From positions 620,001-684,000 of the forward strand of contig JAHBVC010000001.1 of assembly GCA_019637755.1 (NCBI GenBank): a stretch of 64,000 bases of DNA, read 5' to 3'. Source of the stretch: Anaerolineales bacterium (GTDB taxonomy: Bacteria; Chloroflexota; Anaerolineae; Anaerolineales; UBA11579). Positions within the stretch are counted from its first letter, which is position 1. Each line of letters starts with the position of its first letter. This document shows positions 1 through 64,000 of this stretch, piece by piece. The position numbers and the translations under genes were made by a program. The notes beneath the pieces are model-generated. The model made no database searches and had not been told where the DNA came from. It worked only from the letters and a program-made list of their open reading frames with translations.

Positions 1-380
1 TCGGGCAGGCCGAGTGCCGCACGCAGCCAGCCGATGGCAATGCGCTCCATGCGCACGCCTACGGGCGAGTTGACCGAGCTGAAGGTGTTCTGGTCCCACG
101 CGGCGGACAGCATCGAGGCGGCCAGTGCGGCGGGCAGCGTGCCGCCGGTCACGAAGCCGAAGTAGCGCGGCCCGGCTGAGGCCACGCTGGCACCGGCATG
201 GGCGTTCAACTGGCGGAGAACATCGAGTGGCGACTGGCCGTCAGCCGGCAAAGGAATGTTGAGGGCATCGAGCGCGGCAATCGCCTGCGCGTCGGGGAAG
301 ACGCGGCGGTCTTCGAGGCTCGCGAGGTAACGCGCCGCCAAGGCAGCCGCTTCTTGCAAGAGTTCGGGCGAAATAGACAT
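1..380 (-). CDS. PLP-dependent group II decarboxylase family, N-terminal part (cut by window edge)
   Basis: The first about 126 residues of a pyridoxal-phosphate-dependent decarboxylase (aromatic-L-amino-acid / glutamate decarboxylase fold) are visible; the catalytic lysine lies beyond the window. The frame opens with ATG at 380 (MSISPELLQEAAALAARY) and contains the family segments SAGPRYFGFVTGG and AAWDQNTFS, where the substrate-binding and dimer regions of group II decarboxylases begin. Its start lies 1 nt from the end of the next gene upstream, so the two are probably co-transcribed. Substrate cannot be predicted from this part. It could also be a cysteine-sulfinate or diaminobutyrate type member. 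Confidence 0.8.
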   Translation of the reverse strand, partial: MSISPELLQEAAALAARYLASLEDRRVFPDAQAIAALDALNIPLPADGQSPLDVLRQLNAHAGASVASAGPRYFGFVTGGTLPAALAASMLSAAWDQNTFSSVNSPVGVRMERIAIGWLRAALGLP

Positions 381-381
381 G

Positions 382-936
382 CTAGGCCAGCGTGATCTGC
401 TCGGCCAATTGGCGCACCGCCTGCATGCGCGCTTCGTCTTCGGGCGCGCCGTTGCTGGCCAGCATCAGCGTGTTCTCGGCGGCTTCGAGGATACCGCTGG
501 GATCGCGGCCATCCAGGGCCAGCAGCGGGGCGGCGCTCCAGCCGCCCAGGGCGACCCGCGTGCGGCCCGAAGGCCAGCGGGCCAGCGCCAGCCACACGCC
601 ATCGGCTTCATAGTATTGCAGGGTGGCCAGCAGGCTGAAGCGCAGGGCGGTCAGGCTGCCGGGTATGCCGCTGGCACGCAAGGCGAGCAAGTTGCCGTAG
701 CTCTGCGTGCGGCCATCGGCATATTCTAGTTCGGCGTCAAGGGCCAGCATGGCGGCCGCCAGGCGGGCGCTGCCCGGTGCGCTGGCGATGTACGCCAGCG
801 CGGTGGGCTGCGCCGCTGGCTCCTGCTGCAGCAGCGCCTGCAAGGCAGCGGGAAGCTCCGGCAGCGCAAGCAGGTCCGACAAGCTCGCCTCAGCGCCGAC
901 CTGTAGCATATTGCCCTTGATGCTTACGGCGCTCAC
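382..936 (-). CDS. Degenerate molybdenum-hydroxylase FAD-subunit-like protein
   Basis: This 184-residue protein has no certain function. Its layout recalls the second half of CoxM/CutM-type FAD subunits: a VGAEASLSDLLALPELPAAL stretch near residue 13, an ALDAELEYADGR stretch near 65, and VALGGWSAAPLLAL near 130 (compare the family pattern RVALGGVAPxP). The first FAD-binding domain and the RN-x-ATIGGN motif are missing, so flavin binding is doubtful. The start is GTG at 936 and overlaps the upstream thioesterase stop by 4 nt (GTGA), implying translational coupling. A free-standing protein of unrelated function remains possible. Confidence 0.5.
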   Translation of the reverse strand: MSAVSIKGNMLQVGAEASLSDLLALPELPAALQALLQQEPAAQPTALAYIASAPGSARLAAAMLALDAELEYADGRTQSYGNLLALRASGIPGSLTALRFSLLATLQYYEADGVWLALARWPSGRTRVALGGWSAAPLLALDGRDPSGILEAAENTLMLASNGAPEDEARMQAVRQLAEQITLA

Positions 937-1415
937 GCGTCACCATCCGCATAGACGCGCCAACCCAGCTCATCCAAATTGACGTCGGTGAGGTCCTCGG
1001 GCGGCAGGGCCACCATCAGGGCTTCAGCTTCGGCCAGCAGCTCGCCACTGGCGTCAAAGATGGCCGCCCGCGCCTCAGCCACGCGGCCACGGTCTTTGAC
1101 CGCCACGCCGGTGATGCGCAAGGGTTGCCCAATGGGCACATGCTTGCGATACTTGGTGGTGAGGCGCGCCGTGTACATAAAGCGATTGTGGTCATGCAGC
1201 ATAAAAACGCGGCTCACCGCCTCATCCATGATGGTGCTGATGACGCCGCCATGCACGATGCCTGGATAGCCCTCATAGACCTGCGGCACGCGGTACTCCC
1301 CCACAATGCCATTCTTTACCGCAGGGTCAGCATAGAACTGGAGCTTGAGCCCGATGGGGTTTTGCATGCCGCAGGCGAAACAGTTTTTTGAATTGGGGAG
1401 TTTTTGCATAGTCAT
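933..1415 (-). CDS. PaaI-family thioesterase (hotdog fold)
   Basis: A 160-residue single hotdog domain expected to hydrolyse acyl-CoA thioesters in the cytoplasm. The N-terminal NCFACGMQNPIGLKL segment is the Cys-x-x-Cys-Gly-x-x-Asn-Pro-x-Gly-Leu signature of a PaaI subgroup, and GIVHGGVISTIMDEA near residue 55 carries the HGG and Asp/Glu residues of the active site. The start may be ATG 1415 or ATG 1409; the shorter form begins MQKLPNSKNC. The stop overlaps the next gene by 4 nt. The substrate is unknown; neighbours give no clear pathway. Confidence 0.85.
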   Translation of the reverse strand: MTMQKLPNSKNCFACGMQNPIGLKLQFYADPAVKNGIVGEYRVPQVYEGYPGIVHGGVISTIMDEAVSRVFMLHDHNRFMYTARLTTKYRKHVPIGQPLRITGVAVKDRGRVAEARAAIFDASGELLAEAEALMVALPPEDLTDVNLDELGWRVYADGDA

Positions 1416-1444
1416 GAAAGCAAAGTCCTATCCCTGTCGCTTGG

Positions 1445-1912
1445 TTAGTTAGTTGCTTGGTCGGAGATAAATTCGTCGGGCAGCTCAACCGTTGCAGAAT
1501 TAACTACATATTCGATAGCTGTCTCTCGTGCCGAAAAACCTGCGCGTTTGTGCTCAGCCAGATAGGCACTCAATCGACGGATCTTCTTGCGAACATCGAC
1601 GGTCGTGGCGAGGATCAAATCGAAATCAGCCTGTGAAAGATAGCCTTGATCAAGGGCTATATAAAGCTGTGATTGCACTTCAGCTGTGGAACGAAATGAA
1701 TAGCTTAAGAAGCGAACAAATTCGCCGTCATATCCTGCATCAAACCCTTCCGCGACATTGGACATGACAGATATTGCCGCTTTGCGAATTTGGTCCCGCA
1801 ATGCAAAGTCTTTCGCAAAGGACCCTGCATTTGTTTGTAGATAGATCTGATTGACAAGATCGCGCGCTGATTGCCAGACACGTAAATCCTGAAACCGGTT
1901 AACTGTTGCCAT
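1445..1912 (-). CDS. Four-helix bundle protein (S23 / 23S rRNA intervening-sequence protein family)
   Basis: The protein carries the standard family opening FQDLRVWQSARDLVNQIY, then LRDQIRKAAISVMSNVAEGF near residue 45, and FLSYSFRSTAEVQSQL near 70. Members form small pentameric helical bundles; they were first found inside 23S rRNA intervening sequences but also occur alone, as here, and the function is unknown. I place the start at ATG 1912, since the TTG six bases earlier has no ribosome site. It interrupts the spacing between the thioesterase and cofC and is flanked on both sides by TTGGTTAG/ATCAACCAATC-type short repeats, so it may be a mobile passenger. Confidence 0.85.
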   Translation of the reverse strand: MATVNRFQDLRVWQSARDLVNQIYLQTNAGSFAKDFALRDQIRKAAISVMSNVAEGFDAGYDGEFVRFLSYSFRSTAEVQSQLYIALDQGYLSQADFDLILATTVDVRKKIRRLSAYLAEHKRAGFSARETAIEYVVNSATVELPDEFISDQATN

Positions 1913-1930
1913 GACCAATCAACCAATCGA

Positions 1931-2557
1931 CTAGACGACTTCGTTAGTCGCTCCCTTGTTTACATCACTCAATTGTAGAAAGTCCAAATCCTCCGGCACA
2001 TCCACATCATGCGAAAGGGAGAGCAGCTCGAGTACATGCAGGCGTGCACCCGCTGTCGCCGCCGCGGCGCTATGCGCCTGGAATGAACCCTCGCCGAACT
2101 GGTATTGCACCAACCCCACCGGGTTGACATACAGCGCGTTGGTGCCTTCGTGGTGATGGTCAGGGGCAATCACTACGGCCGGCCCTTCTTTGCCGGCTTG
2201 CAGCATGGCGGAGAGATCCGCCGGGCTGAGCTGCGGCAGATCAGCGGGCACTACCAACACACTGGTGGCGGTATAGGTCTGCGCCACGGCCGTGGCACGG
2301 GTGAGTGCCACGTTGAGGTGTGGCGCCCCATCTTCTTGCAGTGTGCGCGCGCCGTGCTCACGGGCAATCGCCAGCGCCGCCGGGTCTCGGCTGACCACGA
2401 GCACTTCGCCCAACTCGGGCACGCTCTTGAGCGTATCGATGGTGTGGATCAGCATGCGCTCGTTGAGAGCAGCGCGGTCATCTTCGGATAGCACTGGCGC
2501 CAGGCGAGATTTGCCGCGGCGCAAGGGTTTAACGGGGACAATCGCCCAAATTGACAT
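1931..2557 (-). CDS. cofC: 2-phospho-L-lactate (or phosphoenolpyruvate) guanylyltransferase
   Basis: CofC/FbiD activates 2-phospho-L-lactate or phosphoenolpyruvate with GTP to give the nucleotide donor used by CofD in coenzyme F420 synthesis. The 208-residue protein begins IWAIVPVKPLRRGKSRLAPV, the nucleotidyltransferase signature (Pro-Val-Lys, then Gly-Lys-Ser-Arg-Leu), and has VVPADLPQLSPADL near residue 100, the Asp-containing metal site. An AAAGGA ribosome site precedes ATG 2557. It lies just downstream of cofD on the same strand. Whether the substrate is phospholactate, PEP or 3-phosphoglycerate cannot be told by eye. Confidence 0.9.
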   Translation of the reverse strand: MSIWAIVPVKPLRRGKSRLAPVLSEDDRAALNERMLIHTIDTLKSVPELGEVLVVSRDPAALAIAREHGARTLQEDGAPHLNVALTRATAVAQTYTATSVLVVPADLPQLSPADLSAMLQAGKEGPAVVIAPDHHHEGTNALYVNPVGLVQYQFGEGSFQAHSAAAATAGARLHVLELLSLSHDVDVPEDLDFLQLSDVNKGATNEVV

Positions 2558-2583
2558 CTAGGTTCCTTTGGGTAGTGGGAGGC

Positions 2584-3516
2584 TCATGCCAGCAGGTGGC
2601 TGCCGAAGGCCAGCACCTGGCTGGCCAATTGAGCACGGTCGCTGCGGTCTTTCATCACCGTGGCAGTCACCAAGGGCATTATACCGAGCGCGGCCACGGC
2701 CTCGCTCTGCGCGGCGTCCACTTCGTCAAAGACGAAGCCGCGCAGCAAGCTGCCGTAGTGTTGCGCCACGGCCAGCGCACTGGGCAGGATGCCCAGCTCG
2801 CTGAACATCTTGGCCGCCGGGCCCTTGAGCGCCTGGCCGCCGATGATGGGTGAGATGGCCACTATTGGCTTGGCCGCCAGCGCGTCGCGCACGCCGGGTA
2901 CGGCCAAAATAGGTGCCACGCTGACCCACGGGTTGGAGGGGCACACGACGACAAGCTCGGCGGCGGCGATGGCGGCGAGAACGCCAGGCGCGGGCTGCGC
3001 CTGCTCCACGCCATCGAAGCGAAAGCCGGATACCTGCGGCTCGCAGCGGCGGGCAACGAAGTACTCTTGGAAAGCCAGCTCACCCTCGTTGGTGTGCACC
3101 ATGGTGCGCACGGGCTGGTCGCTCATTGGCAGCACACGCTGGGCAATGCCCCACGCCGCGCAAAAGTCTGCGGTGATGGCGCTGAGCGCCTCGCCGGCGC
3201 GTAAACGGCGCGTGCGCTCCAGATGCGTGCCCAGGTCTTTATCGCCGAGCAGGAACCAGCTCGGCCCACCCAGGGTTTGAATGTTGCTGAAGGCTTGCTG
3301 GGTCTCGTCGATACGGCCCCAGCCGGTGATCGGGTTGGCCAGCTCGGCAAGGGTGTAGCACACGGTGTCGAGGTCTGGGCAGATGGTCAACCCAAAATGC
3401 TCAAAGTCGTCGCCGGTGTTGACGATGATAGTGAGATCTTCGGGTGGCAGGACCTGCGCCAGGCCATCGGCCAGTTTGGCGCCGCCCACCCCACCGGCCA
3501 GTGCGAGAACTTTCAT
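2584..3516 (-). CDS. cofD: LPPG:FO 2-phospho-L-lactate transferase
   Basis: CofD/FbiA transfers the phospholactyl (or enolpyruvyl) group to the deazaflavin FO, giving F420-0 or dehydro-F420-0. The 310-residue length fits the family. Visible motifs are LALAGGVGGAKLADGL at the N terminus, IIVNTGDDFEHFGLTICPDL near residue 30 (the conserved Asn-Thr-Gly-Asp-Asp), WFLLGDKDLGTHLERTRRL near 90 and VVCPSNPWVSVAPILAVPG near 200. The ATG at 3516 follows the C26 gene by 6 nt and cofC follows after 26 nt, so the three form a transcription unit. Confidence 0.95.
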   Translation of the reverse strand: MKVLALAGGVGGAKLADGLAQVLPPEDLTIIVNTGDDFEHFGLTICPDLDTVCYTLAELANPITGWGRIDETQQAFSNIQTLGGPSWFLLGDKDLGTHLERTRRLRAGEALSAITADFCAAWGIAQRVLPMSDQPVRTMVHTNEGELAFQEYFVARRCEPQVSGFRFDGVEQAQPAPGVLAAIAAAELVVVCPSNPWVSVAPILAVPGVRDALAAKPIVAISPIIGGQALKGPAAKMFSELGILPSALAVAQHYGSLLRGFVFDEVDAAQSEAVAALGIMPLVTATVMKDRSDRAQLASQVLAFGSHLLA

Positions 3517-3522
3517 ATGCGG

Positions 3523-4242
3523 TTAACGGCTGGCCTGCACCAGAGCGCGGAACAGATTTTGCATGCGCGCATCATCGGGCAGGCACTCCGGGTGCCACTG
3601 CACGCCGAGCGCAAAGGGATGCTCCGGCAGCTCGATGGCTTCCACCAGGCCATCCGGCGCGCTGGCCACGGCTTTGAGGCCAGCCGCCAGCTCTTTGATG
3701 CCCTGGTGATGCAAGCTATTGACCTCGACGATGGGCTCGCCCAAAATTTCGGCCAGGCGGCTACCCTCGCTCACCTGCACCGGGTGGGCCAAATAATCCC
3801 AGGGGTGGTCAGGAAAGTTGCTGTGCTGCAGTGCAGCGGGCAACTGGTCAGCGATGTGGGTGTACAGGCTGCCACCGAGGGCCACGTTGGTGATTTGCAA
3901 ACCACGGCAGATGCCCAAAAAGGGCTTGCTGTCCTCAGCGGCTTGGCGTACCAGTTGAATCTCGATCTCATCCCGCTCGGCGTCAAGGTCGTAGAGCTTT
4001 TCGTGTGGCTCGCCATTGAAGCGGTGAATTTCAATATCGCCGCCACCGGTGAAGACCAGACCATCCAAGCGGCCGAGCAGCTCGCGCAGCTTGTCGAGCG
4101 GCAAGTTCAATGGGATCAGCACAGGGATTGCGCCGGCGCGTACCAGCGCCTCGCTGTATGGGCGCGGCGTTTGGATTACATCAATCTGGTAAAAATCAGA
4201 GCGTGCGCTGCGGGTGATGACGCCAATTAGTGGGCTGGACAT
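3523..4242 (-). CDS. Class I glutamine amidotransferase-like gamma-glutamyl hydrolase (peptidase C26)
   Basis: The 239-residue protein belongs to the gamma-glutamyl-GABA hydrolase / folate gamma-glutamyl hydrolase family. The nucleophile is the Cys of FLGICRGLQITNVALGG (near residue 115), and the His-Glu pair is in LGVQWHPECLPDD (near 220). HHQGIKELAAGL near 175 is also typical. It sits inside the F420 cluster, 6 nt before cofD, yet has its own -10 box directly before the ATG. Known members cut gamma-glutamyl bonds; F420 carries a gamma-glutamate tail, so trimming that tail is a plausible but untested role. Polyamine (PuuD-like) catabolism is the alternative. Confidence 0.85.
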   Translation of the reverse strand: MSSPLIGVITRSARSDFYQIDVIQTPRPYSEALVRAGAIPVLIPLNLPLDKLRELLGRLDGLVFTGGGDIEIHRFNGEPHEKLYDLDAERDEIEIQLVRQAAEDSKPFLGICRGLQITNVALGGSLYTHIADQLPAALQHSNFPDHPWDYLAHPVQVSEGSRLAEILGEPIVEVNSLHHQGIKELAAGLKAVASAPDGLVEAIELPEHPFALGVQWHPECLPDDARMQNLFRALVQASR

Positions 4243-4248
4243 GGGGAT

Positions 4249-4254
4249 ATTCTA
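4249..4254 (-). promoter_or_regulatory. -10 box of the C26 gene (leaderless start)
   Basis: TAGAAT on the minus strand, followed by 6 nt and the ATG at 4242. No ribosome site lies between them, so the mRNA probably begins at the start codon. Confidence 0.6.
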
Positions 4255-4279
4255 AAGCTAATCAAATGCAATCAACATC

Positions 4280-4321
4280 AATCAAGAGCAATCTGTTTTG
4301 ATTAACTGATTGCTCTTGATT
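4280..4321. repeat. AT-rich intergenic palindrome
   Basis: Perfect 14-bp inverted repeat AATCAAGAGCAATC with a 14-nt centre, one of a family of ATCAA-x-GCAATC palindromes found in gaps throughout the window. It separates the nitroreductase stop from the promoter of the C26 gene and could act as a terminator stem. Confidence 0.75.
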
Positions 4322-4335
4322 GCCTTTGATTGGCG

Positions 4336-4959
4336 TCATACCCAACGCGTAACATCATCCACCGCTTGGCGTGGGCGCGGCGGCGGCTCGCTGGCCGGGT
4401 AGCCCAGGTACAGCACAGCTTGTGCCAGCCAGCTAGGCGGCAGGCCCAGCGCCTGCTGTGCGGCGGCCTGCGCCAGCAGCGGCGCGCACACCCACACGCC
4501 GCCGAGGCCTTCGGCCTGGGCGGCCAGCAGCAGTTGCCCACCCGCCAGCGCTACGCTTTGCATGGCCATGAACAGCTCGCCCTGGGTGCGAGCGGGATCG
4601 GCATACGTATCCAGCACGCTGGTATCTAGGCACAGCAGCACGGCGGCTGGCGCCTCGTGCAGGCGGGCCGCAGAGCGCGCCAACTGTGCCTCAATCTCTG
4701 CTGCACTGAGGCCTTCGGCCTGAAGCGCTGCAGCGAACTCCTGCCCCATCGCAGCAGCGAGGGCCGCACGGCTCTGGCTGCTCTCCAGAATCACAAACCG
4801 CCAGGGCTGGCGGTTGTGAGCATTGGGTGCATAGGTCGCCGTTTCCAGCATGCGCTGTAAGGCCGCAGCGGCTACCGGCTGCGGCAGGAAGCGGCGTGCC
4901 GAGCGGCGGCTGCGTAGCCAGGCGTGCAGATCGTGTGGCGCTAGGCTTGCGGCGGCCAC
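4336..4959 (-). CDS. Nitroreductase-family protein of the F420 cluster (FbiB C-terminal-domain-like)
   Basis: A 207-residue FMN-dependent nitroreductase. It opens with the family signature LRSRRSARRFLPQPV (residues about 15-30), followed by YAPNAHNRQPWRFVI (about 45-60), which contacts FMN. The C-terminal half has AEGLGGVWVCAPLLA and LYLGYPASEPPP, both typical. In actinobacteria the same fold is fused to the C terminus of FbiB and reduces dehydro-F420; here cofE lacks that domain and this free-standing protein is in the same cluster, so it may do that job. The start is GTG 4959, overlapping the upstream gene by 19 nt. A general nitroreductase is the alternative. Confidence 0.8.
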   Translation of the reverse strand: MAAASLAPHDLHAWLRSRRSARRFLPQPVAAAALQRMLETATYAPNAHNRQPWRFVILESSQSRAALAAAMGQEFAAALQAEGLSAAEIEAQLARSAARLHEAPAAVLLCLDTSVLDTYADPARTQGELFMAMQSVALAGGQLLLAAQAEGLGGVWVCAPLLAQAAAQQALGLPPSWLAQAVLYLGYPASEPPPRPRQAVDDVTRWV

Positions 4960-5351
4960 AGGGTAACTTGCTCAGGCTTGAGCTTATACAGCACGCGCAC
5001 CTGACCTTCAGGAATGTTGAAATCCTGCCCGGTGTACTTGCGGGACAACGCGTGCAAATGCTCCGCCGCGCCCTCTTTGGTGATCTCAACCCGGCCGCGC
5101 ACCTGGATGTACTGGTACGGATTCTCCGGGGCGACGATTGCCACGGCGATCTGAGGATTGCTGCTCAGGTTGCGAAACTTGGCGGTCTTGTCCGAGGTGC
5201 CGAAGAGGATGTGCTCGCCATCCGTGTTGAACCACACCGCGGTGAGCTGCGGCGCGTGGTTAGCATCGACGGTAGCGATCCAGGCGAAGGCCTTGGTTTC
5301 ATCGGCCAGCAAGTGGCGGTAGGCTTCGGGAAGTGTGTTGAGCATGATCAC
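4941..5351 (-). CDS. PPOX-class F420-dependent split-barrel protein (copy 1)
   Basis: A 136-residue split-beta-barrel protein of the pyridoxamine-oxidase-like class that binds F420 or FMN. The segments AFAWIATVDANHAPQLTAVW (strand pair 1-2), ILFGTSDKTAKFRNLSSNP (phosphate contacts) and YQYIQVRGRVEI are characteristic. It is about half identical by eye to the next gene upstream, so the pair is a tandem duplication. The stop codon of that gene overlaps the GTG start by 4 nt; ATG 5345 is an alternative start. The reaction is unknown; members reduce or sequester F420-linked substrates. Confidence 0.85.
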   Translation of the reverse strand: MIMLNTLPEAYRHLLADETKAFAWIATVDANHAPQLTAVWFNTDGEHILFGTSDKTAKFRNLSSNPQIAVAIVAPENPYQYIQVRGRVEITKEGAAEHLHALSRKYTGQDFNIPEGQVRVLYKLKPEQVTLWPPQA

Positions 5352-5743
5352 CCCATGCTGCTGGTCTTGAGCGGCTTGATCTTATAGATCACGCGCACCT
5401 GGCCCTCGGGCAGCTTGTAGTCCTCACCGTGATACTTGTGCGAGAGGGCGTGAATATGCGCCGTGCCGCCCTCGCTGGTGATATCCACCACCTCGCCGCG
5501 CACTTCCAGATAGCGATAGGGGTTGGCGGGATTCATCAGGGTCACGGCGACCTGGCGGCGGGCACGCATGTTGCGGTCTTTGCGGCGGCCTTCGGCAGAG
5601 TTGATCAAGATGTAGTCACCCTCGGTATTGAACCAAACCGGGGTCACCTGGGGCGAACCATCCGGCATGATCGTGCCTAGGAAGGCGAACGCCTTGGTTT
5701 CATCTTTGAGCAAATCTTGGAAATTCTCAGGAATGTTGTTCAC
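5348..5743 (-). CDS. PPOX-class F420-dependent split-barrel protein (copy 2)
   Basis: A 131-residue paralogue of the downstream gene with the same landmarks: LLKDETKAFAFLGTIMPDG, QVTPVWFNTEGDYILINSAEGR, and PYRYLEVRGEVVDIT. The two paralogues share the closing LPEGQVRVxYKxKP segment. The GTG start at 5743 has a good AAGGAGAT ribosome site. A TIM-like catalytic centre is absent, as is normal for the class; binding of F420 is expected through the Lys/Arg-rich strand near residue 50. Tandem duplication inside an F420 cluster suggests a heteromer or divergent substrates. Confidence 0.85.
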   Translation of the reverse strand: MNNIPENFQDLLKDETKAFAFLGTIMPDGSPQVTPVWFNTEGDYILINSAEGRRKDRNMRARRQVAVTLMNPANPYRYLEVRGEVVDITSEGGTAHIHALSHKYHGEDYKLPEGQVRVIYKIKPLKTSSMG

Positions 5744-5798
5744 TTCATCTCCTTGGATACAAGTGGATAGGAATCAGACGATGAGCCAGAAGGCTATC

Positions 5799-6560
5799 TT
5801 ACCGAAATTCGTCGCGCCCACGCGGGCGCAAGAGCTCAGACAGGGTTGCTTCACGCAACGCGTAGGGGAACCCGCGCACATGCACGGCCGGGCAGCCCTC
5901 GGCGGCCTGGCCCATGGCGAGCGAAGCGGCGGCGGCCAGCTCGTCGCCGGCGGCCAGCTGCGTTACGCGCAGCGGGCGGCCGGCCAGGTCAGGCGTGCCG
6001 CGCAGATCGACCAGGCCGGGCAAGCCGCTCAGGCCGATGGTGGTGCCCAGCGTGCCTTCACGCCAGGCGCGGCCATGCGAATCGATGATGAGCACGCCCA
6101 GTTTGGCCGCGCTGGCCTGTTCGAGCACGCTACGCAGGCGGCTGGCGCTGGCATCCGGGTCTTGGGGCAGCAGCAGGTAGGCGTCTTCGTCTGAGCCGGG
6201 CAGGTTCGAGTGATCGATGCCCGCATTGGCGCTGACGAAGCCGAGGCGGTGCTCCACGACGAGCAGGCCGGGCCGGGCGCGCAATACTTCATTGCTCTCG
6301 TCCAGAATCATCTGCACGAGGCGCGGGTCTTTTTCGGTCAGCGCGGCGAGCTCGAGGGCACGCGCCGAGGGCGTGACCTCGCCCAGGTGGCGGTAGCGGC
6401 CCTCGGCCTTGGATACGATCTTCTGCGCCAGCACGATCACATCGCCATCTTGCAGGGTCAGCCCTTGGCGCAATAGGGCAGCCAATAGCAGTGAGGCCAG
6501 GTCATCGCCGGGCTGCACCAACGGCAAGCCCTGCAGTGGAGTGAGGACGAGCGGCTTCAC
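5799..6560 (-). CDS. cofE: F420-0:gamma-glutamyl ligase
   Basis: CofE (the N-terminal half of FbiB) adds gamma-linked glutamates to F420-0 using GTP. The 253-residue protein shows GDDLASLLLAALLRQG, DGDVIVLAQKIVSKAEGR (residues about 38-55), DPRLVQMILDESNEVLR and LGFVSANAGIDHSNLPGSDE, the conserved nucleotide/metal segments, and DSHGRAWREGTLGTTIG near residue 160. It has no nitroreductase fusion; that domain is separately encoded downstream. The GTG start at 6560 lies 3 nt after npdG, so the two are surely in one transcript. Confidence 0.95.
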   Translation of the reverse strand: MKPLVLTPLQGLPLVQPGDDLASLLLAALLRQGLTLQDGDVIVLAQKIVSKAEGRYRHLGEVTPSARALELAALTEKDPRLVQMILDESNEVLRARPGLLVVEHRLGFVSANAGIDHSNLPGSDEDAYLLLPQDPDASASRLRSVLEQASAAKLGVLIIDSHGRAWREGTLGTTIGLSGLPGLVDLRGTPDLAGRPLRVTQLAAGDELAAAASLAMGQAAEGCPAVHVRGFPYALREATLSELLRPRGRDEFR

Positions 6561-6563
6561 GTC

Positions 6564-7220
6564 TTACGGCTTGGGGATGCCGGCGACCTTGATGGTGCCG
6601 TGGCGTGATTTGTAGTGCTTGTTCATGCTGACCAATATACTGGTCAGCCCTTCGATGGTGATAGCGTTATCGAGCGCCCCGGCGTAGTAGCCGGTCAGGC
6701 CAGCAGCCTGCACCAGCTCCAGGGCGGCGTCCACCGCGGCCATGTCATCGGCGCAGACCAGCACGTCACTATCCAGCGGTGCGGTGATGTTCTTGCGTAG
6801 CGCCGCGGCGGGCACGGTTTGGAAGGCGGCGGCCACTATGACGCCAGCGCCCAGCAGCTCCTGGGCACGGCGGGCGGCGGCGGGCGCCGGCGGTGGAGTG
6901 AGCGCCGGGAAGCTCAGGCGTGCGGTGGCATCCAGCAGGATCTTGCCCTGCAGCGCGGCTTTGACGCTGGCCAGCGCGGCCTCGTGGGCAGCTTGCTCCA
7001 CGGTGAGGATGGCCAGCTCGGCGGCGGCCACGGCGGCGGCATTCTCCATACCCTGGATGCTTTCGCGGCCCAGCTCAACGTTCAGTTCCGCGGCGGCGGC
7101 CTGCGCCTTCTCCGCGGTGCGCGAACCGACGATGACGGTGTAGCCGGCGTGCGCCCAGCGCAGGGCCAAGCCGGCGCCCAGTGCACCGGTGCCGCCGATG
7201 ATGGCAAGTTTTTTGGACAA
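6564..7220 (-). CDS. npdG: NADPH-dependent F420 reductase (F420:NADP oxidoreductase)
   Basis: Exchanges hydride between NADP(H) and coenzyme F420, supplying reduced F420 to the other enzymes of the cluster. The Rossmann motif is LAIIGGTGALGAGLALRWA at the N terminus, followed by VIVGSRTAEKAQ (the Ser-Arg pair that binds the 2'-phosphate of NADP), and VVAAAFQTVPAAAL near residue 130 matches the F420-binding region. I choose TTG at 7220 (SKKLAIIGG) because GGAG lies 6 nt before it; the earlier TTG at 7235 would place that site inside the gene. It is the first gene of the minus-strand F420 cluster. Confidence 0.9.
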   Translation of the reverse strand: MSKKLAIIGGTGALGAGLALRWAHAGYTVIVGSRTAEKAQAAAAELNVELGRESIQGMENAAAVAAAELAILTVEQAAHEAALASVKAALQGKILLDATARLSFPALTPPPAPAAARRAQELLGAGVIVAAAFQTVPAAALRKNITAPLDSDVLVCADDMAAVDAALELVQAAGLTGYYAGALDNAITIEGLTSILVSMNKHYKSRHGTIKVAGIPKP

Positions 7221-7239
7221 GTTATTCTCCTGCAAATCC

Positions 7240-7295
7240 GTTAATCGACTAATCGGTTAATCCATCGGCAGATTAATGGACTAAGGGATTAACCG
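7240..7295. repeat. Short AT-rich ATTAATCG-type repeats between divergent genes
   Basis: Four degenerate TTAATCxxCT/ATTAACCGAT segments in both orientations fill the gap between npdG and the esterase. They belong to the 7-8 bp repeat family seen at most gene borders in the window. Confidence 0.6.
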
Positions 7296-7321
7296 ATGGA
7301 ATTCTATCAGCCGACACATCA

Positions 7322-7327
7322 TATAAT
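7322..7327 (+). promoter_or_regulatory. -10 box of the esterase gene (leaderless start)
   Basis: A consensus TATAAT ends 7 nt before ATG 7335. It overlaps the earlier in-frame ATG at 7326, which argues for the later start. Confidence 0.6.
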
Positions 7328-7334
7328 GAACTGC

Positions 7335-8345
7335 ATGCCCGGCTCGCAAATCATCATTGAGAACATCTACAGTATCGCCCTGGAGCACAACGCGCTGAAC
7401 GACCCTGTAGAGCGGCGTGTGCCAGTGTATCTGCCGGCGGGCTACTCACCTGAGAGCAAGTATCCGGTGATCTACCTGCTGGCGGCCTTCGGCAACCGTG
7501 GGCTGAAGTTTCTCAATGATGATCTGTGGGAGGAGAACATCCAGCAGCGGCTGGACCGCCTGATCGCCTCTGGCGCGATGCGCCCCACCCTGGTGGTGAT
7601 GCCAGATGCCAGCACGCGCTATGGTGGCTCGCAATACCTAAACTCAGCCGCGCTGGGCGATTACGAGGACGCCATGCTGGAACTGGTGGGGGTGATCGAC
7701 CGTAAATATAGCACCCTGCCCGCCCGCGGCGCCCGCGCCGTGGTGGGCCACAGCTCCGGCGGCTACGGGGCGCTGCGCCTCGCCATGCGCCAGCCGGGCA
7801 CCTTTGGCCTGGCGGCGGCACACAGCGCCGATCTGGATTTTGAGCTGGCCTATCGCCCCGAGTTTGGCGGCCTGCTGCGCTATTACGAAAACGTGGGGCT
7901 GGCCGGGCTGCAAACGCTGCTGGCTGACCCGGCTACGGCGCTGCGCCAAGGGGCGCCGTATAGTGCACTCAGCCTGCTGGCCAGTGCCGCCGCCTACGCC
8001 CCGAATGCACACGCGCCGTTGGGCTTCGACCTACCGATCGATCTGCACACGGGCGCCTGGCGGCCCGAGATCTGGCAGCGCTGGCTGGCGCACGACCTGC
8101 TGCACATGCTGGCCGCGCAGGCTGGTGCGCAGCATGCTGAGGCGCTGCGCTCGCTGCACCTGCTGTACCTCGATTGCGGCAGGTACGATGAGTATAATTT
8201 GCTCTACGGTGCGCGCCAATTCAGCGGCCAGTTGCGCCAACAGGCGATTGCCTACCAATACGAAGAATACGAAGGCGGCCACCGCCATATGAAGCACCGC
8301 TACGATACATCCTTCACTGCAGTCTCTGCAGCATTCCAACTCTGA
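7335..8345 (+). CDS. Esterase D/antigen 85-like alpha/beta hydrolase
   Basis: A putative serine esterase of the esterase D/FrmB type. The nucleophile elbow is GHSSGG (in AVVGHSSGGYGALRLAMRQP, near residue 140); preceding segments YLPAGYSPESKYPVIYLLAA and MRPTLVVMPDAS fit the oxyanion and early strands. The Asp/His partners are likely LYLDCGRYDEYN and YEGGHRHMKHR near the C terminus. I take ATG 7335 (MPGSQIIIENIYS) because of the -10 box 7 nt upstream; 7296 and 7326 are in-frame alternatives. No signal peptide is seen, so it is cytoplasmic. The M20 peptidase follows 14 nt after, probably in the same transcript. Confidence 0.8.
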   Translation: MPGSQIIIENIYSIALEHNALNDPVERRVPVYLPAGYSPESKYPVIYLLAAFGNRGLKFLNDDLWEENIQQRLDRLIASGAMRPTLVVMPDASTRYGGSQYLNSAALGDYEDAMLELVGVIDRKYSTLPARGARAVVGHSSGGYGALRLAMRQPGTFGLAAAHSADLDFELAYRPEFGGLLRYYENVGLAGLQTLLADPATALRQGAPYSALSLLASAAAYAPNAHAPLGFDLPIDLHTGAWRPEIWQRWLAHDLLHMLAAQAGAQHAEALRSLHLLYLDCGRYDEYNLLYGARQFSGQLRQQAIAYQYEEYEGGHRHMKHRYDTSFTAVSAAFQL

Positions 8346-8359
8346 GAGGAATTCTCCCC

Positions 8360-9736
8360 ATGTCTGATCCGCGCAGCACCGCCCTTCAATACGCCAAAGA
8401 CCATCGCGCCCGCTTCCGCCAGGAACTGGCCGAGCTGGTGGCCATTCCCAGCGTCTCCGCCGACCCGCAATTCAAGCCCGATATCCAACGCGGTGCGGAA
8501 TGGCTGGCGAACAAGCTCAAGAGCCTGGGCATCGAGAACATTCAACTGCTCGATAACGGTGGCCATCCGCTGGTCTTCGGTGAGTGGAAGGGCGCTGGGC
8601 CGGACGCCAAGACCATGCTGGTCTACGGCCACTACGATGTGCAACCGGCCGACCCGCTGGAGCTGTGGGACACACCCCCCTTTGAAGCGATTGAAAAAGG
8701 CGAGCTGCTCTTCGGCCGTGGCACCTCGGACATGAAGGGCCAGGTGATCTCCAGCCTGGCGGCGATCGAAGCGGCGCTACACGCCGGCAGCCTGCCGGTC
8801 AACATCAAGTTCATGATCGAGGGCGAAGAGGAAACCGGCTCGCCGAGCATGGATAAATTCATCAAGAAGCATGCCGCCACCTTCGCGGCTGATTTTGCGC
8901 TCAACCCGGATGCCGGCATGCTCAGCCCCACCCAGCCCACCATTACCTACGGGCTGCGCGGCATGGCCTATTTTGAGCTGCACATCACCGGCCCGGCGCT
9001 GGATCTGCATTCCGGCTTCTTTGGCGGCACGATCCGCAACCCGGCCAATGAGCTGGCGCGCGTGCTGGGCAGCATGCAAGACAGCCAGGGCCGCGTGACG
9101 GTGCCGGGCTTCTACGACAAGGTGCGCACGCTTTCGGTGGAGGAACGCGAGGACTTCCGCCGCCTGCCGCAGAACGATGAGTTCTATCTCAAACAGTCTG
9201 GCTCCAAGGCCCTGTGGGGCGACAAAGACTTCAGCGCCTACGAGCGTGCCACGGCCCAGCCCACGCTGGATGTGAACGGCCTGCTCTCTGGCTACACCGG
9301 CGAAGGCCCCAAGACGGTGCTGCCCGCCAAAGCGATGGCCAAGTTCTCTTGCCGACTGGTGCCTGACCAAGACCCGTTCGAGATCGAAGCGTTGATGCGC
9401 ACGTACATTGAGAAGACGATCGACCCCGGCGTGAGTTGGGAGCTCAAGCTGATCTCCGACGCGGTGCCCTCCATCTCCGAGCGCGACTCGGCCGCGGTGC
9501 AAGCCATGGCCAAGGCGCAAGAGACGGTGTGGGGCGTGAAGCCCATCTTCCGCCGCGAGGGCGGCAGCGTGCCGGTGGTGGGCCACCTGCAGGGCCAACT
9601 GGGCATCGAGTCGATCAACGTGGGCTGCGGCCTGCCGGATGATCAGTTGCACTCGCCCAACGAACGGATGCACTTGCCCAGTTGGGAGAAGCAGATCGAT
9701 TCGTTGATCCACTTTATTTACAACCTGGCTGACTAA
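8360..9736 (+). CDS. M20-family metallopeptidase (dipeptidase)
   Basis: A 458-residue zinc dipeptidase/carboxypeptidase-like enzyme. Metal ligands are visible in VYGHYDVQP (His, then Asp, near residue 95), FGRGTSDMKG (Asp, near 128), MIEGEEETGSP (the catalytic Glu and metal Glu, near 157), LNPDAGM (near 190) and the C-terminal HSPNERMH. The dimerisation domain lies between about 200 and 330. GAGG upstream of the ATG is a fair ribosome site. It ends one base into the start of the next gene (TAATG). Relatives cleave dipeptides such as beta-Ala-His or Cys-Gly; the actual substrate is unknown. Confidence 0.92.
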   Translation: MSDPRSTALQYAKDHRARFRQELAELVAIPSVSADPQFKPDIQRGAEWLANKLKSLGIENIQLLDNGGHPLVFGEWKGAGPDAKTMLVYGHYDVQPADPLELWDTPPFEAIEKGELLFGRGTSDMKGQVISSLAAIEAALHAGSLPVNIKFMIEGEEETGSPSMDKFIKKHAATFAADFALNPDAGMLSPTQPTITYGLRGMAYFELHITGPALDLHSGFFGGTIRNPANELARVLGSMQDSQGRVTVPGFYDKVRTLSVEEREDFRRLPQNDEFYLKQSGSKALWGDKDFSAYERATAQPTLDVNGLLSGYTGEGPKTVLPAKAMAKFSCRLVPDQDPFEIEALMRTYIEKTIDPGVSWELKLISDAVPSISERDSAAVQAMAKAQETVWGVKPIFRREGGSVPVVGHLQGQLGIESINVGCGLPDDQLHSPNERMHLPSWEKQIDSLIHFIYNLAD

Positions 9737-10722
9737 TGCTCAGCCTTCACAAACCGAAGGCTGAGCGTGGCATTCACGCTGTGAATGCCAATGGCTCTGG
9801 GCCTAAACCCCTGTATGGCGGGCAGGCTGTTATCGAAGGCGTGATGATGCGCGGGCCGCGCTTCATGGCGGTGGCGATGCGTGACCCCAAGGGCAAGATC
9901 GTGCTGCACAGCGAAGCGCTCAGCCCGATCTACACCAGCCGCTGGGCCAAAGTACCCTTCCTGCGTGGCCTGCTGCTGTTGTGGGATGCGTTGGGGCTGG
10001 GCAGCCGCGTGCTGGGGCTCTCGGCCAATGTGCAAGCTGAGACGGAAGACGAAACCCTGGAGGGCACGCCGCTGCTGCTCACCATGCTGGCCTCGTTTGG
10101 TATGGCGATCGGCCTGTTCTTCGTGCTGCCCGCCGGGTTGGCCCACCTGGTGGAGCGTTACTTCACGCTCAGCCCGCTGGCCGGCAACCTGCTCGAAGGC
10201 GTGCTACGCCTGGCGATCTTGCTGGGCTATCTGTGGGCCGTGGGCCGCATGGAGGAGATCCGCCGCGTGTTCGGCTATCACGGTGCGGAGCACAAGACCA
10301 TCCATGCGTATGAAGCCGGCTTGAAACTGACCCCTAAGACTGTGGACAAATTCCCGCTGGAGCATCCGCGCTGTGGCACCGCGTTCTTGCTGACCGTGAT
10401 CGTGCTCTCGATCCTGGTGTTCACGCTGATCGGCCCGCTGCCGCTGCTGCTGCGCCTGCTGCTGCGCGTGCTGCTGATCCCGGTGCTGGCGGGCGTGGCC
10501 TACGAATATCTGCGCTTCACGGCCGCCAACATGCGCAACCCGCTGGTGCGCGTGCTGGTGGCGCCGAATCTGGCGCTGCAGCGCCTGACCACGCGCCCAC
10601 CGGATGCCAAGATGCTCGAAGTGGGCATTGCTGCTTTCAATGAAATGTTGCGCCTGGAGACGAGCAAGACGGCCAAGCCGAAGGCGTTGAAGCTTAAGCC
10701 TGCGAAAGCAGCCAAACGCTAA
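9736..10722 (+). CDS. DUF1385 / YqhQ-like integral membrane protein
   Basis: A 328-residue membrane protein of the YqhQ family. The family hallmark GGQAVIEGVMMRGPRFMAVA is at residues about 30-50, followed by a conserved WAKVPFLRGLLLLWDAL segment and four to five hydrophobic spans (about 115-140, 150-170, 220-265). YHGAEHKTIHAYE near 185 and HPRCGTAFLL near 215 are the other family motifs and may bind metal. Function is unknown. The ATG overlaps the M20 stop by 1 nt, so the two are translationally coupled. The C terminus is Lys/Ala rich (KTAKPKALKLKPAKAAKR). Confidence 0.9.
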   Translation: MLSLHKPKAERGIHAVNANGSGPKPLYGGQAVIEGVMMRGPRFMAVAMRDPKGKIVLHSEALSPIYTSRWAKVPFLRGLLLLWDALGLGSRVLGLSANVQAETEDETLEGTPLLLTMLASFGMAIGLFFVLPAGLAHLVERYFTLSPLAGNLLEGVLRLAILLGYLWAVGRMEEIRRVFGYHGAEHKTIHAYEAGLKLTPKTVDKFPLEHPRCGTAFLLTVIVLSILVFTLIGPLPLLLRLLLRVLLIPVLAGVAYEYLRFTAANMRNPLVRVLVAPNLALQRLTTRPPDAKMLEVGIAAFNEMLRLETSKTAKPKALKLKPAKAAKR

Positions 10723-10789
10723 GCCAATAGGCACTGCGTTCAATGACAATCCTTTGATGCGTTAATCAAACTAATCGATACTAATCACA

Positions 10790-10829
10790 ATTGCTTCGTC
10801 AGCGTTGTGCGCAACGCTGACGAAGCAAT
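10790..10829. repeat. 18-bp perfect hairpin element
   Basis: Perfect 18-bp inverted repeat starting ATTGCTTCGTCAGC with a TGCG loop. The ATTGCTTCGT...CGAAGCAAT edges match other elements at 51413 and 63931, so this is a dispersed palindromic element rather than a single terminator. It lies downstream of the YqhQ-like gene. Confidence 0.85.
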
Positions 10830-10902
10830 CTACCCGATCCAGCACGCGGATTTCCTTTGATTAACTGATTAAGAGATTGCTGCTTGTTCGCCGGCTACTC
10901 GA

Positions 10903-10908
10903 TACAAT
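10903..10908 (+). promoter_or_regulatory. -10 box of the NAGPA-like gene (leaderless start)
   Basis: TACAAT ends 7 nt before ATG 10916; no ribosome site lies between. Confidence 0.55.
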
Positions 10909-10915
10909 CGAGCAC

Positions 10916-11803
10916 ATGAAACCCAAGACCCCATCCGCGGCGCGCCGCGCCCTGTTAGTGCTGCTGGCACTGACCCTGGCCAGCGTGGCCTGTGATTTTG
11001 GCCGCTTCAATCCTGTAGGGATCGGCCGCAGCCAGCCAGACTATGAGACACGCGAGCTCTTCCCTGGCGCTGAGTACATGCGCGTGGTGCGCCAAACCCC
11101 GCGCCCGCTGGTCTTCCATGTGGTCAAGATCGATCTAATGAATGGCATTCGCTCGTTTGTCACCGAAGGCAACCCGGATGCGGCCCGCCCGCTAGGGGCG
11201 CGTACCACCTCGAGCTTCCTGCAACAAAATAATTTGCTATTGGCAATCAACGGCGATGGCTTCACGCCCTGGTTCGATCTGGGCCCATTCGGCTCCGAGC
11301 CCGACCCCGGCGACCGGGTAACCCCGCTGGGCTATGCTGCTTCGCGCAGCATCGTGTACTCCGCAGCTGCGCGTGCCCATCCGATCCTGTATCTGTACGA
11401 GGATGGCGCCGCGGACATCAACGTGTTGGAGAACAAGCTCTACAACGCCATCTCCGGCTTCCGCTTGCTGGTTTGGCATCAAGAGCCAGTGGATGGATTG
11501 AAATCCAGCGAACCGGAACCGCGCACCGCTATCGGCTTGAACCAGTTTGGAACCGAAATGGTCATCATCGTGGTGGACGGGCGCATGCCGGGCTATAGCG
11601 AGGGCGTGACCGAGAAAGAGCTGGCCGGCCTGATGATGGAGCAGAACGTGTACAACGCCATGAACATGGATGGCGGTGGCTCCAGCACTCTGGTGATCCG
11701 CGGCGAAGATGGCCAGCCCGAATTTCTGAATACGCCGATCCACAATGGCGTGCCAGGGCGTGAACGCCCGGTGGCCAACCACCTCGGCTTTTATTTTCCG
11801 TAG
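10916..11803 (+). CDS. Phosphodiester glycosidase (NAGPA/DUF2233) family lipoprotein
   Basis: A secreted 295-residue protein with a lipoprotein-like signal (ALLVLLALTLASVACDFG, Cys near residue 26). The mature part follows the NAGPA fold: FHVVKIDLMNGIRSFVTEG, LLAINGDGFTPW, the ISGFRLLVW segment, RTAIGLNQFGTEMVIIVVDG (near 205) and NAMNMDGGGSSTLVI (near 250), the last being the family's most conserved motif. Members cleave GlcNAc-1-phosphodiesters in eukaryotes; bacterial ones act on wall polymers. I chose ATG 10916 over 10877 because the -10 box lies inside the longer frame. Confidence 0.85.
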   Translation: MKPKTPSAARRALLVLLALTLASVACDFGRFNPVGIGRSQPDYETRELFPGAEYMRVVRQTPRPLVFHVVKIDLMNGIRSFVTEGNPDAARPLGARTTSSFLQQNNLLLAINGDGFTPWFDLGPFGSEPDPGDRVTPLGYAASRSIVYSAAARAHPILYLYEDGAADINVLENKLYNAISGFRLLVWHQEPVDGLKSSEPEPRTAIGLNQFGTEMVIIVVDGRMPGYSEGVTEKELAGLMMEQNVYNAMNMDGGGSSTLVIRGEDGQPEFLNTPIHNGVPGRERPVANHLGFYFP

Positions 11804-11808
11804 GCCAG

Positions 11809-11814
11809 TACAAT
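11809..11814 (+). promoter_or_regulatory. -10 box of the lipoate ligase gene (leaderless start)
   Basis: TACAAT ends 7 nt before ATG 11822, a twin of the arrangement at 10903. Confidence 0.55.
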
Positions 11815-11821
11815 CCCGCAC

Positions 11822-12658
11822 ATGAGTTCTTTGCTACCGCGCGCCCAGTGGCGCCTGCTGCGCCATGCACCCGCCAGTGGAACGCGCAACATGGCGGTGG
11901 ATGATGCCATCCTGGAGTTGGCACGCAAGGGCGCAGCCCCGCCCACGCTGCGCCTATACGACTGGGCGCCGGGCACGCTGACGCTGGGCCTGGGCCAACC
12001 GCTAGCCGATGTGGATACGGCGCGCCTGGCAGCGCACGGCTGGGGCATGGTACGCCGCCCCACGGGTGGCCGCGCCATCCTGCATATCGATGAGCTGACC
12101 TATTCGGTGATCGGCGCCAACGACGAGCCGCGCCTGGCGGGCGGTGTGCTGGAGAGCTACCGGCGCATTTCGGGCGCGCTGATGCGCTCGCTGGCTGTGC
12201 TGGGCCTGGCGGTGCAGCAGCAGCCACAGCATCTGCTGCCAGCGGGCAGCGGCGACGCCGGCCCGGTATGTTTTGAAGTGCCCTCGGATTACGAGATCAC
12301 CCTGGGCGGCAAGAAGCTCATCGGCAGCGCGCAGGCACGCCGCAAAGGCGGCGTGCTGCAGCACGGCAGCCTGCCGCTGTATGGCGACATTGCGCGCATC
12401 ACCGAGGCGTTGGTGTATGCCAGCGAGGCCGAGCGCGAGGAGAGTGCCGCCCGCGTGCGCCAGCGCGCCGCCACGGCCGAAGAGGGCCTGGGGCGCGTGC
12501 CAAGCTATGCCGAGGCGGCGGCAGCCTTCATGCAAGGTTTTGCAGAAGAGCTGAATATTGAGTTGGTGGAAGGCGAGCTTAGCGCTGAGGAAGAGGCGGC
12601 CGCCGCCGAATGGGAAGCGCAGCGTTATGCGAGCGCGGCGTGGATGGAACGGGCATAA
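11822..12658 (+). CDS. Lipoate/octanoate protein ligase (LipM/LplA-like)
   Basis: A 278-residue member of the biotin/lipoate A/B ligase family that attaches octanoate or lipoate to carrier proteins such as GcvH. Visible landmarks: GTRNMAVDDAILE (N-terminal), WGMVRRPTGGRAILHIDELT (residues about 78-97, substrate-binding RRxTGGRAVxH), and CFEVPSDYEITLGGKKLIGS (about 151-170) with the Cys that serves as acyl acceptor in LipM-type octanoyltransferases and the GxKxxGSAQ motif. This favours LipM-like amidotransfer over ATP-dependent LplA. The 3' end of the gene is partly repeated 150 bp downstream. GcvH, its likely client, is at 31114. Confidence 0.85.
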   Translation: MSSLLPRAQWRLLRHAPASGTRNMAVDDAILELARKGAAPPTLRLYDWAPGTLTLGLGQPLADVDTARLAAHGWGMVRRPTGGRAILHIDELTYSVIGANDEPRLAGGVLESYRRISGALMRSLAVLGLAVQQQPQHLLPAGSGDAGPVCFEVPSDYEITLGGKKLIGSAQARRKGGVLQHGSLPLYGDIARITEALVYASEAEREESAARVRQRAATAEEGLGRVPSYAEAAAAFMQGFAEELNIELVEGELSAEEEAAAAEWEAQRYASAAWMERA

Positions 12659-12807
12659 GCGCGAGTAATCCGCCATTAACACAGAACAGAATAGTTTGAA
12701 ACAGGCGCACAACGGATTCCTCCCTCGCTGCGCTCGGTTCGGAATGACAAGAATTGTGAATGGGAAGTGCAGCAGTACGCGAGCGCGGCGTGGGTGGAAC
12801 GGGCGTA
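12608..12807. repeat. 50-bp direct duplication of the lipoate-ligase 3' end flanking an inserted repeat
   Basis: Bases 12608-12657 (end of the ligase gene including its stop) recur at 12758-12807, exactly 150 bp on, with about six substitutions. Between them is a palindromic element containing CGGATTCCTCCCTCGCTGCG and GGTTCGGAATGACAAG, the dispersed family that also makes up the array at 62905. The second copy still reads in the same phase but has no start. Confidence 0.85.
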
Positions 12808-12886
12808 ACTCATCCCCTAGTCAGTTAATCACAAGCAATCAAATATCTCAACTGATTAAATAATTAACCGATTAATGGATTTTGTT

Positions 12887-13552
12887 TTACTCAAAAATCA
12901 CTTCTGGAAAACCCAACTGTAAGAAAAAGCGATATAGGAAATTCTCAGCGTTGACCTGGGCCTGGGCAAGGATGCCGTCCGCCAGGGCGGCGGCTTCGAT
13001 CTCGTCTTCGGCGGCCTGGCGCGCTACCGTCTCCAGATTCTGGTCGCCACGGGTGAGCACGCCCTGCTCGCGATCGTAGACGTAGGACTTGTCATTCTCC
13101 AGCGTGGCCACGAAGATCTCGGCGGGCGGCAGGGTGACATACAGCACGCCGCCTTCCACGCGCATATCTTCGGGCTGCAACTTCTGCAGGTCTACGCCGG
13201 CGATGACGGTGCCGTGAGCGACGAATAGGATACGGTCGCCCACCAGGAAGCCGAACAGGCCCTGGCGCGTTTCGGCGCTAATGATCTTCTCCACCGAGTA
13301 CTGGATGGTTTCGAGGCGCGCCATGCTGCGCACCTCGTGCACGATGGTGACGGGGTCGGGGATCACCGTGGGGGTGGGATGCAACACATTGGCGACCTGG
13401 GTGCTGACCGACTCAGACAGTTGCTGCACCGGGTTGAGGCTGGCGGCGGCGGTATCACGCACCAAGCCGAGGACCTGGAGCATGCCCCAGCCCACAATTC
13501 CAACCAGCACCAGCGAAGCGACCACAGGGAGCCATGCGCGTAGTTTTTGCAT
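12887..13552 (-). CDS. DUF4230 domain membrane-anchored protein
   Basis: A 221-residue protein with one N-terminal membrane span (VVASLVLVGIVGWGMLQVLG, residues about 8-28) and an external DUF4230 domain. Domain features include TIVHEVRSMARLETIQYSVE, LLFVAHGTVIAGVDL-type strands (ILFVAHGTVIAGVDLQKL), and LPPAEIFVATLENDKSYVYD. Function is unknown. The start is ATG 13552 (MQKLRAWLP): a TATAAT lies 9 nt upstream, whereas the longer frame to 13600 would run through that promoter. It is a single-gene unit between two repeat tracts. Confidence 0.85.
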   Translation of the reverse strand: MQKLRAWLPVVASLVLVGIVGWGMLQVLGLVRDTAAASLNPVQQLSESVSTQVANVLHPTPTVIPDPVTIVHEVRSMARLETIQYSVEKIISAETRQGLFGFLVGDRILFVAHGTVIAGVDLQKLQPEDMRVEGGVLYVTLPPAEIFVATLENDKSYVYDREQGVLTRGDQNLETVARQAAEDEIEAAALADGILAQAQVNAENFLYRFFLQLGFPEVIFE

Positions 13553-13561
13553 AGTGGCTTG

Positions 13562-13567
13562 ATTATA
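13562..13567 (-). promoter_or_regulatory. -10 box of the DUF4230 gene (leaderless or near-leaderless)
   Basis: Consensus TATAAT on the minus strand, 9 nt before ATG 13552. Confidence 0.6.
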
Positions 13568-13624
13568 TAATGCGCGTGGGAAAAATTCGTTGCGTTTCAA
13601 TTGCGGTGATTTTGCTACAGGTCA

Positions 13625-13687
13625 AGTATCGAGTAACAATCAAAAGCAATCGATTAATCGATTGCTTTTTGATTGTTACTCGATACT
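13625..13687. repeat. Long imperfect palindrome (about 31-bp arms)
   Basis: AGTATCGAGTAACAATCAAA reads out to a centre at ATCGATTAATCGAT and back again, with a single-base length difference between arms. It lies downstream of the minus-strand gene at 13693 and upstream of DUF4230, so it may serve as a terminator or insulator. It shares its core with the palindromes at 4280, 17187 and 48877. Confidence 0.85.
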
Positions 13688-13692
13688 ATTAT

Positions 13693-14148
13693 CTAACGCC
13701 GCGTCGTCTTTTTACGCGCCGCTTTCTTGGGCGCTGCCTTCTTAGGCGCGGCACGCTTGGCGGGCATCTTGCGTACGGGTACAGGCCGGGTCTCTGGCGT
13801 GGTCAGGCCGGCGATCAGCACCAGCAGGAAGCCACCCGCGGCGACCCAGGTGCCGTAGCGCACGGCGGTGTCGGCGTTGCCGTCTTGCACTACCATGAGG
13901 GCGGCGACCGCCAGGGCCGCGAGGCCCAGGCCGCCCAAGCCGATCTGGGCGTTGCGCGAAACGTAAAACACCGCCATGGCGGCGGCCACGACGGCGACCA
14001 GGACCAGAATCTTGTGCAACTCGGCGCCATCCAGCTTGAACAAGCCGGGGCCAGTGATGTCACCCGAACCGCAACTGGCCAAGGGCAAGACCAGCAAGGC
14101 AAACAAAGCGATTAATGCACCGATGCGTGAGAGTGTTGATTTCTGCAT
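13693..14148 (-). CDS. Small membrane protein with histone H1-like basic tail
   Basis: A 151-residue protein of unknown function. The N terminus looks like a signal/lipobox (ALIALFALLVLPLASCGSG), followed by two to three hydrophobic spans (about 48-65, 72-88, 100-118). The last 35 residues are a Lys/Ala/Pro tail (KMPAKRAAPKKAAPKKAARK), resembling bacterial histone H1-like repeats. A basic tail behind a membrane span on the cytoplasmic side could bind DNA or acidic lipids. A similar tail ends the SET-domain protein at 19263. No homologous family is recognised by eye. Confidence 0.65.
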   Translation of the reverse strand: MQKSTLSRIGALIALFALLVLPLASCGSGDITGPGLFKLDGAELHKILVLVAVVAAAMAVFYVSRNAQIGLGGLGLAALAVAALMVVQDGNADTAVRYGTWVAAGGFLLVLIAGLTTPETRPVPVRKMPAKRAAPKKAAPKKAARKKTTRR

Positions 14149-14198
14149 AAGGCCTCCTCGTTAAGTTCGCTAACGAATTTATTGGAGATGTGTGCCGC

Positions 14199-14836
14199 AG
14201 TTTGTGAGCGTGAGTTTAATGCGCGAGAGCGTTGTGGGCGCATTTTGAAATGCGCGTCAAGTAGAAGATGTGCCAGTAGGGATCCTTCGCTGGTGCGGGT
14301 TCGGCGTTCGGGTGGTGAACTCAGCACCCGCTCAGGATGACACGAGGATTGGGTATTTGTGACTGCGAGCTTGGCGCACGATAGGTCTGTTGGCGCAGTT
14401 TGAAATGCGCGCCGCATAGAAGATATGCCACCAAGGATCCTTCGCTGGTACGGGTTCGGCGTTCGGATGGTGAACTCAGTGCCCGCTCAGGATGACACGG
14501 GGATTGGGTATTTGTGGGTGCGAGCCTGGTACACGATAGGTCTGTTGGCGCGGTTTGAAATGCGCGCCGCATAGAAGATATGCCCGCGAGAATCCTTCGC
14601 TGGTGCGGGTTCGGCGTTCGGGTGGTGAACTCAGCACCCGCTCAGGATGACACGAGGATTGGGTATTTGTGGGTGCGGGCCTGGTGCATGATAGGTCTGT
14701 TGGCACGGTTTGAAATGCGCGCCGCATAGAAGATATGCCCGCGAGGATCCTTCGCTGGGGTGGGTTCGGCGTTCGGGTGGTGAACTCAGCACCCGCTCAG
14801 GATGACACAGTGGCGCCCTCCGTTTGCGGTCGCAGC
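14199..14836. repeat. Four-unit tandem array (about 155 bp per unit) next to a RAYT gene
   Basis: Units begin near 14228, 14383, 14538 and 14693; the phrase GTTTGAAATGCGCGCCGCAT recurs at a 155-bp period. Each unit contains a GGATCCTTCGCTGG ... CTCAGGATGACAC palindromic core of the dispersed repeat family and a degenerate copy of the 3' end of the adjacent transposase gene. The clearest copy is TAATGCGCGAGAGCGTTGTG at 14217, matching 14838-14857 with one difference. Reading frames of about 83 codons in the minus strand repeat with the units and are not genes. Unit-to-unit identity is high, so the expansion is recent. No CRISPR-like spacers. Confidence 0.9.
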
Positions 14837-15316
14837 TTAATGCGGGAGAGCGTTGTGTAGGATATAAAATCGCATTTGTTCAAGCTCAACCTCATCTCGT
14901 ATTACGCGTTCATAGTAATTACGTTGCCATACAATCAACGCAGGAGCACTTTGTAGTTCTCTGATTTGCTTAGTTACTGCAGCTTTATATGAGCGCACAA
15001 TTGCACCGAGAGAGCCTGGCGTGACTTGCAATCCATCTTGCCGTAGGGGCGCAGCATGCTGTGGCTTGATAAACAGGATGCCATGCATATGATTTGGCAT
15101 CACTATGAACTGATCGATAATCACCTGTGGAAAGTGTGTTGGAATCGCTTGCCAGCAACTTTTTGCAATCTCTCCGAATGCAGAGAGGCTTACTTTTTGA
15201 TCAATGATGCGGCCAAATAGATTGGCCTGCTTGTGTGTAGATATCGTCACAAAATAGCCACCCGCTGACGCGTAGTCATACTCTGGCAAGCGGATTGACC
15301 TTCGCCCCCTATTCAC
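14837..15316 (-). CDS. REP-associated tyrosine transposase (RAYT, IS200/IS605 Y1 family)
   Basis: A 159-residue single-strand DNA endonuclease of the Y1 (HUH) class. The N-terminal YDYASAGGYFVTISTH and the HUH motif VMPNHMHGILFI (near residue 73) supply the metal-binding His-x-His, and WQRNYYERVIRDE (near 128) carries the catalytic tyrosine. RAYTs process palindromic REP-like repeats; a four-unit array lies directly downstream. The C terminus (YILHNALPH, stop) is shorter than the usual YIxxNPxxW ending and its codons match the array. Start GTG 15316, 5 nt after the acyl-CoA dehydrogenase stop. Confidence 0.88.
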   Translation of the reverse strand: MNRGRRSIRLPEYDYASAGGYFVTISTHKQANLFGRIIDQKVSLSAFGEIAKSCWQAIPTHFPQVIIDQFIVMPNHMHGILFIKPQHAAPLRQDGLQVTPGSLGAIVRSYKAAVTKQIRELQSAPALIVWQRNYYERVIRDEVELEQMRFYILHNALPH

Positions 15317-15321
15317 ACGTT

Positions 15322-16455
15322 CTACTCCTCGATGACGTGGCGGGCGATGACCATGCGCATAATCTCACTGGTGCCCTCGCCGATGGTCATTAGGCGTGCA
15401 TCACGGTAGATGAGCTCCACGGGGAATTCTGAGCTGTAGCCGTAGCCGCCGTGAATTTGGATGGCGTTGCGGCAGATCGTCTCAGCCACTTCGGTGGCGA
15501 AGAGCTTGGCCATGGCGGCCTGCTTGGCGAAGGGCTTGCCGTTGTCTTTGTTCCAGGCGGCCTGCCAGACCAGCAAGCGCGCCGCGCTGAGCTGCGTCTC
15601 GGCATCGGCCAGCATCCATTGGATGGCCTGGTGGTTGGCGATGGGTTGGCCGAAGGTCTTGCGCTGCTTGGCGTACTTGATGGCTTCCTCGAGCGCCGCA
15701 CGCGCCAGGCCGACGGAGAGCGCACCGATGCCGACGCGGCCGCCATCCAGCGTGGCGAAGGTGTAGGCGAGGCCCTTGCCCTCCTCACCCAGCAGGTTGC
15801 CGGCGGGCACGCGCACATCCTGATAGCTGACGGCGTGCGTGGGCGAGCCGTGCAGACCCATCTTCTTTTCGGCGGGGCCGATGGAGAGGCCCGGCGTGTC
15901 GGTGGGTACGAGGATAAGGCTGTGACGCTCGCCGGTGCGCACGAGGGTGACAATGAAATCGGCGATGGAGGCGTTGGTGCACCACATCTTGTTGCCGTTG
16001 ATGACCCAGCTATCACCGTCACGCACGGCGCGGGTTTGCACGCCGCCGCCCAGGTCTGAGCCGGCGCCGGGTTCGGTGAGCGCCAGGGCGGCCAGCTTGC
16101 TTTTGCCGCCGGCGGCCACGGGCAGGTACTTCTGTTTGAGCTCCTCAGAGCCGAAGAGCGCCACGGGCGCGCAGCCGAGGGCGCTGTGGGCGCCGATGCT
16201 CAGGGCGGTGCTGCCGCAGCCCCAGCCCATCTCCTCAACGGCCAGCACGATGCTGAGCGTATCCAGCTCGGCGCCGCCATAGGCTTCGGGGATGTGCATA
16301 CCCAGCAGGCCGAGGGCGGCGCCTTTGCGGGCAGCCTCCCAGTTGAACTCGCTGCGCTCATCCACTTCACGCGCCTTGGGCTTGATTTCCCTGGCGACGA
16401 AATCGTGCACGGCGGCCTGCCATTGTTTGTGCTCCTGGCTGAGTTCAAAATTCAT
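15322..16455 (-). CDS. Acyl-CoA dehydrogenase
   Basis: A 377-residue FAD enzyme that oxidises an acyl-CoA to the enoyl-CoA, passing electrons to ETF. Family signatures: LALTEPGAGSDLGGGVQTRA (residues about 124-143), the WVINGNKMWCTNAS flavin contact, RKTFGQPIANHQAIQW (about 270-285), QIHGGYGYSSEFPVELIYRD and TIGEGTSEIMRMVIARHV near the C terminus, where the Glu of EGT is the expected catalytic base. Chain-length specificity is not deducible. AAGGAG-like AGGCTCC (minus: GGAGCCTT) precedes the ATG. It stands alone apart from the RAYT that follows. Confidence 0.95.
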   Translation of the reverse strand: MNFELSQEHKQWQAAVHDFVAREIKPKAREVDERSEFNWEAARKGAALGLLGMHIPEAYGGAELDTLSIVLAVEEMGWGCGSTALSIGAHSALGCAPVALFGSEELKQKYLPVAAGGKSKLAALALTEPGAGSDLGGGVQTRAVRDGDSWVINGNKMWCTNASIADFIVTLVRTGERHSLILVPTDTPGLSIGPAEKKMGLHGSPTHAVSYQDVRVPAGNLLGEEGKGLAYTFATLDGGRVGIGALSVGLARAALEEAIKYAKQRKTFGQPIANHQAIQWMLADAETQLSAARLLVWQAAWNKDNGKPFAKQAAMAKLFATEVAETICRNAIQIHGGYGYSSEFPVELIYRDARLMTIGEGTSEIMRMVIARHVIEE

Positions 16456-16505
16456 TGAGAAGGCTCCTTTTTAAAAGACTTTCTCAGATTCTAACTCCAT
16501 GCCGG

Positions 16506-16530
16506 GCAATCAAAAGCAATCGATTAATCG
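16506..16530. repeat. AT-rich half palindrome
   Basis: AATCAAAAGCAATCGATTAA followed by TCGG, the left half of the palindrome seen complete at 13625. Confidence 0.7.
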
Positions 16531-16577
16531 GAAAGCCAGAGCCGCGCCAGCGTGCCAATGTGTTGTCGGTGTTGTAG

Positions 16578-16636
16578 GTCAGGTCGGTTGTGTCGGTGTT
16601 GTCGCTGTTGTCGCTGTTGTCGATGTTGTCGCTTCC
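16578..16636. repeat. 9-bp coding minisatellite
   Basis: Minus-strand GCGACAACA repeats about five times at the 3' end of the next gene and codes for an Ala-Thr-Thr tail. Related ACAAC units continue past the stop codon. Units of 9 bp keep the frame when the number changes. Confidence 0.8.
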
Positions 16637-17115
16637 TGGATGAGCGTAGTGAGGATGCGTTGAAGGCCGCGTTTTACTTCTCTGGGGAGCGGCTGGGTGA
16701 TGGGCATGTAGCACACGCCGCCGGGCTGGGCGAACCGGAGGGCAAGGCCGCGGCGCACCAACACTTGCATGCGGCGGTGGGTGTTGCTACGGTCGGCCAT
16801 GAGGGTGTGGCTGAGTTGGGCGAGCGTGGCGCTGCCGAGGTAGCGCAGCGTCACCAGCGCCTGACGCTGACGATAGGACAGACCGGGGATTTGCATCACG
16901 GGCACGACCAGCGCCAGTGCCTGGCGCAGGTGCTGGCGTTCCCATTCTCCGCATTCATCCAGTGCGGCGTGGATGGCTTCGAGCGGCGGTTTGTTGCCCT
17001 TGAGGTGGCGTTCGATACGCCGACACAGGGAAAGCCAGGGCGTGTTTTTGAGGTGTTGCAGGCGTTCGACCGGCAGCCCCTGCAATACGGCGTAGAGGGT
17101 TTCGAGATTTAGCAT
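16579..17115 (-). CDS. Winged-helix (MarR-like) protein with Thr/Ala repeat tail
   Basis: A 178-residue protein without a recognised family. Residues about 85-140 look like a winged helix: LSYRQRQALVTLRYLGSATL, QLSHTLMADRSNTHRRMQVL, then VRRGLALRFAQPGGVCYMPI. That suggests DNA binding. The first 80 residues are helical with many charged residues. The end is an Ala-Thr-Thr repeat encoded by a 9-bp minisatellite, likely variable between strains. The ATG at 17115 has no clear ribosome site. It is isolated, with repeats on both sides. Confidence 0.6.
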   Translation of the reverse strand: MLNLETLYAVLQGLPVERLQHLKNTPWLSLCRRIERHLKGNKPPLEAIHAALDECGEWERQHLRQALALVVPVMQIPGLSYRQRQALVTLRYLGSATLAQLSHTLMADRSNTHRRMQVLVRRGLALRFAQPGGVCYMPITQPLPREVKRGLQRILTTLIQEATTSTTATTATTPTQPT

Positions 17116-17186
17116 GCGGAAAGTAATGCCATAGATTCTTTTAAACGCTAGCGTTTGATTGCTTATATCAAGCTACTGGACACATG

Positions 17187-17229
17187 ATCAAAGGCAATCG
17201 ATTAATCATTAAATCGATTGCTTTTTGAT
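17187..17229. repeat. AT-rich palindrome upstream of ung
   Basis: ATCAAAGGCAATCGATT and AATCGATTGCTTTTTGAT form an inverted repeat with one unpaired base and an 8-nt centre; it is a sibling of the palindrome at 13625. Confidence 0.8.
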
Positions 17230-17244
17230 GAATTTACGCTGTTT

Positions 17245-17250
17245 TATACT
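17245..17250 (+). promoter_or_regulatory. -10 box of ung (leaderless start)
   Basis: TATACT ends 6 nt before ATG 17257. Confidence 0.55.
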
Positions 17251-17256
17251 TCCAGC

Positions 17257-17919
17257 ATGGATGTACGCATTGAAACCAGTTGGAAAGAAAAATTGGCCGA
17301 GGAATTTGAGAAGCCCTATTTCGCCCAACTGGCTGAGTTTGTGCGCGCCGAGTACAAGCAGTTCACCATCTACCCGCCGGGCGGCAAGATCTTCAACGCT
17401 TTTGACGCCTGCCCGTTTGACAAGGTGAAGGTGGTGATTCTGGGGCAAGACCCGTATCACGGCCCTGGCCAGGCCAACGGCCTGAGCTTCTCGGTGAATG
17501 ATGGCGTGCCGCTGCCGCCCTCGCTGCAGAACATCTACAAGGAATTGCAGGCCGATCTGGGCAGCCAGCCGCCCGCCAGCGGCGACCTGGCGCGCTGGGC
17601 GCAGCAAGGCGTGCTGCTGCTGAACGCCACGCTGACGGTGCGCCGCGGTGCGGCGGCCAGCCATCAGGGCAAGGGGTGGGAGGAGTTCACCGATGCGGCG
17701 CTGCGCCTGCTCTCGCAGGAGCGCGAGCACATCGTATTCATCTTGTGGGGCGCGTATGCGCGCCGCAAAGGCGCCTTCATCGATCGTATGAAGCACCTGG
17801 TGCTGGAGTCAGCGCACCCTTCGCCGCTCTCGGCGCACAATGGCTTCTTCGGCAGCAAGCCGTTTTCGAAGACGAATGCCTATTTGCAGCAATATGGGAT
17901 TGAGCCGGTGGAATGGTAA
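17257..17919 (+). CDS. ung: Family 1 uracil-DNA glycosylase
   Basis: Removes uracil from DNA in base-excision repair. The 220-residue protein has the water-activating motif VVILGQDPYHGPGQANGLSF (residues about 59-78, Asp and Tyr of GQDPYH), LLLNATLTV (the uracil-contacting Asn), FILWGAYARRKG, and the C-terminal SAHPSPLSAHNGFFGS loop with the His that inserts into DNA. I place the start at ATG 17257 (MDVRIETSWK), behind a -10 box; the longer frame from 17218 would cover the palindrome and promoter. Monocistronic. Confidence 0.96.
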   Translation: MDVRIETSWKEKLAEEFEKPYFAQLAEFVRAEYKQFTIYPPGGKIFNAFDACPFDKVKVVILGQDPYHGPGQANGLSFSVNDGVPLPPSLQNIYKELQADLGSQPPASGDLARWAQQGVLLLNATLTVRRGAAASHQGKGWEEFTDAALRLLSQEREHIVFILWGAYARRKGAFIDRMKHLVLESAHPSPLSAHNGFFGSKPFSKTNAYLQQYGIEPVEW

Positions 17920-17965
17920 AAAATGCCTCACCACAAGAAACAAAACTGAAGTATTCGCTGCGCTT

Positions 17966-18330
17966 AAATCTTGATCTTTCTTAAGGGGCTCTGCCCCTTT
18001 GCCCCGCTTAGGGGGAACTACACTTCGTGTTAGCAGTTCCCCTAAGAACCCCCCCTCGGACTGTAGCGGCTGGCTCGTGCAACCTAAGCAGGGCTTCAGT
18101 GAACCCTGCGTTGGATACGATGAAGACGTATTCCAGCGCAAAGCACTATAGCTTGGCGAGCTTTAATTTTTCCTTCGCCTAAGGGGCTCCGCCCCTTGCC
18201 CCGCTTAGGGGGAACTGCTAGTTCCCCCTAAGAACCCCCTCAGACTGTAGGGTCTGGCTCGTGCAGCCCAAACAGGGCTTCAGTGAACCCCGCGTTGATG
18301 ATATGAAAGAATGCAAACTGACTGAGCACT
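17966..18330. repeat. Two-unit hairpin repeat (about 198-bp spacing)
   Basis: Two related units follow ung. Each has AAGGGGCTCTGCCCC (or AAGGGGCTCCGCCCC), then CTTAGGGGGAACT paired with AGTTCCCCCTAAG across a short loop, then CTGTAG-x-GGCTGGCTCGTGC and GGGCTTCAGTGAACCC. The second unit's hairpin has 13-bp arms with a 3-nt loop. No gene is seen in 17920-18386; this is a repeat cluster likely forming several stable stems. Confidence 0.85.
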
Positions 18331-18386
18331 CCTCCCCTGCACCGCAAAAACCTTTGTGCTCTTTGTGTCTTTGTGGTTAAGGCTTT

Positions 18387-19226
18387 CTACACGGTAATCA
18401 GCGCCACGGCCAGTAAGGCCAAGAGCACACCGAAGACCTGCAAGCGGCTGAGGTGCTCCTTCTCGATGATGCGCGCCAACAGCACGGTGATGCCGGGGTA
18501 GAGTGAGACCAGCACGGCGGCAATATCCAGGCGGCCCGCTTGCACGGCGCGCAGGAACAGAAAGTTGCCGAGCACATCACCGATGCCGGAGCCGATCAGC
18601 AGCCCCACCGGCAGCTTGCGGGTGGGCAGTTGGCTGCGCCCTGCGAACCACACGGCGGCCAGCGCCAGGCTGGAGACCAGGCGGCTGGCGGCCAGCGGCC
18701 AGAAGGTGGCCGCGGCACTGATCTGCCCGAGGGCGGTGAAGAACAAGCCGAAGCCCAGACCGGCGAGGAGCGCCAAACCCAATCCAGAGTTTTGACTCGC
18801 CGCGCCGCCGCGCGGGGAGATCAGCCAAATGCTGAGCAAGGCCACGCCGAAGCCGAGCAACTGCTGCTGGCCTGGCACGCCCAGGCTCAGGATAGCGAAC
18901 AGCACGGGCACCACCGCGCCGACGGCTGCCGCCACCGGCGAGACTACGCCCATGCGCCCCACCGCAAAGCCGCGTAGCATGGCGACATAGCCCACGGTGC
19001 CTACCAGGCCGCCGAGGATGCCCCAGCCCAAGTCGGCCCAGGAGGTGAACGCTTCCGCGGTGACCAGCGCGGCCAAGAGCGCGGCGACGAAGCCGATCGG
19101 CAGCGACAGCATCAGGGTCAGCAAGGGGCCGATGCGGCGCGCCGTCAGGCCGCTGACAAAATCGCCCACGCCCCAGGCAATCGACGCGCTGAGCGCGTAA
19201 ACAATCGAAGCAACGAGTATGTTCAT
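18387..19226 (-). CDS. EamA/DMT-family transporter
   Basis: A 279-residue inner-membrane protein with about ten hydrophobic spans arranged as two EamA repeats (residues about 1-135 and 150-279), as in drug/metabolite transporters. The second repeat opens with LGLALLAGLGFGLFFTALGQ; the first ends near the LLSIWLISPRGG loop. GWAVGRMGVVSPVAAA-like wording (FAVGRMGVVSPVAAAVGAVV) is the conserved helix-4 stretch. Substrate unknown; relatives export amino acids or metabolites. ATG 19226 has no obvious promoter; repeat DNA lies downstream. Confidence 0.85.
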   Translation of the reverse strand: MNILVASIVYALSASIAWGVGDFVSGLTARRIGPLLTLMLSLPIGFVAALLAALVTAEAFTSWADLGWGILGGLVGTVGYVAMLRGFAVGRMGVVSPVAAAVGAVVPVLFAILSLGVPGQQQLLGFGVALLSIWLISPRGGAASQNSGLGLALLAGLGFGLFFTALGQISAAATFWPLAASRLVSSLALAAVWFAGRSQLPTRKLPVGLLIGSGIGDVLGNFLFLRAVQAGRLDIAAVLVSLYPGITVLLARIIEKEHLSRLQVFGVLLALLAVALITV

Positions 19227-19262
19227 GAAATCAGGCAGGCTTGTAACAACGCAACGGCCAGA

Positions 19263-19778
19263 TTACTTCCTGGCTTTACCCTGCTTACCGGCCGCCTTCT
19301 TGGATGCAGGCTTCTTGGCGGCAGGCTTCTTGGTCTTGAGTGGCTCCAGCATGCTGCCGCGGCAATTGGCGGCGCCGCAGCGGCAGCGATAGATCTTGTC
19401 TACGTCGGGCGCATCGTCTTTGCTGCGGGTGAGGTTGTAGTCATAGAAGAGTTCTTCGCCGGGCGCAATCGTGCGGATGGCCTCGATAAAGATGCGGCCT
19501 TTGTCATCCACCGCCTCGCAGTTAGGGTCACACGAGTGATTGATAAAACGGGCGTCATTGCCATTCACACCGGCATCGATGGTGGTCTTCTTATCTACAT
19601 TGAATAGCACCACAATGCTGCGCGGGCCAGCCTTGGCATAGCGTTCATCGGCCTCTTCGGGAGTAATGCGCTGCCCTTGATATTCGATGATGCGCGTGCC
19701 CTTGCGAATCTTTGTGATCGCAAAGCCACCATAGCGATGGATCGGCGATTTGCGAACTTCCATATATTTGTTGGTCAT
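19263..19778 (-). CDS. SET-domain protein lysine methyltransferase with post-SET motif and H1-like tail
   Basis: A 171-residue protein with a complete SET domain: VRKSPIHRYGGFAITKIRKG (the Gly-x-Gly-type SAM site), NGNDARFINHSCDPNCEAV (the NHSC motif), IAPGEELFYDYN (catalytic Tyr) and a post-SET YRCRCGAANCRGSML (Cys-x-Cys-x4-Cys, zinc). It should transfer methyl groups to protein lysines. The C terminus is a Lys/Ala/Pro-rich tail (KKPAAKKPASKKAAGK) resembling histone H1. SET enzymes are mainly eukaryotic; bacterial examples exist, e.g. in Chlamydia, where histone-like proteins are substrates. Start at ATG 19778; the longer frame runs into repeats. Confidence 0.9.
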   Translation of the reverse strand: MTNKYMEVRKSPIHRYGGFAITKIRKGTRIIEYQGQRITPEEADERYAKAGPRSIVVLFNVDKKTTIDAGVNGNDARFINHSCDPNCEAVDDKGRIFIEAIRTIAPGEELFYDYNLTRSKDDAPDVDKIYRCRCGAANCRGSMLEPLKTKKPAAKKPASKKAAGKQGKARK

Positions 19779-19836
19779 AGTCACCACGGTAAAAGGATAG
19801 GTAAAGATATGAGCAGATAGATTAACCGAAAATCGA

Positions 19837-21819
<1,983 letters not shown>

Positions 21820-21825
21820 GGGGAT

Positions 21826-21831
21826 ATTGTA
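21826..21831 (-). promoter_or_regulatory. -10 box of the acyl-CoA synthetase (leaderless start)
   Basis: TACAAT on the minus strand, 6 nt before ATG 21819. Confidence 0.6.
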
Positions 21832-21840
21832 TTGTAGATT

Positions 21841-21910
21841 AGTCGGCTGGTCGGTTGGTCGGTTAGTCGATTGGTCGAGTAATCGACTAATCAACTAATC
21901 AACTAATCAG
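21841..21910. repeat. 8-bp degenerate tandem repeat
   Basis: GGTCGGTT/ACTAATCA-type units in tandem fill the whole gap between the synthetase and methyltransferase. The upstream extension of the synthetase frame (ISRLLDQSTNRPTDQPTN) is translated repeat, not protein. Confidence 0.75.
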
Positions 21911-22588
21911 TTAATCGCTTACTTTAGTTGCAGTCAGTGAAAAGAAATAATCCCCTAGCCACACATCCATATCACTGAAGCCGAGCGCGGCGAGCTGGCG
22001 CTGGAGCGCGGGCACGTCGTGATAGAGCTTGACGATGCGATAGGTTGCGCCGTTGTGCAGCGTGCGGGTTTGCTCGTGCTCGTTTTCGAGCGGGCCGGAG
22101 AGCTGCTTGCCAGCGGCGGGCTCATCGGCAATGAAGATGCGCCCGCCCGGCCGCACCGCGGCGGCCGCCTGCTGCAAAAAGGTGGCCAAGCGGTCTGCCG
22201 GTACGTGCGAGAGCCAGAAGGCGATGAACACCAGGTCATATTGGGTTTGCGGCTGCCAGGCGAACAGATCGGCCAGTTGGTAGCGCACGCGCGGCGAGTT
22301 CAGCTTAGCCTGGTGGGTGGCCAGCATCTCGGGCGCGCCGTCTACGGCGGTGATGTGCTGGCTGAGCGCCAGCAGCGGCCGCGTCCACAGGCCGGTGCCG
22401 CAAGCCAGCTCCAGGGTGTGCTCCACCACGGGCAGTTGCGCCAGGCGCTGCTGGATGCGCGCCCACTCGGCAGCCACGGCGGGGTCGCTCGGCCCGGCAA
22501 AGCGCCCGGTATGGTTGACCGATTCGTCGTACTCACGGGCGCGGGCGTTGTAGTAGGCCAATTGCTGGGCCAAAAGATCATCCGTCAT
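21911..22588 (-). CDS. Class I SAM-dependent methyltransferase
   Basis: A 225-residue soluble methyltransferase of the UbiE/type 11 group. SAM motif I is HTLELACGTGLWTRPLL (residues about 57-73), motif II VDGAPEMLATHQ, motif III QYDLVFIAFWLSHVP, with VRPGGRIFIADEP following. Substrate is unknown. A TACAAT ends 6 nt before ATG 22588 with a TTGCCG at the -35 position 17 nt further, so this gene has its own promoter. It stands back to back with the MarR gene on the plus strand. Confidence 0.9.
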   Translation of the reverse strand: MTDDLLAQQLAYYNARAREYDESVNHTGRFAGPSDPAVAAEWARIQQRLAQLPVVEHTLELACGTGLWTRPLLALSQHITAVDGAPEMLATHQAKLNSPRVRYQLADLFAWQPQTQYDLVFIAFWLSHVPADRLATFLQQAAAAVRPGGRIFIADEPAAGKQLSGPLENEHEQTRTLHNGATYRIVKLYHDVPALQRQLAALGFSDMDVWLGDYFFSLTATKVSD

Positions 22589-22594
22589 ACTGAG

Positions 22595-22600
22595 ATTGTA
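22595..22600 (-). promoter_or_regulatory. -10 box of the methyltransferase (leaderless start)
   Basis: TACAAT 6 nt before ATG 22588; TTGCCG at 22618-22623 with 17-nt spacing serves as -35. Confidence 0.6.
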
Positions 22601-22721
22601 AATAGACTCGAATCAAACGGCAATCAATGGCAATCGGATTAATGGATTAGCCGATGCCTTGATTGACATGCCGCCCACGTTTAAGATATATTTATTATCA
22701 AATAGTTTCCAAATATAACTA

Positions 22722-23180
22722 ATGACCAAAGCCCACCGCCCTACCGCCGCCAGTGAAGTGCTCGACACCGTGCCGATGGTGATGCGCAGCATCCGGCGCA
22801 ATTTCCGTGCCCTACGTGACCCCGATCTGACCCTGCCCCAGTTTCGCGCCCTGGCCTACATCAACCGCAACCCCGGCTGCGCGCTTAACGAAGTAGCCGA
22901 ATTCGTAGGCGTAGAGGCGCCGGCGGCGAGCAAGCTGGTGGAGCACCTGGTGCAGCGCGGGCTGGCCACGCGCCAGGCGGATGCGCAAGACCGCCGCCGC
23001 GTGCAATTGCGCCTTTCGCCCGCAGGCGAGGAGAGCATTCAAACCACGCGCCAGCACACGCGCGAATTTTTGGACGCGCAACTGGCCCATCTGACCGCCG
23101 CCGAGCAAGCCAGCCTGCAAACCGCAATGCAAATCCTGCGGGCCGCTTTTGAACGCCGCCCGGATTCTTCCAAGGAGTAA
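22722..23180 (+). CDS. MarR-family transcriptional regulator of an ABC exporter operon
   Basis: A 152-residue winged-helix repressor. The recognition helix region is LNEVAEFVGVEAPAASKLVE (residues about 52-71), the wing is TRQADAQDRRRVQLRLSPAG (the DxRxxxLxLT-type motif of MarR). It is followed 5 nt on by the ABC ATPase gene and very likely controls that operon and itself. The AT-rich stretch 22680-22721, with CAAATAGTTTCCAAATATAA, contains a repeated CAAATA that could be part of an operator. The inducer is unknown; MarR proteins usually sense aromatic or oxidising compounds. Confidence 0.92.
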   Translation: MTKAHRPTAASEVLDTVPMVMRSIRRNFRALRDPDLTLPQFRALAYINRNPGCALNEVAEFVGVEAPAASKLVEHLVQRGLATRQADAQDRRRVQLRLSPAGEESIQTTRQHTREFLDAQLAHLTAAEQASLQTAMQILRAAFERRPDSSKE

Positions 23181-23185
23181 TCTGC

Positions 23186-23983
23186 ATGAACGTGATTGAG
23201 ACCCATGAGTTAACGCGCCGTTTTGGCGACTTTACTGCCGTAAATGGCGTATCGCTCTCGCTGCAAGAAGGTGAGATCTTTGGCCTGCTCGGTCCGAACG
23301 GGGCGGGCAAGACCACGATGATCAAAATGCTCACCACCCTCTTGCCGCCCAGCAGTGGCCAGGCCACCGTGGCGGGCTACGATGTGCACAGCCAATCGGC
23401 GTTGGTGCGCGGCGCCACCGGCTACGTGCCGCAACTGCTCTCCGCCGACGGCAACATGACCGGTTACGAGAACCTGCTGATCTTTGCCAAGATCTTTGAT
23501 CTGCCGGCGGCGGTGCGCGAAGAGCGCATTCACAAGCTGCTGGAGATGATGGACCTGCAAGCGGCCGCCAGAAAAATGGTTAAGACCTATTCAGGCGGCA
23601 TGATCCGCAAACTGGAGATCGCCCAATCGGTGATCCACCGCCCCAAGGTGCTGTTCCTCGACGAGCCCACCGTCGGGCTGGACCCGATCGCGCGTGCCTC
23701 GGTATGGGAACACATCCAACGCCTGCGCGAGGAATTCCACACCACCATCCTGCTGACCACGCATTACATGGAAGAAGCGGATGGCTTGTGCCACCGTATC
23801 GCCATCATGCATCAGGGGCAACTGGCGGCGATGGGCACCCCCGAAGAGCTCAAGGCGGCGGTGAACAGCGGCGCGGCCACCCTGGATGATGTTTTCACTC
23901 ATTACGCCGGGGCCGCCATCGAGGCGGGCGGCACCTACATCCAAACCGCGCGGACGCGGATCAATGCCCAACGCGTCGGCTGA
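23186..23983 (+). CDS. ABC transporter ATP-binding protein (DrrA-type multidrug export)
   Basis: The ATPase of an ABC-2 exporter, 265 residues. Walker A is GLLGPNGAGKTTMIKML (residues about 35-51), the Q-loop is TGYVPQLLS, the signature is TYSGGMIRKLEIAQS (about 133-147, SGGM variant usual in this family), Walker B is KVLFLDEPTVGLDP (about 154-167), and the switch His lies in LLTTHYMEEAD. The DrrA-type ending NSGAATLDDVFTHYAG is present. It overlaps the next gene by 20 nt. The matching permease is at 24710. Confidence 0.95.
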   Translation: MNVIETHELTRRFGDFTAVNGVSLSLQEGEIFGLLGPNGAGKTTMIKMLTTLLPPSSGQATVAGYDVHSQSALVRGATGYVPQLLSADGNMTGYENLLIFAKIFDLPAAVREERIHKLLEMMDLQAAARKMVKTYSGGMIRKLEIAQSVIHRPKVLFLDEPTVGLDPIARASVWEHIQRLREEFHTTILLTTHYMEEADGLCHRIAIMHQGQLAAMGTPEELKAAVNSGAATLDDVFTHYAGAAIEAGGTYIQTARTRINAQRVG

Positions 23984-24713
23984 GCCGCGGCGCGTCTTCG
24001 TGGCCGGGGCCAGCGGCGCGGTGGGCCAGCCGCTGGTGCGCCTGTTGGTGGCGGATGGCTGGCAGGTGGTAGCCGCTACGCGCACGCCGGCCAAGGCGGC
24101 CCTGCTGCAACAACTGGGCGCCGAGCCCTGTGTGGTGGATGTGTTTGACGCCGCCGCCCTGGATACGGCGCTGCAGCAGGCCGCGCCGCACGCCGTGATC
24201 CACCAGCTCACCGATCTACGCGGCATTCACGAGCCGGCGCTACGCCCGGCCCTGCTGGAACGCAACGCCGAGCTGCGTATCCGCGGCACGCGCAACCTGA
24301 TCGCGGCGGCCGAGGCGGCTGGCGTGATGCGCATGGTGGCGCAAAGCATTGCGTTCATCTACGCGCCGGGCGCCACACCTCATGTGGAGCACGACCCGCT
24401 CAGCGAGGACGCCAGCCAGCAAGGCACCGTTGACGCAGTGCGCCAACTGGAGCAGCAAGTCTTGCAGGCGCAGTTGACCGGACTGGTACTGCGCTATGGG
24501 CATTTTTACGGCCCCGGCACAGGCGTGGCGGCGCCGCCCAGCGGCGGCCCGGTGCATGTGCATGCCGCGGCGGATGCCGCCCGCAAGGCGCTCAGCCTGG
24601 GCGCGGCGGGCATCTACAACATTGCCGAAGACGATGGTGCCGTATCCAGCCAGAAAGCGCTCCAGGCGCTGGGCTGGGCACCCGAATTTCGAATACACGA
24701 GGATATGAAATGA
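23964..24713 (+). CDS. NAD(P)-dependent epimerase/dehydratase-like protein
   Basis: A 249-residue short-chain reductase/epimerase-fold protein. The nucleotide motif is VFVAGASGAVGQPLVRLL (residues about 11-28), and the body follows the NmrA/atypical SDR pattern with AAATRTPAKAALLQQLGAEP and LRYGHFYGPGTG (family RxGxxYGPG). A Ser/Tyr-x3-Lys triad is not obvious. The start is ATG 23964, which sits inside the ABC ATPase end; the frame upstream would overlap that gene by 98 nt. Its place between an ABC ATPase and its permease is unusual and suggests it modifies or senses the exported compound. Substrate unknown. Confidence 0.85.
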   Translation: MPNASAEPRRVFVAGASGAVGQPLVRLLVADGWQVVAATRTPAKAALLQQLGAEPCVVDVFDAAALDTALQQAAPHAVIHQLTDLRGIHEPALRPALLERNAELRIRGTRNLIAAAEAAGVMRMVAQSIAFIYAPGATPHVEHDPLSEDASQQGTVDAVRQLEQQVLQAQLTGLVLRYGHFYGPGTGVAAPPSGGPVHVHAAADAARKALSLGAAGIYNIAEDDGAVSSQKALQALGWAPEFRIHEDMK

Positions 24714-25540
24714 CTGAGATCGCCACCCCACATCATCTGCCGAGCGCACAGCCCGGGTTGCTGGCCAGGATCGGGTACTTTATCCGCAAGACGCTGAACA
24801 TTGCCGAGATGGAGATGCGCAAGCTGCGCCACGAGCCTACGGACCTGCTGACGCGGGCGGCGCAGCCGGTTTTGTGGATCCTGATCTTCGGACAGGTCAT
24901 GGCGCGCGTACGCGCCATCCCCACCGGCGAGATCGGCTATCTGGAATTCATGTCACCGGGCATCCTGGCGCAGAGCATGCTGTTCATCTCGATCTTCTAT
25001 GGCATCTCGATCATTTGGGAGCGCGACCTGGGCATCATCCACAAGTTTCTGGCAGGTCCGGCGCCGCGAGCGGCGCTGGTGCTGGGCAAGGGGCTCTCGG
25101 CCGGGGTGCGCGGCATTTCGCAGATTCTGATCATTTATCCGCTGGCGTATGTGCTCGGCGTGCAGTTGGATTTTCACCTGCTCAGCCTGGTGGGCACTTT
25201 CGTCACCGTTATGCTCGGGGCGGTGCTGTTCTCCACCTTTTCGCTGTTCGTTGCCATTAAGGTTAAGACGCGCGAGCGTTTTATGGGCATTGGCCAGTTT
25301 ATGACCATGCCACTGTTCTTCGCCAGCAATGCGATCTACCCGATCGAGATGATGCCCGGCTGGCTGCAGACCATCTCCCGGTTCAATCCGCTCACCTATG
25401 TGGTCGATGCACTGCGCACCTTTATGCTGCAGGGCGGCGAGAGCCATTTTGGTTTGGGCACCGATTTCGCGGTGCTGCTGCTGGTTTCCGCCTTCCTGGT
25501 ATGGGCCGCCGGCCGCGCCTACCCGGGCTTTGTGAATTAA
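24710..25540 (+). CDS. ABC-2 type permease
   Basis: A 276-residue membrane component with six hydrophobic spans (about 50-70, 82-104, 130-160, 165-190, 200-215, 250-270). It carries the ABC-2 family wording MPLFFASNAIYPIEMMPGWL (near residue 200) and SRFNPLTYVVDALRTFML (near 222). It pairs with the ATPase at 23186. The ATG overlaps the epimerase stop by 4 nt (ATGA). Exported substrate unknown; the DrrAB/NodIJ resemblance suggests a drug, lipid or polysaccharide. Confidence 0.93.
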   Translation: MTEIATPHHLPSAQPGLLARIGYFIRKTLNIAEMEMRKLRHEPTDLLTRAAQPVLWILIFGQVMARVRAIPTGEIGYLEFMSPGILAQSMLFISIFYGISIIWERDLGIIHKFLAGPAPRAALVLGKGLSAGVRGISQILIIYPLAYVLGVQLDFHLLSLVGTFVTVMLGAVLFSTFSLFVAIKVKTRERFMGIGQFMTMPLFFASNAIYPIEMMPGWLQTISRFNPLTYVVDALRTFMLQGGESHFGLGTDFAVLLLVSAFLVWAAGRAYPGFVN

Positions 25541-25935
25541 GGGTAGTGCAGCAAACTCAAGCAGTGAGCAACAGAGTGGAAGGTTGAGAAACCAGCCTTA
25601 ACGGATTCCTCCTCGGCTACGCCTCGTCGGAATGACAAAAGGCAAGACGGGCGCAGCATGCTGTGCCCTACCCCAGCCTGTCATTGCGAGGCCGTGAAGC
25701 GGCACAGCCGCTGAACAACGAAGCAATCCCCAAGTGCAGGCGCAAACAGGCTTTGGGACTGCTCCAAGCAGGCTGTCATTCCGAGCGAGCGGCGTAGCCG
25801 TGAGCAGGAAACCTTTAGGGCATTACAAACAGGCTTAGTATGCTATGCCCTAAAGGTTTCCTCGCTGTGCTCGTAATGACGGCTTGGTTCTATAAAGGGC
25901 GCAGCGTGCTGCGCCCCTACAGACTATAGACCATA
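25541..25935. repeat. Mixed dispersed-repeat cluster
   Basis: No gene is seen here. Several repeat types follow one another: CGGATTCCTCCTCGGCTACG ... GGAATGACAA, a GGGCGCAGCATGCTGTGCCC palindrome (another copy near 25900 reads GGGCGCAGCGTGCTGCGCCC), TGTCATTGCGAGGCC ... GAAGCAATCC, and TGTCATTCCGAGCG ... AGGAAACCTTTAGGGC paired with GCCCTAAAGGTTTCCTCGCT. All can fold as hairpins. Confidence 0.8.
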
Positions 25936-25967
25936 CAAAAAAGAGCCACCCTTTTGGGCGGCTCTTT
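25936..25967 (-). terminator. Intrinsic terminator of the SPFH gene
   Basis: AAAGAGCC/GGCTCTTT-type stem (minus strand AAAGAGCCGCCC, loop AAAA, GGGTGGCTCTTT) followed by a T-run; it lies 20 bp after the SPFH stop and works on either strand. Confidence 0.85.
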
Positions 25968-25986
25968 GCATTCTGCCAGTGCGGCA

Positions 25987-26913
25987 CTATTCGTTGGGCG
26001 TGTTGTCGCTCATTTCGTTGCCGACGTAGATGGCATTACGAATCTGCTCGGTCAGATCACCCACGGCATTGGGGGTGTAAGGCACCATGATCACCTTGCT
26101 GCCGGCGTGCGCGCCGATGTCCTTGAGCATATCGAAGTGCTGGGTCACCATCAACAGATCCATCACGGTCTGGGGCGAGACGCTGGGGATCTCCTTTTGG
26201 AACTCACCCACGGCCACACTGAGGCCCTGGGCAATTTCCTTACGTTGATTGGCGATACCGACACCTTGCAAGCGCTTGCTTTCCGCTTCACCCTCGGCCG
26301 CCTTGACGGTGAGGATGTACTCGGCCTCGGCCTTCTGGGCGGCGGCCAAGCGCAGGCGCTCCTGGGTGTTGATCTCGTTCATCGCCTGCTTCACCTTGGC
26401 ATCCGGATCGATGTCGGTGATCAGGGTCTGGCGAATGTCATAGCCAAAATCTTCCATGGCCTCGGAGAGCTCGGTGCGCACGGCGTTGGCAATGTCTTCC
26501 TTGTTCTCGAAGACCTCGTCCAAGGGCATCTTGGGCACATTGGCACGCACGACATCGAAAACGAAGGAGCGGATCTGGGTGTGCGGGTCTTGCAAGCGAT
26601 AGAAGGCATCGAAGACCTTGTCCTCACGAATGAGGTACTGCACAGACACCGTCATGCGCACAAAGACGTTGTCTTTGGTCTTGGTTTCAATTTCCACATC
26701 CAGTTGCTGCAGGCGCAGGTTGACGCGGCCGGCAATGGTTTCGATGAGTGGAAGTTTGAAGTTGAGGCCAGCACGATAGATGCGGGCAAACTTACCGAAG
26801 CGCTGGACGATGACGGCGCTTTGCTGTTGCACAGTAAAAATAGTGCCCGGAATAAGGATCAGCAATACGACGAACCAGAAGGCGTATGTGCCGATCGAAG
26901 ACAAGAAGCTCAT
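25987..26913 (-). CDS. SPFH/Band 7 (stomatin/HIR-like) membrane-associated protein
   Basis: A 308-residue protein with one N-terminal membrane helix (YAFWFVVLLILIPGTIF, residues about 9-25) and an SPFH domain starting QQQSAVIVQRFGKFARIYRA. Further family segments are GLNFKLPLIETIAGRVNLRL, VSVQYLIREDKVFDAFYRL and ITDIDPDAKVKQAMNEINTQ, then a charged coiled coil about 190-245 (RLRLAAAQKAEAEYILTVKA). Such proteins make ring scaffolds in lipid microdomains; the HIR subgroup fits best. Partner proteases of the HflK/C or NfeD type are not present here. RBS AAGGAGGAA precedes ATG 26913. Confidence 0.92.
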   Translation of the reverse strand: MSFLSSIGTYAFWFVVLLILIPGTIFTVQQQSAVIVQRFGKFARIYRAGLNFKLPLIETIAGRVNLRLQQLDVEIETKTKDNVFVRMTVSVQYLIREDKVFDAFYRLQDPHTQIRSFVFDVVRANVPKMPLDEVFENKEDIANAVRTELSEAMEDFGYDIRQTLITDIDPDAKVKQAMNEINTQERLRLAAAQKAEAEYILTVKAAEGEAESKRLQGVGIANQRKEIAQGLSVAVGEFQKEIPSVSPQTVMDLLMVTQHFDMLKDIGAHAGSKVIMVPYTPNAVGDLTEQIRNAIYVGNEMSDNTPNE

Positions 26914-27039
26914 TGGGTTCCTCCTTATGTAAACGGCCCTAAAGGCGGGTCAGCGGAGGCGCCGCTGCGACTCAGCAGAATTGCTGATTAGTATAGGGTA
27001 CACGAAAATTCATAGATTTTCGTAAGAATGGAGTAGTTG

Positions 27040-27285
27040 ACAGTAACCAGTTGACAGCTAACAGTTGACGGTTGACAGAGCGTAGCTGGTTTGACAGTTG
27101 ACAGAGCGTATCTGGTTTGCTGGTTTGCTGGTTTGCTGGTCTTGACTGTTCACTGTTGACCGTTCACTGTTCACTGTCGACTGTTTACTGTCAACTGCAA
27201 ACTGTTGTTTGACAGTTGACAGAACGTATCTGATTTGCTGGGTAGCTGGTCTGCTGGTCTTGACTGTTCACTGTCAACTGTCGAC
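27040..27285. repeat. 7-8 bp degenerate tandem repeats (GTTGACAG / TGGTTTGC / ACTGTTC)
   Basis: Fills the gap upstream of the SPFH gene and downstream of the histidine phosphatase. GTTGACAGAGCGTA and TGGTTTGCTGG units repeat and are mirrored by CTGTCAACTG units on the other side, so the whole region can fold back. Related units occur at 28850, 47211 and 50370. No gene is seen. Confidence 0.75.
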
Positions 27286-27950
27286 TATTCCCCTTCGTGG
27301 GCATGGGATGGCACCAACAAGGAGCTCACCGGCAGATCGCCCAAATGACCCAGGTCGTTGAAGGCAAACAGACGCCACTGGTGATTCTGGGCGTTGTAGG
27401 TGAACCGAGCAAAACCCGTGTTCTGGAAGTGAAAGCGTGGCCCCTGGAAATTGGCCTGGGGTGTGATGCCTAAGATGGCGTACATCAGCATGCCCAGGAA
27501 GCCGCGGTGTGAGACCACCAGGTACTGGCCAGCGGGCTGGCTGAGCAATTGCTGCAACAGTTGGCCGGCGCGCAGGAACAGTTGCCACTGCCCTTCGCCG
27601 CTATTGCCGTAGCCCTGGTACGGCGTCAGGAACGGTGGGGGCGGCACGCGGCGGCTGGCCTCTGCATGGCTCAGGCCAGTAAGCTCACCCAGGTGGCGCT
27701 CGGCCAGCAATGGTTCCAGCTCCAGCGGCGCGGGCACTTGCTGCTGGACGATCTCGGCGGTTTGGCGGGCGCGCTGCAGCGGGCTGGCAAAGATGCGGGT
27801 GAACTGCTGGCCGGCGCTACGCCAGCGGGTTGCCAGGGCGGCGGCTTGCTGGCGGCCCAGCGCGGTGAGCGGGAATTCGGCCTGGCCTTGATGCTTGTGA
27901 TCCAGGTTGCCTTGCGACTCGGCGTGTCGCAGCAGGGTAAATTCATACAT
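27285..27950 (-). CDS. Histidine phosphatase (phosphoglycerate-mutase-like)
   Basis: A 221-residue member of the histidine phosphatase branch. The catalytic phospho-His is in FTLLRHAESQGNLDHKHQG (residues about 4-22), and the remaining pocket residues are in FASPLQRARQTAEIV (about 52-66), LAERHLGELTGL (Glu) and VVSHRGFLGMLMYAIL (second His). Substrate not deducible; relatives act on sugar phosphates, alpha-ribazole phosphate or phosphoglycerate. I use ATG 27950 (MYEFTLLRH) as the longer reading to 27989 lies in the structured leader. The C terminus is close to a repeat tract. Confidence 0.88.
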   Translation of the reverse strand: MYEFTLLRHAESQGNLDHKHQGQAEFPLTALGRQQAAALATRWRSAGQQFTRIFASPLQRARQTAEIVQQQVPAPLELEPLLAERHLGELTGLSHAEASRRVPPPPFLTPYQGYGNSGEGQWQLFLRAGQLLQQLLSQPAGQYLVVSHRGFLGMLMYAILGITPQANFQGPRFHFQNTGFARFTYNAQNHQWRLFAFNDLGHLGDLPVSSLLVPSHAHEGE

Positions 27951-28140
27951 GTTGCACCTCGTGCGTAGCTCGAGCGATACATACTGCAAGCCGCCGGCCG
28001 CCCCTTACGGGGCGCCAGCGCAGTTACGTTCGCTCTTGACTTGTGAGGCTAGCCGGGAAACCGATGGCCATCAAGTTATAAAGCTACCTTTAATTCGGCA
28101 GATTGTATCTGGCTTGGCTACGAATGCAAGCGCAATCGGC
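27951..28140 (-). other. Structured, unclassified leader upstream of the histidine phosphatase
   Basis: On the minus strand a stable stem GGCGCCCC-GTAA-GGGGCG with a GNRA-type tetraloop follows ATCGGTTTCCCGGCTAGCC, about 60 nt before the phosphatase start. The 190-nt gap carries no gene. I looked for c-di-GMP, THF and cobalamin riboswitch cores and could not complete any of them, so I leave it unclassified. Confidence 0.4.
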
Positions 28141-28143
28141 AAC

Positions 28144-28181
28144 AAAAAAAACGGATGGTGCGTCTGCACCACCCGCTTTTT
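28144..28181 (-). terminator. Intrinsic terminator of the aquaporin gene
   Basis: Minus-strand GCGGGTGGTGC, loop AGAC, GCACCATCCGT followed by eight T. Placed 16-50 nt after the aquaporin stop. Confidence 0.85.
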
Positions 28182-28196
28182 GTAAGGCTACACGCG

Positions 28197-28829
28197 CTAT
28201 TTCAGGAAGCGTTGGCTCCAGGCGGCCAACGCCGCGCCGGCGAAGGGGCCGACGATATAGATCCATAAGCTGGCCAGGCCGCCGGTGAACAGCGCCGGGC
28301 CGAAGGTGCGCGCCGGGTTGAGCGAGGCACCGGTGAGCGGGCCGCCCATCAGGATCAGCGCGGCCAAGGTGACACCGATGGCTACCCCGGCAAACGGCGT
28401 GCTGTCTTTCTGCACGGCGGTGCGCAACACCACCGTTGCCAGCAGGAAGGTGAGGGCCGCCTCGACCACGATGGCCTGCAGCGCGCTCACGCCGGCGGCG
28501 GGCAAGGTAGCACCCAGGCCGCTGCTGGCCCCGCCGAGGACGATGTACAGCAGGCCGGCACCGAAGGCCCCGCCCAGCATCTGGGCCGCCCAGTAGCGCA
28601 GCGCCTGCGGCCACTTGAGCTTGCCCGAGAGGGTGATGGCCAAGGTGACAGCCGGGTTGATGTGCGTGCCTGAAATCGCCCCGTAAGCATAGGCCATGCC
28701 GATCAGGATGAGGCCGTGGGCCAGGGCTACGCCGACGACACCACCGATGCCCAGTGCGCCAGCCCCCGCGCCGACAAAGATCAGTGCGGCGGTGCCAATG
28801 AATTCAGCCAACCAGATTTTTGTTTTCAT
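28197..28829 (-). CDS. MIP-family aquaporin (AqpZ-like)
   Basis: A 210-residue channel with six membrane helices and two NPA half-helices: GTHINPAVTLAI (residues about 54-65) and GASLNPARTFGPALF (about 167-181). Pore selectivity residues are consistent with water: an Arg follows the second NPA, and the short length lacks the GlpF insertions. N-terminal WLAEFIGTAALIFVGAGAGA is typical of AqpZ. The ATG at 28829 has GAGAGAG upstream. It is followed by a clear terminator and sits alone. Glycerol or ammonia conductance cannot be excluded. Confidence 0.93.
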   Translation of the reverse strand: MKTKIWLAEFIGTAALIFVGAGAGALGIGGVVGVALAHGLILIGMAYAYGAISGTHINPAVTLAITLSGKLKWPQALRYWAAQMLGGAFGAGLLYIVLGGASSGLGATLPAAGVSALQAIVVEAALTFLLATVVLRTAVQKDSTPFAGVAIGVTLAALILMGGPLTGASLNPARTFGPALFTGGLASLWIYIVGPFAGAALAAWSQRFLK

Positions 28830-28849
28830 AACTCTCTCCTCGATTTGGT

Positions 28850-28905
28850 GAGTAGTATGTAGTGAGTAGTGAACAGTAAGCAGTGAGCGGGAATACTTGC
28901 AAGTA
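28850..28905. repeat. 7-bp degenerate tandem repeat (GTAGTGA/GTGAACA)
   Basis: GTAGTATGTAGTGAGTAGTG continues into AACAGTAAGCAGTGAGC between fmt and the aquaporin gene; same family as 47211-47290 and 50370-50430. Confidence 0.65.
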
Positions 28906-28907
28906 GG

Positions 28908-29843
28908 CTACATTTCGGCGGTTGCCCAATCACGCGCGCCCTGCAAAAAGTCGCGGCCGTTCATCGGCTTCTTGCCGGCGGGCTGTACTTCTTCTAAGAC
29001 CAGTAGGCCGGCGGTCGTGACGAGTGCGGGCAGGCCAGCGTGCACGATGTGGCGGCCCGCACTGCCGCCCTGCCCGCCAGCGGCGGCATGGGCGCGTAGG
29101 ATGCGCAGCGGGCCGCCCTTCCAAGGCAGGCTGGCGATAGGCCAGGGGTTGAAGGCGCGCACCTTGCGCGCCAGCAGCTCAGCAGGTTCGCTGCGCGGGT
29201 CAAGCTGGCCTGCGCTCTTCTCGAGCAGCGGGGCCAGGGTAATGCCGTCTGTGGGTTGTGGCTGCGGCTGTACGGCCCCCTCAAGGTAGCCGGGCAGCGT
29301 TTCCAGCAGCAACTCGGCGCCGAGGGTGCTGAGTTTGTTGCTCAGGCTGGCGGCAGTATCTTCGGGTTGGATTGGAAGGCTGCGTTTGCTGAGCATGGGG
29401 CCGGTATCCATCCCCGGATCCATCTTCATGATGGTGACGCCGGCTTCGGCATCGCCATGCAGGATGGCGGCGACGATGGGCGAAGCGCCGCGCCAGCGCG
29501 GCAGCAGCGAGGCGTGCACGTTGATGCAACCATGCGGCGGCATTTCCAGCACGGCCGGGCGCAGGATCTGGCCGAAAGCGGCCACTACGATCAGGTCAGG
29601 CGCCCAGTGGCGCAACTGCTGCATGGGCTCTTTGGCGCGCAGGCGTTCCGGCTGCATCAGCGGCAGGCCCAGCTCCAGGGCCAGGCTCTTGACCGGCGGC
29701 GGCGTCAGTTGGCGGCCGCGGCCCGCCGGGTGATCCGGCTGGGTGACGACGCCGACCAGCTGGGCGGCCGGCCAGGCCGCCAGGGCTTGCAGGCTGGGGC
29801 GGGCAAATTCGGGCGAACCCATGAAGACGATGCGGAGTGGCAT
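28908..29843 (-). CDS. fmt: Methionyl-tRNA formyltransferase
   Basis: Formylates the initiator Met-tRNA using 10-formyl-tetrahydrofolate. The 311-residue protein has LRIVFMGSPEFARPSLQAL at the N terminus, VVAAFGQILRPAVLEMP (near 85), CINVHASLLPRWRGASPI (residues about 105-122: the Asn-x-His and SLLP of the active site) and a C-terminal OB-like domain with VRAFNPWPIA. A TAAAAT lies 9 nt before ATG 29843. The usual partner def is not adjacent. Its presence with leaderless mRNAs is worth noting, because leaderless initiation depends heavily on formyl-Met-tRNA. Confidence 0.96.
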   Translation of the reverse strand: MPLRIVFMGSPEFARPSLQALAAWPAAQLVGVVTQPDHPAGRGRQLTPPPVKSLALELGLPLMQPERLRAKEPMQQLRHWAPDLIVVAAFGQILRPAVLEMPPHGCINVHASLLPRWRGASPIVAAILHGDAEAGVTIMKMDPGMDTGPMLSKRSLPIQPEDTAASLSNKLSTLGAELLLETLPGYLEGAVQPQPQPTDGITLAPLLEKSAGQLDPRSEPAELLARKVRAFNPWPIASLPWKGGPLRILRAHAAAGGQGGSAGRHIVHAGLPALVTTAGLLVLEEVQPAGKKPMNGRDFLQGARDWATAEM

Positions 29844-29852
29844 GCTGGCGGC

Positions 29853-29858
29853 ATTTTA
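29853..29858 (-). promoter_or_regulatory. -10 box of fmt (leaderless or near-leaderless)
   Basis: TAAAAT, 9 nt before ATG 29843. Confidence 0.5.
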
Positions 29859-29978
29859 GCATGCTGGCCTCTGCTAACAGTAACTAACCTCAAATTAGTA
29901 CGTTAAGGCTCTTGCGCACCATTTCGGCTGCACATACAATCGGCTCAACCTATACGAGCAATCATAAGGAGATTTATC

Positions 29979-30296
29979 ATGGCACAAGAAGCAACGACCG
30001 ACAACGACAAGCTGCTTACCCTGCTGGCCTACGTGTTCAGCCCGCTGGTCCCTGTGGTTCTGATGTTGATGAACGACAAGAAGGACCGCCCCTACATCAA
30101 GCAGCACAACGCCCAGGCGCTGGTCTGGGGTGTGCTCAGCATCGTGTTAGGCTATGGCCTGGGCTCGTTCCTGTGTGGCCTGCCCGGCCTGGTGATGTGG
30201 GTCATCGCCATTTATTGGGGCATCCAGGCCTACAATGGCAAGGATGTGGTCATCCCGGTGATCACGGACTTCGTGAAGAGCCAGGGCTGGGCCTAG
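29979..30296 (+). CDS. DUF4870-like small membrane protein
   Basis: A 105-residue protein with three hydrophobic spans (about 10-30, 45-65, 68-85). Segments LLTLLAYVFSPLVPVVLML, PYIKQHNAQALVWGVLSIVL and IYWGIQAYNGKDVVIPVI match the DUF4870 pattern, in which a His-Asn-x-x-Ala stretch follows the first helix. Function unknown. It has an AAGGAG ribosome site 8 nt before the ATG and a TACAAT -10 box at 29934-29939, so here a normal 5' leader is used. A strong terminator follows. Confidence 0.8.
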   Translation: MAQEATTDNDKLLTLLAYVFSPLVPVVLMLMNDKKDRPYIKQHNAQALVWGVLSIVLGYGLGSFLCGLPGLVMWVIAIYWGIQAYNGKDVVIPVITDFVKSQGWA

Positions 30297-30316
30297 TCAG
30301 CTAGCCAAGCTATAGA

Positions 30317-30347
30317 AAACGCCCGTGCTGCGCACGGGCGTTTTTTT
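30317..30347 (+). terminator. Intrinsic terminator of the DUF4870-like gene
   Basis: ACGCCCGTGC-TGC-GCACGGGCGT followed by seven T. It runs directly into the -10 box of the next gene. Confidence 0.9.
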
Positions 30348-30349
30348 GT

Positions 30350-30355
30350 TAGAAT
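30350..30355 (+). promoter_or_regulatory. -10 box of the membrane protein gene (leaderless start)
   Basis: TAGAAT 6 nt before ATG 30362, starting only 2 nt after the T-run of the preceding terminator. Confidence 0.55.
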
Positions 30356-30361
30356 GTGCCT

Positions 30362-30754
30362 ATGGCACGCAAAGCAAGCCCCCCGCTGGTCAAACCCAGT
30401 AATGTAAATGCCATTGGCGTGATGAACATCGTCAGTGGAGTCATCAATATCCTGGTAGGCAGTGGCTTGTCGGTCAGCGTAGTGCTCGGCACGCTGTTCC
30501 TCGGCCTGGTGTGCCTGCCGCTCACCCTGGCTCCGGCGATCCTTGGCCTGTTCGAGGTGCTCTACGGTATCAAGCTACTGGCCAACCCGCCGCAAGCCGT
30601 CAAACCGGCGCGCACACTGGCCATCATCCAGATCATTACGTTTGTTTACCTGAATGTCATCACGGGCGTCATTGGCATCCTCTCCCTAACGCTGTATAGC
30701 GACCCAGACGTAAAGGCCTATTTCGCCGCCCTGAATCCGGATGAGGCTGCTTGA
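30362..30754 (+). CDS. Small membrane protein of unknown family
   Basis: A 130-residue protein with four hydrophobic spans (about 18-35, 40-60, 62-75, 88-112). GVMNIVSGVINILVGSGLSV and ILGLFEVLYGIKLL are notable glycine-rich helices; no enzyme motif is seen. The start is ATG 30362; GTG 30356 overlaps the last base of the -10 box region and is less likely. Its stop codon lies inside the -35 element of the glycine-operon promoter. Function unknown. Confidence 0.7.
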   Translation: MARKASPPLVKPSNVNAIGVMNIVSGVINILVGSGLSVSVVLGTLFLGLVCLPLTLAPAILGLFEVLYGIKLLANPPQAVKPARTLAIIQIITFVYLNVITGVIGILSLTLYSDPDVKAYFAALNPDEAA

Positions 30755-30779
30755 CTTTCGGCCAGCCCCCTTTTAGAAT
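30751..30779 (+). promoter_or_regulatory. Promoter of the glycine-cleavage operon
   Basis: TTGACT (30751-30756), 17 nt, TAGAAT (30774-30779): a near-consensus sigma-70 promoter about 20 nt before the riboswitch. Confidence 0.8.
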
Positions 30780-30797
30780 CGACCAAATTAAACGGGC

Positions 30798-31062
30798 TTA
30801 GGGGAGAGTTGCGATGCAGAAACCCACTGCGTCGCAGGAGAAACCAGGTTTCTCCGCGCTGCATCTGGCGCCACCGAAGGGGCAAGTGCGCAGCACACCA
30901 CTGCGCGCGAAACTCTCAGGTAAATGGACCCTCGGCTCGCATACTCCTCTGGAAATTTACCCAATCAAACACGCCTGACGGCGGTTTTGATTGGCTGAAA
31001 CCGACGGGGCAAATTGCGGCGAAAACCACGCCGCAGTGAAACTCTCAGGTCCCAGCACAGAG
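30798..31062 (+). promoter_or_regulatory. Tandem glycine riboswitch
   Basis: Two glycine aptamers in series. The first has GGGGAGAG ... GCGCCACCGAAGGGGCAA ... GAAACTCTCAGGTAAATGGA; the second has ACCGACGGGGCAAATT ... GTGAAACTCTCAGGTCCCAG. Those are the invariant CCGAxGGGGCAA and CUCUCAGGxxxxxGxxC parts of the RNA class. It precedes gcvH, gcvPA and gcvPB. In known cases glycine binding turns the operon on; the terminator stem at 31063 is the expected switch. Confidence 0.95.
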
Positions 31063-31094
31063 GCGCACACGTTTATTTCGTGTGCGCTTTTTTT
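31063..31094 (+). terminator. Terminator stem of the glycine riboswitch
   Basis: GCGCACACG-TTTATTT-CGTGTGCGC plus seven T, located directly between the second aptamer and the gcvH ribosome site. It is probably the regulated expression platform. Confidence 0.85.
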
Positions 31095-31113
31095 GTTAAC
31101 TGAGGAGATGACG

Positions 31114-31506
31114 ATGAACTACCCTGCAGATTTGAAATACACCAAGAACGACGAATGGGTCCGTGTGGAGGGCGACAGAGCGACGATCGGGGTGAGCGAC
31201 TATGCCCAAGACCAGCTCTCGGACATTGTGTATGTAGACTTCAGTGCGGCAGCCGGGGCCACTGTGGCCCAGGGCGCAACCTTCGCTGGCATTGAATCCG
31301 TGAAGGCCGCCGCCGACATCTACATGCCGGTGGATGGCGAAGTCGTCGAGGTCAATGCTGCGCTGGCGCAGACGCCTGAGGCGATCAACAGCGATCCGTA
31401 TGGCGCGGCCTGGCTGGCCAAGATCAAGCTGACCAATCCGGCCCAGTTGGACGCCCTGATGGATGCGGCGGCCTATGAGGCCTATTGCAAGGAGCGTTCG
31501 GCGTGA
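31114..31506 (+). CDS. gcvH: Glycine cleavage system H protein
   Basis: The lipoyl carrier of the glycine cleavage system, 130 residues. The lipoylated lysine is in FAGIESVKAAADIYMPVDGE (near residue 64), with IGVSDYAQDQLSDIVYVDF preceding. GAGGAG sits 6 nt before ATG 31114; the upstream extension in this frame is riboswitch. A lipoate/octanoate ligase able to modify it is at 11822. The next gene overlaps by 4 nt. Confidence 0.97.
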   Translation: MNYPADLKYTKNDEWVRVEGDRATIGVSDYAQDQLSDIVYVDFSAAAGATVAQGATFAGIESVKAAADIYMPVDGEVVEVNAALAQTPEAINSDPYGAAWLAKIKLTNPAQLDALMDAAAYEAYCKERSA

Positions 31507-32849
31507 CCTTCGTTCCGCATACGGAGCGCGACCGCCAGCAAATGCTGGAGGCGATCGGCGTCAAGACGATTGCTGACCTGTTTGAGGCGGTACCGCAAAA
31601 ATTCCGTTTCCCCAAACTTAACCTGCCTGCCCCGCTCACCGAAATGGAAGCGCTGGGCGAGCTCAAAGGCATCGCCGAAGCCAACGAGAGCGCTGACGAC
31701 TTGGTCAGCTTCCTGGGTGCCGGCGCGTATCACCATTACATCCCCGCCGGCGTGGACAGCATCTTGCGCCGCGGCGAATACTACACCGCCTACACGCCCT
31801 ACCAGCCGGAGATCTCACAGGGCACGCTGCAGGCTATCTTTGAGTACCAGAGCCTGATCGTCGCGCTGACCGGTATGGAAGTCAGCAACGCCTCGCACTA
31901 CGACGGCGCCACCGCGCTGGCCGAAGCGGTCAACATGAGCCGCGGTATCCACCGCGGCGCACGCAACAAGATCATTCTTTCGCCGGGCATCCACCCGCAG
32001 TATCGTGAGGTGGTGCACACCTATGAGGACGGTGGCGACCTGGAGTTCATCGGCGAAGACCTAGATCTCAGCGCCGGGCCGGATGCACTCATCGAGCTTA
32101 TCGATGAGCATACCGGGCTGGTGTGCGTGGCCTACCCCGATTTCTTCGGCCGCGTGTATGACTACACCAAGCTGGCTGAGGCTGCCCACGCCAAAGGCGC
32201 ATTGCTGGCCGTCTCGGTGAACCCCACCGCGCTCGGCCTGCTCAAACCGCCGGGCGAGATGGGCGCCGATATCGTTACCGGAGAAGGCCAGCCGCTGGGC
32301 ATCCCGCTCTCGTTTGGCGGGCCGTACCTCGGCATCCTCACCACGCGCAACCAGTATGTGCGCCAGATCGCTGGCCGCCTGGTGGGCGAAACCGTGGATA
32401 GCCGCGGCCAACGCGGCTTCGTGCTGACGCTGAGCACGCGTGAGCAGCACATCAAGCGTGAAAAGGCCAGCTCCAACATCTGCACGAATCAAGGCTTGAT
32501 GATGCTGGCCGCCACCACCTACATGAGCTTGCTCGGCAAGAACGGCTTGCGCCAGGTGGCGGAGAGCTGCTATCACAAGGCCCACTACGCCGCGGCAGAA
32601 ATCAGCAAGCTCAAAGGCTTCAGCCTCAAGTTCACTGATGCGTTCTTCCATGAGTTTGTGATCGAGTGCCCCATGCCCGCCGCAGAGCTCAACCTGCGCC
32701 TGCTGGACCTGGGCATCGTAGGCGGATACAACCTGAGCAGCGAATACCCCGGCATGCAGAACTGCATGCTGCTGACAGTGACCGAATTGAACAGCAAGGA
32801 AGAAATTGACTACCTTGTAGAAACCCTGGCGGAGGTGACCAATGCCTGA
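31503..32849 (+). CDS. gcvPA: Glycine dehydrogenase (decarboxylating) subunit 1
   Basis: The N-terminal half of the split P protein, 448 residues; with GcvPB it decarboxylates glycine and transfers the aminomethyl group to GcvH. Signatures: GAGAYHHYIPAGVDSILRRG, YTPYQPEISQGTLQAIFEYQ (residues about 95-115), LTGMEVSNASHYDGATALAE (about 125-145) and the C-terminal FFHEFVIECP. The start is GTG 31503, overlapping the gcvH stop (GTGA). The subunit has no PLP lysine, as expected. Stop overlaps gcvPB by 8 nt. Confidence 0.97.
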   Translation: MTFVPHTERDRQQMLEAIGVKTIADLFEAVPQKFRFPKLNLPAPLTEMEALGELKGIAEANESADDLVSFLGAGAYHHYIPAGVDSILRRGEYYTAYTPYQPEISQGTLQAIFEYQSLIVALTGMEVSNASHYDGATALAEAVNMSRGIHRGARNKIILSPGIHPQYREVVHTYEDGGDLEFIGEDLDLSAGPDALIELIDEHTGLVCVAYPDFFGRVYDYTKLAEAAHAKGALLAVSVNPTALGLLKPPGEMGADIVTGEGQPLGIPLSFGGPYLGILTTRNQYVRQIAGRLVGETVDSRGQRGFVLTLSTREQHIKREKASSNICTNQGLMMLAATTYMSLLGKNGLRQVAESCYHKAHYAAAEISKLKGFSLKFTDAFFHEFVIECPMPAAELNLRLLDLGIVGGYNLSSEYPGMQNCMLLTVTELNSKEEIDYLVETLAEVTNA

Positions 32850-34302
32850 GCCTCTCATCTATGACTTGGGCGCCCCCGGCCGCAGCGGCGTGCAGATGCC
32901 GGCGCCGGATGTGCCGCTGGCGGATCTGCCCAGCGGCTTGGTACGCGAGACCCTGCCCCTGCCGGAATTGAGCGAACTCGAAGCGCTGCGCCACCTGACG
33001 CGCCTTTCGCAGCTCAATCACAGCATCCTGACGGGCTTCTACCCACTGGGTTCCTGCACGATGAAGTACAACCCCATCGTCAACGAGGAAGCAGCCCGCC
33101 TGGGCGGTTTCATTCACGCCCACCCGCTGCAACCGGCCGAGATGATGCAGGGCAGCCTGGCGATCATGTATCACCTGCAGGAGTGGCTGAAGGAGATCGG
33201 CAGCTTTGCGGCCGTCTCGCTGCAGCCCGCCGCCGGCGCGCAAGGCGAGCTGGCCGGTGTGCTGATGATCAAGGCCTATCACGCCAGCCGCGGCCAGAGC
33301 CAGCGCAACAAGGTGCTGATCCCCGACTCGGCGCACGGTACCAACCCTGCCACCAGCGCCATGTCGGGTTACCGCGTGGTCGAGATTCCCTCGGACGCGC
33401 GCGGCAACCTCGATCTTGAGGCGCTCAAAGCCGAGTGCGACGACACGCTGGCCGCCTTCATGCTCACCAACCCCAACACGTTGGGCCTGTTCGAAGAAGG
33501 CGTGCAAGAGGCGATCGAAGCTGTGCACGCTGCTGGCGGCCTGGTGTATGGGGATGGCGCCAACATGAACGCCCTGCTGGGCATTGCCCGCCCAGGCGAC
33601 CTGGGCATCGATGTGCTGCACTACAACCTGCACAAAACCTTCACCACGCCGCACGGCGGCGGTGGCCCCGGATCGGGGCCGGTGGGCGTAGCCGCCCACC
33701 TGGCCGATTTCCTGCCTGGCCCCATTGTGGGCATCGAAGAAGAAGGCAGCGAAGAGATGGGGCCGGTATATGGCTGGCACCAGCCGCCCAAGAGCATCGG
33801 CCGCCTGAAGGCGTTCCACGGCCAGTTTGGTATGCACGTGCGCGCCTTTACCTACATCCTGATGCAGGGCGCTGAGGGTCTGCGCTCGGTAGCCGAGCAC
33901 GCCGTGCTCAACGCCAACTACCTGCGCGTCAAGCTGCAGGGCGCCTACAAAGTGCCGTACGACCGCGTATGTATGCACGAAGTGGTGCTGGAAGGCCGCT
34001 GGGCCGACGCGCCGGACATTCATGCGTTGGATATTGCCAAGCGTTTGATGGACTTTGGCTTCCACCCACCCACAAACTACTTCCCGCTCATCGTGCGTGA
34101 GGCGCTGATGATCGAGCCGACCGAGACGGAGAGCAAGGAAGTGCTGGATGCGTTCATCGAGGCGATGCTCAAAATCGCCGAGGAAGCGCACAGCACGCCT
34201 GAGGTGCTGCAGCAGGCGCCACACACCACCAAGTACGGCCGCATGGACGAAGTCAAGGCGGCACGGCAGTTGGTGTTATGTTGTAACATTGAACAAAAAT
34301 GA
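32842..34302 (+). CDS. gcvPB: Glycine dehydrogenase (decarboxylating) subunit 2
   Basis: The PLP-binding half of the split P protein, 486 residues. PLP attaches to the lysine of YNLHKTFTTPHGGGGPGS (near residue 264); LGSCTMKYNPIVNE (near 70) and PDSAHGTNPATSAMSGYRV (near 158) are further conserved stretches. The last residues, QLVLCCNIEQK, end in a sharply AT-rich sequence, whereas relatives usually end with RQPVLRW-like wording, so the 3' end may have been rewritten by the adjacent insertion. It overlaps the next gene by 4 nt. gcvT is not in the window. Confidence 0.96.
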   Translation: MPEPLIYDLGAPGRSGVQMPAPDVPLADLPSGLVRETLPLPELSELEALRHLTRLSQLNHSILTGFYPLGSCTMKYNPIVNEEAARLGGFIHAHPLQPAEMMQGSLAIMYHLQEWLKEIGSFAAVSLQPAAGAQGELAGVLMIKAYHASRGQSQRNKVLIPDSAHGTNPATSAMSGYRVVEIPSDARGNLDLEALKAECDDTLAAFMLTNPNTLGLFEEGVQEAIEAVHAAGGLVYGDGANMNALLGIARPGDLGIDVLHYNLHKTFTTPHGGGGPGSGPVGVAAHLADFLPGPIVGIEEEGSEEMGPVYGWHQPPKSIGRLKAFHGQFGMHVRAFTYILMQGAEGLRSVAEHAVLNANYLRVKLQGAYKVPYDRVCMHEVVLEGRWADAPDIHALDIAKRLMDFGFHPPTNYFPLIVREALMIEPTETESKEVLDAFIEAMLKIAEEAHSTPEVLQQAPHTTKYGRMDEVKAARQLVLCCNIEQK

Positions 34303-34991
34303 ACGTAACTTTCTACAGAAGTCGGCGGCCTGGGCCAGAATTGGAGATTGAGGATTCTCTAGTTCAGCATGCAGACAAGATGTTCAGTAAAACGAATTAC
34401 ACACAATGGGTTGGAGGGGCATTAACAATTGGTACCGCCGTTCCAGATCTGCTCGTTGTTTCCTATAGACCTGAAGTCATTTCTTTGTCGAATATCTCCC
34501 CTGCTTGCACAGCAATACTTGCCTATTTACGTTTCTATGGAAAGGCAAGTATGCATGTTATGGCGAGAAAGCTGCGGCTACCCCAGCCATCAATAGGACG
34601 CGAGCTCGAAAACCTTGTAGGTCTGGGAGTTGTCTACCAGCGCAAAAGATCTTTTATAATGAAAAGATATTGGTTCGATGTGCTCCCAAGGGTAAGAGCA
34701 ATTGAGGCAAAAACTGAAAATTGGAGGAGGGCAGTGTGGCAAGCTAATCGGAACCAATTGTTTGCAACTGAATCGTATGTTGCTCTTCCCCATAAACTTG
34801 CCGAGAGGGTCAAGTCACATCAGAGTTTTGCTGAACTGGGGATAGGTCTAATTGGCATCAAGGGCACAGGAGAAACAGAATTCTTAAAACAGGCCAAGCG
34901 GGTGACACCAAAAATTTGGCAGTACTACTATCGACTTGCTTCTTATGTAGCCAACGATCTGGGGAAAGATGCCATTTATAGTTCCAATTGA
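34299..34991 (+). CDS. Putative PD-(D/E)XK-like nuclease with inserted winged helix (island gene 1)
   Basis: A 230-residue protein of no family I recognise. N-terminal acidic residues (PELEIEDSL, 13-21) and VPDLLVV (48-54) are followed by a winged-helix-like part (about 70-118: TAILAYLRFYGKASMHVMAR, LPQPSIGRELENLVGLGVV) and then RAIEAKTENWRRAVWQANRN (133-152). PD followed by E-x-K, with a conserved-looking WRRAxxQAxRN helix and SYVALP strand, fits the PD-(D/E)XK nuclease fold split by an HTH insertion; this is inference. It could instead be a regulator. Codon use is AT-rich, unlike gcvPB before it. Overlaps the kinase gene by 23 nt. Confidence 0.55.
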   Translation: MNVTFYRSRRPGPELEIEDSLVQHADKMFSKTNYTQWVGGALTIGTAVPDLLVVSYRPEVISLSNISPACTAILAYLRFYGKASMHVMARKLRLPQPSIGRELENLVGLGVVYQRKRSFIMKRYWFDVLPRVRAIEAKTENWRRAVWQANRNQLFATESYVALPHKLAERVKSHQSFAELGIGLIGIKGTGETEFLKQAKRVTPKIWQYYYRLASYVANDLGKDAIYSSN

Positions 34992-35820
34992 AGAAGCCAT
35001 AGCAAATTTCCCCCAGTTTACTTTTGTTCAAGCGTTAACACCAAGTGAGCAAAAGGCAGCTTTTCATGTTAGAGCAGAAGATGGGAATGACTACTGTTTA
35101 AAAATCATCTCACCCAAATACGAACTTGATCGCCTTAAAAGAGAAATTTTAGCCTTACAGAGATTGAGCCATCCACATGTAGTCCAGCTTATCGAATACA
35201 CATATAGCAGCGGGCCGCAAGGCGAAAAGCACTACATGATTGAACAGTTTATACCTGGGCACGATTTGTCGGAGATCCTGGCTCGAGAAAAGCTCAGCAT
35301 TAACGAAGTGCTCCGACTATTTATTCCACTTTTTGATGGGCTAGCGTCCCTATATTCCATAGGCATAGTGCACCGCGATCTCAAGCCTAGCAATATCCGT
35401 GTTTCAAGCGATCTTCAGCCAACGATAATTGACTTTGGTTTAGCAAGACATCTTAACATGCCTGACCTTACTTTGACCGAACAGGGCGCCAGGATTGGAA
35501 CTCCAGCTTACTTTGCCCCGGAGCAATTTACAGGCACAAAACACGACATCGATCACCGCACAGATTTATACGCTGGGGGGTTATTACTGTATGAAGCGCT
35601 TACCGGCGCGCACCCGTATCTGATGCCAGGCATGCGTTTTGAAGAGCTCATGGAAGCAGCAATCTCCTCTTTCAACTATCAAGAAAACCCTGCATTCCAA
35701 GAATTGCCAAGTAACCTCAGACTTCTTGTCTCAAAGTTGCTGAGTAAAGAACGATCGAGGAGGCCAATTTCGGGCGAAACAGTTAGCAAGCTTTTAGTTC
35801 AAGTTATTGGGGGCCTATGA
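34969..35820 (+). CDS. Serine/threonine protein kinase (island gene 2)
   Basis: A 283-residue Hanks-type kinase with only the catalytic domain: no membrane helix, PASTA or sensor domain. The ATP lysine is in YCLKIIS (K45), the aC Glu near 59 (LKREI), the catalytic loop is GIVHRDLKPSNIRV (133-146), the metal motif DFGLAR (155-160) and the activation segment ends GTPAYFAPEQF (177-187). The glycine-rich loop is poorly formed (QALTPSEQKAAFHVR). All key residues are present, so it should be active. It overlaps genes on both sides (23 nt and 4 nt). It presumably phosphorylates one of its neighbours; target unknown. Confidence 0.92.
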   Translation: MPFIVPIEEAIANFPQFTFVQALTPSEQKAAFHVRAEDGNDYCLKIISPKYELDRLKREILALQRLSHPHVVQLIEYTYSSGPQGEKHYMIEQFIPGHDLSEILAREKLSINEVLRLFIPLFDGLASLYSIGIVHRDLKPSNIRVSSDLQPTIIDFGLARHLNMPDLTLTEQGARIGTPAYFAPEQFTGTKHDIDHRTDLYAGGLLLYEALTGAHPYLMPGMRFEELMEAAISSFNYQENPAFQELPSNLRLLVSKLLSKERSRRPISGETVSKLLVQVIGGL

Positions 35821-37025
35821 AACGAGGAGCGTGGCATCAATTTGGTGATAGAAGCCAAAAGCTTGTACTCGAACAGCTGCAAGGTGGCGCAGGCGTGGGA
35901 GTCATAATTAGTCCGCGCGATTTGAGCTTTGAAAATGCCGCGAGATATGCTCCGCAGTACAGAGAACTAGGAGCAGATATACTCGTCGACCAGCAATTTT
36001 ATATACCTGATTTCAACAATGAGCTTTTAAATTCTTATCCACTCAATAACCACAGGCAAGCTATTTCAAGCCTCACTAAAATGTCCGAAGCCGATATATC
36101 AGATTTAGCTAGTCAAATAAGTGCTGTGAACGAAACATTGCAAGCGACTGCAGTTCTTGCCCCAGCCGTAATATACGAAAGTGGAAGACGAGACATTGTC
36201 GAACTAAATGCTAAACTTTTTCGAGCGGCTAAAGCAGCGGGAGACAACCTCGGGCTACCCACTATTGCGACAATACTAATAGGTCATTCAGCTACAGCCT
36301 CAACACAGTTGGCCGAGCAAGTTCTATCATATGCAACTGCGTTAAACAGCGATGGTTGGTACTTCGGTTTTGAATTTCAAGCTGACCGAGTTCCAGCAGA
36401 AGTGGAGCCTGTTTCTATTTGCATTAATAGCGGCCTGATACTTGCTTCTACAGGCAAGCCCGTGCTTCACGCATACGCAGGACCGATGAGTCTTTTGTCG
36501 TTTGCATTCGGGGCTACTGCAACTGGAATTGGTCATAACCAAAATCTATGGCAATTCTCGCGTGAACGGTGGCTGCCTGCAGAGCAAGGTGGCGGAGGGG
36601 GAGGTGACGCTCCTGCAAGGTTCTTTTCAAACACCCTTTGGGGGACAATCGTTTACCCAGACGAATTAATCCAATTGCCGCGTAGTTTAACAGGGAAGAT
36701 TTATACCCCCTCTGCCTTTTCCCAACCAAGCTTTGCAGAGTCACCTTTACCATGGGGCAGGTGGGAAGCAAACAAACATTTAGTAAAGATAATATGCAAT
36801 GAAATCTCACAAATTGCATCACTACAAGGGGCTAAGGCATCTGCTCATTACGCTATCTCAAAGCTAGAGGCAGCAAATAATTTGTATGAACAGATTAGGC
36901 AAAGGGGAGTAGTTTTGCGAGACAACTCAAACGCTTATCATGAAAATTGGTGCACCGCCTTGGAGAATCTTCTCGCCCAATCGGAACAAGAACTAGAGTA
37001 TCTGGAGATGATAGGGACACTTTAG
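35817..37025 (+). CDS. TIM-barrel-like protein of unknown function (island gene 3)
   Basis: A 402-residue protein with no family I can name. Alternating strands and helices read as a (beta/alpha)8 barrel: GAGVGVIISPRDLS (24-37), ADILVDQQFYIP (53-64), TAVLAPAVIYESG (111-123), TIATILIGHSA (149-159), WYFGFEFQADR (181-191), PVLHAYAGPMSLLSFAFGAT (215-234), then GIGHNQN. A Gly-rich loop GGGGGGDA lies near 260 and the C-terminal 90 residues are helical. The barrel wording faintly recalls tRNA-guanine transglycosylase-like and 'beta family' proteins, but the zinc Cys-x-Cys-x2-Cys motif of TGTs is absent. It follows the kinase with a 4-nt overlap. Confidence 0.6.
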   Translation: MKRGAWHQFGDRSQKLVLEQLQGGAGVGVIISPRDLSFENAARYAPQYRELGADILVDQQFYIPDFNNELLNSYPLNNHRQAISSLTKMSEADISDLASQISAVNETLQATAVLAPAVIYESGRRDIVELNAKLFRAAKAAGDNLGLPTIATILIGHSATASTQLAEQVLSYATALNSDGWYFGFEFQADRVPAEVEPVSICINSGLILASTGKPVLHAYAGPMSLLSFAFGATATGIGHNQNLWQFSRERWLPAEQGGGGGGDAPARFFSNTLWGTIVYPDELIQLPRSLTGKIYTPSAFSQPSFAESPLPWGRWEANKHLVKIICNEISQIASLQGAKASAHYAISKLEAANNLYEQIRQRGVVLRDNSNAYHENWCTALENLLAQSEQELEYLEMIGTL

Positions 37026-37130
37026 TAACCGCCTTCGCCAAATGCTGGACATACAGGCCTGGCTAGCTATCTAGGCAACCAGCACAAAGCCCCTATCAGC
37101 CTAAAGATTAATCTCGCTCCAAAGCGATAC
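37026..37130. other. Right border of the AT-rich island; nothing recognised
   Basis: Composition returns to the local norm across this stretch. No repeat, tRNA end or integrase site can be seen, so the mode of insertion is open. Confidence 0.4.
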
Positions 37131-37160
37131 CGCTATACTAGAGCCATTAAAAGAGGTGCT

Positions 37161-37745
37161 ATGAAACGAATTCTAGGAATGACGGCGCTGGTGTTGCTGT
37201 TGGCCGCCTGCGCCCCCGCTGCCCCGAGCGCGGATGACAGCGCAGTGCAGACCGCCGTAGCTGCCCTGCTGACCCAGCAGGCGCCGGCTGCCACGGAAGC
37301 GACCCAGGTAGAAGAGACGGCCCCGGATCTGAGCGGTGGCGCGCCGACTTCGATCGTGCCAACCACGGAAAGCTTCCCCGGCCTGCCGGCCGAGGCCACC
37401 TGCGTGCCGCTGGGTACTGACCGGGTGTATGCCACGGTGGTGGATGTGCCCAGTGGCGACGAAGCCTACGTGCAAATTGGCGACCAGCGCTTTTATGTGC
37501 GCTACATCGGCGTGGATGACGGCAACAATCCCAGCGCCTTGGAGGCCAACCGCGCCCTGATCGAGGGCAAGCAAGTGGTGCTGGTGCGCGATGTCTCCGA
37601 TGTTGACCAGTACGGCCGCCTGGTACGCTACGTCATGGTGGACGATGCCTTCGTGAACCTGCGCCTGCTGCAAGACCGCCAGGTATTCAAGAGCATCGAA
37701 GAGCCCGACACGGCCTGCGAGCGCTTGTTCAACTCAATCCCGTAA
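37161..37745 (+). CDS. Staphylococcal-nuclease-like (TNase fold) lipoprotein
   Basis: A 194-residue secreted lipoprotein (ALVLLLAACAPAAPSADD, Cys near 17), a Thr/Ala/Glu linker, and a C-terminal SNase-like barrel from about 85: VYATVVDVPSGDEAYVQIG, RFYVRYIGVDDGNN, ALEANRALIEGKQVVLVRDV and YGRLVRYVMVDDAFVNLRLL. In active nucleases the strand reads RLxGIDtPE; here it is RYIGVDDGNN without the Pro-Glu, so catalysis is doubtful. TATACT at 37134-37139 plus an AAGAGGTG ribosome site give normal leadered expression. A terminator follows. Confidence 0.8.
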   Translation: MKRILGMTALVLLLAACAPAAPSADDSAVQTAVAALLTQQAPAATEATQVEETAPDLSGGAPTSIVPTTESFPGLPAEATCVPLGTDRVYATVVDVPSGDEAYVQIGDQRFYVRYIGVDDGNNPSALEANRALIEGKQVVLVRDVSDVDQYGRLVRYVMVDDAFVNLRLLQDRQVFKSIEEPDTACERLFNSIP

Positions 37746-37759
37746 TTTTTGCAAAACTA

Positions 37760-37802
37760 GCCAACAAAAAGAGGCGCACTATGTGCGCCTCTTTTTGTTG
37801 GC
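37760..37802. terminator. Bidirectional intrinsic terminator with 20-bp arms
   Basis: Perfect 20-bp inverted repeat (core GAGGCGCAC-TAT-GTGCGCCTC, flanked by A- and T-runs) between the convergent nuclease-like and META genes; serves both. Confidence 0.92.
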
Positions 37803-37814
37803 CGAAGTAAAAAT

Positions 37815-38228
37815 CTAGCGGTTGAACACCAGGGTGTGCCCGCCCCCGGTCAGCGTCAGCGTATCCCCGGAGAGCTGCACTTCGGTCACCGCCGCCAGCG
37901 CCTGCAAGAAGGCCGTTTCATTCTCCATCACTTTTTCTGGCATGCAAGCCATCAACGTGGAGACCGGCTGGTGAAAGCTCAGCGCTTGACCCTGCAAGGT
38001 GTAGCCTGCATTGTATTGGTTGCAGCCGGCCGAGCCAGCCACGCGCTGGCCTTCCGTAAAATCGAGCGTGATGTCTTTGCCGCCCAGGGCGGCGCCGATC
38101 TCGGAGCTGCCGTTCAGACTGGTCAGCACCCAATGGCTCTCAGTAAACGCATTGGCCGCGCCTTGGCCCGCGCATGCGGCGACGCAAGCAGCAGCTAACA
38201 ACAATGCAAACAAACGGATTCGTTTCAT
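37815..38228 (-). CDS. META-domain (HslJ-like) lipoprotein
   Basis: A 137-residue lipoprotein: signal LFALLLAAACVAACAGQGAA (Cys near 19), then a META domain with SHWVLTSLNG, VAGSAGCNQYNAGYTLQGQA (residues about 62-81) and STLMACMPEKVMENETAFLQ (about 89-108), the two segments that define the family, including its two Cys. Members are linked to heat-shock and novobiocin resistance in E. coli; the role here is unknown. It converges on the nuclease-like gene and shares its terminator. ATG 38228 has GGAGGCAACC upstream. Confidence 0.9.
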   Translation of the reverse strand: MKRIRLFALLLAAACVAACAGQGAANAFTESHWVLTSLNGSSEIGAALGGKDITLDFTEGQRVAGSAGCNQYNAGYTLQGQALSFHQPVSTLMACMPEKVMENETAFLQALAAVTEVQLSGDTLTLTGGGHTLVFNR

Positions 38229-38334
38229 GGTTGCCTCCTACGGCTCTAAACGTCCCAGCCCGGCGAAATGTTCCACTTGACGTTGGCGGCGCGCTCGATA
38301 TACTTAGCGGCTCTAACTATTAGGAGGCCTTGCT

Positions 38335-38823
38335 ATCCGCACATCCACCCAAGCTGTGGCGCGCAAATTCTGGGAGCTGGTGCCGCGCGTGATCAGCGCC
38401 GTATTTGCTGAAGCGCGGCGCAGCGAGCACAACCTGGCGCCCAGCCACTTTCGCATCCTGCGTATCCTCTCGCGCGGCGGTTCCACGCCCAGCGCGTTGG
38501 CCAAGGCGCTGGATGTTAGCTTGCCGAGCATGTCGGCCAGCCTGCAAACCCTGGTGGAGCGCGGCTGGCTGGACCGCCGCCGCTCGGAGCAGGACCGGCG
38601 CATCATCGAGCTGAGCCTTAGCCGGCGCGGCGCCCAAGTGCTGGCCGAAGAGAACGAGCGCGCCATGAAATGGACCGCCAGCCTGCTGGAAGGCTTGAGC
38701 GAGCAGGAGCTGCGCAAGGTGGATGAAGGACTGGATGCGTTCTATCACTTGTTTGATGATTTGCCAGCGCTGCCCAGCCCGGCCAGCCCTAAAGGCAAAC
38801 GCGCCAGGCCCACGCCCAAATAG
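38335..38823 (+). CDS. MarR-family regulator of the heterodimeric ABC exporter
   Basis: A winged-helix repressor of about 162 residues. Motifs: LAPSHFRILRILSRGGSTPS, ALAKALDVSLPSMSASLQTL (recognition helix) and DRRRSEQDRRIIELSLSRRG (wing). It precedes two ABC exporter genes by 60 nt. The start is uncertain: GGAGG at 38323-38327 sits 7 nt before an in-frame ATC at 38335 (IRTSTQAVARKF), while the first conventional codon is GTG 38356, 28 nt from that ribosome site. No ATG, GTG or TTG lies in frame between. I annotate from 38335, with 38356 as the conservative alternative. Confidence 0.85.
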   Translation: MRTSTQAVARKFWELVPRVISAVFAEARRSEHNLAPSHFRILRILSRGGSTPSALAKALDVSLPSMSASLQTLVERGWLDRRRSEQDRRIIELSLSRRGAQVLAEENERAMKWTASLLEGLSEQELRKVDEGLDAFYHLFDDLPALPSPASPKGKRARPTPK

Positions 38824-38883
38824 TATGTTCCAGGGGGCCAGTTTCGTTAGCTGTTTTCGTATTGGTTCAAGAAAGGATTGACT

Positions 38884-40851
38884 GTGCAAGCAACTCAAAC
38901 CCAGGGGCGGGCTAAGGCCGCAGGCCGCCCGCAACGCCCCTCCCTCCCTAAAGGTGTATTCTCGCGTGCGGCGCGCTACCTCTTTCGCTATAAGTTTGAG
39001 GCCGCCCTGCCCTACCTGTTCCTGCTGATCGCCACGCTGGCACAGCTGGCGGTGCCGCGCCTGATCCGCAACATGATCGATGCGGTGACCCAGGGCGTGA
39101 TCGCCAACCAGGTGCTGCAGGGGCTGGAGCAGATCCCGGCCGCTTTCCAGGCGCAGGCCTTGCCGCGCATTCTGGAGGCGCTCACCTACGCGCCCGGCAC
39201 CACGCTGGAAAGTTTGGTAAGCCAGCTCAGCGCGGACCAAAGCAGCGCGCCCGATCTGTTGGTGCGGGCGGGCATCTTCATCGTCGTCTTCGCCGCCCTG
39301 CGCGGCGTGTTCGCCTTCCTGCAATCGTACTGGGCAGAGCGCAATTCACAGAGCGTATCGTTTGATATGCGCAATGAGCTGTTCGCCAAGATCCAGCGCT
39401 TGTCATTCTCGTATCACGACCAGAACCAGACCGGCCAGCTGATGATCCGCGCCACGGATGATGTAGAGAAGGTGCGCTTGTTCCTGGGCCAGGGGTTAGT
39501 GCAACTGGTGAGTGCAATCGTGCTGCTCAGCGCCACGCTGATCATTCTCTTCGCCACCAATGCCAAGCTGGCCTTGGTGACGCTATGGATCCTGCCAGTG
39601 GCGCTGGCCTTGTTCTTTATCTTCGGCAGTATCACGCAACCGCTGTTCTTCAAAGTACAGATGAAGCTGGCGGCGCTCAACACCATCCTGCAGGAGAATT
39701 TGGCCGGCATCAAGGTGGTGAAGGCCTTCACGCGTGAGAAGAGCGAGCAGCAGAAGTTTGGCACAGCGGTTAACGCGCTGATGGACCAACAGATCTACAT
39801 TGCGCGCATCTTCACCTTCCTGTTCCCGCTGATCTTCCTGGTAGCGAACCTGGGCCAGGCCACTACGCTGCAAGCGGGCGGCGAGCAGATCATCGCCGGC
39901 ACGCTAAGTTTGGGCGAGTGGCAGGAGTTCAGCCTCTACCTCATCTATCTTTTCATCCCGCTGGCCCAGTTTGGTTTCATCATCAGCCAGTTTGGCCAGG
40001 CGATGGCCTCTGCCGGGCGCATCTTCGAGATCCTCGATGCCAAGTCTGACGTTACCGACAAGCCGGGCGCCATCGCCCTGCCGCAGGTCAAGGGCCAAGT
40101 GAGCTTTGAGAACGTCAGCTTCCGTTACTTCGGTGGCGGCGACCCGGTGCTGGATGGCGTGAGCTTTAGCGCCCAACCCGGCCAGACGGTGGCCTTGCTC
40201 GGCGCCACGGGCTCGGGCAAGACCACGATCATCAATCTCATCCCGCGCTTCTATGACCCCACCGAGGGCCGCGTGACCGTGGATGGGCATGACCTGCGCG
40301 ATGTGCAGCTCGAATCGCTGCGCGCCCAGATCGGCATTGTGCTGCAGGAGACGACACTGTTCACTGGCAACATCCGTGACAACATCGCCTTCGGCAAGCC
40401 CGAGGCCACCCAGGCCGAAGTGGAAGCGGCGGCCAAGGCCGCCGCAGCGCACGACTTCATCATGACCTTCCCCCAAGGCTACGAGACCCCGGTGGGCGAG
40501 CGTGGCTCCACGCTGAGTGGCGGCCAGAAGCAACGCATTGCTATCGCACGCGCCCTGCTGCTCAACCCGCGCATCCTCATCCTGGATGATTCGACCTCCA
40601 GTGTGGACTTGCAGACTGAGAGCCAGATCCAAGCCGCGCTCGACAAGCTGATGGAAGGCCGCACCTCATTCGTGATTGCGCAACGCATCAGCACCGTCAT
40701 CAATGCGGACCAAATCTTAGTGCTCGACAAGGGCAAAGTGGTGGCCAGCGGCAAGCACGCCGAGCTGCTGGAAGACAACGAAATCTATGCCGAGATCTAC
40801 AACTCGCAATTGGTGGGTGACAGCCCGGCCAGTGAGGCTGCGGCGGCCTAA
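38884..40851 (+). CDS. ABC exporter half-transporter, degenerate-site subunit
   Basis: A 655-residue type IV ABC exporter: membrane domain with six spans (about 35-330), then the nucleotide-binding domain. Walker A is LLGATGSGKTTIINLIPRFY, the signature LSGGQKQRIAIARALL. Walker B reads ILILDDSTSSVD with Asp in place of the catalytic Glu, and the switch motif reads VIAQRIST with Gln in place of His. This marks the catalytically weak site of a heterodimer (as in TM287/288). Start GTG 38884, 7 nt after GAAAGG; the TTG 6 nt earlier lies too close to it. The partner follows 26 nt on. Confidence 0.95.
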   Translation: MQATQTQGRAKAAGRPQRPSLPKGVFSRAARYLFRYKFEAALPYLFLLIATLAQLAVPRLIRNMIDAVTQGVIANQVLQGLEQIPAAFQAQALPRILEALTYAPGTTLESLVSQLSADQSSAPDLLVRAGIFIVVFAALRGVFAFLQSYWAERNSQSVSFDMRNELFAKIQRLSFSYHDQNQTGQLMIRATDDVEKVRLFLGQGLVQLVSAIVLLSATLIILFATNAKLALVTLWILPVALALFFIFGSITQPLFFKVQMKLAALNTILQENLAGIKVVKAFTREKSEQQKFGTAVNALMDQQIYIARIFTFLFPLIFLVANLGQATTLQAGGEQIIAGTLSLGEWQEFSLYLIYLFIPLAQFGFIISQFGQAMASAGRIFEILDAKSDVTDKPGAIALPQVKGQVSFENVSFRYFGGGDPVLDGVSFSAQPGQTVALLGATGSGKTTIINLIPRFYDPTEGRVTVDGHDLRDVQLESLRAQIGIVLQETTLFTGNIRDNIAFGKPEATQAEVEAAAKAAAAHDFIMTFPQGYETPVGERGSTLSGGQKQRIAIARALLLNPRILILDDSTSSVDLQTESQIQAALDKLMEGRTSFVIAQRISTVINADQILVLDKGKVVASGKHAELLEDNEIYAEIYNSQLVGDSPASEAAAA

Positions 40852-40877
40852 GGGCCGCGGCAGAGTACAGGAACGCT

Positions 40878-42875
40878 ATGTTCAATACACGCGCATTACT
40901 TGACCAAGAATCCCTCAAGCCCAAAAAGACCAGCGAAACACTGGGGCGGCTGGCGGGCTACTTCAAACCCTTCTGGTACGCCATGCTGTTGGCGGCTACC
41001 TTCATTACGGTGGCCACCTGGGCACAGGTGACCACGCCGGAGATCACCGGCCAGATCGTGGACTGTTACCTGACCCCGGCCGTGGCCAGCACCTTCGGCG
41101 CGCCCGAGGGCATGATGAACGATGCCAGCCAAGCCTCGCAGAGCAACTGCTGGCTGGCGGGCGAGACCGAGGCCAGCACCACAACGCAGCGCATCATCAA
41201 AGGCGCCTTTGGGTGGGCCAACTTCAGTACGCCAGCCGACCCCAGCAACCCCACCAACGCCGAGCGCATCACGGGCTTGGGGCAGTTGATCTCAGTGCTG
41301 ATCGTGCTGTTCGTGCTGGGCTCATTCCTGACGGGTCTCACCTTCTTCACAATGAGTTGGGCCGGCCAGCACGTGCTGCGTGACCTGCGTGCCGAGCTGT
41401 TCAGCCATATGCACGCCCTGCCGATTGGCTTCTATGCCGAAAATGAGGTGGGCGACCTGATGAGCCGTATCACCAACGACAGCGACACCATCCAGCAAGC
41501 ACTGAGCTTTGCGCTGGTGAACGTGGTCAGTGGTGTATTGCTGCTGGTGTGGATCGCCTACAACATGCTCACCAAGAACGTGCCGTTTGCTTTGCTGAGC
41601 ATGGCGATTGCGCCGTTTATGGCCATCGTCACGCTGTGGTTCTCAGACCAGGCGCGTAAGGCCTTCCGCAAGACGCGCTTGGAGATGGGCTCGGTGAACG
41701 CCAACCTGCAGGAGAGCATTTCGGCGGTACGCGAGTCGCAGGCCTTCAACCGTGCCGAAGAGAACATCGAGCACTTCCGCGCCACCAACGCCGCCAACCG
41801 TGACGCCAACGTGCGCGCCGTAGCGTACACCTCGGCGCTGGCTCCTGCCCTGGAAGCGTTGAGCTACTTGGCACTGGCCATCGTTACCGTGGTTGGCGGC
41901 CTGGCGCTGCTCAACGGGTCTTCGCTCGGTGGCACGGTAGTCTCCATCGGTCTGGTGATCACTTTCCTGGGCTATGTACAGCGCTTCAACCAGCCCATCC
42001 AGCAGATTGCGGTGCTGTGGAGCAACATCCAGAGCGCAGTGGCTGGCGCCGAGCGCATCTTCGGCCTGCTGGATGAAGTGCCCAGCATCCAAGACAAGCC
42101 GGGCGCTAGCACCATGGGCGCCATTGAAGGCAAAGTGGAGCTGGACAATGTGAGCGCCGAATACAAGGCCGGCGAGCCGGTGTTGCGCAACGTGAACTTT
42201 TATGCCAACCCGGGCCAGACCGTGGCCATTGTTGGCCCCACCGGCGCGGGCAAGACCACCATCATCAACCTGATCCCGCGCTTCTATGACGTCACCGGTG
42301 GGTCGGTGAAGATTGACGGCGTAGATGTGCGTGAGGTCACGCAGGAGTCGCTGCGCCAGCAAATTGGCATCGTGCTGCAGGATACGTTCTTGTTCAGCAC
42401 CACGGTGATGGAGAATATTCGCTTTGGCCGCCCGGCGGCCAGCGATGAGGAAGTCATCGCGGCGGCCAAACTGGCGCACGCCGATAGCTTCATCGAACGC
42501 TTGCCGGAGAAGTACAACACCGTGCTGGGTGAGCGCGGCGCTGGCCTGAGCCAAGGCCAACGCCAACTGCTGGCGATCGCACGTGCGGCGCTTGCCGACC
42601 CGCGCATCCTGATCTTGGATGAAGCCACCAGCAGCGTGGACACGCGCACCGAGCGCCTGATCCAGAGCGCGCTGGAGAAGCTGCTGGCTGGGCGCACCAG
42701 CTTTGTGATTGCCCACCGTCTGAGCACGATTCGCAATGCGGATGTGATCCTGGTGCTGAAAGCGGGTGAGATCATCGAGCGCGGCAAGCATGCCGAGTTG
42801 CTTGAGAAGAAGGGCTTCTACTACGATCTGTACATGAGCCAATTCAGAAAACAAGAAGAGATGGCAGGCGGTTAG
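40878..42875 (+). CDS. ABC exporter half-transporter, consensus-site subunit
   Basis: A 665-residue partner of the preceding gene. Walker A is IVGPTGAGKTTIINLIPRFY, Walker B ILILDEATSSVD with the catalytic Glu, switch VIAHRLSTIRN. Its signature is the LSQGQRQLLAIARAAL variant, which pairs with the other subunit's weak site as in TM288. An insertion of about 60 residues between the first two membrane helices (residues about 60-125, with Cys pairs YLTP.../SNCWLAG) is an extracellular loop not usual in the family. It should export drugs, lipids or peptides. A terminator follows. Confidence 0.95.
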   Translation: MFNTRALLDQESLKPKKTSETLGRLAGYFKPFWYAMLLAATFITVATWAQVTTPEITGQIVDCYLTPAVASTFGAPEGMMNDASQASQSNCWLAGETEASTTTQRIIKGAFGWANFSTPADPSNPTNAERITGLGQLISVLIVLFVLGSFLTGLTFFTMSWAGQHVLRDLRAELFSHMHALPIGFYAENEVGDLMSRITNDSDTIQQALSFALVNVVSGVLLLVWIAYNMLTKNVPFALLSMAIAPFMAIVTLWFSDQARKAFRKTRLEMGSVNANLQESISAVRESQAFNRAEENIEHFRATNAANRDANVRAVAYTSALAPALEALSYLALAIVTVVGGLALLNGSSLGGTVVSIGLVITFLGYVQRFNQPIQQIAVLWSNIQSAVAGAERIFGLLDEVPSIQDKPGASTMGAIEGKVELDNVSAEYKAGEPVLRNVNFYANPGQTVAIVGPTGAGKTTIINLIPRFYDVTGGSVKIDGVDVREVTQESLRQQIGIVLQDTFLFSTTVMENIRFGRPAASDEEVIAAAKLAHADSFIERLPEKYNTVLGERGAGLSQGQRQLLAIARAALADPRILILDEATSSVDTRTERLIQSALEKLLAGRTSFVIAHRLSTIRNADVILVLKAGEIIERGKHAELLEKKGFYYDLYMSQFRKQEEMAGG

Positions 42876-42895
42876 ATCGTTGCTGTTTCAGATAT

Positions 42896-42926
42896 AAAAA
42901 TAGCGAGGCTATGCCTCGCTATTTTT
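42896..42926 (+). terminator. Intrinsic terminator of the ABC exporter operon
   Basis: 14-bp arms AAAAATAGCGAGGC with a TAT loop, continuing into a T-run. Confidence 0.9.
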
Positions 42927-42929
42927 TGT

Positions 42930-43138
42930 CCTTGCCTTCAATGTCATTCCGAACGAGCAGTGTAGCACCACTTTGTAGCGACTACATACGAGGAGGAATC
43001 CGCTAGGAGAGATTCGACTCGCTACAGATATGAGCACTCATAAACCGCCTCAATACGGATTCCTCACACTCGCTTCGCTCGGTTCGGAATGACAAAAATA
43101 CCGCGTTCAGGAAACAAGAGGAGATGGCGGGCTAACAG
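42930..43138. repeat. Inverted pair of dispersed repeats with duplicated exporter 3' end
   Basis: TGTCATTCCGAACGAG ... GAGGAATCCG (from 42941) faces CGGATTCCTCACACTCGCTT ... GGTTCGGAATGACAAAA (to 43096). Immediately after, 43106-43132 repeats the end of the exporter gene (42843-42869, TTCAGAAAACAAGAAGAGAT) with three A-to-G changes, 263 bp away, and a stop codon follows in both copies. No gene is seen here. Confidence 0.85.
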
Positions 43139-43149
43139 CGTTGAACAAA

Positions 43150-43195
43150 CGAAGGCGATTAATAGATTAATCGATTAATCTGTTAATCGCCTTCG
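43150..43195. repeat. 46-bp palindrome overlapping the PBP-like gene's stop
   Basis: Two 23-bp arms beginning CGAAGGCGATTAATAGATTA meet at ATCGAT with one mismatch; the stop codon at 43183-43185 lies in the right arm. Same core as the palindromes at 13625 and 48877. Confidence 0.85.
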
Positions 43196-45522
43196 CCTTC
43201 TATAGTCACTACCGTATAGGCGCGTTGCACGTCGCCGTCTTCATTCCACACTTGTAGCTGGATCACCCACAACCCGTCCAAACCCTGCGTATCCCATTCT
43301 GCGCGCGGCGGCGTGCCGCGGCCGGCCGCCAACTGCAGCCAGCGCTGCGGGTACAAGCCCTGCCCCACCTGCAAATCCCACTGCGGGTAGCCGGCGGCGC
43401 GGTTGGCGCGCACACTCAGCATGCCGGATTGCGTACTAAACCGTTCGGGCTGCTCGATCGCCAGCGCCGGGCTGGCAGGTTCGAGCGGCACACTATCGAA
43501 CTGCGACGGCGGCAGCGCCAGCCCGGCGGCCTGCGCCTGGCTACGCCACGCGGCAGGCACATCCATAAACACTTGCGTCTGCACAAACTCCGGCGGGGTG
43601 AACACAGTGGCCAGGCGGCCATTCAATGAATTGACTGCCAGGCGTTGGTACAAACTATCGCTAAAACGCGGCTCACTGCCACTGATGAAGTATTCGCGCC
43701 GCGTGTGCGGGCAGTCCTCGTCTGGTAGTTGGCCGGAAGGCACGCACACCATCATCGAGCGCACACCGCCGGGCGCCTGCCAATCGCGGATCGGCAGGCC
43801 GGCGTGGGCCGCGCTGAACAACGCGGCCCAGTCCGCCGCTCCCAGGCTAAGCACGACACGTTGCGGGCTGTAGCCCAGTTGCCAGGCGCCGGAGCCTTCG
43901 GGCGCCAAGGCCGCCGGGCGGCCCAAGGCCAGCATCGCCTGGCGGCTGGCAGCCGAGCGCACACTGACATCGCTCAGACTATTGGTAACCAGAAAGGCCA
44001 GCTCGGCGCTGGCCAAGGGGCGCGATTGCGGCTGGCTCCAATCTAAAAGCACCTGCCCGGTTTCGTCAGTGATGAAAAGCAAGCTACTTGGCTGCAAGCG
44101 CCCCTGGATGAGCTGGCCGCTGAGCTGGCCACCGCCCAGGCTGGCATAGGCGGCCGCCAGCTCCAGCGGGCTGAGTGCCGCCGCGCCCAGCGCCAGATCA
44201 CCAGCCTGGCGCGGCGAGAGCGCGGCATCAAAGGGCGCCAAGCCGGCGGCGGCCAACACGTTGGCGGCGTGGTAGGCGCCCACCTGCTCCAGCGCGGCAG
44301 CAGCGGGCTGTGGCACGCCCTGCGCCAAGGCCTGGCGCATACTTAGCGGGCCTTGCAACTCGGCAGGTTGGCTACGGTCAAAATTCCAGGTCAACGCCGC
44401 CGGGGCGCTGCCGCCGGCAAAAGCATCCAGATAAATGAACGGCAATAGCCCATTGGCCGCGGGCGCCTGCAGGTTGGGCTGGCCGCTCAATGCCAACAGG
44501 CGGCCATTTACCGCATCCAGTGCCAAGGCCAGCTCACCCTGGCCTGCAAAAGCGGCCTGCAAGCTGCCATCCTGCGTGGTGATCAGAGTCAAGCCGCCAC
44601 GCGCCAGCGCTGCGTGGCCCAGGGTGGCTTCGGCCTGGGCCAGCGCCAACTGCGTGAAAGCATCCAACGCCAGCGGCGCGGCGGCATCGTTGAATTGCAA
44701 TGGCTGCGTGAGCGCCGCGGCCAGGCCGGCCTCATCGAGCATGCCGTGCTGCTGCATCGCCAGCAGCACCAACTGCGTCAGGCGTTGCAGCGTGGCGGGC
44801 TGCTGCAGCGGGTCGACTTGCGGCGCGTTGGCCATGGCGGCCAGAGCCGCCGCCTGCGCGAGGCTGAGCTGGCGGGCAGGCATGCCAAAATAAAACTGAG
44901 CAGCACTCTCCGCCCCAAAAGTCCAATGGCCGAATTGGGCGCTGTTGAGCGCCCACGCCAGCACCTGTTGGCGGCCATAGCGCGCGGTGAGCTCGCTGGC
45001 CAGGATGCGGGCGCGCAACGCCTTGCGCCAGCCGGCGGGCTCGCCGGCCAGCAGCACCTCGCTCACCAGGCGTTCGGCCAGGGTGCTTGGCTGCGGGTTA
45101 GTGCTTAGCCAGGCCGTGCCGGCATGCTGCCAGAAGCGCGGATCGGTGCTGGCGATCAGCGCCTGCTCCACCTGCGGCGCCTGGCCCAGCTCAATGAATT
45201 GGCGCGGAGCGTGGTGGGGCAGCAATTCCAGCAGGGTCTGGCTGCCGCTGCGGTCTTGCAGGCGGCTGGGCTGTAGGAGCAGGCCGCGCTGTGTGTCCAT
45301 CAGCACAGGCACGGCGTTTACATCCGGCAGGTCTTGTGTGAGCCAGCGGTACGCCGGCAAGGCGGCCAGCGCCAGCAGCGCCGCCAGCACGCTGGCGGCG
45401 GCAAACAGGGCCGCGGCGGCCTTCAGTGCCAGCGCCGCCGGGTTGCGGCGAGCGGCGGCGCGGCGCGCTTTGCGGCGCTTGACCAACTCATACACTTGCA
45501 ATATCAGCGGGGGCTGTGACAC
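43183..45522 (-). CDS. Degenerate class A penicillin-binding-protein-like membrane protein
   Basis: A 779-residue protein built like PBP1: basic cytoplasmic start, one membrane helix (AAAALFAAASVLAALLALAA), a GT51-like domain and a transpeptidase-like domain, then Ig-like strands. The catalytic residues are gone: ALIASTDPRFWQHAG replaces the AxEDxxFxxHxG motif (Glu to Thr), the SxxK serine motif is not found where ANGLLPFIYLDAF stands, and the KTGT position reads GRPAALA. AAQFYFGMPARQLSLAQAAA still fits GT51. It is thus likely a pseudoenzyme or scaffold. I choose GTG 45522 because of a GAGAAT box 7 nt upstream; ATG 45591 would overlap the promoter of the facing gene. Confidence 0.8.
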   Translation of the reverse strand: MSQPPLILQVYELVKRRKARRAAARRNPAALALKAAAALFAAASVLAALLALAALPAYRWLTQDLPDVNAVPVLMDTQRGLLLQPSRLQDRSGSQTLLELLPHHAPRQFIELGQAPQVEQALIASTDPRFWQHAGTAWLSTNPQPSTLAERLVSEVLLAGEPAGWRKALRARILASELTARYGRQQVLAWALNSAQFGHWTFGAESAAQFYFGMPARQLSLAQAAALAAMANAPQVDPLQQPATLQRLTQLVLLAMQQHGMLDEAGLAAALTQPLQFNDAAAPLALDAFTQLALAQAEATLGHAALARGGLTLITTQDGSLQAAFAGQGELALALDAVNGRLLALSGQPNLQAPAANGLLPFIYLDAFAGGSAPAALTWNFDRSQPAELQGPLSMRQALAQGVPQPAAAALEQVGAYHAANVLAAAGLAPFDAALSPRQAGDLALGAAALSPLELAAAYASLGGGQLSGQLIQGRLQPSSLLFITDETGQVLLDWSQPQSRPLASAELAFLVTNSLSDVSVRSAASRQAMLALGRPAALAPEGSGAWQLGYSPQRVVLSLGAADWAALFSAAHAGLPIRDWQAPGGVRSMMVCVPSGQLPDEDCPHTRREYFISGSEPRFSDSLYQRLAVNSLNGRLATVFTPPEFVQTQVFMDVPAAWRSQAQAAGLALPPSQFDSVPLEPASPALAIEQPERFSTQSGMLSVRANRAAGYPQWDLQVGQGLYPQRWLQLAAGRGTPPRAEWDTQGLDGLWVIQLQVWNEDGDVQRAYTVVTIEGEGD

Positions 45523-45529
45523 GCCGCCG

Positions 45530-45535
45530 ATTCTC
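45530..45535 (-). promoter_or_regulatory. Extended -10 box of the PBP-like gene (leaderless GTG start)
   Basis: TGC-GAGAAT on the minus strand, 7 nt before GTG 45522. Confidence 0.45.
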
Positions 45536-45617
45536 GCATATTTTGGCGGGCGGCTGGCGTAAAAGCCGCCCCAAATCGCAAGGGTGTACAATAACTTTTT
45601 GAAAATAAGGAGAGTGC

Positions 45618-46745
45618 ATGGACCCCAAACAATTCCACGATCTGAACGTTCCTGAGCGCGTGCTGCTCGGCCCCGGCCCCAGTGAGATGCCGGCGCGGGT
45701 GCTGCAAGCGATGGCCATGCCGGTGATCGGCCACCTGGACCCGGCCTTTTTGCAGATCATGGATGACGTGCAGGAGCTCCTGCGCTTCGCCTTCCAAACC
45801 AAGAACCGCCTCACTATCCCCGTCTCCGGCACCGGCAGTGCCGGTATGGAAGCCGCGCTCAGCAACATGATTGAGCCCGGCGACCGCGTGCTCATCGGTA
45901 TCATCGGCTACTTCGGCGAGCGCATCTACAGCATGTGCGGCCGTTACGGCGCGATTGTGGACCGAATCGAAGTGCCCTGGGGCCAGGTGCTGGATGTTGA
46001 TGAGGTAAAGAAGCAACTCAGCCAGCACAAGTACAAGTTCCTGGCGGTGGTGCACGGCGAAACCTCGAGTGGCGCCAAGCAGCCCTACATCAAAGAGCTG
46101 GCCGCCGCGGCGCATGAAGCCGGTGCACTGTTCATTCTGGACACGGTTGCCTCGTTGGGCGGCGTGCCGGTTGAAGTGGACAATTGGGATGTAGACGTGG
46201 CCTTCAGCGGCTCACAGAAGGGCCTCTCGGCTTCGCCGGGTCTGGCTCCGCTGACGGTTGGCCCGCGCGCCGAGAAGGCGCTGGCCGAGCGCAAAGTGGG
46301 CGTAGGCAACTGGTACCTCTCCTTGGACGAGGTGCACAAGTATTGGGGCAAGGAGCGCACCTACCATCACACCGCTCCTATTCAACTTAACTATGCCATG
46401 CGCGAAGCGCTGCGCATCGTGGCCGAAGAAGGTTTGGAGAATCGCTTTGCCCGCCACCAAGAGAACGCCGAGACCCTGTGGAAGGGCGTAGAAGCGCTGG
46501 ATATGAGCATGCTGGTGGCGCGTGAGAACCGCCTGCACACGGTAACCGCCGTGAAGGCACCCTCGGTAGCGGTGCATGACCTGGTCAAGAACCGCCTGCT
46601 GAGCGACTACGGCATCGAAGTCGGCGCAGGCCTCGGCCCGCTGAAGGGCCAGATCTGGCGCATTGGCCTGATGGGCCACAGCAGCCGCAAGGAATACGTC
46701 ACGCTGGTGCTGGCCGCCATGCGTGAGATTCTGGAAAGCGCGTAA
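45618..46745 (+). CDS. Class V aminotransferase (alanine/serine-glyoxylate type)
   Basis: A 375-residue PLP aminotransferase. The PLP lysine is in AFSGSQKGLSASPGLAPLTV (residues about 194-213); LGPGPSEMPARVLQAM near 17 and VSGTGSAGMEAALSNMIEPG (about 70-90) bind cofactor phosphate, and ILDTVASLGGVPVEVD carries the Asp that pairs with the pyridine nitrogen. Likely converts glyoxylate and alanine or serine, which would feed glycine to the riboswitch-controlled system at 31114. TACAAT at 45586 and an AAGGAG site precede the ATG, so this gene is leadered. A terminator follows. Confidence 0.93.
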   Translation: MDPKQFHDLNVPERVLLGPGPSEMPARVLQAMAMPVIGHLDPAFLQIMDDVQELLRFAFQTKNRLTIPVSGTGSAGMEAALSNMIEPGDRVLIGIIGYFGERIYSMCGRYGAIVDRIEVPWGQVLDVDEVKKQLSQHKYKFLAVVHGETSSGAKQPYIKELAAAAHEAGALFILDTVASLGGVPVEVDNWDVDVAFSGSQKGLSASPGLAPLTVGPRAEKALAERKVGVGNWYLSLDEVHKYWGKERTYHHTAPIQLNYAMREALRIVAEEGLENRFARHQENAETLWKGVEALDMSMLVARENRLHTVTAVKAPSVAVHDLVKNRLLSDYGIEVGAGLGPLKGQIWRIGLMGHSSRKEYVTLVLAAMREILESA

Positions 46746-46762
46746 AAGAACAACGCTTATAC

Positions 46763-46794
46763 AAATGCCGTGGGCGATGCCCACGGCATTTTTT
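46763..46794 (+). terminator. Intrinsic terminator of the aminotransferase gene
   Basis: AAATGCCGTGGGC-GAT-GCCCACGGCATTT, 13-bp arms and a T-run. Confidence 0.92.
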
Positions 46795-46819
46795 GTTTGT
46801 GGCTGACGAGGGAATTCTC

Positions 46820-46825
46820 TATACT
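46820..46825 (+). promoter_or_regulatory. -10 box of the 130-residue gene (leaderless GTG start)
   Basis: TATACT 6 nt before GTG 46832; TTGTGG 17 nt upstream may be the -35. Confidence 0.55.
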
Positions 46826-46831
46826 CGTGCG

Positions 46832-47221
46832 GTGAAGACTTCCCAGATTCAACTCTCGCCGGATGGCGATTGGCGCAACACTCTGGCGCGTATCCGCGGC
46901 GGGCAGCAGGGCCGCGTGATCTTGCTATGGCCGGAGCGCGGCGAACCGCGTGCGCCGCGGCTTGTGCTGCAGTTGGCCGCCCGCCGCTGCCAGCGGCTGA
47001 ATGTGCCGCTGGCGCTGGTGACGGGCAAGGCGGATGTGCGCTTGCTGGCCCAGGAGTTTGGCCTGCCGGTATTTGCCAACGCCCGCCAGGCGCGCAAGGA
47101 AGTGTGGGACCTGCCGCCGAAGATAGCGATACCCAAATCGGCACTGAGCATGGAAGGTATCTACTTGCGCATCATGGCGGAGGAGCGACGGGCAAAGTTT
47201 ATGGGGACAAGTGAACAGTGA
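46832..47221 (+). CDS. Free-standing domain related to the N terminus of Chloroflexi baseplate-J-like proteins
   Basis: A 129-residue protein. Its core, RIRGGQQGRVILLWPERGEP, LVLQLAARRCQRLNVPLALV and TGKADVRLLAQEFGLPVFAN, matches by recollection the N-terminal region of large Chloroflexi 'baseplate J/gp47' proteins (RVLLVxP...LRRxAxxLGxxLALVTxDxxVRxxAxxxGIPVF). There it precedes a membrane part; here it is alone and soluble. Function unknown. GTG 46832 is chosen because of the adjoining -10 box. ruvX follows but with its own promoter. Confidence 0.6.
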   Translation: MKTSQIQLSPDGDWRNTLARIRGGQQGRVILLWPERGEPRAPRLVLQLAARRCQRLNVPLALVTGKADVRLLAQEFGLPVFANARQARKEVWDLPPKIAIPKSALSMEGIYLRIMAEERRAKFMGTSEQ

Positions 47222-47290
47222 GTAGTGAACTGTGAGCAGGCAACTAAACCAACGCATGTTCTCCTGTTCACTGTTTCCTGATCACTGCTC
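47211..47290. repeat. 7-bp degenerate repeat (GTGAACA) with inverted partner
   Basis: GTGAACAGTGAGTAGTGAAC ... and CTGTTCACTGTTTCCTGATC mirror each other between the orphan domain gene and ruvX. Confidence 0.7.
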
Positions 47291-47310
47291 ACGGGCTATT
47301 CAACTATAGG

Positions 47311-47316
47311 TACACT
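47311..47316 (+). promoter_or_regulatory. -10 box of ruvX (leaderless start)
   Basis: TACACT 6 nt before ATG 47323. Confidence 0.55.
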
Positions 47317-47322
47317 AGGTTA

Positions 47323-47745
47323 ATGCGAATCCTCGCCGTTGACCCCGGTGACAAGCGGATCGGCATCGCCCTGAGCGACGCCAGCGGCACCCTCGCCAGC
47401 CCCTTGCAGGTGCTGGCACATGAGAGCCGTGATGCCGATGCGGCGCACATCGCCGCCCTGGCCACACAGCACGGCGCCGAGCGCATCATCGTGGGCCAAG
47501 CCTTCGGCGAAGATGGCCAGCCCAACTACAGTGGGCGTAAAGCTGCCCGGCTGGCTGGCGCCCTGCGTGCCGCCACCAGCATCCCCGTGCAATTGTGGGA
47601 AGAAAGCTACAGCACGCAGGAAGCGCTGACCGCCCGCCGCGCAATGGGCGCAGGCACGCAGGATATTGACGCCAGCGCGGCGGCGGTGATTTTGCAGGAC
47701 TATTTAGATAATCAAAACCAATCGATTAATCGATTAATCGATTAA
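47323..47745 (+). CDS. ruvX: Holliday junction resolvase-like RuvX (YqgF)
   Basis: A 140-residue RNase H-fold nuclease thought to process 16S rRNA or Holliday junctions. The first catalytic Asp is in RILAVDPGDKRIGIALSDAS (residues 2-21), followed by RIIVGQAFGEDGQPNYSG (near 55), the Glu in LWEESYSTQEA (near 91) and the last Asp in GTQDIDASAAAVILQDYL. The final residues (NQSINRLID) are read from an ATTAATCG repeat. mltG follows 19 nt on and is its common neighbour in many bacteria. Confidence 0.93.
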   Translation: MRILAVDPGDKRIGIALSDASGTLASPLQVLAHESRDADAAHIAALATQHGAERIIVGQAFGEDGQPNYSGRKAARLAGALRAATSIPVQLWEESYSTQEALTARRAMGAGTQDIDASAAAVILQDYLDNQNQSINRLID

Positions 47746-47752
47746 CCGATTG
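47703..47752. repeat. ATCGATTA tandem repeat across the ruvX stop
   Basis: AATCGATT units repeat about four times over the last codons of ruvX, ending in a stop contributed by the repeat. Confidence 0.75.
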
Positions 47753-47764
47753 AAGGATAGATCA

Positions 47765-48877
47765 ATGCGTTTTATTGTCGCTCTCGGTCTCATCGCCATA
47801 CTGGCTTTCCTGGCCTTCCTTGGCGGCAGTACGCTGGTGGCACGCGCCGAGCAGCACTTCGGCCCGCCCTCGGCGCAGCTCAGCGCGCTGCAAGCATTGC
47901 GGCTGGGCATTGAGCTGGGCTGGCGGGCTGAGGCGCTGCGCCCGGTGAACCCTGCGGCTGCGCCGCAGGAGTTCACCATCACGGCAGGCGAGCCCACCGG
48001 TACGCTGGTTGCGCGCCTGCAAGCCGCCGGCCTGATCCGGGATGCAGGCCTATTCAGCAATTATCTGGTCTATAGCGGGCGTGACACGCAGCTACAGTCT
48101 GGCCGCTTTGAACTTAGTGCGACGATGAGCGGCGTAGAGCTGGCCAGCGCTCTGCTCGATCCCACGCCGCACCATGTGACCCTGGTGATTCTGCCCGGCT
48201 GGCGGCTGGAAGAGATCGCCGCCAGCCTGCCCAGCGCGGGCATTCAAGTGCCGCCAGAGGAGTTTGTACGCCTGGCCAGCAATACCCCCAATGAGCTGGC
48301 CCTGTATGCAGAGATGCCGACTGGCTCCTCGCTGGAAGGCTTCCTGCTGCCCGGCAGCTACGAAATCCCGCGCGGCGGGGATGCCACCACCCTGCTGCTG
48401 ACCCTGCTGCAAAGCGATGTGTTTTCAAGCACTATCACGCCAGAGCTGCTGGCCGGCTTCCAGGCACAAGGCTTGAGCGTCTACGACGCGCTGATCCTGG
48501 CCTCCATCGTGGAACGTGAGGCCGTGGTGAACTCCGAGATGCCGCTGATCGCCTCCGTGTTCCACAACCGCTTGGATATCGGCATGATGCTGCAAGCCGA
48601 CCCTACCGTGCAGTACGCCGTGGGCTATGATGGCCGCGGCCAATGGTGGCCCAGCCCGCTGACCGCGGCCGACCTGCAAACCAACTCGCCATACAACACC
48701 TACGTCTACAACGGCCTGCCGCCCACCCCGATCGCGGCCCCCAGCGCCGAGGCCTTGCATGCGGTGGCCTTCCCGGCTACTTCACCGTATTACTTTTTCC
48801 AGGCCGTGTGCGATGGCTCTGGGGCGCATGTGTTTGCGGTGACGTACGAGGAGCATTTGACGAATAATTGCCGCTAG
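47765..48877 (+). CDS. mltG: Endolytic transglycosylase MltG
   Basis: Cuts nascent glycan strands near the membrane and so sets their length. The 370-residue protein has one N-terminal membrane helix (FIVALGLIAILAFLAFLGGS), a LysM-like part (FTITAGEPTGTLVARLQAAG) and the YceG domain. The catalytic Glu is in LILASIVEREAVVN (near 245); VFHNRLDIGMMLQADPTVQY and TNSPYNTYVYNGLPPTPIAA are the family signatures. AAGGAT upstream of ATG 47765 is the ribosome site; the frame's ATG 15 nt earlier lies closer to the repeat. A wall function also attaches to the PBP-like gene at 43183. Confidence 0.95.
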   Translation: MRFIVALGLIAILAFLAFLGGSTLVARAEQHFGPPSAQLSALQALRLGIELGWRAEALRPVNPAAAPQEFTITAGEPTGTLVARLQAAGLIRDAGLFSNYLVYSGRDTQLQSGRFELSATMSGVELASALLDPTPHHVTLVILPGWRLEEIAASLPSAGIQVPPEEFVRLASNTPNELALYAEMPTGSSLEGFLLPGSYEIPRGGDATTLLLTLLQSDVFSSTITPELLAGFQAQGLSVYDALILASIVEREAVVNSEMPLIASVFHNRLDIGMMLQADPTVQYAVGYDGRGQWWPSPLTAADLQTNSPYNTYVYNGLPPTPIAAPSAEALHAVAFPATSPYYFFQAVCDGSGAHVFAVTYEEHLTNNCR

Positions 48878-48913
48878 GCAATCGATTAATCAATTAATTG
48901 ATTAATCGATGCC
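48877..48913. repeat. AT-rich palindrome after mltG
   Basis: About 18-bp arms, GGCAATCGATTAATCAAT against its mirror ending ATTAATCGATGCC, one base shorter. Starts at the mltG stop. Confidence 0.85.
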
Positions 48914-48950
48914 ATACGACAGTCCCTCTGGCCAGGTTTACACCATCTGA

Positions 48951-48956
48951 TAAACT
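48951..48956 (+). promoter_or_regulatory. -10 box of the CBS gene (leaderless start)
   Basis: TAAACT 6 nt before ATG 48963. Confidence 0.55.
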
Positions 48957-48962
48957 TAGTTT

Positions 48963-50369
48963 ATGAGCCTGCCCGAATCCCAAGACCTGCGCGTTTTTGA
49001 TGACATTATTGGCACCATTGGCAACACGCCACTGGTGCGCCTCAACCGAGTAACCAAGGGGCATAGCGTGCCCTTGTACGCCAAGGTGGAGTTTTTTAAC
49101 CCCGGCGGCTCGGTCAAAGATCGTATTGGCAAAAACATCATTGATGAGGCCGAGGCCAGCGGCCGCCTGAAGCCGGGCGGCACCATCGTCGAGGCGACCT
49201 CAGGCAATACGGGCGTGGGCCTGGCCATCGTGGCGGGCATGCGCGGCTACAAGTGCATCTTCGTGATGCCAGACAAGATGAGCCAGGAGAAGATTCAACT
49301 CCTACGCGCCTATGGCGCCAAGGTGGTGATTACTCCCACCGCCGTCGCCCCCGAAGATCCTCGCTCGTATTACAAAGTAGCCCAGCGCCTGGCCACCGAG
49401 AACCCCAATACCATCCTGGCCAACCAATACCACAACCCGGAAAACCCGCGCAGCCACTACCTCACCACCGGCCCTGAGATTTGGGAGCAAACCGGCGGCA
49501 AAGTGACCGATGTCATCATCGCCATGGGCACCGGCGGCACCATCAGCGGTGTGGGCAAGTACCTCAAAGAGAAGAACCCGGATATTCGCATTGTGGGCGT
49601 TGATCCGGTGGGCTCGATCCTCAAAGAGATTTGGGAGAACAAGGGCCAAATTCCGCCCGGCGTTGAAGCCATCACCTACAAGGTGGAAGGCATCGGCGAA
49701 GACTTCCTGCCCACCACCACGGACCTGAGCGTAGTGGATGACATCATCCGCGTGACTGACAAGGAGTGCTTCGTGATGACGCGCCGCCTGGTGAGCGAAG
49801 AAGGCATCTTTGCCGGCGGCTCAGCTGGCGCGGCGGTGGCCGGCGCGCTCAAGTACCTCAAGAGCCTGCCGGCTGACCGCGTAGCCGTAGTCATCCTGCC
49901 TGACTCGGGTAACCGTTACCTGACCAAACTGTTCGACGACAAGTGGATGCGCGAGAACGGCTTCATGGACTCTGAGTGGAGCGAAGCCACCCTGCGCGAG
50001 GTGCTGGGCGGCAAGAGCATGAGCGAGCTCATCTCCGCCTCCGCCGAGGACCGCATTGCTGATGTGGTCAGCAAGATGAAAGAATACGGTATCTCGCAAC
50101 TCCCCGTGGTGGATGCCGCCGGCGAAGTAACCGGCATCGTGCGCGAGGGCGACTTGCTGACCCACCTGCTGGAAGCCAAGACCGGCCGCCCCGGCGAGGA
50201 CAGCATCGCTACGCTGCTGCAGCCGGCGCCCAACAGCCTGCCCGCCAGCACGCTGCTGCCTGACGCCATGCACGAGATCGTGCGCAACAATGCCGTCTTG
50301 GTGAACGAAGGCGGCCGCGTGGTCGGCATCCTCACCAAGATCGATGTGCTTGATTTCATTAATGGTTGA
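48963..50369 (+). CDS. Cystathionine beta-synthase / cysteine synthase with CBS domains
   Basis: A 468-residue PLP enzyme. PLP binds the lysine of FFNPGGSVKDRIGKN (residues about 43-57); EATSGNTGVGLAIVAGMRGY (about 78-97) is the substrate loop, and AMGTGGTISGVGKYLKE binds PLP phosphate. The C-terminal 120 residues hold two CBS motifs (ADVVSKMKEYGISQLPVVDA and AMHEIVRNNAVLVNEGGRVV), possibly sensing SAM or AMP. It could use serine, O-acetylserine or O-phosphoserine; the SerK-like gene that follows favours the last. Its partner for reverse transsulfuration is at 51902. Confidence 0.92.
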   Translation: MSLPESQDLRVFDDIIGTIGNTPLVRLNRVTKGHSVPLYAKVEFFNPGGSVKDRIGKNIIDEAEASGRLKPGGTIVEATSGNTGVGLAIVAGMRGYKCIFVMPDKMSQEKIQLLRAYGAKVVITPTAVAPEDPRSYYKVAQRLATENPNTILANQYHNPENPRSHYLTTGPEIWEQTGGKVTDVIIAMGTGGTISGVGKYLKEKNPDIRIVGVDPVGSILKEIWENKGQIPPGVEAITYKVEGIGEDFLPTTTDLSVVDDIIRVTDKECFVMTRRLVSEEGIFAGGSAGAAVAGALKYLKSLPADRVAVVILPDSGNRYLTKLFDDKWMRENGFMDSEWSEATLREVLGGKSMSELISASAEDRIADVVSKMKEYGISQLPVVDAAGEVTGIVREGDLLTHLLEAKTGRPGEDSIATLLQPAPNSLPASTLLPDAMHEIVRNNAVLVNEGGRVVGILTKIDVLDFING

Positions 50370-50485
50370 CAGTTTGCAGTTGACAGCTAACAGAAGTGAG
50401 CAGGGAGCAGTGAACCGTAAACAGGCAACAACGGGCTCAGTGACTAAGTGATTAACTGACTAATCGATTAATCGATAAATCCAAC
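50370..50485. repeat. GTTGACAG/GTGAGCAG and ATTAATCGAT repeats
   Basis: GTTGACAGTTTGCAGTTGAC follows the CBS stop, then AGTGAGCAGGGAGCAGTGAA, then ACTAATCGATTAATCGATAA before the next gene. The three short-repeat families of the window meet here. Confidence 0.7.
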
Positions 50486-51322
50486 ATGCCTACTCTTCCA
50501 GCCCTTCGTATCGTCCCCTCCCCTGACCTCGTGCCGCACGAATGGCACGATGACCAGCGCAGCAAGCCGCTCGTGGAGCGCTTGCGCGCCAGCGGCGTGC
50601 TACGCAATCCGCCCATGGTGACGCCGCTGCCGGATGGCAGCGGGCGCTACATGGTGCTGGATGGCGCCAACCGCACCAGCGCCCTCAACCATATGGGCAT
50701 CCCGCATGCGTTGGTACAGGTCGTCGAGGCCGACTCGCCGGGCCTCGACCTGCACACCTGGAACCACGTACTCTGGGACTGGGATGGCGAAGAGTTCCTC
50801 GCCGCCATTGGCGACCTGCCGGATGTCACCCTGCGTGACATTGACCCCAGCGTCAAGAAGCCACAGAGCCGCTGGCCCAGCAAGACGCTGGTGTGGGTGC
50901 AGACGCAGGACGGCCAAGCCTATGTAGCGCGCAGCGTGCCGGGTGACCTGGCCAGCCGCACACGCGCGCTGAACAAGATCACTGAGCTGTATGCGAAGAA
51001 AGCCGTGATTGACCGCACCACCGCCCAGCAAGTACGCGAGCTGCACGGCAAGTACGACAACCTGACCGCCATCGTGGTCTACCCACCCTTCAAAGTCAGC
51101 GAGGTGCTGGAGTTGTGCGCCGCCGGCGTGCTGCTGCCGCCGGGCATCACGCGCTTCACGGTGTCGCCGCGTGCCCTGCGCGTCAATTACTCGCTGGAAG
51201 AGCTCTCGGCCAACAAGTCGCTCGAGGAAAAGAACGCCGCACTGCAGCAATGGGTCAATGAGCGCACGGCGCGCAAAGGTGTACGCTACTATGCCGAGCC
51301 GACGGTTCTTTATGACGAATGA
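50486..51322 (+). CDS. ParB/Srx-fold protein, SerK/SbnI-like free serine kinase candidate
   Basis: A 278-residue protein with a ParB-like N-terminal domain: VPSPDLVPHEWHDDQRSKPL (the ExHxx-D region with a Glu), YMVLDGANRTSALNHMGIPH (residues about 53-72, DGxNRxxAL), then a C-terminal domain (about 110-270). It is not a partition ParB: no helix-turn-helix of that type, no parA and no parS. The arrangement matches SerK/SbnI, ADP- or ATP-dependent free-serine kinases that make O-phosphoserine for cysteine synthesis. It lies between CBS and cystathionine gamma-synthase/lyase genes. Function is by inference; start ATG 50486 has no clear ribosome site. Confidence 0.7.
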   Translation: MPTLPALRIVPSPDLVPHEWHDDQRSKPLVERLRASGVLRNPPMVTPLPDGSGRYMVLDGANRTSALNHMGIPHALVQVVEADSPGLDLHTWNHVLWDWDGEEFLAAIGDLPDVTLRDIDPSVKKPQSRWPSKTLVWVQTQDGQAYVARSVPGDLASRTRALNKITELYAKKAVIDRTTAQQVRELHGKYDNLTAIVVYPPFKVSEVLELCAAGVLLPPGITRFTVSPRALRVNYSLEELSANKSLEEKNAALQQWVNERTARKGVRYYAEPTVLYDE

Positions 51323-51412
51323 TTATTATTTAATCGGTTAATTGGATAATCAAAACCGTCGGCTGGTCGCTTGGTCGATTAGTCGGTTAATAACAAGCGC
51401 CGCGCGCCGTCT

Positions 51413-51462
51413 TTGCGAGCGTTGTACTGCGTAGCAGTGCTAGCGAAGCAATCCCCAAACCG
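51413..51462. repeat. Dispersed GAAGCAATCC hairpin element
   Basis: TTTGCGAGCGTTGTACTGCG ... GTGCTAGCGAAGCAATCCCC; complementary in layout to GGATTGCTTCGCTGCGCTCG near 62871. Confidence 0.7.
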
Positions 51463-51470
51463 GTTATTTG

Positions 51471-51572
51471 ACCAAACAACCAAACAACCAAACAACCAAA
51501 CAACCAAACAACCAAACAACCAAACAACCAAACAACCAAACAACCAAACAACCAAACAACCAAACAACCAAA
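51471..51572. repeat. 8-bp perfect microsatellite (ACCAAACA, about 12.75 copies)
   Basis: Uninterrupted ACCAAACA units cover 102 bp directly before a terminator. Open frames through it (Val-Trp-Leu-Phe-Gly-Cys-Leu) are not genes. Length is likely to vary between strains. Confidence 0.95.
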
Positions 51573-51607
51573 CAAAAAAGAGCGTGCATAGCACGCTCTT
51601 TTTTGTT
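51571..51607. terminator. Bidirectional intrinsic terminator with 17-bp arms
   Basis: AACAAAAAAGAGCGTGC-ATA-GCACGCTCTTTTTTGTT, perfect. It serves the minus-strand gene at 51607; its left arm merges with the microsatellite. Confidence 0.92.
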
Positions 51608-51957
51608 TAGCCCGGCGTACCGCCGAGCGTCTTGTCAATTTCCAAGCGGCGGCGGGCATCTTCGGCAACCAAGTCGTCCCATTCCGTGTTCTTGCCGCCC
51701 AGGAAGGCCTTCAAGAACACCTGAATTTCGCTCACGCTCGGGGCGAATGCTTCCAGCCCCTCACGTTCCACTACGATGCGGGCGGCATCACGCAACGTGG
51801 CGCCGGGCGAATCTTCCTTGAATTCCTTGATCACCTTGGCCAAGAAGTCAGTGAATTCGGCCGAGTTGGTTTCCAGCCCGCCAATCGCATAGCCCATGCC
51901 TTCAGAGACGGCGTCCGCTGCGGCCGGGTCTTTGTCCAGCTTGTTTTTGCGTGCCAT
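51607..51957 (-). CDS. Small acidic protein of unknown function
   Basis: A 116-residue soluble protein. It begins MARKNKLDKDPAAADAVSEG, continues with MGYAIGGLETNSAEFTDFLA and a helical middle (VIKEFKEDSPGATLRDAARI), and ends near the stop with LVAEDARRRLEIDKTLGG. No family is recognised. A GGAGGCA site lies just before ATG 51957. Its first 56 nt overlap, in another frame, the end of the cystathionine gene, so the two are co-transcribed. It may be a helical partner or regulator; no basis for more. Confidence 0.75.
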   Translation of the reverse strand: MARKNKLDKDPAAADAVSEGMGYAIGGLETNSAEFTDFLAKVIKEFKEDSPGATLRDAARIVVEREGLEAFAPSVSEIQVFLKAFLGGKNTEWDDLVAEDARRRLEIDKTLGGTPG

Positions 51958-53137
51958 GCTGCCTCCTGTCTTGTGGCGCGGCCGCCCTCGCTTTGGCTTT
52001 GGCCAGCGCCTGCTCCAGATCAGCGATCAAATCGTCTACGTGTTCCACGCCCACCGAGAGGCGCACCAAGCCCGGGTCCACCGCCAGCGGCGAGTTGGCC
52101 ACCGAGAGATGCGTCATCACCGCCGGTACCTCGATCAGCGACTCGACGCCGCCGAGCGACTCGGCCAGGGCGAACAAGCGCGTGCTCTCGGCTACCATAC
52201 GGGCCGCATCGGCGCCGCCCTTGAGTTCAAACGAGAGCATGCCACCGCCATTACGCATTTGGCGGCGCGCCAACGCATGCTGCGGGTGGCTGGCGTGATA
52301 CGGGTAATAGATCTGGCTCACTTTGGGGTGCGCCGCCAGGTAGTCGGCGATCGCCGCCGCATTCTGCGCGTGGCGCTCCATGCGCAGGGGCAGGGTCTTG
52401 ATGCCACGCAGCACTAGGAAGCTATCCATCGGCCCCGGCACCGCACCGGCCGCATTTTGGGTGAAGGCCAGCTTGGCGTGCAGCTCATCATCATTCACTG
52501 CCACCAGCCCCAGCACCACATCGGAGTGACCGCCGAGGTATTTGGTGGCCGAGTGAATCACAAGGTCGGCGCCCAGCGCCAGCGGCTGCTGCAGGTACGG
52601 CGAGGCGAAGGTGTTATCCACGGCGAACAGTGGTTTGCTGCTGTGCTGCTTCAAGAGCGCCGCAATGGCGGCAATGTCAGCAATCCCCAGGTAGGGATTG
52701 GTGGGCGTCTCCAGCCAGACCAGCTTGGTAGTGGCGCGCAGGGCGGCTTGCAGCGCCGCCAGATCATCCATATCCACATAGCTGAACTCGATGCCAACGT
52801 CGCGATATTCCTTCTCAAACAGGCGGAAGGTGCCGCCATATACATCACTGCCCACCAGAATGTGGTCACCGGGGGCGAATTGGCGAATGATCGTATCGCT
52901 GGCGGCCAGGCCGGAGGCAAAGGCCAAGCCATACTTGGCACCTTCTAGCGCAGCGAAGCAATCCTGCAGCGCAGTGCGCGTGGGGTTGCCGCTGCGCGAG
53001 TACTCATAGCCCTTGTGCACGCCTACGGCGTCTTGTACAAAGGTGCTGGTTTGGTAGATGGGCGTCATCACCGCCCCGGTGCTGGGGTCAGGCTGCTGGC
53101 CGGCGTGGATCGCTAGAGTTTCAAATTGATCGGGCAT
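51902..53137 (-). CDS. Cystathionine gamma-lyase/synthase family enzyme
   Basis: A 411-residue PLP enzyme of Cys/Met metabolism. Signatures: YEYSRSGNPTRTALQDCFAA (residues about 44-63), FASGLAASDTIIRQFAPGDH, WLETPTNPYLGIADI, and the PLP lysine in LVIHSATKYLGGHSDVVLG (about 190-208). SVGVEHVDDLIADLEQAL ends the normal fold near 380; the last 30 residues (DRRQHGTQKQAGQRPGRSGR) look like read-through into the next gene. With CBS it forms a transsulfuration pair. TACAAT plus an AGGAGA site precede ATG 53137. Lyase and synthase cannot be told apart by eye. Confidence 0.93.
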   Translation of the reverse strand: MPDQFETLAIHAGQQPDPSTGAVMTPIYQTSTFVQDAVGVHKGYEYSRSGNPTRTALQDCFAALEGAKYGLAFASGLAASDTIIRQFAPGDHILVGSDVYGGTFRLFEKEYRDVGIEFSYVDMDDLAALQAALRATTKLVWLETPTNPYLGIADIAAIAALLKQHSSKPLFAVDNTFASPYLQQPLALGADLVIHSATKYLGGHSDVVLGLVAVNDDELHAKLAFTQNAAGAVPGPMDSFLVLRGIKTLPLRMERHAQNAAAIADYLAAHPKVSQIYYPYHASHPQHALARRQMRNGGGMLSFELKGGADAARMVAESTRLFALAESLGGVESLIEVPAVMTHLSVANSPLAVDPGLVRLSVGVEHVDDLIADLEQALAKAKARAAAPQDRRQHGTQKQAGQRPGRSGRRL

Positions 53138-53242
53138 GCTGTCTCCTGGCTACATTGTACTGGGGGACACACAGAACTTTGAGATCTAACCTGTTGATTA
53201 GGCCAAAGCAGCATGCAAGGCTTCTTCTCATCCTCCTCTTCA

Positions 53243-53271
53243 TTGACTGCTCAGAACAAACGATGTAAATT
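53243..53271 (+). promoter_or_regulatory. Promoter of the copper module
   Basis: TTGACT (53243-53248), 17 nt, TAAATT (53266-53271). The palindromic operator begins 4 nt after the -10 box. Confidence 0.65.
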
Positions 53272-53274
53272 GGG

Positions 53275-53304
53275 CATAACCCCTCCCATAGGGGGAGGGT
53301 ATCA
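53275..53304. promoter_or_regulatory. CsoR-type copper operator
   Basis: ATAACCCCTCCC-ATAG-GGGGAGGGTAT is a G-tract palindrome of the CsoR/RcnR operator type, placed over the start of transcription, upstream of a cupredoxin and a CopB ATPase. CsoR releases on copper binding. No csoR gene is in the window. Confidence 0.7.
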
Positions 53305-53324
53305 TCAGTAAGGAGTCCGTTTTT

Positions 53325-53789
53325 ATGTTCAGAATGGCAGCACTTTTGGTTCTGGCTCTGTTACTCACCGCTTGCGGCAGCCAACCCACGGCAGCTCAAG
53401 TAGTGCCCATTGAGCTCACCGAGTTCGCCATCGAGTCCCCGCTCACTGTTTTTAAAGTGGGCACCCCCTATCGCTTCGTTATCAGCAACCCCGGCACGAT
53501 CAACCATGAGTTTGTGCTGCTGGCCGAGGGCGAAGAGCACCACATGGAGAACGGCTCCGAGGCCCAAGACGGCCATTCGGATGCTCACGGCGGTGACGCC
53601 AACGGCCATGACGGCCATGGTGAAAGCAACACAGGTGGCATGCTGCATGTAGGAGAGAGCGAGCTCACACCCGGGGCTAGCGTTACCATCGAGCACACCT
53701 TCACTGAACCCGGTGAATACGAGTTTGGCTGCTACCTGCCCGGGCACTACGCGGCTGGCATGTACGCCAAGATTACAGTTATTCCATAG
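53325..53789 (+). CDS. Cupredoxin-like copper-binding lipoprotein
   Basis: A 154-residue lipoprotein (LLVLALLLTACGSQPTAAQ, Cys near 17) with a plastocyanin-like domain. Type 1 copper ligands are visible: His in INHEFVLL (near 65) and FGCYLPGHYAAGMYAKI near the end (Cys, His, Met). Between them is a His/Asp/Gly-rich loop (EEHHMENG, HSDAHGG, NGHDGHGE) that may bind extra metal. It should hold copper outside the membrane and hand it on or detoxify it. AAGGAG precedes the ATG. The copper ATPase follows 21 nt on. Confidence 0.9.
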   Translation: MFRMAALLVLALLLTACGSQPTAAQVVPIELTEFAIESPLTVFKVGTPYRFVISNPGTINHEFVLLAEGEEHHMENGSEAQDGHSDAHGGDANGHDGHGESNTGGMLHVGESELTPGASVTIEHTFTEPGEYEFGCYLPGHYAAGMYAKITVIP

Positions 53790-53810
53790 AAGATTACAGG
53801 ACATACAGGG

Positions 53811-55874
53811 ATGGACGAGCACGCACACCACAAGCACCACCACAATGCTGAGGCTGCACACCACCAACAGCCCAACAAACAGCCAGGCACAGATTCAACA
53901 CACAGCGGAGCACACCACAGCGGCCACGAGGCCATGTTCCGCACGCGCTTCTTTGTTTCGCTGGCGCTCACCATCCCTGTAATCCTGTATAGCGAGATGA
54001 CCCAGCACTGGCTTGGTATCTCGCCAACAGCCTTCATCGGCTCAACCTTCATCGCACCCATCTTCGCCACAGCCATCTTTTTTTATGGCGGCCTGCCTTT
54101 CCTTCAAATGGCCATCCCAGAGCTACGCACCCGCAAACCGGGAATGATGATGCTAATCAGCTTGGCGATTTCGGTATCCTTCGTCTACAGCACCGCAGCC
54201 TTCCTTTTCACGCTTGGAGAGGGCTTCTATTGGGAGTTAGCCACTCTCATTGACATCATGCTGCTGGGCCACTGGATAGAGATGCGTAGCGTGCGCCGAG
54301 CCTCCAGCAGCTTAGACGAACTCGCCAAGTTGCTACCAGACCAAGCTGAGCGCCTGGATGCAGATGGGCAAGCTAAAACTGTATCTGTTAGCCAGCTTGC
54401 CATCGGAGACTTACTCCTTGTTCGGCCTGGGGCCAGTATTCCTGCAGATGGCGAAGTGGTGGAGGGCAACTCGCAGATCAACGAATCCATGCTCAGCGGC
54501 GAATCCAAACCAGTGCACAAAGGCCCAGGGGATAAAGTGATTGCTGGCGCCATTAATGGTGAAGGTAGCTTGCGCATGCGCATCACTGCCTTGGGTGGCG
54601 CTACAGCACTGGCTGGCATCATGCGCCTGGTACAGCAGGCTCAACTCAGCAAATCGCAGACTCAAATTCTGGCAGACCGCGCGGCAGGCTGGCTGTTTAG
54701 TCTCGCCTTGATCGCAGCAGCGCTTACAGCTGTGGCCTGGGGGCTTGCGCGCGGATTTGATCTGTTCGTACTGGAACGTGTGGTCACTGTGCTCATCATC
54801 GCCTGCCCCCACGCGTTGGGTTTGGCTGTACCGCTTGTAGTAGCCATTAGCACAACACAAGCCGCAGCCCACGGCTTGTTAGTCAAAGACCGCTTGGCGC
54901 TGGAAGAAGCTCGTTTGGTGGACACCGTTGTATTTGACAAGACGGGCACGCTTACCAAAGGCAAAATGGGGCTCATCTCCATCCATGCCGTTAGCCCCTA
55001 CAGTGAAGAGGAAGCCCTGCAACTCGCAGCTGGCCTTGAAGGAGACTCGGAACACAGCCTGGCCAGCGCCATTCGCACTGCCGCTGCGAACCGCTCACTA
55101 GCCCCCACACCCGTTACCGACTTTAAGGCGCTTAAGGGCTTGGGGGTAATGGCGCATTCCGGTGGGCGCCTCTTTCAGCTTGGCGGCCCGCGGCTGTTAG
55201 AGCAACTAGGCACCCGCTTGCCATCAGACATGGCTGCATATGCTGAGGGAGTTGGACGCAAGGGTCGAAGCGCCATTTACCTGCTGGCGGATTCTATGCC
55301 AGTAGCCATTTTTGCCATCGCAGACGAAACACGCCCACAAAGCAAAGCAGTGATTGAAGACTTGCAAAGACTCGGCATTCGCGCGGCAATGCTCACTGGA
55401 GACAGCACCCCTGTGGCCGCAGCGGTTGCAGCCGATCTGGGCATTCGCGAATTCTTCGCAGAGGTACTTCCTGCCGATAAGGAAAAGAAGATTGCGGAGC
55501 TACAAGCCCAAGGGCGAAAAGTTGCTATGGTGGGAGACGGCGTCAATGATGCCCCCGCCCTGGCGCGCGCGGATGTGGGCATTGCCATTGGCAGCGGCAC
55601 GGATGTGGCCGTAGAGTCCGCTGGCATCATTCTGGTAGATAACGACCCACAAGATGTGCTCAAGATCTTCCGTCTTAGCCGCGCCAGCTACGCCAAAATG
55701 GTGCAGAATCTCTTGTGGGCCACTGGCTATAACATCATCGCCATTCCGTTGGCCGCAGGTGTGTTGGCAAGCCGCGGCATACTGCTCTCCCCTGCCGTAG
55801 GGGCAGTGCTGATGTCTGTCAGCACGATCATCGTTGCCTTGAATGCCCAGTTACTGCGGCGCGCCAAACTGTAA
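53811..55874 (+). CDS. copB: Copper-translocating P-type ATPase, CopB (P1B-3) type
   Basis: A 687-residue efflux pump. The His-rich N terminus ([20 protein letters not shown]) and absence of CxxC domains, together with CPH in [16 protein letters not shown] (residues about 332-347), define the CopB class, which moves Cu(II)/Cu(I) or Ag. Phosphorylation is at DKTGTLTKG (about 379), NBD motif SEHSLASAI (near 410), hinge [14 protein letters not shown] (near 570); eight spans are expected. It lies behind the CsoR-like operator and cupredoxin. Its codon use is less GC-biased than the neighbours, suggesting separate acquisition. Confidence 0.95.
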
Positions 55875-55927
55875 CATTCAGTTAGTCTTTGATTGCAAGG
55901 CATGGGGTAAGTAGCCTCACCAGCCGC

Positions 55928-55933
55928 TATAAT
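55928..55933 (+). promoter_or_regulatory. -10 box of the 136-residue gene (leaderless or near-leaderless)
   Basis: Consensus TATAAT, 9 nt before ATG 55943. Confidence 0.6.
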
Positions 55934-55942
55934 CCACCCGCT

Positions 55943-56353
55943 ATGTCAGACGAGATCTTTTTTACTGAAGCGGGCGAAGCCCCCGTCCCGCCCAACGAAG
56001 TCCGTATCCGTGAGCTGGAAGCGCAGCCGCGCCCGGATGGGCTGCGCATCCATGTGCGCATCGACATCACCCCTTTCCAGCGGCGCCCCAATGTGGAGGC
56101 GCTCATCGTGAATGCCAGCGGCCAGCCGCTGGCCAGCGTCAGCGTGGTGGAGGCGATCGACCCGATCATGGAGTTCGTGATGCATCTGCGCCAGCAACGC
56201 ACCCCGGGGCGCTATACGCTGAAGGCGCGCGTCTTTTACGCCGATGTCGAAGCACAACAAACCGAGACCCCGCTCGAAGCCAGCTCCGGCGAGCTGCTCA
56301 ATAAAGCGAAGCACATCGTCCACGAGCATGCCGTGGATTTTGTGATCGCCTAG
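55943..56353 (+). CDS. Conserved hypothetical protein, beta-rich
   Basis: A 136-residue cytoplasmic protein: MSDEIFFTEAGEAPVPPNEV, then alternating strands (LRIHVRIDITPFQRRPNVEA, LASVSVVEAIDPIMEFVMHL, GRYTLKARVFYADVEAQQTE) and an amphipathic helix (LLNKAKHIVHEHAVDFVIA). The pattern fits a single Ig-like or C2-like sandwich. No family recognised, no signal peptide. Start ATG 55943 because of the -10 box; the frame upstream has no support. Function unknown. Confidence 0.75.
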   Translation: MSDEIFFTEAGEAPVPPNEVRIRELEAQPRPDGLRIHVRIDITPFQRRPNVEALIVNASGQPLASVSVVEAIDPIMEFVMHLRQQRTPGRYTLKARVFYADVEAQQTETPLEASSGELLNKAKHIVHEHAVDFVIA

Positions 56354-56390
56354 GCCGCGTGGAGACAGCGTTTGACGCCCAACTCGCCCT

Positions 56391-58151
56391 ATGCTTGACG
56401 AAAAGCGCCCTCGCTCCCTGCGGCGCACGCTAGGCTACTGGATCCGGCTGGTTATCGCCGGCGGGCTGCTGCTGGCTTCCTTGCTGGCCCTTTTTGCCGG
56501 CCCTTGGTTGCAGTCCTGGTACGCCGTACCCCAAGCCAGCCCGGCGGCCAGCGCCACACAGACCCTGCCCGCCACGCCCGCAGCCAGCCCCACGCCGGCT
56601 GCCACCTCGCCCGCCGAGCCAGCCGAGCCACTGCTGAGCGATCACTCGCTGGATGGCCACCGCGTACTCAGCCTCAGCGAGCTTGGCTACGCACACCTAT
56701 TCAGCCACCAACTGAGCGGCGCGGGCCTCACCCGCCTCACCTATGGCGAGTGGGACGATATTGAGCCGGCGCTCTCTCCGGATGGCGCGCGGCTGGCCTT
56801 TGCCTCCAACCGTGGCGGCAACTGGGACCTGTACATGGTGGAAATGGCGACTGGCACCACCACCGCGCTCACGCAGGATGCCGCCTACGACGGCCAACCC
56901 AGCTGGTCAAGCAACGACTGGCTGGCCTACACCCACGATCTCAACGGCAACCTGGAAGTTGCCATTCGCCCACTGGATGGTTCGCTGGAGCCGGTATACG
57001 TAAGCCTTTCGGCGGCGCGTGACCACTCGCCCAGTTGGCGGCCAGGCGCCCAACAACTCGCCTTTATCTCAGACCGTGATGGCGGTTCGCACGTATGGCT
57101 GCTGCACTTGGATCAGGAGGGTGAGGCGCGCTTTGTGGCCCTGGCCCCCGGGCGCGGCGCGCAAGCCAGCCCGGCCTGGAGCCCCGATGGGCGCTTGCTG
57201 GCCTGGGCCGAGCAGGATCAGGCTGGCGTCTGGGGCATCTATATCAGCGATCTGCTCAGCCCGCCGCGCTACCTGGGCAGCGGCCAGGCGCCCAGCTGGA
57301 GCCCGGCTGGCGATGTGGTGCTGGCCAGCCTGGCCCTCAACGGCCAAGAGTACCTCAGCGCCTACCGCGTAGATGGCAGCCTGGCGCTGGCGCCACAGGC
57401 CCTGCCCGGCCAGCTCCATGGCAGCAGTTGGGCCGCGGGCAGTTGGCCGCAGCCACTGCCCGAGCCCTTGCAAGCCGCCGCGGCCGCCCAACCCCAGGCC
57501 ATCTGGGCCAATACCCTCGCCGCCAGCACGCAACGTAGCCAGCACCAAGCCACGCCCTTGCTGGATGTGTATGCCCCCAACGCCACACTGAGCAGCGCCG
57601 CGGCGGCCCCCTTCGAAGCCTTGCGGGCGCGCAGCGCCCAACTGCTCGGCTGGGATGCCCTCTCCAGCCTGGAAAATGCGCTCACGCCGCTGACCAGCAC
57701 GCTGGCACCCGGCCAATCCGAAAGCTGGCTGTATACCGGCCGCGCCTTTGAATTGCGCAGCGGCTTGCTCAACGCGGGCTGGCTGGCGGCAGTGCGCGAA
57801 GACCAGGATGGCCAGACCTATTGGCGCATCTACCTGCGCAGTGCCAACCCGCAAGGCGGCCTGGGCAAACCGCTCACTCAACTGCCTTGGGATTTTGCCG
57901 CCCGTTATCGCGGCGTAGAAAACAGCTACCAAGCAGGCGGTGCCCCCCTGCAAGAGATTCCGGCTGGCTATTGGGTCGATTTCACTGCGCTGGCCGCTGA
58001 GTACGGGTTTGAACGCTTGCCCTCGCAAAGCAACTGGCGCAGCTTCTTTCCCGCGTTGCGTTTCAATCAATTTGTGCTACGCGCCGGCCTCAGTTGGAAC
58101 GAAGCGATGCAGCAGTTATATAGCGCCGAGGAGCTCTCGGCCCGCCCATGA
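56391..58151 (+). CDS. Membrane-anchored TolB-like (PD40) beta-propeller protein
   Basis: A 586-residue protein with a basic start, one membrane helix (IRLVIAGGLLLASLLALFAG, residues about 18-38), a Pro/Thr/Ala linker, and an external WD40-like propeller. PD40 repeats are visible as IEPALSPDGARLAFASNRGG, GQPSWSSNDWLAYTHD, HSPSWRPGAQQLAFISDRDG, ASPAWSPDGRLLAWAEQD and APSWSPAGDVVLASLAL. The C-terminal 230 residues include QSESWLYTGRAFELRSGLLN and may be a separate domain. Probably binds a wall or protein partner. Its stop overlaps the M23 peptidase by 4 nt. Confidence 0.85.
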   Translation: MLDEKRPRSLRRTLGYWIRLVIAGGLLLASLLALFAGPWLQSWYAVPQASPAASATQTLPATPAASPTPAATSPAEPAEPLLSDHSLDGHRVLSLSELGYAHLFSHQLSGAGLTRLTYGEWDDIEPALSPDGARLAFASNRGGNWDLYMVEMATGTTTALTQDAAYDGQPSWSSNDWLAYTHDLNGNLEVAIRPLDGSLEPVYVSLSAARDHSPSWRPGAQQLAFISDRDGGSHVWLLHLDQEGEARFVALAPGRGAQASPAWSPDGRLLAWAEQDQAGVWGIYISDLLSPPRYLGSGQAPSWSPAGDVVLASLALNGQEYLSAYRVDGSLALAPQALPGQLHGSSWAAGSWPQPLPEPLQAAAAAQPQAIWANTLAASTQRSQHQATPLLDVYAPNATLSSAAAAPFEALRARSAQLLGWDALSSLENALTPLTSTLAPGQSESWLYTGRAFELRSGLLNAGWLAAVREDQDGQTYWRIYLRSANPQGGLGKPLTQLPWDFAARYRGVENSYQAGGAPLQEIPAGYWVDFTALAAEYGFERLPSQSNWRSFFPALRFNQFVLRAGLSWNEAMQQLYSAEELSARP

Positions 58152-59263
58152 AACCCGCCCTGCTATGCAGCGCACTGCTGGCCAGCCTGGCATTGGCCGC
58201 CTGCGGCGCGGCTGCGCCCGCACCCAGCGCCACCAGCAGCCCCAGCCGCGTGCCGGCCAGCCCCACGGCCACGCCACAGCCAAGCCCCACCGCCAGCCCG
58301 CCGCCCCCCACGGCAGACCCAGCCCTGCTGAGTTGGCCGAGCTACCCAGCGCCCACCCTGGCACCCTTCCCCCTGGCGCCCGATGCGGCGGCCACCAGCA
58401 CTCCGCCAGCGGCAGGCTACCCAGCGCGCCAAGCCCCGCTGGCGCTAAGCCTGTACGACCATTTCTATTTCACGTTCCCGGTGGCCAGCGCCCATTTGGG
58501 GCTGTATAGCCCCAGCCAACGCTATGGCGTGCGTCAGGAAGCTGGCCAGTCAGGCGAGCCACACCTCGGTCTGGATGTAGGCATGGATGCCGGCACCCCG
58601 GTGCGCGCCGCGGCCGGCGGCACGGTGGTATGGGCCGATTATGGGCAAACCTACAATTCGCGTTTCTTCCTAGATGATCCCTACGGCATCTCGATCGTCA
58701 TTCGCCATGATTTTGGCTTCGCCGGCAACCGCATCTGGACCGTGTATGCGCACTTAAGCGAAACCAGCGTGCTAGTGGGCCAGCGAGTTGAGCAAGGCGA
58801 AGTGATCGCCCTTTCGGGCAATACCGGGCTCTCCACCGGCCCGCATCTGCATTTTGAAGTCCGCAGCGGGCAGAACAACACCAGCCACACTTCAAACCCG
58901 GAGCTATGGCTGGCGCCGCCCCAGGGCTATGGCATCTTGGCCGGCCGGGTGGGCACCCAGCGCAATCAAGTATTGGTCAACAAATTGGTGGAAGTACGCG
59001 CCGTGGGCAGCGAGCAATTGTGGACGCTGTATACCTACATTGCCAACAGCCGCATCCTGCCTGACCCCTATTACAAAGAGAACCTGGTGCTGAGCAACCT
59101 GCCGGCTGGCCGCTATGAGATATCCATTCCCTACCAGTCCACCTGGTGGCGGGCCGAGGTCGAGGTCATCCCCGGCACGGTGACCTACTTTCAATTCCGC
59201 GGCACGGATGGCTACTCGTTTGAGCTGCCCGCCGCAGCCCCGCTGGTGGGCCTGCCCGACTAA
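58148..59263 (+). CDS. M23-family metallopeptidase lipoprotein
   Basis: A 371-residue lipoprotein (LLASLALAACGAAAPAPSAT, Cys near 19) with a Pro/Ser/Ala-rich linker of about 60 residues and a lysostaphin-type domain. Zinc ligands: GEPHLGLDVGMDAGTPVRAA (His and Asp), and GLSTGPHLHFEVRSGQ (His-x-His), with YAHLSETSVLVGQRVEQGE preceding. It should cut peptidoglycan cross-bridges. The last 110 residues form a C-terminal beta domain (YGILAGRVGTQRNQVLVNKL). Overlap with the propeller gene (ATGA) suggests the two cooperate at the wall. Confidence 0.93.
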   Translation: MKPALLCSALLASLALAACGAAAPAPSATSSPSRVPASPTATPQPSPTASPPPPTADPALLSWPSYPAPTLAPFPLAPDAAATSTPPAAGYPARQAPLALSLYDHFYFTFPVASAHLGLYSPSQRYGVRQEAGQSGEPHLGLDVGMDAGTPVRAAAGGTVVWADYGQTYNSRFFLDDPYGISIVIRHDFGFAGNRIWTVYAHLSETSVLVGQRVEQGEVIALSGNTGLSTGPHLHFEVRSGQNNTSHTSNPELWLAPPQGYGILAGRVGTQRNQVLVNKLVEVRAVGSEQLWTLYTYIANSRILPDPYYKENLVLSNLPAGRYEISIPYQSTWWRAEVEVIPGTVTYFQFRGTDGYSFELPAAAPLVGLPD

Positions 59264-59266
59264 GCC

Positions 59267-59833
59267 TTAGCGTTCGCAGCCCACCCCGTCATTGTTCCCA
59301 TCAAAGTTATGCGGATCAGGGCTAAGCACAGTGAAACGTCGAAAAGGAATATCCGGGCAGTTCAGATCCGGCGGAGGCGGCGGAATGCACACCGTGGGAT
59401 AGGCAGGGTGGCAAGCTGTGCTACCACCCCCGCCGCCGCTACCGCTGCTACTTCCAGTGCCGCCATCCCCTCCTCCTCCGCCTGCTAGATTGCCCTGATT
59501 GAAGACGACTGGCGTGGCGCTGGCTTGGCGGGTTGGCGTGGGGCTAAGGGTGTGCGTTGCGCTGGGCGGCGGGGTTGCGCTCGGCGTGGCGGTATCTGTC
59601 GGAACGGGCGTAGCACTGGGTGTCAGGCTGGGCTGGGCGCTGAGCGTCTGCGCCACCTGCTCGAACGCCGCGCTTAGCGCGGTCTCCATTTGCACCGTAG
59701 CCGTCGCGTCACGCTCGGCCTCGCTGAGCGAGGCTGGCAGACTGCAGATACGGCAGGCTAGTAACAAGACCAAGCCAATCAGGAATTTAACCAGGCGGCT
59801 TTGCGCCCGGAACCACATTCTAATTCCACCCAT
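59267..59833 (-). CDS. Excalibur calcium-binding domain surface protein
   Basis: A 188-residue protein with a signal/membrane helix (LVKFLIGLVLLLACRICSL), a Thr/Pro/Ala linker (TPSATPVPTDTATPSATPPP), a Gly/Ser-rich stretch and a C-terminal Excalibur motif: DLNCPDIPFRRFTV ... HNFDGNNDGVGCER, i.e. the DxDxDGxxCE calcium loop with two Cys. Start ATG 59833 (MGGIRMWFRAQ): TATAAT lies 6 nt upstream; ATG 59818 is an alternative. Converges with the M23 gene, separated by only 3 nt, so both share an end. Function: surface, unknown. Confidence 0.88.
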   Translation of the reverse strand: MGGIRMWFRAQSRLVKFLIGLVLLLACRICSLPASLSEAERDATATVQMETALSAAFEQVAQTLSAQPSLTPSATPVPTDTATPSATPPPSATHTLSPTPTRQASATPVVFNQGNLAGGGGGDGGTGSSSGSGGGGGSTACHPAYPTVCIPPPPPDLNCPDIPFRRFTVLSPDPHNFDGNNDGVGCER

Positions 59834-59839
59834 ATCCGC

Positions 59840-59845
59840 ATTATA
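59840..59845 (-). promoter_or_regulatory. -10 box of the Excalibur gene (leaderless start)
   Basis: Consensus TATAAT, 6 nt before ATG 59833. Confidence 0.6.
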
Positions 59846-59855
59846 TGTGTAAAAC

Positions 59856-59883
59856 AAAACGGCCAGCAAGGGCTGGCCGTTTT
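59856..59883 (-). terminator. Intrinsic terminator of rpsD
   Basis: AAAACGGCCAGC and GCTGGCCGTTTT with a 4-nt loop, 20-47 nt after the rpsD stop. Confidence 0.9.
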
Positions 59884-59902
59884 TGTTTGATCGTCTTGCA
59901 AA

Positions 59903-60502
59903 CTAGCGGGAGTAGTACTCCACCACCTGGTTGAGCTCACAGATGATCGGCACTTCCTGCAGTTCGGGCAGGCGCACATACTTGGCAGACATGTTCTTCT
60001 TGTCCACTTCCAAATACGGGGGCACGTTGCCCACGCTCTCCAGCGCCTCGGTGAAGGCCGCGATCTTGCGGCTCTTCTCGTGAATGGCGATCACATCGCC
60101 AGGCTGCACGGAGTAGGAAGGGATGTTGATGCGCTCCCCGTTGACGGTAACGTGACGGTGGGCGACGAACTGGCGCGCCGCATAGATCGTGCGGGCGAAG
60201 CCGGCGCGCAGCACCAACGCATCCAAGCGCGATTCGAGCAGCGCGATCAAATGCTCAGACGTCAGGCCAGAACCCTTGAGCGCCTTCTGCATGTAGCCCA
60301 GCATCTGCTTCTCGCGGATGTTGTACTGGTAGCGCAGGCGTTGCTTCTGCAGCAACTGCTGCTTATAGTCAGAGCTGCGGCGCCACTGGTTCTGGCTGCC
60401 GTGCTGGCCGGGCGGGTTCGGCCGGCGCTCCATGACTTTAATAGCCTTCGGGGTCAGGGGAATGCCGAGCGCCCGAGAGCGTTTTACCTTCGATTCCTTC
60501 AT
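59903..60502 (-). CDS. rpsD: 30S ribosomal protein S4
   Basis: An early-assembly small-subunit protein of 199 residues. The start KESKVKRSRALGIPLTPKAI lacks the zinc Cys cluster of the C+ form. RRPNPPGQHGS, YNIREKQMLGYMQKALKGSG, LLESRLDALVLRAGFARTIY (residues about 89-108), ARQFVAHRHVTVNGERINIP and PGDVIAIHEKSRK are the S4 signatures. It is alone rather than in the alpha/S11/S13 operon, suggesting a relocated or second (zinc-independent) copy. AGGAAG precedes ATG 60502. Confidence 0.97.
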   Translation of the reverse strand: MKESKVKRSRALGIPLTPKAIKVMERRPNPPGQHGSQNQWRRSSDYKQQLLQKQRLRYQYNIREKQMLGYMQKALKGSGLTSEHLIALLESRLDALVLRAGFARTIYAARQFVAHRHVTVNGERINIPSYSVQPGDVIAIHEKSRKIAAFTEALESVGNVPPYLEVDKKNMSAKYVRLPELQEVPIICELNQVVEYYSR

Positions 60503-60680
60503 TCTGCTTCCTTATGTTTGTACTTAGCTGCCAGTTTGCCGCGGAGCGCACGGACAGCCTGAACAAATGCGCCGCATGCTGAAAGGGGCAGCAGCGCCGC
60601 ACGATGATACATGCACTTACCCGTTTTGGCTAGGGTGCAAATCGGCGCCCAGGTCAGGCAAAAATGCGGCCGGCAACACC

Positions 60681-60709
60681 TTGACAAGCGGAAACAAGTG
60701 TTCTATATT
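60681..60709 (+). promoter_or_regulatory. recA promoter
   Basis: TTGACA (60681-60686), 17 nt, TATATT (60704-60709): the strongest sigma-70 match in the window. Confidence 0.85.
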
Positions 60710-60718
60710 TAGAACACT
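60697..60718. promoter_or_regulatory. SOS (LexA-like) operator of recA
   Basis: Perfect dyad AGTGTTCTA-TATT-TAGAACACT overlapping the -10 box. The GTTC/GAAC arms fit a LexA-type site. A degenerate half-site (TAGAACGCTTGTACT) follows at 60721. Confidence 0.75.
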
Positions 60719-60746
60719 TATAGAACGCTTGTACTACAGGAGAGCT

Positions 60747-61832
60747 ATGGCTGCTGAAAACGGACACAACGACGAAAAGATCAAGGTTTTGCAGAAGACC
60801 CTGGGCGAGATCACCAAACGCTACGGCGAAGGCAGCATCATGCGCCTGGGCGAAGCGCACGGCATGGCGATCGAAGCCATCCCCACCAGCGCCCTCTCGT
60901 TGGATATTGCCCTGGGTGTCGGCGGCATTCCGCGTGGCCGCGTCACTGAGATTTACGGGCCGGAATCCTCCGGTAAAACGACGCTGTGCCAGCACATCGT
61001 GGCCGAAGTGCAGAAGCGCGGTGGCACGGCCGCTTTCATTGACATGGAGCACGCCCTCGACCCGAACTATGCGGCCAAATGCGGCGTAGATATTGAAAAG
61101 CTGCTGGTGGCCCAACCGGACACCGGCGAGCAGGCCCTGGAGATCGCTGAGGCGCTGGTGCGCTCTGGCGCAGTGGACCTGGTGGTGATCGACTCAGTCG
61201 CCGCCCTGGTGCCGCGCTCCGAGATCGAAGGCGACATGGGCGATGCGACAATGGGTATGCAGGCCCGCCTGATGTCGCAGGCGCTGCGCAAGATGTCTGG
61301 CGTGATCAAGCAGACCAACACGGCAGTGGTATTCACCAACCAGTTGCGCCAGAAGATCGGCGTGATGTTCGGCAACCCGGAAACCACCACCGGCGGTATG
61401 GCGCTCAAGTTCTACGCCTCCGTGCGCATGGATGTGCGCCGCGTGCAATCGATCAAGACCGGGCAGGATGTGGTGGGCAACCGCACGCGAGTGCGCGTGG
61501 TGAAAAACAAGGTAGCGGCCCCCTTCCAAGTGGCTGAATTTGACATTATGTATAATGAAGGCATCTCCAAGAGTGGAGATTTGCTGGACCTGGCAGTAAA
61601 TTACGAGATCATTGCCAAGCGCGGCTCCTTCTACAACTATGGCGAAGAGCGCTTGGGCCAGGGCCGTGAAACCGCCAAGGATTACCTGCGCGATCACCCC
61701 GAAGTTGCCGATGTCATCGAGCAGCAGATCCGTGAAAAGGTGCTCACGCAGGAACCCACTGGCTACATGGAAACTGAAGAGAGTGCCATCCTTGAATCAG
61801 AAGACGCCGAGTTGGCGGCAGTGGAAGCCTAA
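60747..61832 (+). CDS. recA: Recombinase RecA
   Basis: Strand exchange and SOS coprotease. The 361-residue protein has Walker [17 protein letters not shown] (residues about 68-83), Walker [16 protein letters not shown], the L1/L2 DNA loops ([20 protein letters not shown] and [20 protein letters not shown]), and the usual acidic tail. CAGGAG lies 6 nt before ATG 60747. The 60 residues read upstream in frame are promoter and operator. The downstream lipoprotein frame may start within the recA 3' end. Confidence 0.98.
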
Positions 61833-62379
61833 TACGCAAACAACGTCTCACAGCTTTGCTACGCAACGCGCCGCATCAAGAGCTGCTTTGCTCTTGATCG
61901 GCGCGTTGTTTGTTGCCGCATGCAGCCGCAGCGTGCTGCCTGCCGATCAAGGCTTCTTCATCGCCCCTACCCTGGCGGGCAACTCGCAAGCCATCGTGCT
62001 TGAGACGCCCACCTCGCTGCCTCCCAGCCCCACTCCGGATTGCGAAAACAACCTGGTCTTCCTGCGCGATATTAACGTGCCGGATGGCACACGCTTTGCG
62101 CCCGGCGCCCCGGTAGAGAAGAGCTGGGAGCTGCGCAACGATGGCAGCTGCGCCTGGGTGCAAGGTTACAACGTTGAGTTGCAAGCTGGCAGCATTGGCC
62201 TGGGGGCGGTGCCCCGCCACCCGCTGCCGCCGGCGCAGCCCGGTGAAAGTGTGGTGCTCACGATCCAATTTACCGCGCCCAGCGAGCCGGGTACCTATCG
62301 CAGCCTGTGGAAGGCGCACGATTTTGACGGCAACCCCTTCGGCGTGGGCTTTTACGTCGACATCACTGTTTCGGAGTAG
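61783..62379 (+). CDS. NBR1-Ig-like-domain lipoprotein
   Basis: About 198 residues. A late signal sequence ([20 protein letters not shown], Cys near residue 48 from the GTG) is followed by a short linker and an Ig-like domain resembling the NBR1 four-Trp domain: [58 protein letters not shown] and [20 protein letters not shown]. The start is unclear: GTG 61783 or TTG 61792 lie inside recA in another frame, and no ATG is found before the signal. Read-through coupling with recA is likely. Probably a surface adhesin or scaffold. Confidence 0.75.
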
Positions 62380-62381
62380 TT

Positions 62382-62861
62382 ATGCGCACCCCCACCAACC
62401 CAACCGCCATCGCTTTTCAAGACACCCTTCGCCAGCACGATTTGCCGGGCGACGTAGTGGAGTTCGAGATCCCCACGCGCACCGCAGCCGATGCGGCGGC
62501 CGCCATCGGCTGCCAGTTGGGCCAGATCGTAAAATCGCTGATCTTCCGCAATGCGGAAGGTGAGGGCGTGATCATCCTGACCAGCGGCAGCAACCGGGTG
62601 GACGAGGCCCTGGTGGCCGAGGCCACCGGTGAGACGCTGGGCAAGGCCGATGCCGATTTTGTGCGCACGCTGACCGGCTTCGCCATCGGCGGGGTGCCGC
62701 CTTTTGGTCACCAGCAGCCGGCCCACACCTACATTGACGAGGATTTGCTGCAGTACGCCGAAGTATGGGCGGCGGCTGGCACGCCGCACGCGGTGTTCCC
62801 GCTGCCGCCGGATGCGTTGTTACGCATCAGTGGCGGCAAGGTGATTCGGGTGCACGGGTAA
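62382..62861 (+). CDS. YbaK/EbsC-family aminoacyl-tRNA deacylase
   Basis: A 159-residue trans-editing hydrolase that clears mischarged Cys- or Pro-tRNA. Landmarks: DAAAAIGCQLGQIVKSLIFR (residues about 37-56, with the conserved Lys), VIILTSGSNRVDEALVAEAT, and FAIGGVPPFGHQQPAHTYID (about 100-119: the GGxxPxG signature). TPHAVFPLPPDALLRISGGK closes the fold. ATG 62382 follows the previous stop by 2 nt. The exact tRNA cannot be judged. Confidence 0.93.
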   Translation: MRTPTNPTAIAFQDTLRQHDLPGDVVEFEIPTRTAADAAAAIGCQLGQIVKSLIFRNAEGEGVIILTSGSNRVDEALVAEATGETLGKADADFVRTLTGFAIGGVPPFGHQQPAHTYIDEDLLQYAEVWAAAGTPHAVFPLPPDALLRISGGKVIRVHG

Positions 62862-62870
62862 CAGGCGTAG

Positions 62871-62897
62871 GGATTGCTTCGCTGCGCTCGCAATGAC
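62871..62897. repeat. Dispersed GGATTGCTTCGCTG element
   Basis: GGATTGCTTCGCTGCGCTCG followed by CAATGAC, directly before the tandem array; same family as 51413. Confidence 0.75.
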
Positions 62898-62904
62898 AGA
62901 CCAC

Positions 62905-63930
62905 TGATTTGACATTCCGAGCGGGTGAATAAGCCAACATCAGACCGCCGAATCCGCACCAGCGAGGAATCCGTGCTGGCGCATCTTCCGAATTGGCTCA
63001 GATCTTGCCAGCACTACCTTTGCCCTTAACGGATTCCTCCTCGGCCTCCGGTCTCGTTCGGGATGACAGATTACTCAACTTGTCATTCCGAGCGGGTGAA
63101 TAAGCCAGCATCAGACCGCCAAACCCAAACCAGCGAGGAATCCGTGCTGGCATATCTTCCGAATTGACTCAGATCTTGCCAGCACTACCTCTGCCCTTAA
63201 CGGATCCCTCCTCGCCGCTATGCGGCTCTTCGGGATGACAAATTTACTCAACTTGTCATTCCGAGCGAGTGAATAAGCCAGCGTTAGACCGCCGAGCCCG
63301 CACCCGCCAGGAATCCCTGCTGGCGCATCTTCCGAATTGGCTCAGATCTTGCCAGCACTACCTTTGCCCCAAACGGATTCCTCCTCGGTCTGCAGTCTCG
63401 TTCGGAATGACAAATTTACGTAGCTTGTCATTCCGAGCGGGTGAATAAGCCAGCATCAGAACGCCAAACCCAAACCAGCGAGGAATCCGTGCTGGCACAT
63501 CTTCCGAATTGGCTCAGATCTTGCCAGCACTACCTTTGCCCTTAACGGATCCCTCCTCGCCGCTATGCGGCTCTTCGGGATGACAAATTTACTCAACTTG
63601 TCATTCCGAGCGGATGAATAAGCCAGCATCAGACCGCCAAACCCGCACCAGCGAGGAATCCGTGCTGGCATTTCTTCCGAATTCACTCAGACTCATTGAC
63701 GTACAAACCAGCCCCAAACGGATCCCTCCTCGGCCCTCCGGCCTCGTTCGGAATGACAAATTTACTCAACTTGTCATTCCGAGCGGATGAATAAGCCAGC
63801 ATCAGACCGCCAAACCCGCACCAGCGAGGAATCCGTGCTGGCATTTCTTCCGAATTCACTCAGACTCATTGACGTACAAACCAGCCCCAAACGGATTCCT
63901 CCTCGGCCTCCGGCCTCGTTCGGGATGACA
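62905..63930. repeat. Six-unit tandem array (172-173 bp per unit) of inverted dispersed repeats
   Basis: The phrase CATTCCGAGCGGGTGAATAA recurs at 62912, 63084, 63257, 63429, 63602 and 63774. Each unit contains TGTCATTCCGAGCG ... GAGGAATCCGTGCTGGC and, facing it, AACGGATTCCTCCTCGGCC ... GTTCGGAATGACAAA, so every unit can fold into a long hairpin. Units 5 and 6 share a distinct middle (GACTCATTGACGTACAAACC), showing that the array grows at this end. No gene or spacers of CRISPR type. Confidence 0.92.
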
Positions 63931-63949
63931 TGGCTAGATTGCTTCGTCG

Positions 63950-63981
63950 GCTGAAAGTTGCATGAACATGCAACTTTCAGC
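63950..63981. repeat. 15-bp perfect hairpin closing the array
   Basis: GCTGAAAGTTGCATG-AA-CATGCAACTTTCAGC inside a GATTGCTTCGTC ... CTCGCAATGACAAA frame, comparable to the hairpin at 10790. Confidence 0.85.
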
Positions 63982-64000
63982 ACTCCTCGCAATGACAAAC

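Follow-up and report, generated by a model that had tools for sequence, protein, structure and literature searches.

The Pseudo-PBP Gene and Its Domains

The window, a 64,000-nucleotide stretch of the genome of an Anaerolineales bacterium, carries on its minus strand a reading frame for a pseudo class A PBP (43183..45522; 779 codons and a stop), called here the pseudo-PBP. The first-pass annotation had described this gene as a PBP1-like protein that has lost its glycosyltransferase and transpeptidase residues, and the intact frame of 779 codons on which it relied does exist. The start is assumed to be a GTG; the frame stays open upstream of this codon, reaching a TTG at 45591, and there is no clear ribosome-binding site by which the start could be fixed.

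The encoded single chain begins with a predicted transmembrane helix region (residues 28-62, 45337..45441, minus strand), supported by a helix over residues 28-62 of the model and by a hydrophobic stretch in the sequence. A GT51-like domain without catalytic residues follows (residues 105-256, 44755..45210, minus strand), which is identified by a structure match and by Pfam model PF00912 (E 5e-22). The transpeptidase-like domain, likewise without catalytic residues (residues 326-585, 43768..44547, minus strand), was placed by structure alignment and by phmmer, in which the window protein matches class A PBPs and the second matched stretch is the transpeptidase and C-terminal region; no transpeptidase model was matched in the Pfam search. 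The chain ends in a segment that holds two cysteines, C593 and C604 (residues 586-690, 43453..43767, minus strand), and an Ig/BiPBP_C-like beta domain (residues 691-779, 43186..43452, minus strand), which is seen as strands in the model and in which 12 of 29 members match PF06832 and 17 of 29 match Big_7.

With a transmembrane anchor, a GT51 domain and a transpeptidase-fold domain in one chain, the protein is a class A PBP by fold and descent. Its top NCBIfam family is TIGR02074 (PBP1A), at 131.5 bits and below the cut-off of 508.75, as expected of a degenerate relative, and TIGR02073 (PBP1C) gives 83.7 bits, below the curated cut-off of 494.2. A plasmid search with the window protein returned nothing beyond distant GT51 matches. 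The N-terminal transmembrane helix, the GT51 fold, the transpeptidase fold and the order of the domains are shared with the bifunctional class A PBPs, such as S. aureus PBP2, E. coli PBP1b and S. pneumoniae PBP1a/1b; unlike these, the pseudo-PBP lacks the catalytic motifs of both enzymes and has a C-terminal Ig/BiPBP_C-like module.

In keeping with the earlier claim that architecture and length persist, the AlphaFold2 model of the window protein, computed from a 29-member alignment, has a mean pLDDT of 89.4 and a pTM of 0.77, and it matches many class A PBPs with Z of 28-34 (Foldseek and VIA-align), about 30 for PBP1s. Against S. aureus PBP2 (3dwk), VIA-align gives Z 32.2 with an rmsd of 4.1 over 497 residues, and against the transpeptidase part of S. 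pneumoniae PBP1a Z 29.9 with an rmsd of 2.5 over 295 residues; the GT51-like part matches the A. aeolicus GT51 domain with a TM-score of about 0.85, normalised by target. Both the GT51 and the transpeptidase domain are thus predicted to be folded and to be without catalytic residues.

Catalytic Sites

The catalytic positions of the window protein were read by alignment to active class A PBPs, some from the window genome itself and some from the order. The position of the GT51 catalytic glutamate (Glu1) is T126 (codon 45145..45147, minus strand), the change to threonine that had been noticed from the sequence, and that of Glu2 in the RKxxE motif is A171 (codon 45010..45012, minus strand), so that K167, A168 and A171 stand where R, K and Glu2 are expected. 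In the transpeptidase-like domain, the SxxK site reads N357-G-L-L360 (44443..44454), with N357 for the serine and L360 for the lysine, the SxN site reads G402-V-P404 (44311..44319), with G402 for the serine and P404 for the asparagine, and the KTG site is A540-P541-E542 (43897..43905), all on the minus strand. The absence of SxxK and KTG that had been proposed is therefore borne out.

Catalytic residues at shifted positions, one of two findings that the first-pass annotation had named as speaking against its reading, are rejected. The lysines of the protein are residues 15, 18, 34 and 167 only, and no SxxK string occurs over its full length; as no lysine lies after residue 167, a shifted SxxK or KTG is excluded. 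The KTG strings present in eight relatives are displaced from the true site by about 370 alignment columns. None of the residues that define a class A PBP as an enzyme (Glu1, Glu2 of RKxxE, SxxK, SxN and KTG) is found in the window protein, which combines an enzyme fold with the loss of the catalytic residues, as is expected of a pseudoenzyme.

The Intact Paralogue in the Same Genomes

The window genome (2.26 Mb, 97% complete) contains exactly two GT51 genes, the pseudo-PBP and an intact bifunctional PBP1 (G000:C2:401 kb); the check for an active PBP1 elsewhere in the genome, which had been suggested from the outset, thus found one with its motifs intact. It also contains three SEDS genes and three class B-sized transpeptidase genes with open frames of 594, 752 and 708 aa. 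With these genes, the wall could be made without the enzyme functions of the pseudo-PBP. The number of GT51 genes is exactly two in all 12 genomes that were searched in the window's family, the typed partner genes being motif-intact, and the dead homologues that were read in detail are accompanied in genome content by an intact PBP1 wherever the paralogues were typed.

Distribution and State of Homologues

The frame is intact in the window genome and in nine of the ten other genomes of its genus that were searched; the exception is G002, which is 72% complete and gave no strong orthologue match. The orthologues of these nine genomes, and one from a genome in a different genus, are 42-72% identical, and all are dead. 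The pseudo-PBP is shortened to about 780 aa in this genus, and other homologues of the order have about 830-1000 aa. A profile search of 250 sampled Anaerolineales genomes, each at least 90% complete, found a homologue in 207; catalytic state was read residue by residue in an aligned subset rather than in all 207. Because 43 of the 250 genomes have no match at the cut-off, the pseudo-PBP is not universal in the order. Many of the 43 belong to two genera of small genomes, g178 and g31 of family f13, which offer a natural contrast for learning what the pseudo-PBP does, and among the 43 is G060, whose member is degenerate and highly divergent.

A loss restricted to the window's genus is rejected, since homologues across Anaerolineales are dead too. 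In an alignment of 92 order-wide relatives, Glu1 is kept in 2%, the lysine of RK and that of SxxK in 0%, the serine and asparagine of SxN in 0%, and the threonine of KTG in 4%. Likewise, Glu1 and the SxxK lysine are missing from all 80 retrieved named loci, whose hosts include Anaerolineales MAGs, 'Ca. Desulfolinea', Brevefilum fermentans, Villigracilaceae and the isolate Anaerolinea thermolimosa IMO-1. A search of open-access papers turned up no description of a dead class A PBP from Chloroflexota.

In many relatives from other genera, the region of the dead site is under constraint rather than random, as is seen from the fixation of Glu2 (84%), the KTG-site lysine (92%) and a derived ALANDY motif, in which an aspartate is fixed in 95% of the 92 relatives and active orthologues have serine. 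This pattern bears on three alternative explanations. Enzyme activity that persists at a new or rearranged site might be read from the fixation of some derived residues, but the transpeptidase-like region of the window protein has neither a lysine nor an SxxK, and the SxxK lysine and the serine and asparagine of SxN are missing at the aligned sites from all 92 relatives; this explanation is extremely improbable. Alternatively, the protein may pair directly with the cell's intact PBP1 and raise or damp its activity, in the manner of a prozyme, as an allosteric or heteromeric regulator. The one dead gene and one intact PBP1 of each searched genome of the window's family would suit such pairing, as would the fixed residues, 84-95% in many relatives; however, the window's genus has lost Glu2, the KTG-site lysine and the ALANDY residues as well, and the partner genes vary in number and type in other families, so that a regulator of this kind is rather unlikely. 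A third explanation is that the GT51-like groove holds lipid II or nascent glycan unreacted, as a holder or sensor. The GT51 fold is retained (TM-score of about 0.85, as above), and relatives from other genera keep the residues that align with Asp127, Arg167, Glu2 and Gln150 at 83-93%, but the RK lysine is gone from all of them, STITQQ is eroded, and Arg167, Glu2 and Gln150 are absent from the window's genus; substrate binding of this kind is therefore unlikely.

Selection and the Location of Constraint

Estimated by NG86, dN/dS of the pseudo-PBP is 0.106 (G007/G008) and 0.199 (G009/G010) in close pairs of the genus, for which the active paralogue gives 0.039 and 0.071, respectively, and it is 0.13-0.30 among the nearest relatives of the window with dS near 1. 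By domain, nearly all comparisons fall within 0.05-0.30, with one short segment at 0.51, and constraint on the dead glycosyltransferase and transpeptidase domains is similar to that on the rest of the protein. Purifying selection maintains the pseudo-PBP, though less tightly than the active paralogue. This agrees with the earlier statement that selection maintains the frame, and the long-term selection expected of a pseudoenzyme is reflected both in dN/dS values that are mostly 0.10-0.30 and in the presence of the gene in 207 of 250 genomes across the order.

A slowly decaying relic without function would be consistent with the constraint being weaker than that of the active paralogue, with the reduced length in the window's genus (about 780 aa) and with the lack of a match in some genera. 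Against such decay, dN/dS is well below 1 in every domain, long open frames persist over the order, C-terminal residues are invariant, and the gene was retained after separate losses of catalysis; a relic is very improbable, and the decay in relatives that the first-pass annotation had named as its second contrary finding was not seen.

In the dead members of the order, conservation is inverted, the C-terminal cysteine and Ig-like part being more conserved than the glycosyltransferase and transpeptidase domains. Mean pairwise identity is 0.44 and 0.40 in the latter two, 0.52 in the cysteine segment and 0.49 in the BiPBP_C domain; the corresponding values for active orthologues are 0.60, 0.57, 0.48 and 0.46. 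All 29 dead homologues that were compared share C593, C604 and much of the motif around them. Because of this inverted conservation and the invariant cysteines, the C-terminal part is presumably the main carrier of function.

Gene Neighborhood

Genes read from their sequences as an aminotransferase, a small protein, a RuvX-like and an MltG-like protein (45618-48877) lie upstream of the pseudo-PBP in divergent orientation, and two genes, likewise read as ABC exporters, are convergent with it, an arrangement found in the window's subclade. The aminotransferase-RuvX-MltG order is common to most close relatives in the genus. Apart from the MltG-like gene close by (47750-48877), no operon link to wall genes was seen. 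A convergent ECF sigma/anti-sigma pair adjoins the pseudo-PBP gene in many genomes of the order outside the window's subclade, among them further members of the window's family and members of two more families (L043-L050, L064, L067 and L070); it is not beside the window's copy. The gene neighborhoods do not show co-transcription of the pseudo-PBP.

Origin of the Losses

Most other orders sampled in the class have an orthologue with all motifs intact. These active PBP1s of the X lineage (e.g., L093 and L108) belong to the same gene lineage as the pseudo-PBP, with an alignable C-terminal segment and a similar domain order, but they have ED..GGSSITQQ..RKxxE..SxxK..SxN..KTG intact and are longer (about 970-1140 aa). 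Judged from the tree, the pseudo-PBP is a descendant of a fully active bifunctional PBP1 of the class.

Dead versions also occur in two groups outside the order, family f46 and f33 with f58, in which the other typed PBP1 genes are intact except for one further degenerate copy in G226; wherever the other GT51 genes of a genome with a dead copy were typed, an intact gene of the same lineage was not seen among them. All dead proteins group together in a first tree (FastTree, LG). In a site-mixture tree from which the catalytic columns were removed, the dead f46 proteins stand beside active f46 proteins, and those of f33/f58 beside active relatives. A single origin of all dead copies is rejected by an AU test on a 32-row set under LG+G4 (p 0.0012), a value to be read with caution because branches are long and the constrained group was named only after the tree had been seen. 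By this rejection, catalysis was lost independently at least twice in one PBP1 lineage, and probably three times, which is the simplest count. The loss noticed in the window is thus real, and its scope had been understated, as it is ancient, order-wide and repeated in the class.

G226 carries, besides its dead X-lineage copy, a second degenerate PBP1, of the B lineage (L223; G226:C17, ORF 764-4321), in which Glu1, SxxK and KTG are all altered, and one motif-intact class A PBP is left in this genome. In another order, L117 (G243) and L116 (G211) keep KTG, or the serine and asparagine of SxN, while the SxxK lysine is gone; such intermediate states are useful for the order of losses.

Proposed Role

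With high confidence, the pseudo-PBP is a pseudoenzyme, that is, an order-wide, ancient, selected and doubly dead class A PBP. Of the proposal that it is a wall pseudoenzyme or scaffold, the first part has stood, given selection, an order-wide distribution, a well-folded model and the motif-intact PBP1 that the genome also holds; the scaffold part, like the exact role, binding partner and location of the protein, is something that we infer. The retention of the gene across the order beside a working copy probably reflects a non-enzymatic task in the envelope. The best explanation, which is favored with moderate confidence, is that the pseudo-PBP is a scaffolding or regulatory part of the envelope with a C-terminus that binds the wall or a partner. 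Judging from its residues, it would be unable to polymerise glycan or to cross-link peptides. The N-terminal helix and the GT51/transpeptidase body would anchor it at the membrane-wall interface, likely in or near a wall-synthesis complex, and the C-terminal cysteine and Ig-like part may bind the wall, the surface layer or a protein partner, with polymerisation and cross-linking being supplied by the intact PBP1 paralogue, class B PBPs and SEDS proteins. The wider view, that within one class of bacteria a class A PBP lineage has more than once become a pseudoenzyme that is doubly dead yet full-length and retained, serving as a dedicated scaffold or regulator of the envelope, is evenly balanced between likely and unlikely.

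A precedent for a PBP that acts without catalysis is B. subtilis PBP2B S309A, which fills an essential structural role while another PBP provides the activity (PMC5656894). PBP2B, however, is a naturally active class B protein whose inactivity was engineered, whereas the pseudo-PBP is a naturally dead class A protein. Non-catalytic roles of PBPs are usually studied by means of engineered mutants, and a naturally dead PBP1 kept across an order makes the non-catalytic function of a class A PBP testable, including in the cultured Anaerolinea thermolimosa. Automatic annotation will probably call pseudo-PBPs transglycosylases or PBPs, so that active wall synthases and beta-lactam targets would be overcounted in Chloroflexota. 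If the proposed role is correct, the pseudo-PBP would be an example from nature, spread across an order, of a bifunctional PBP that acts only non-catalytically.
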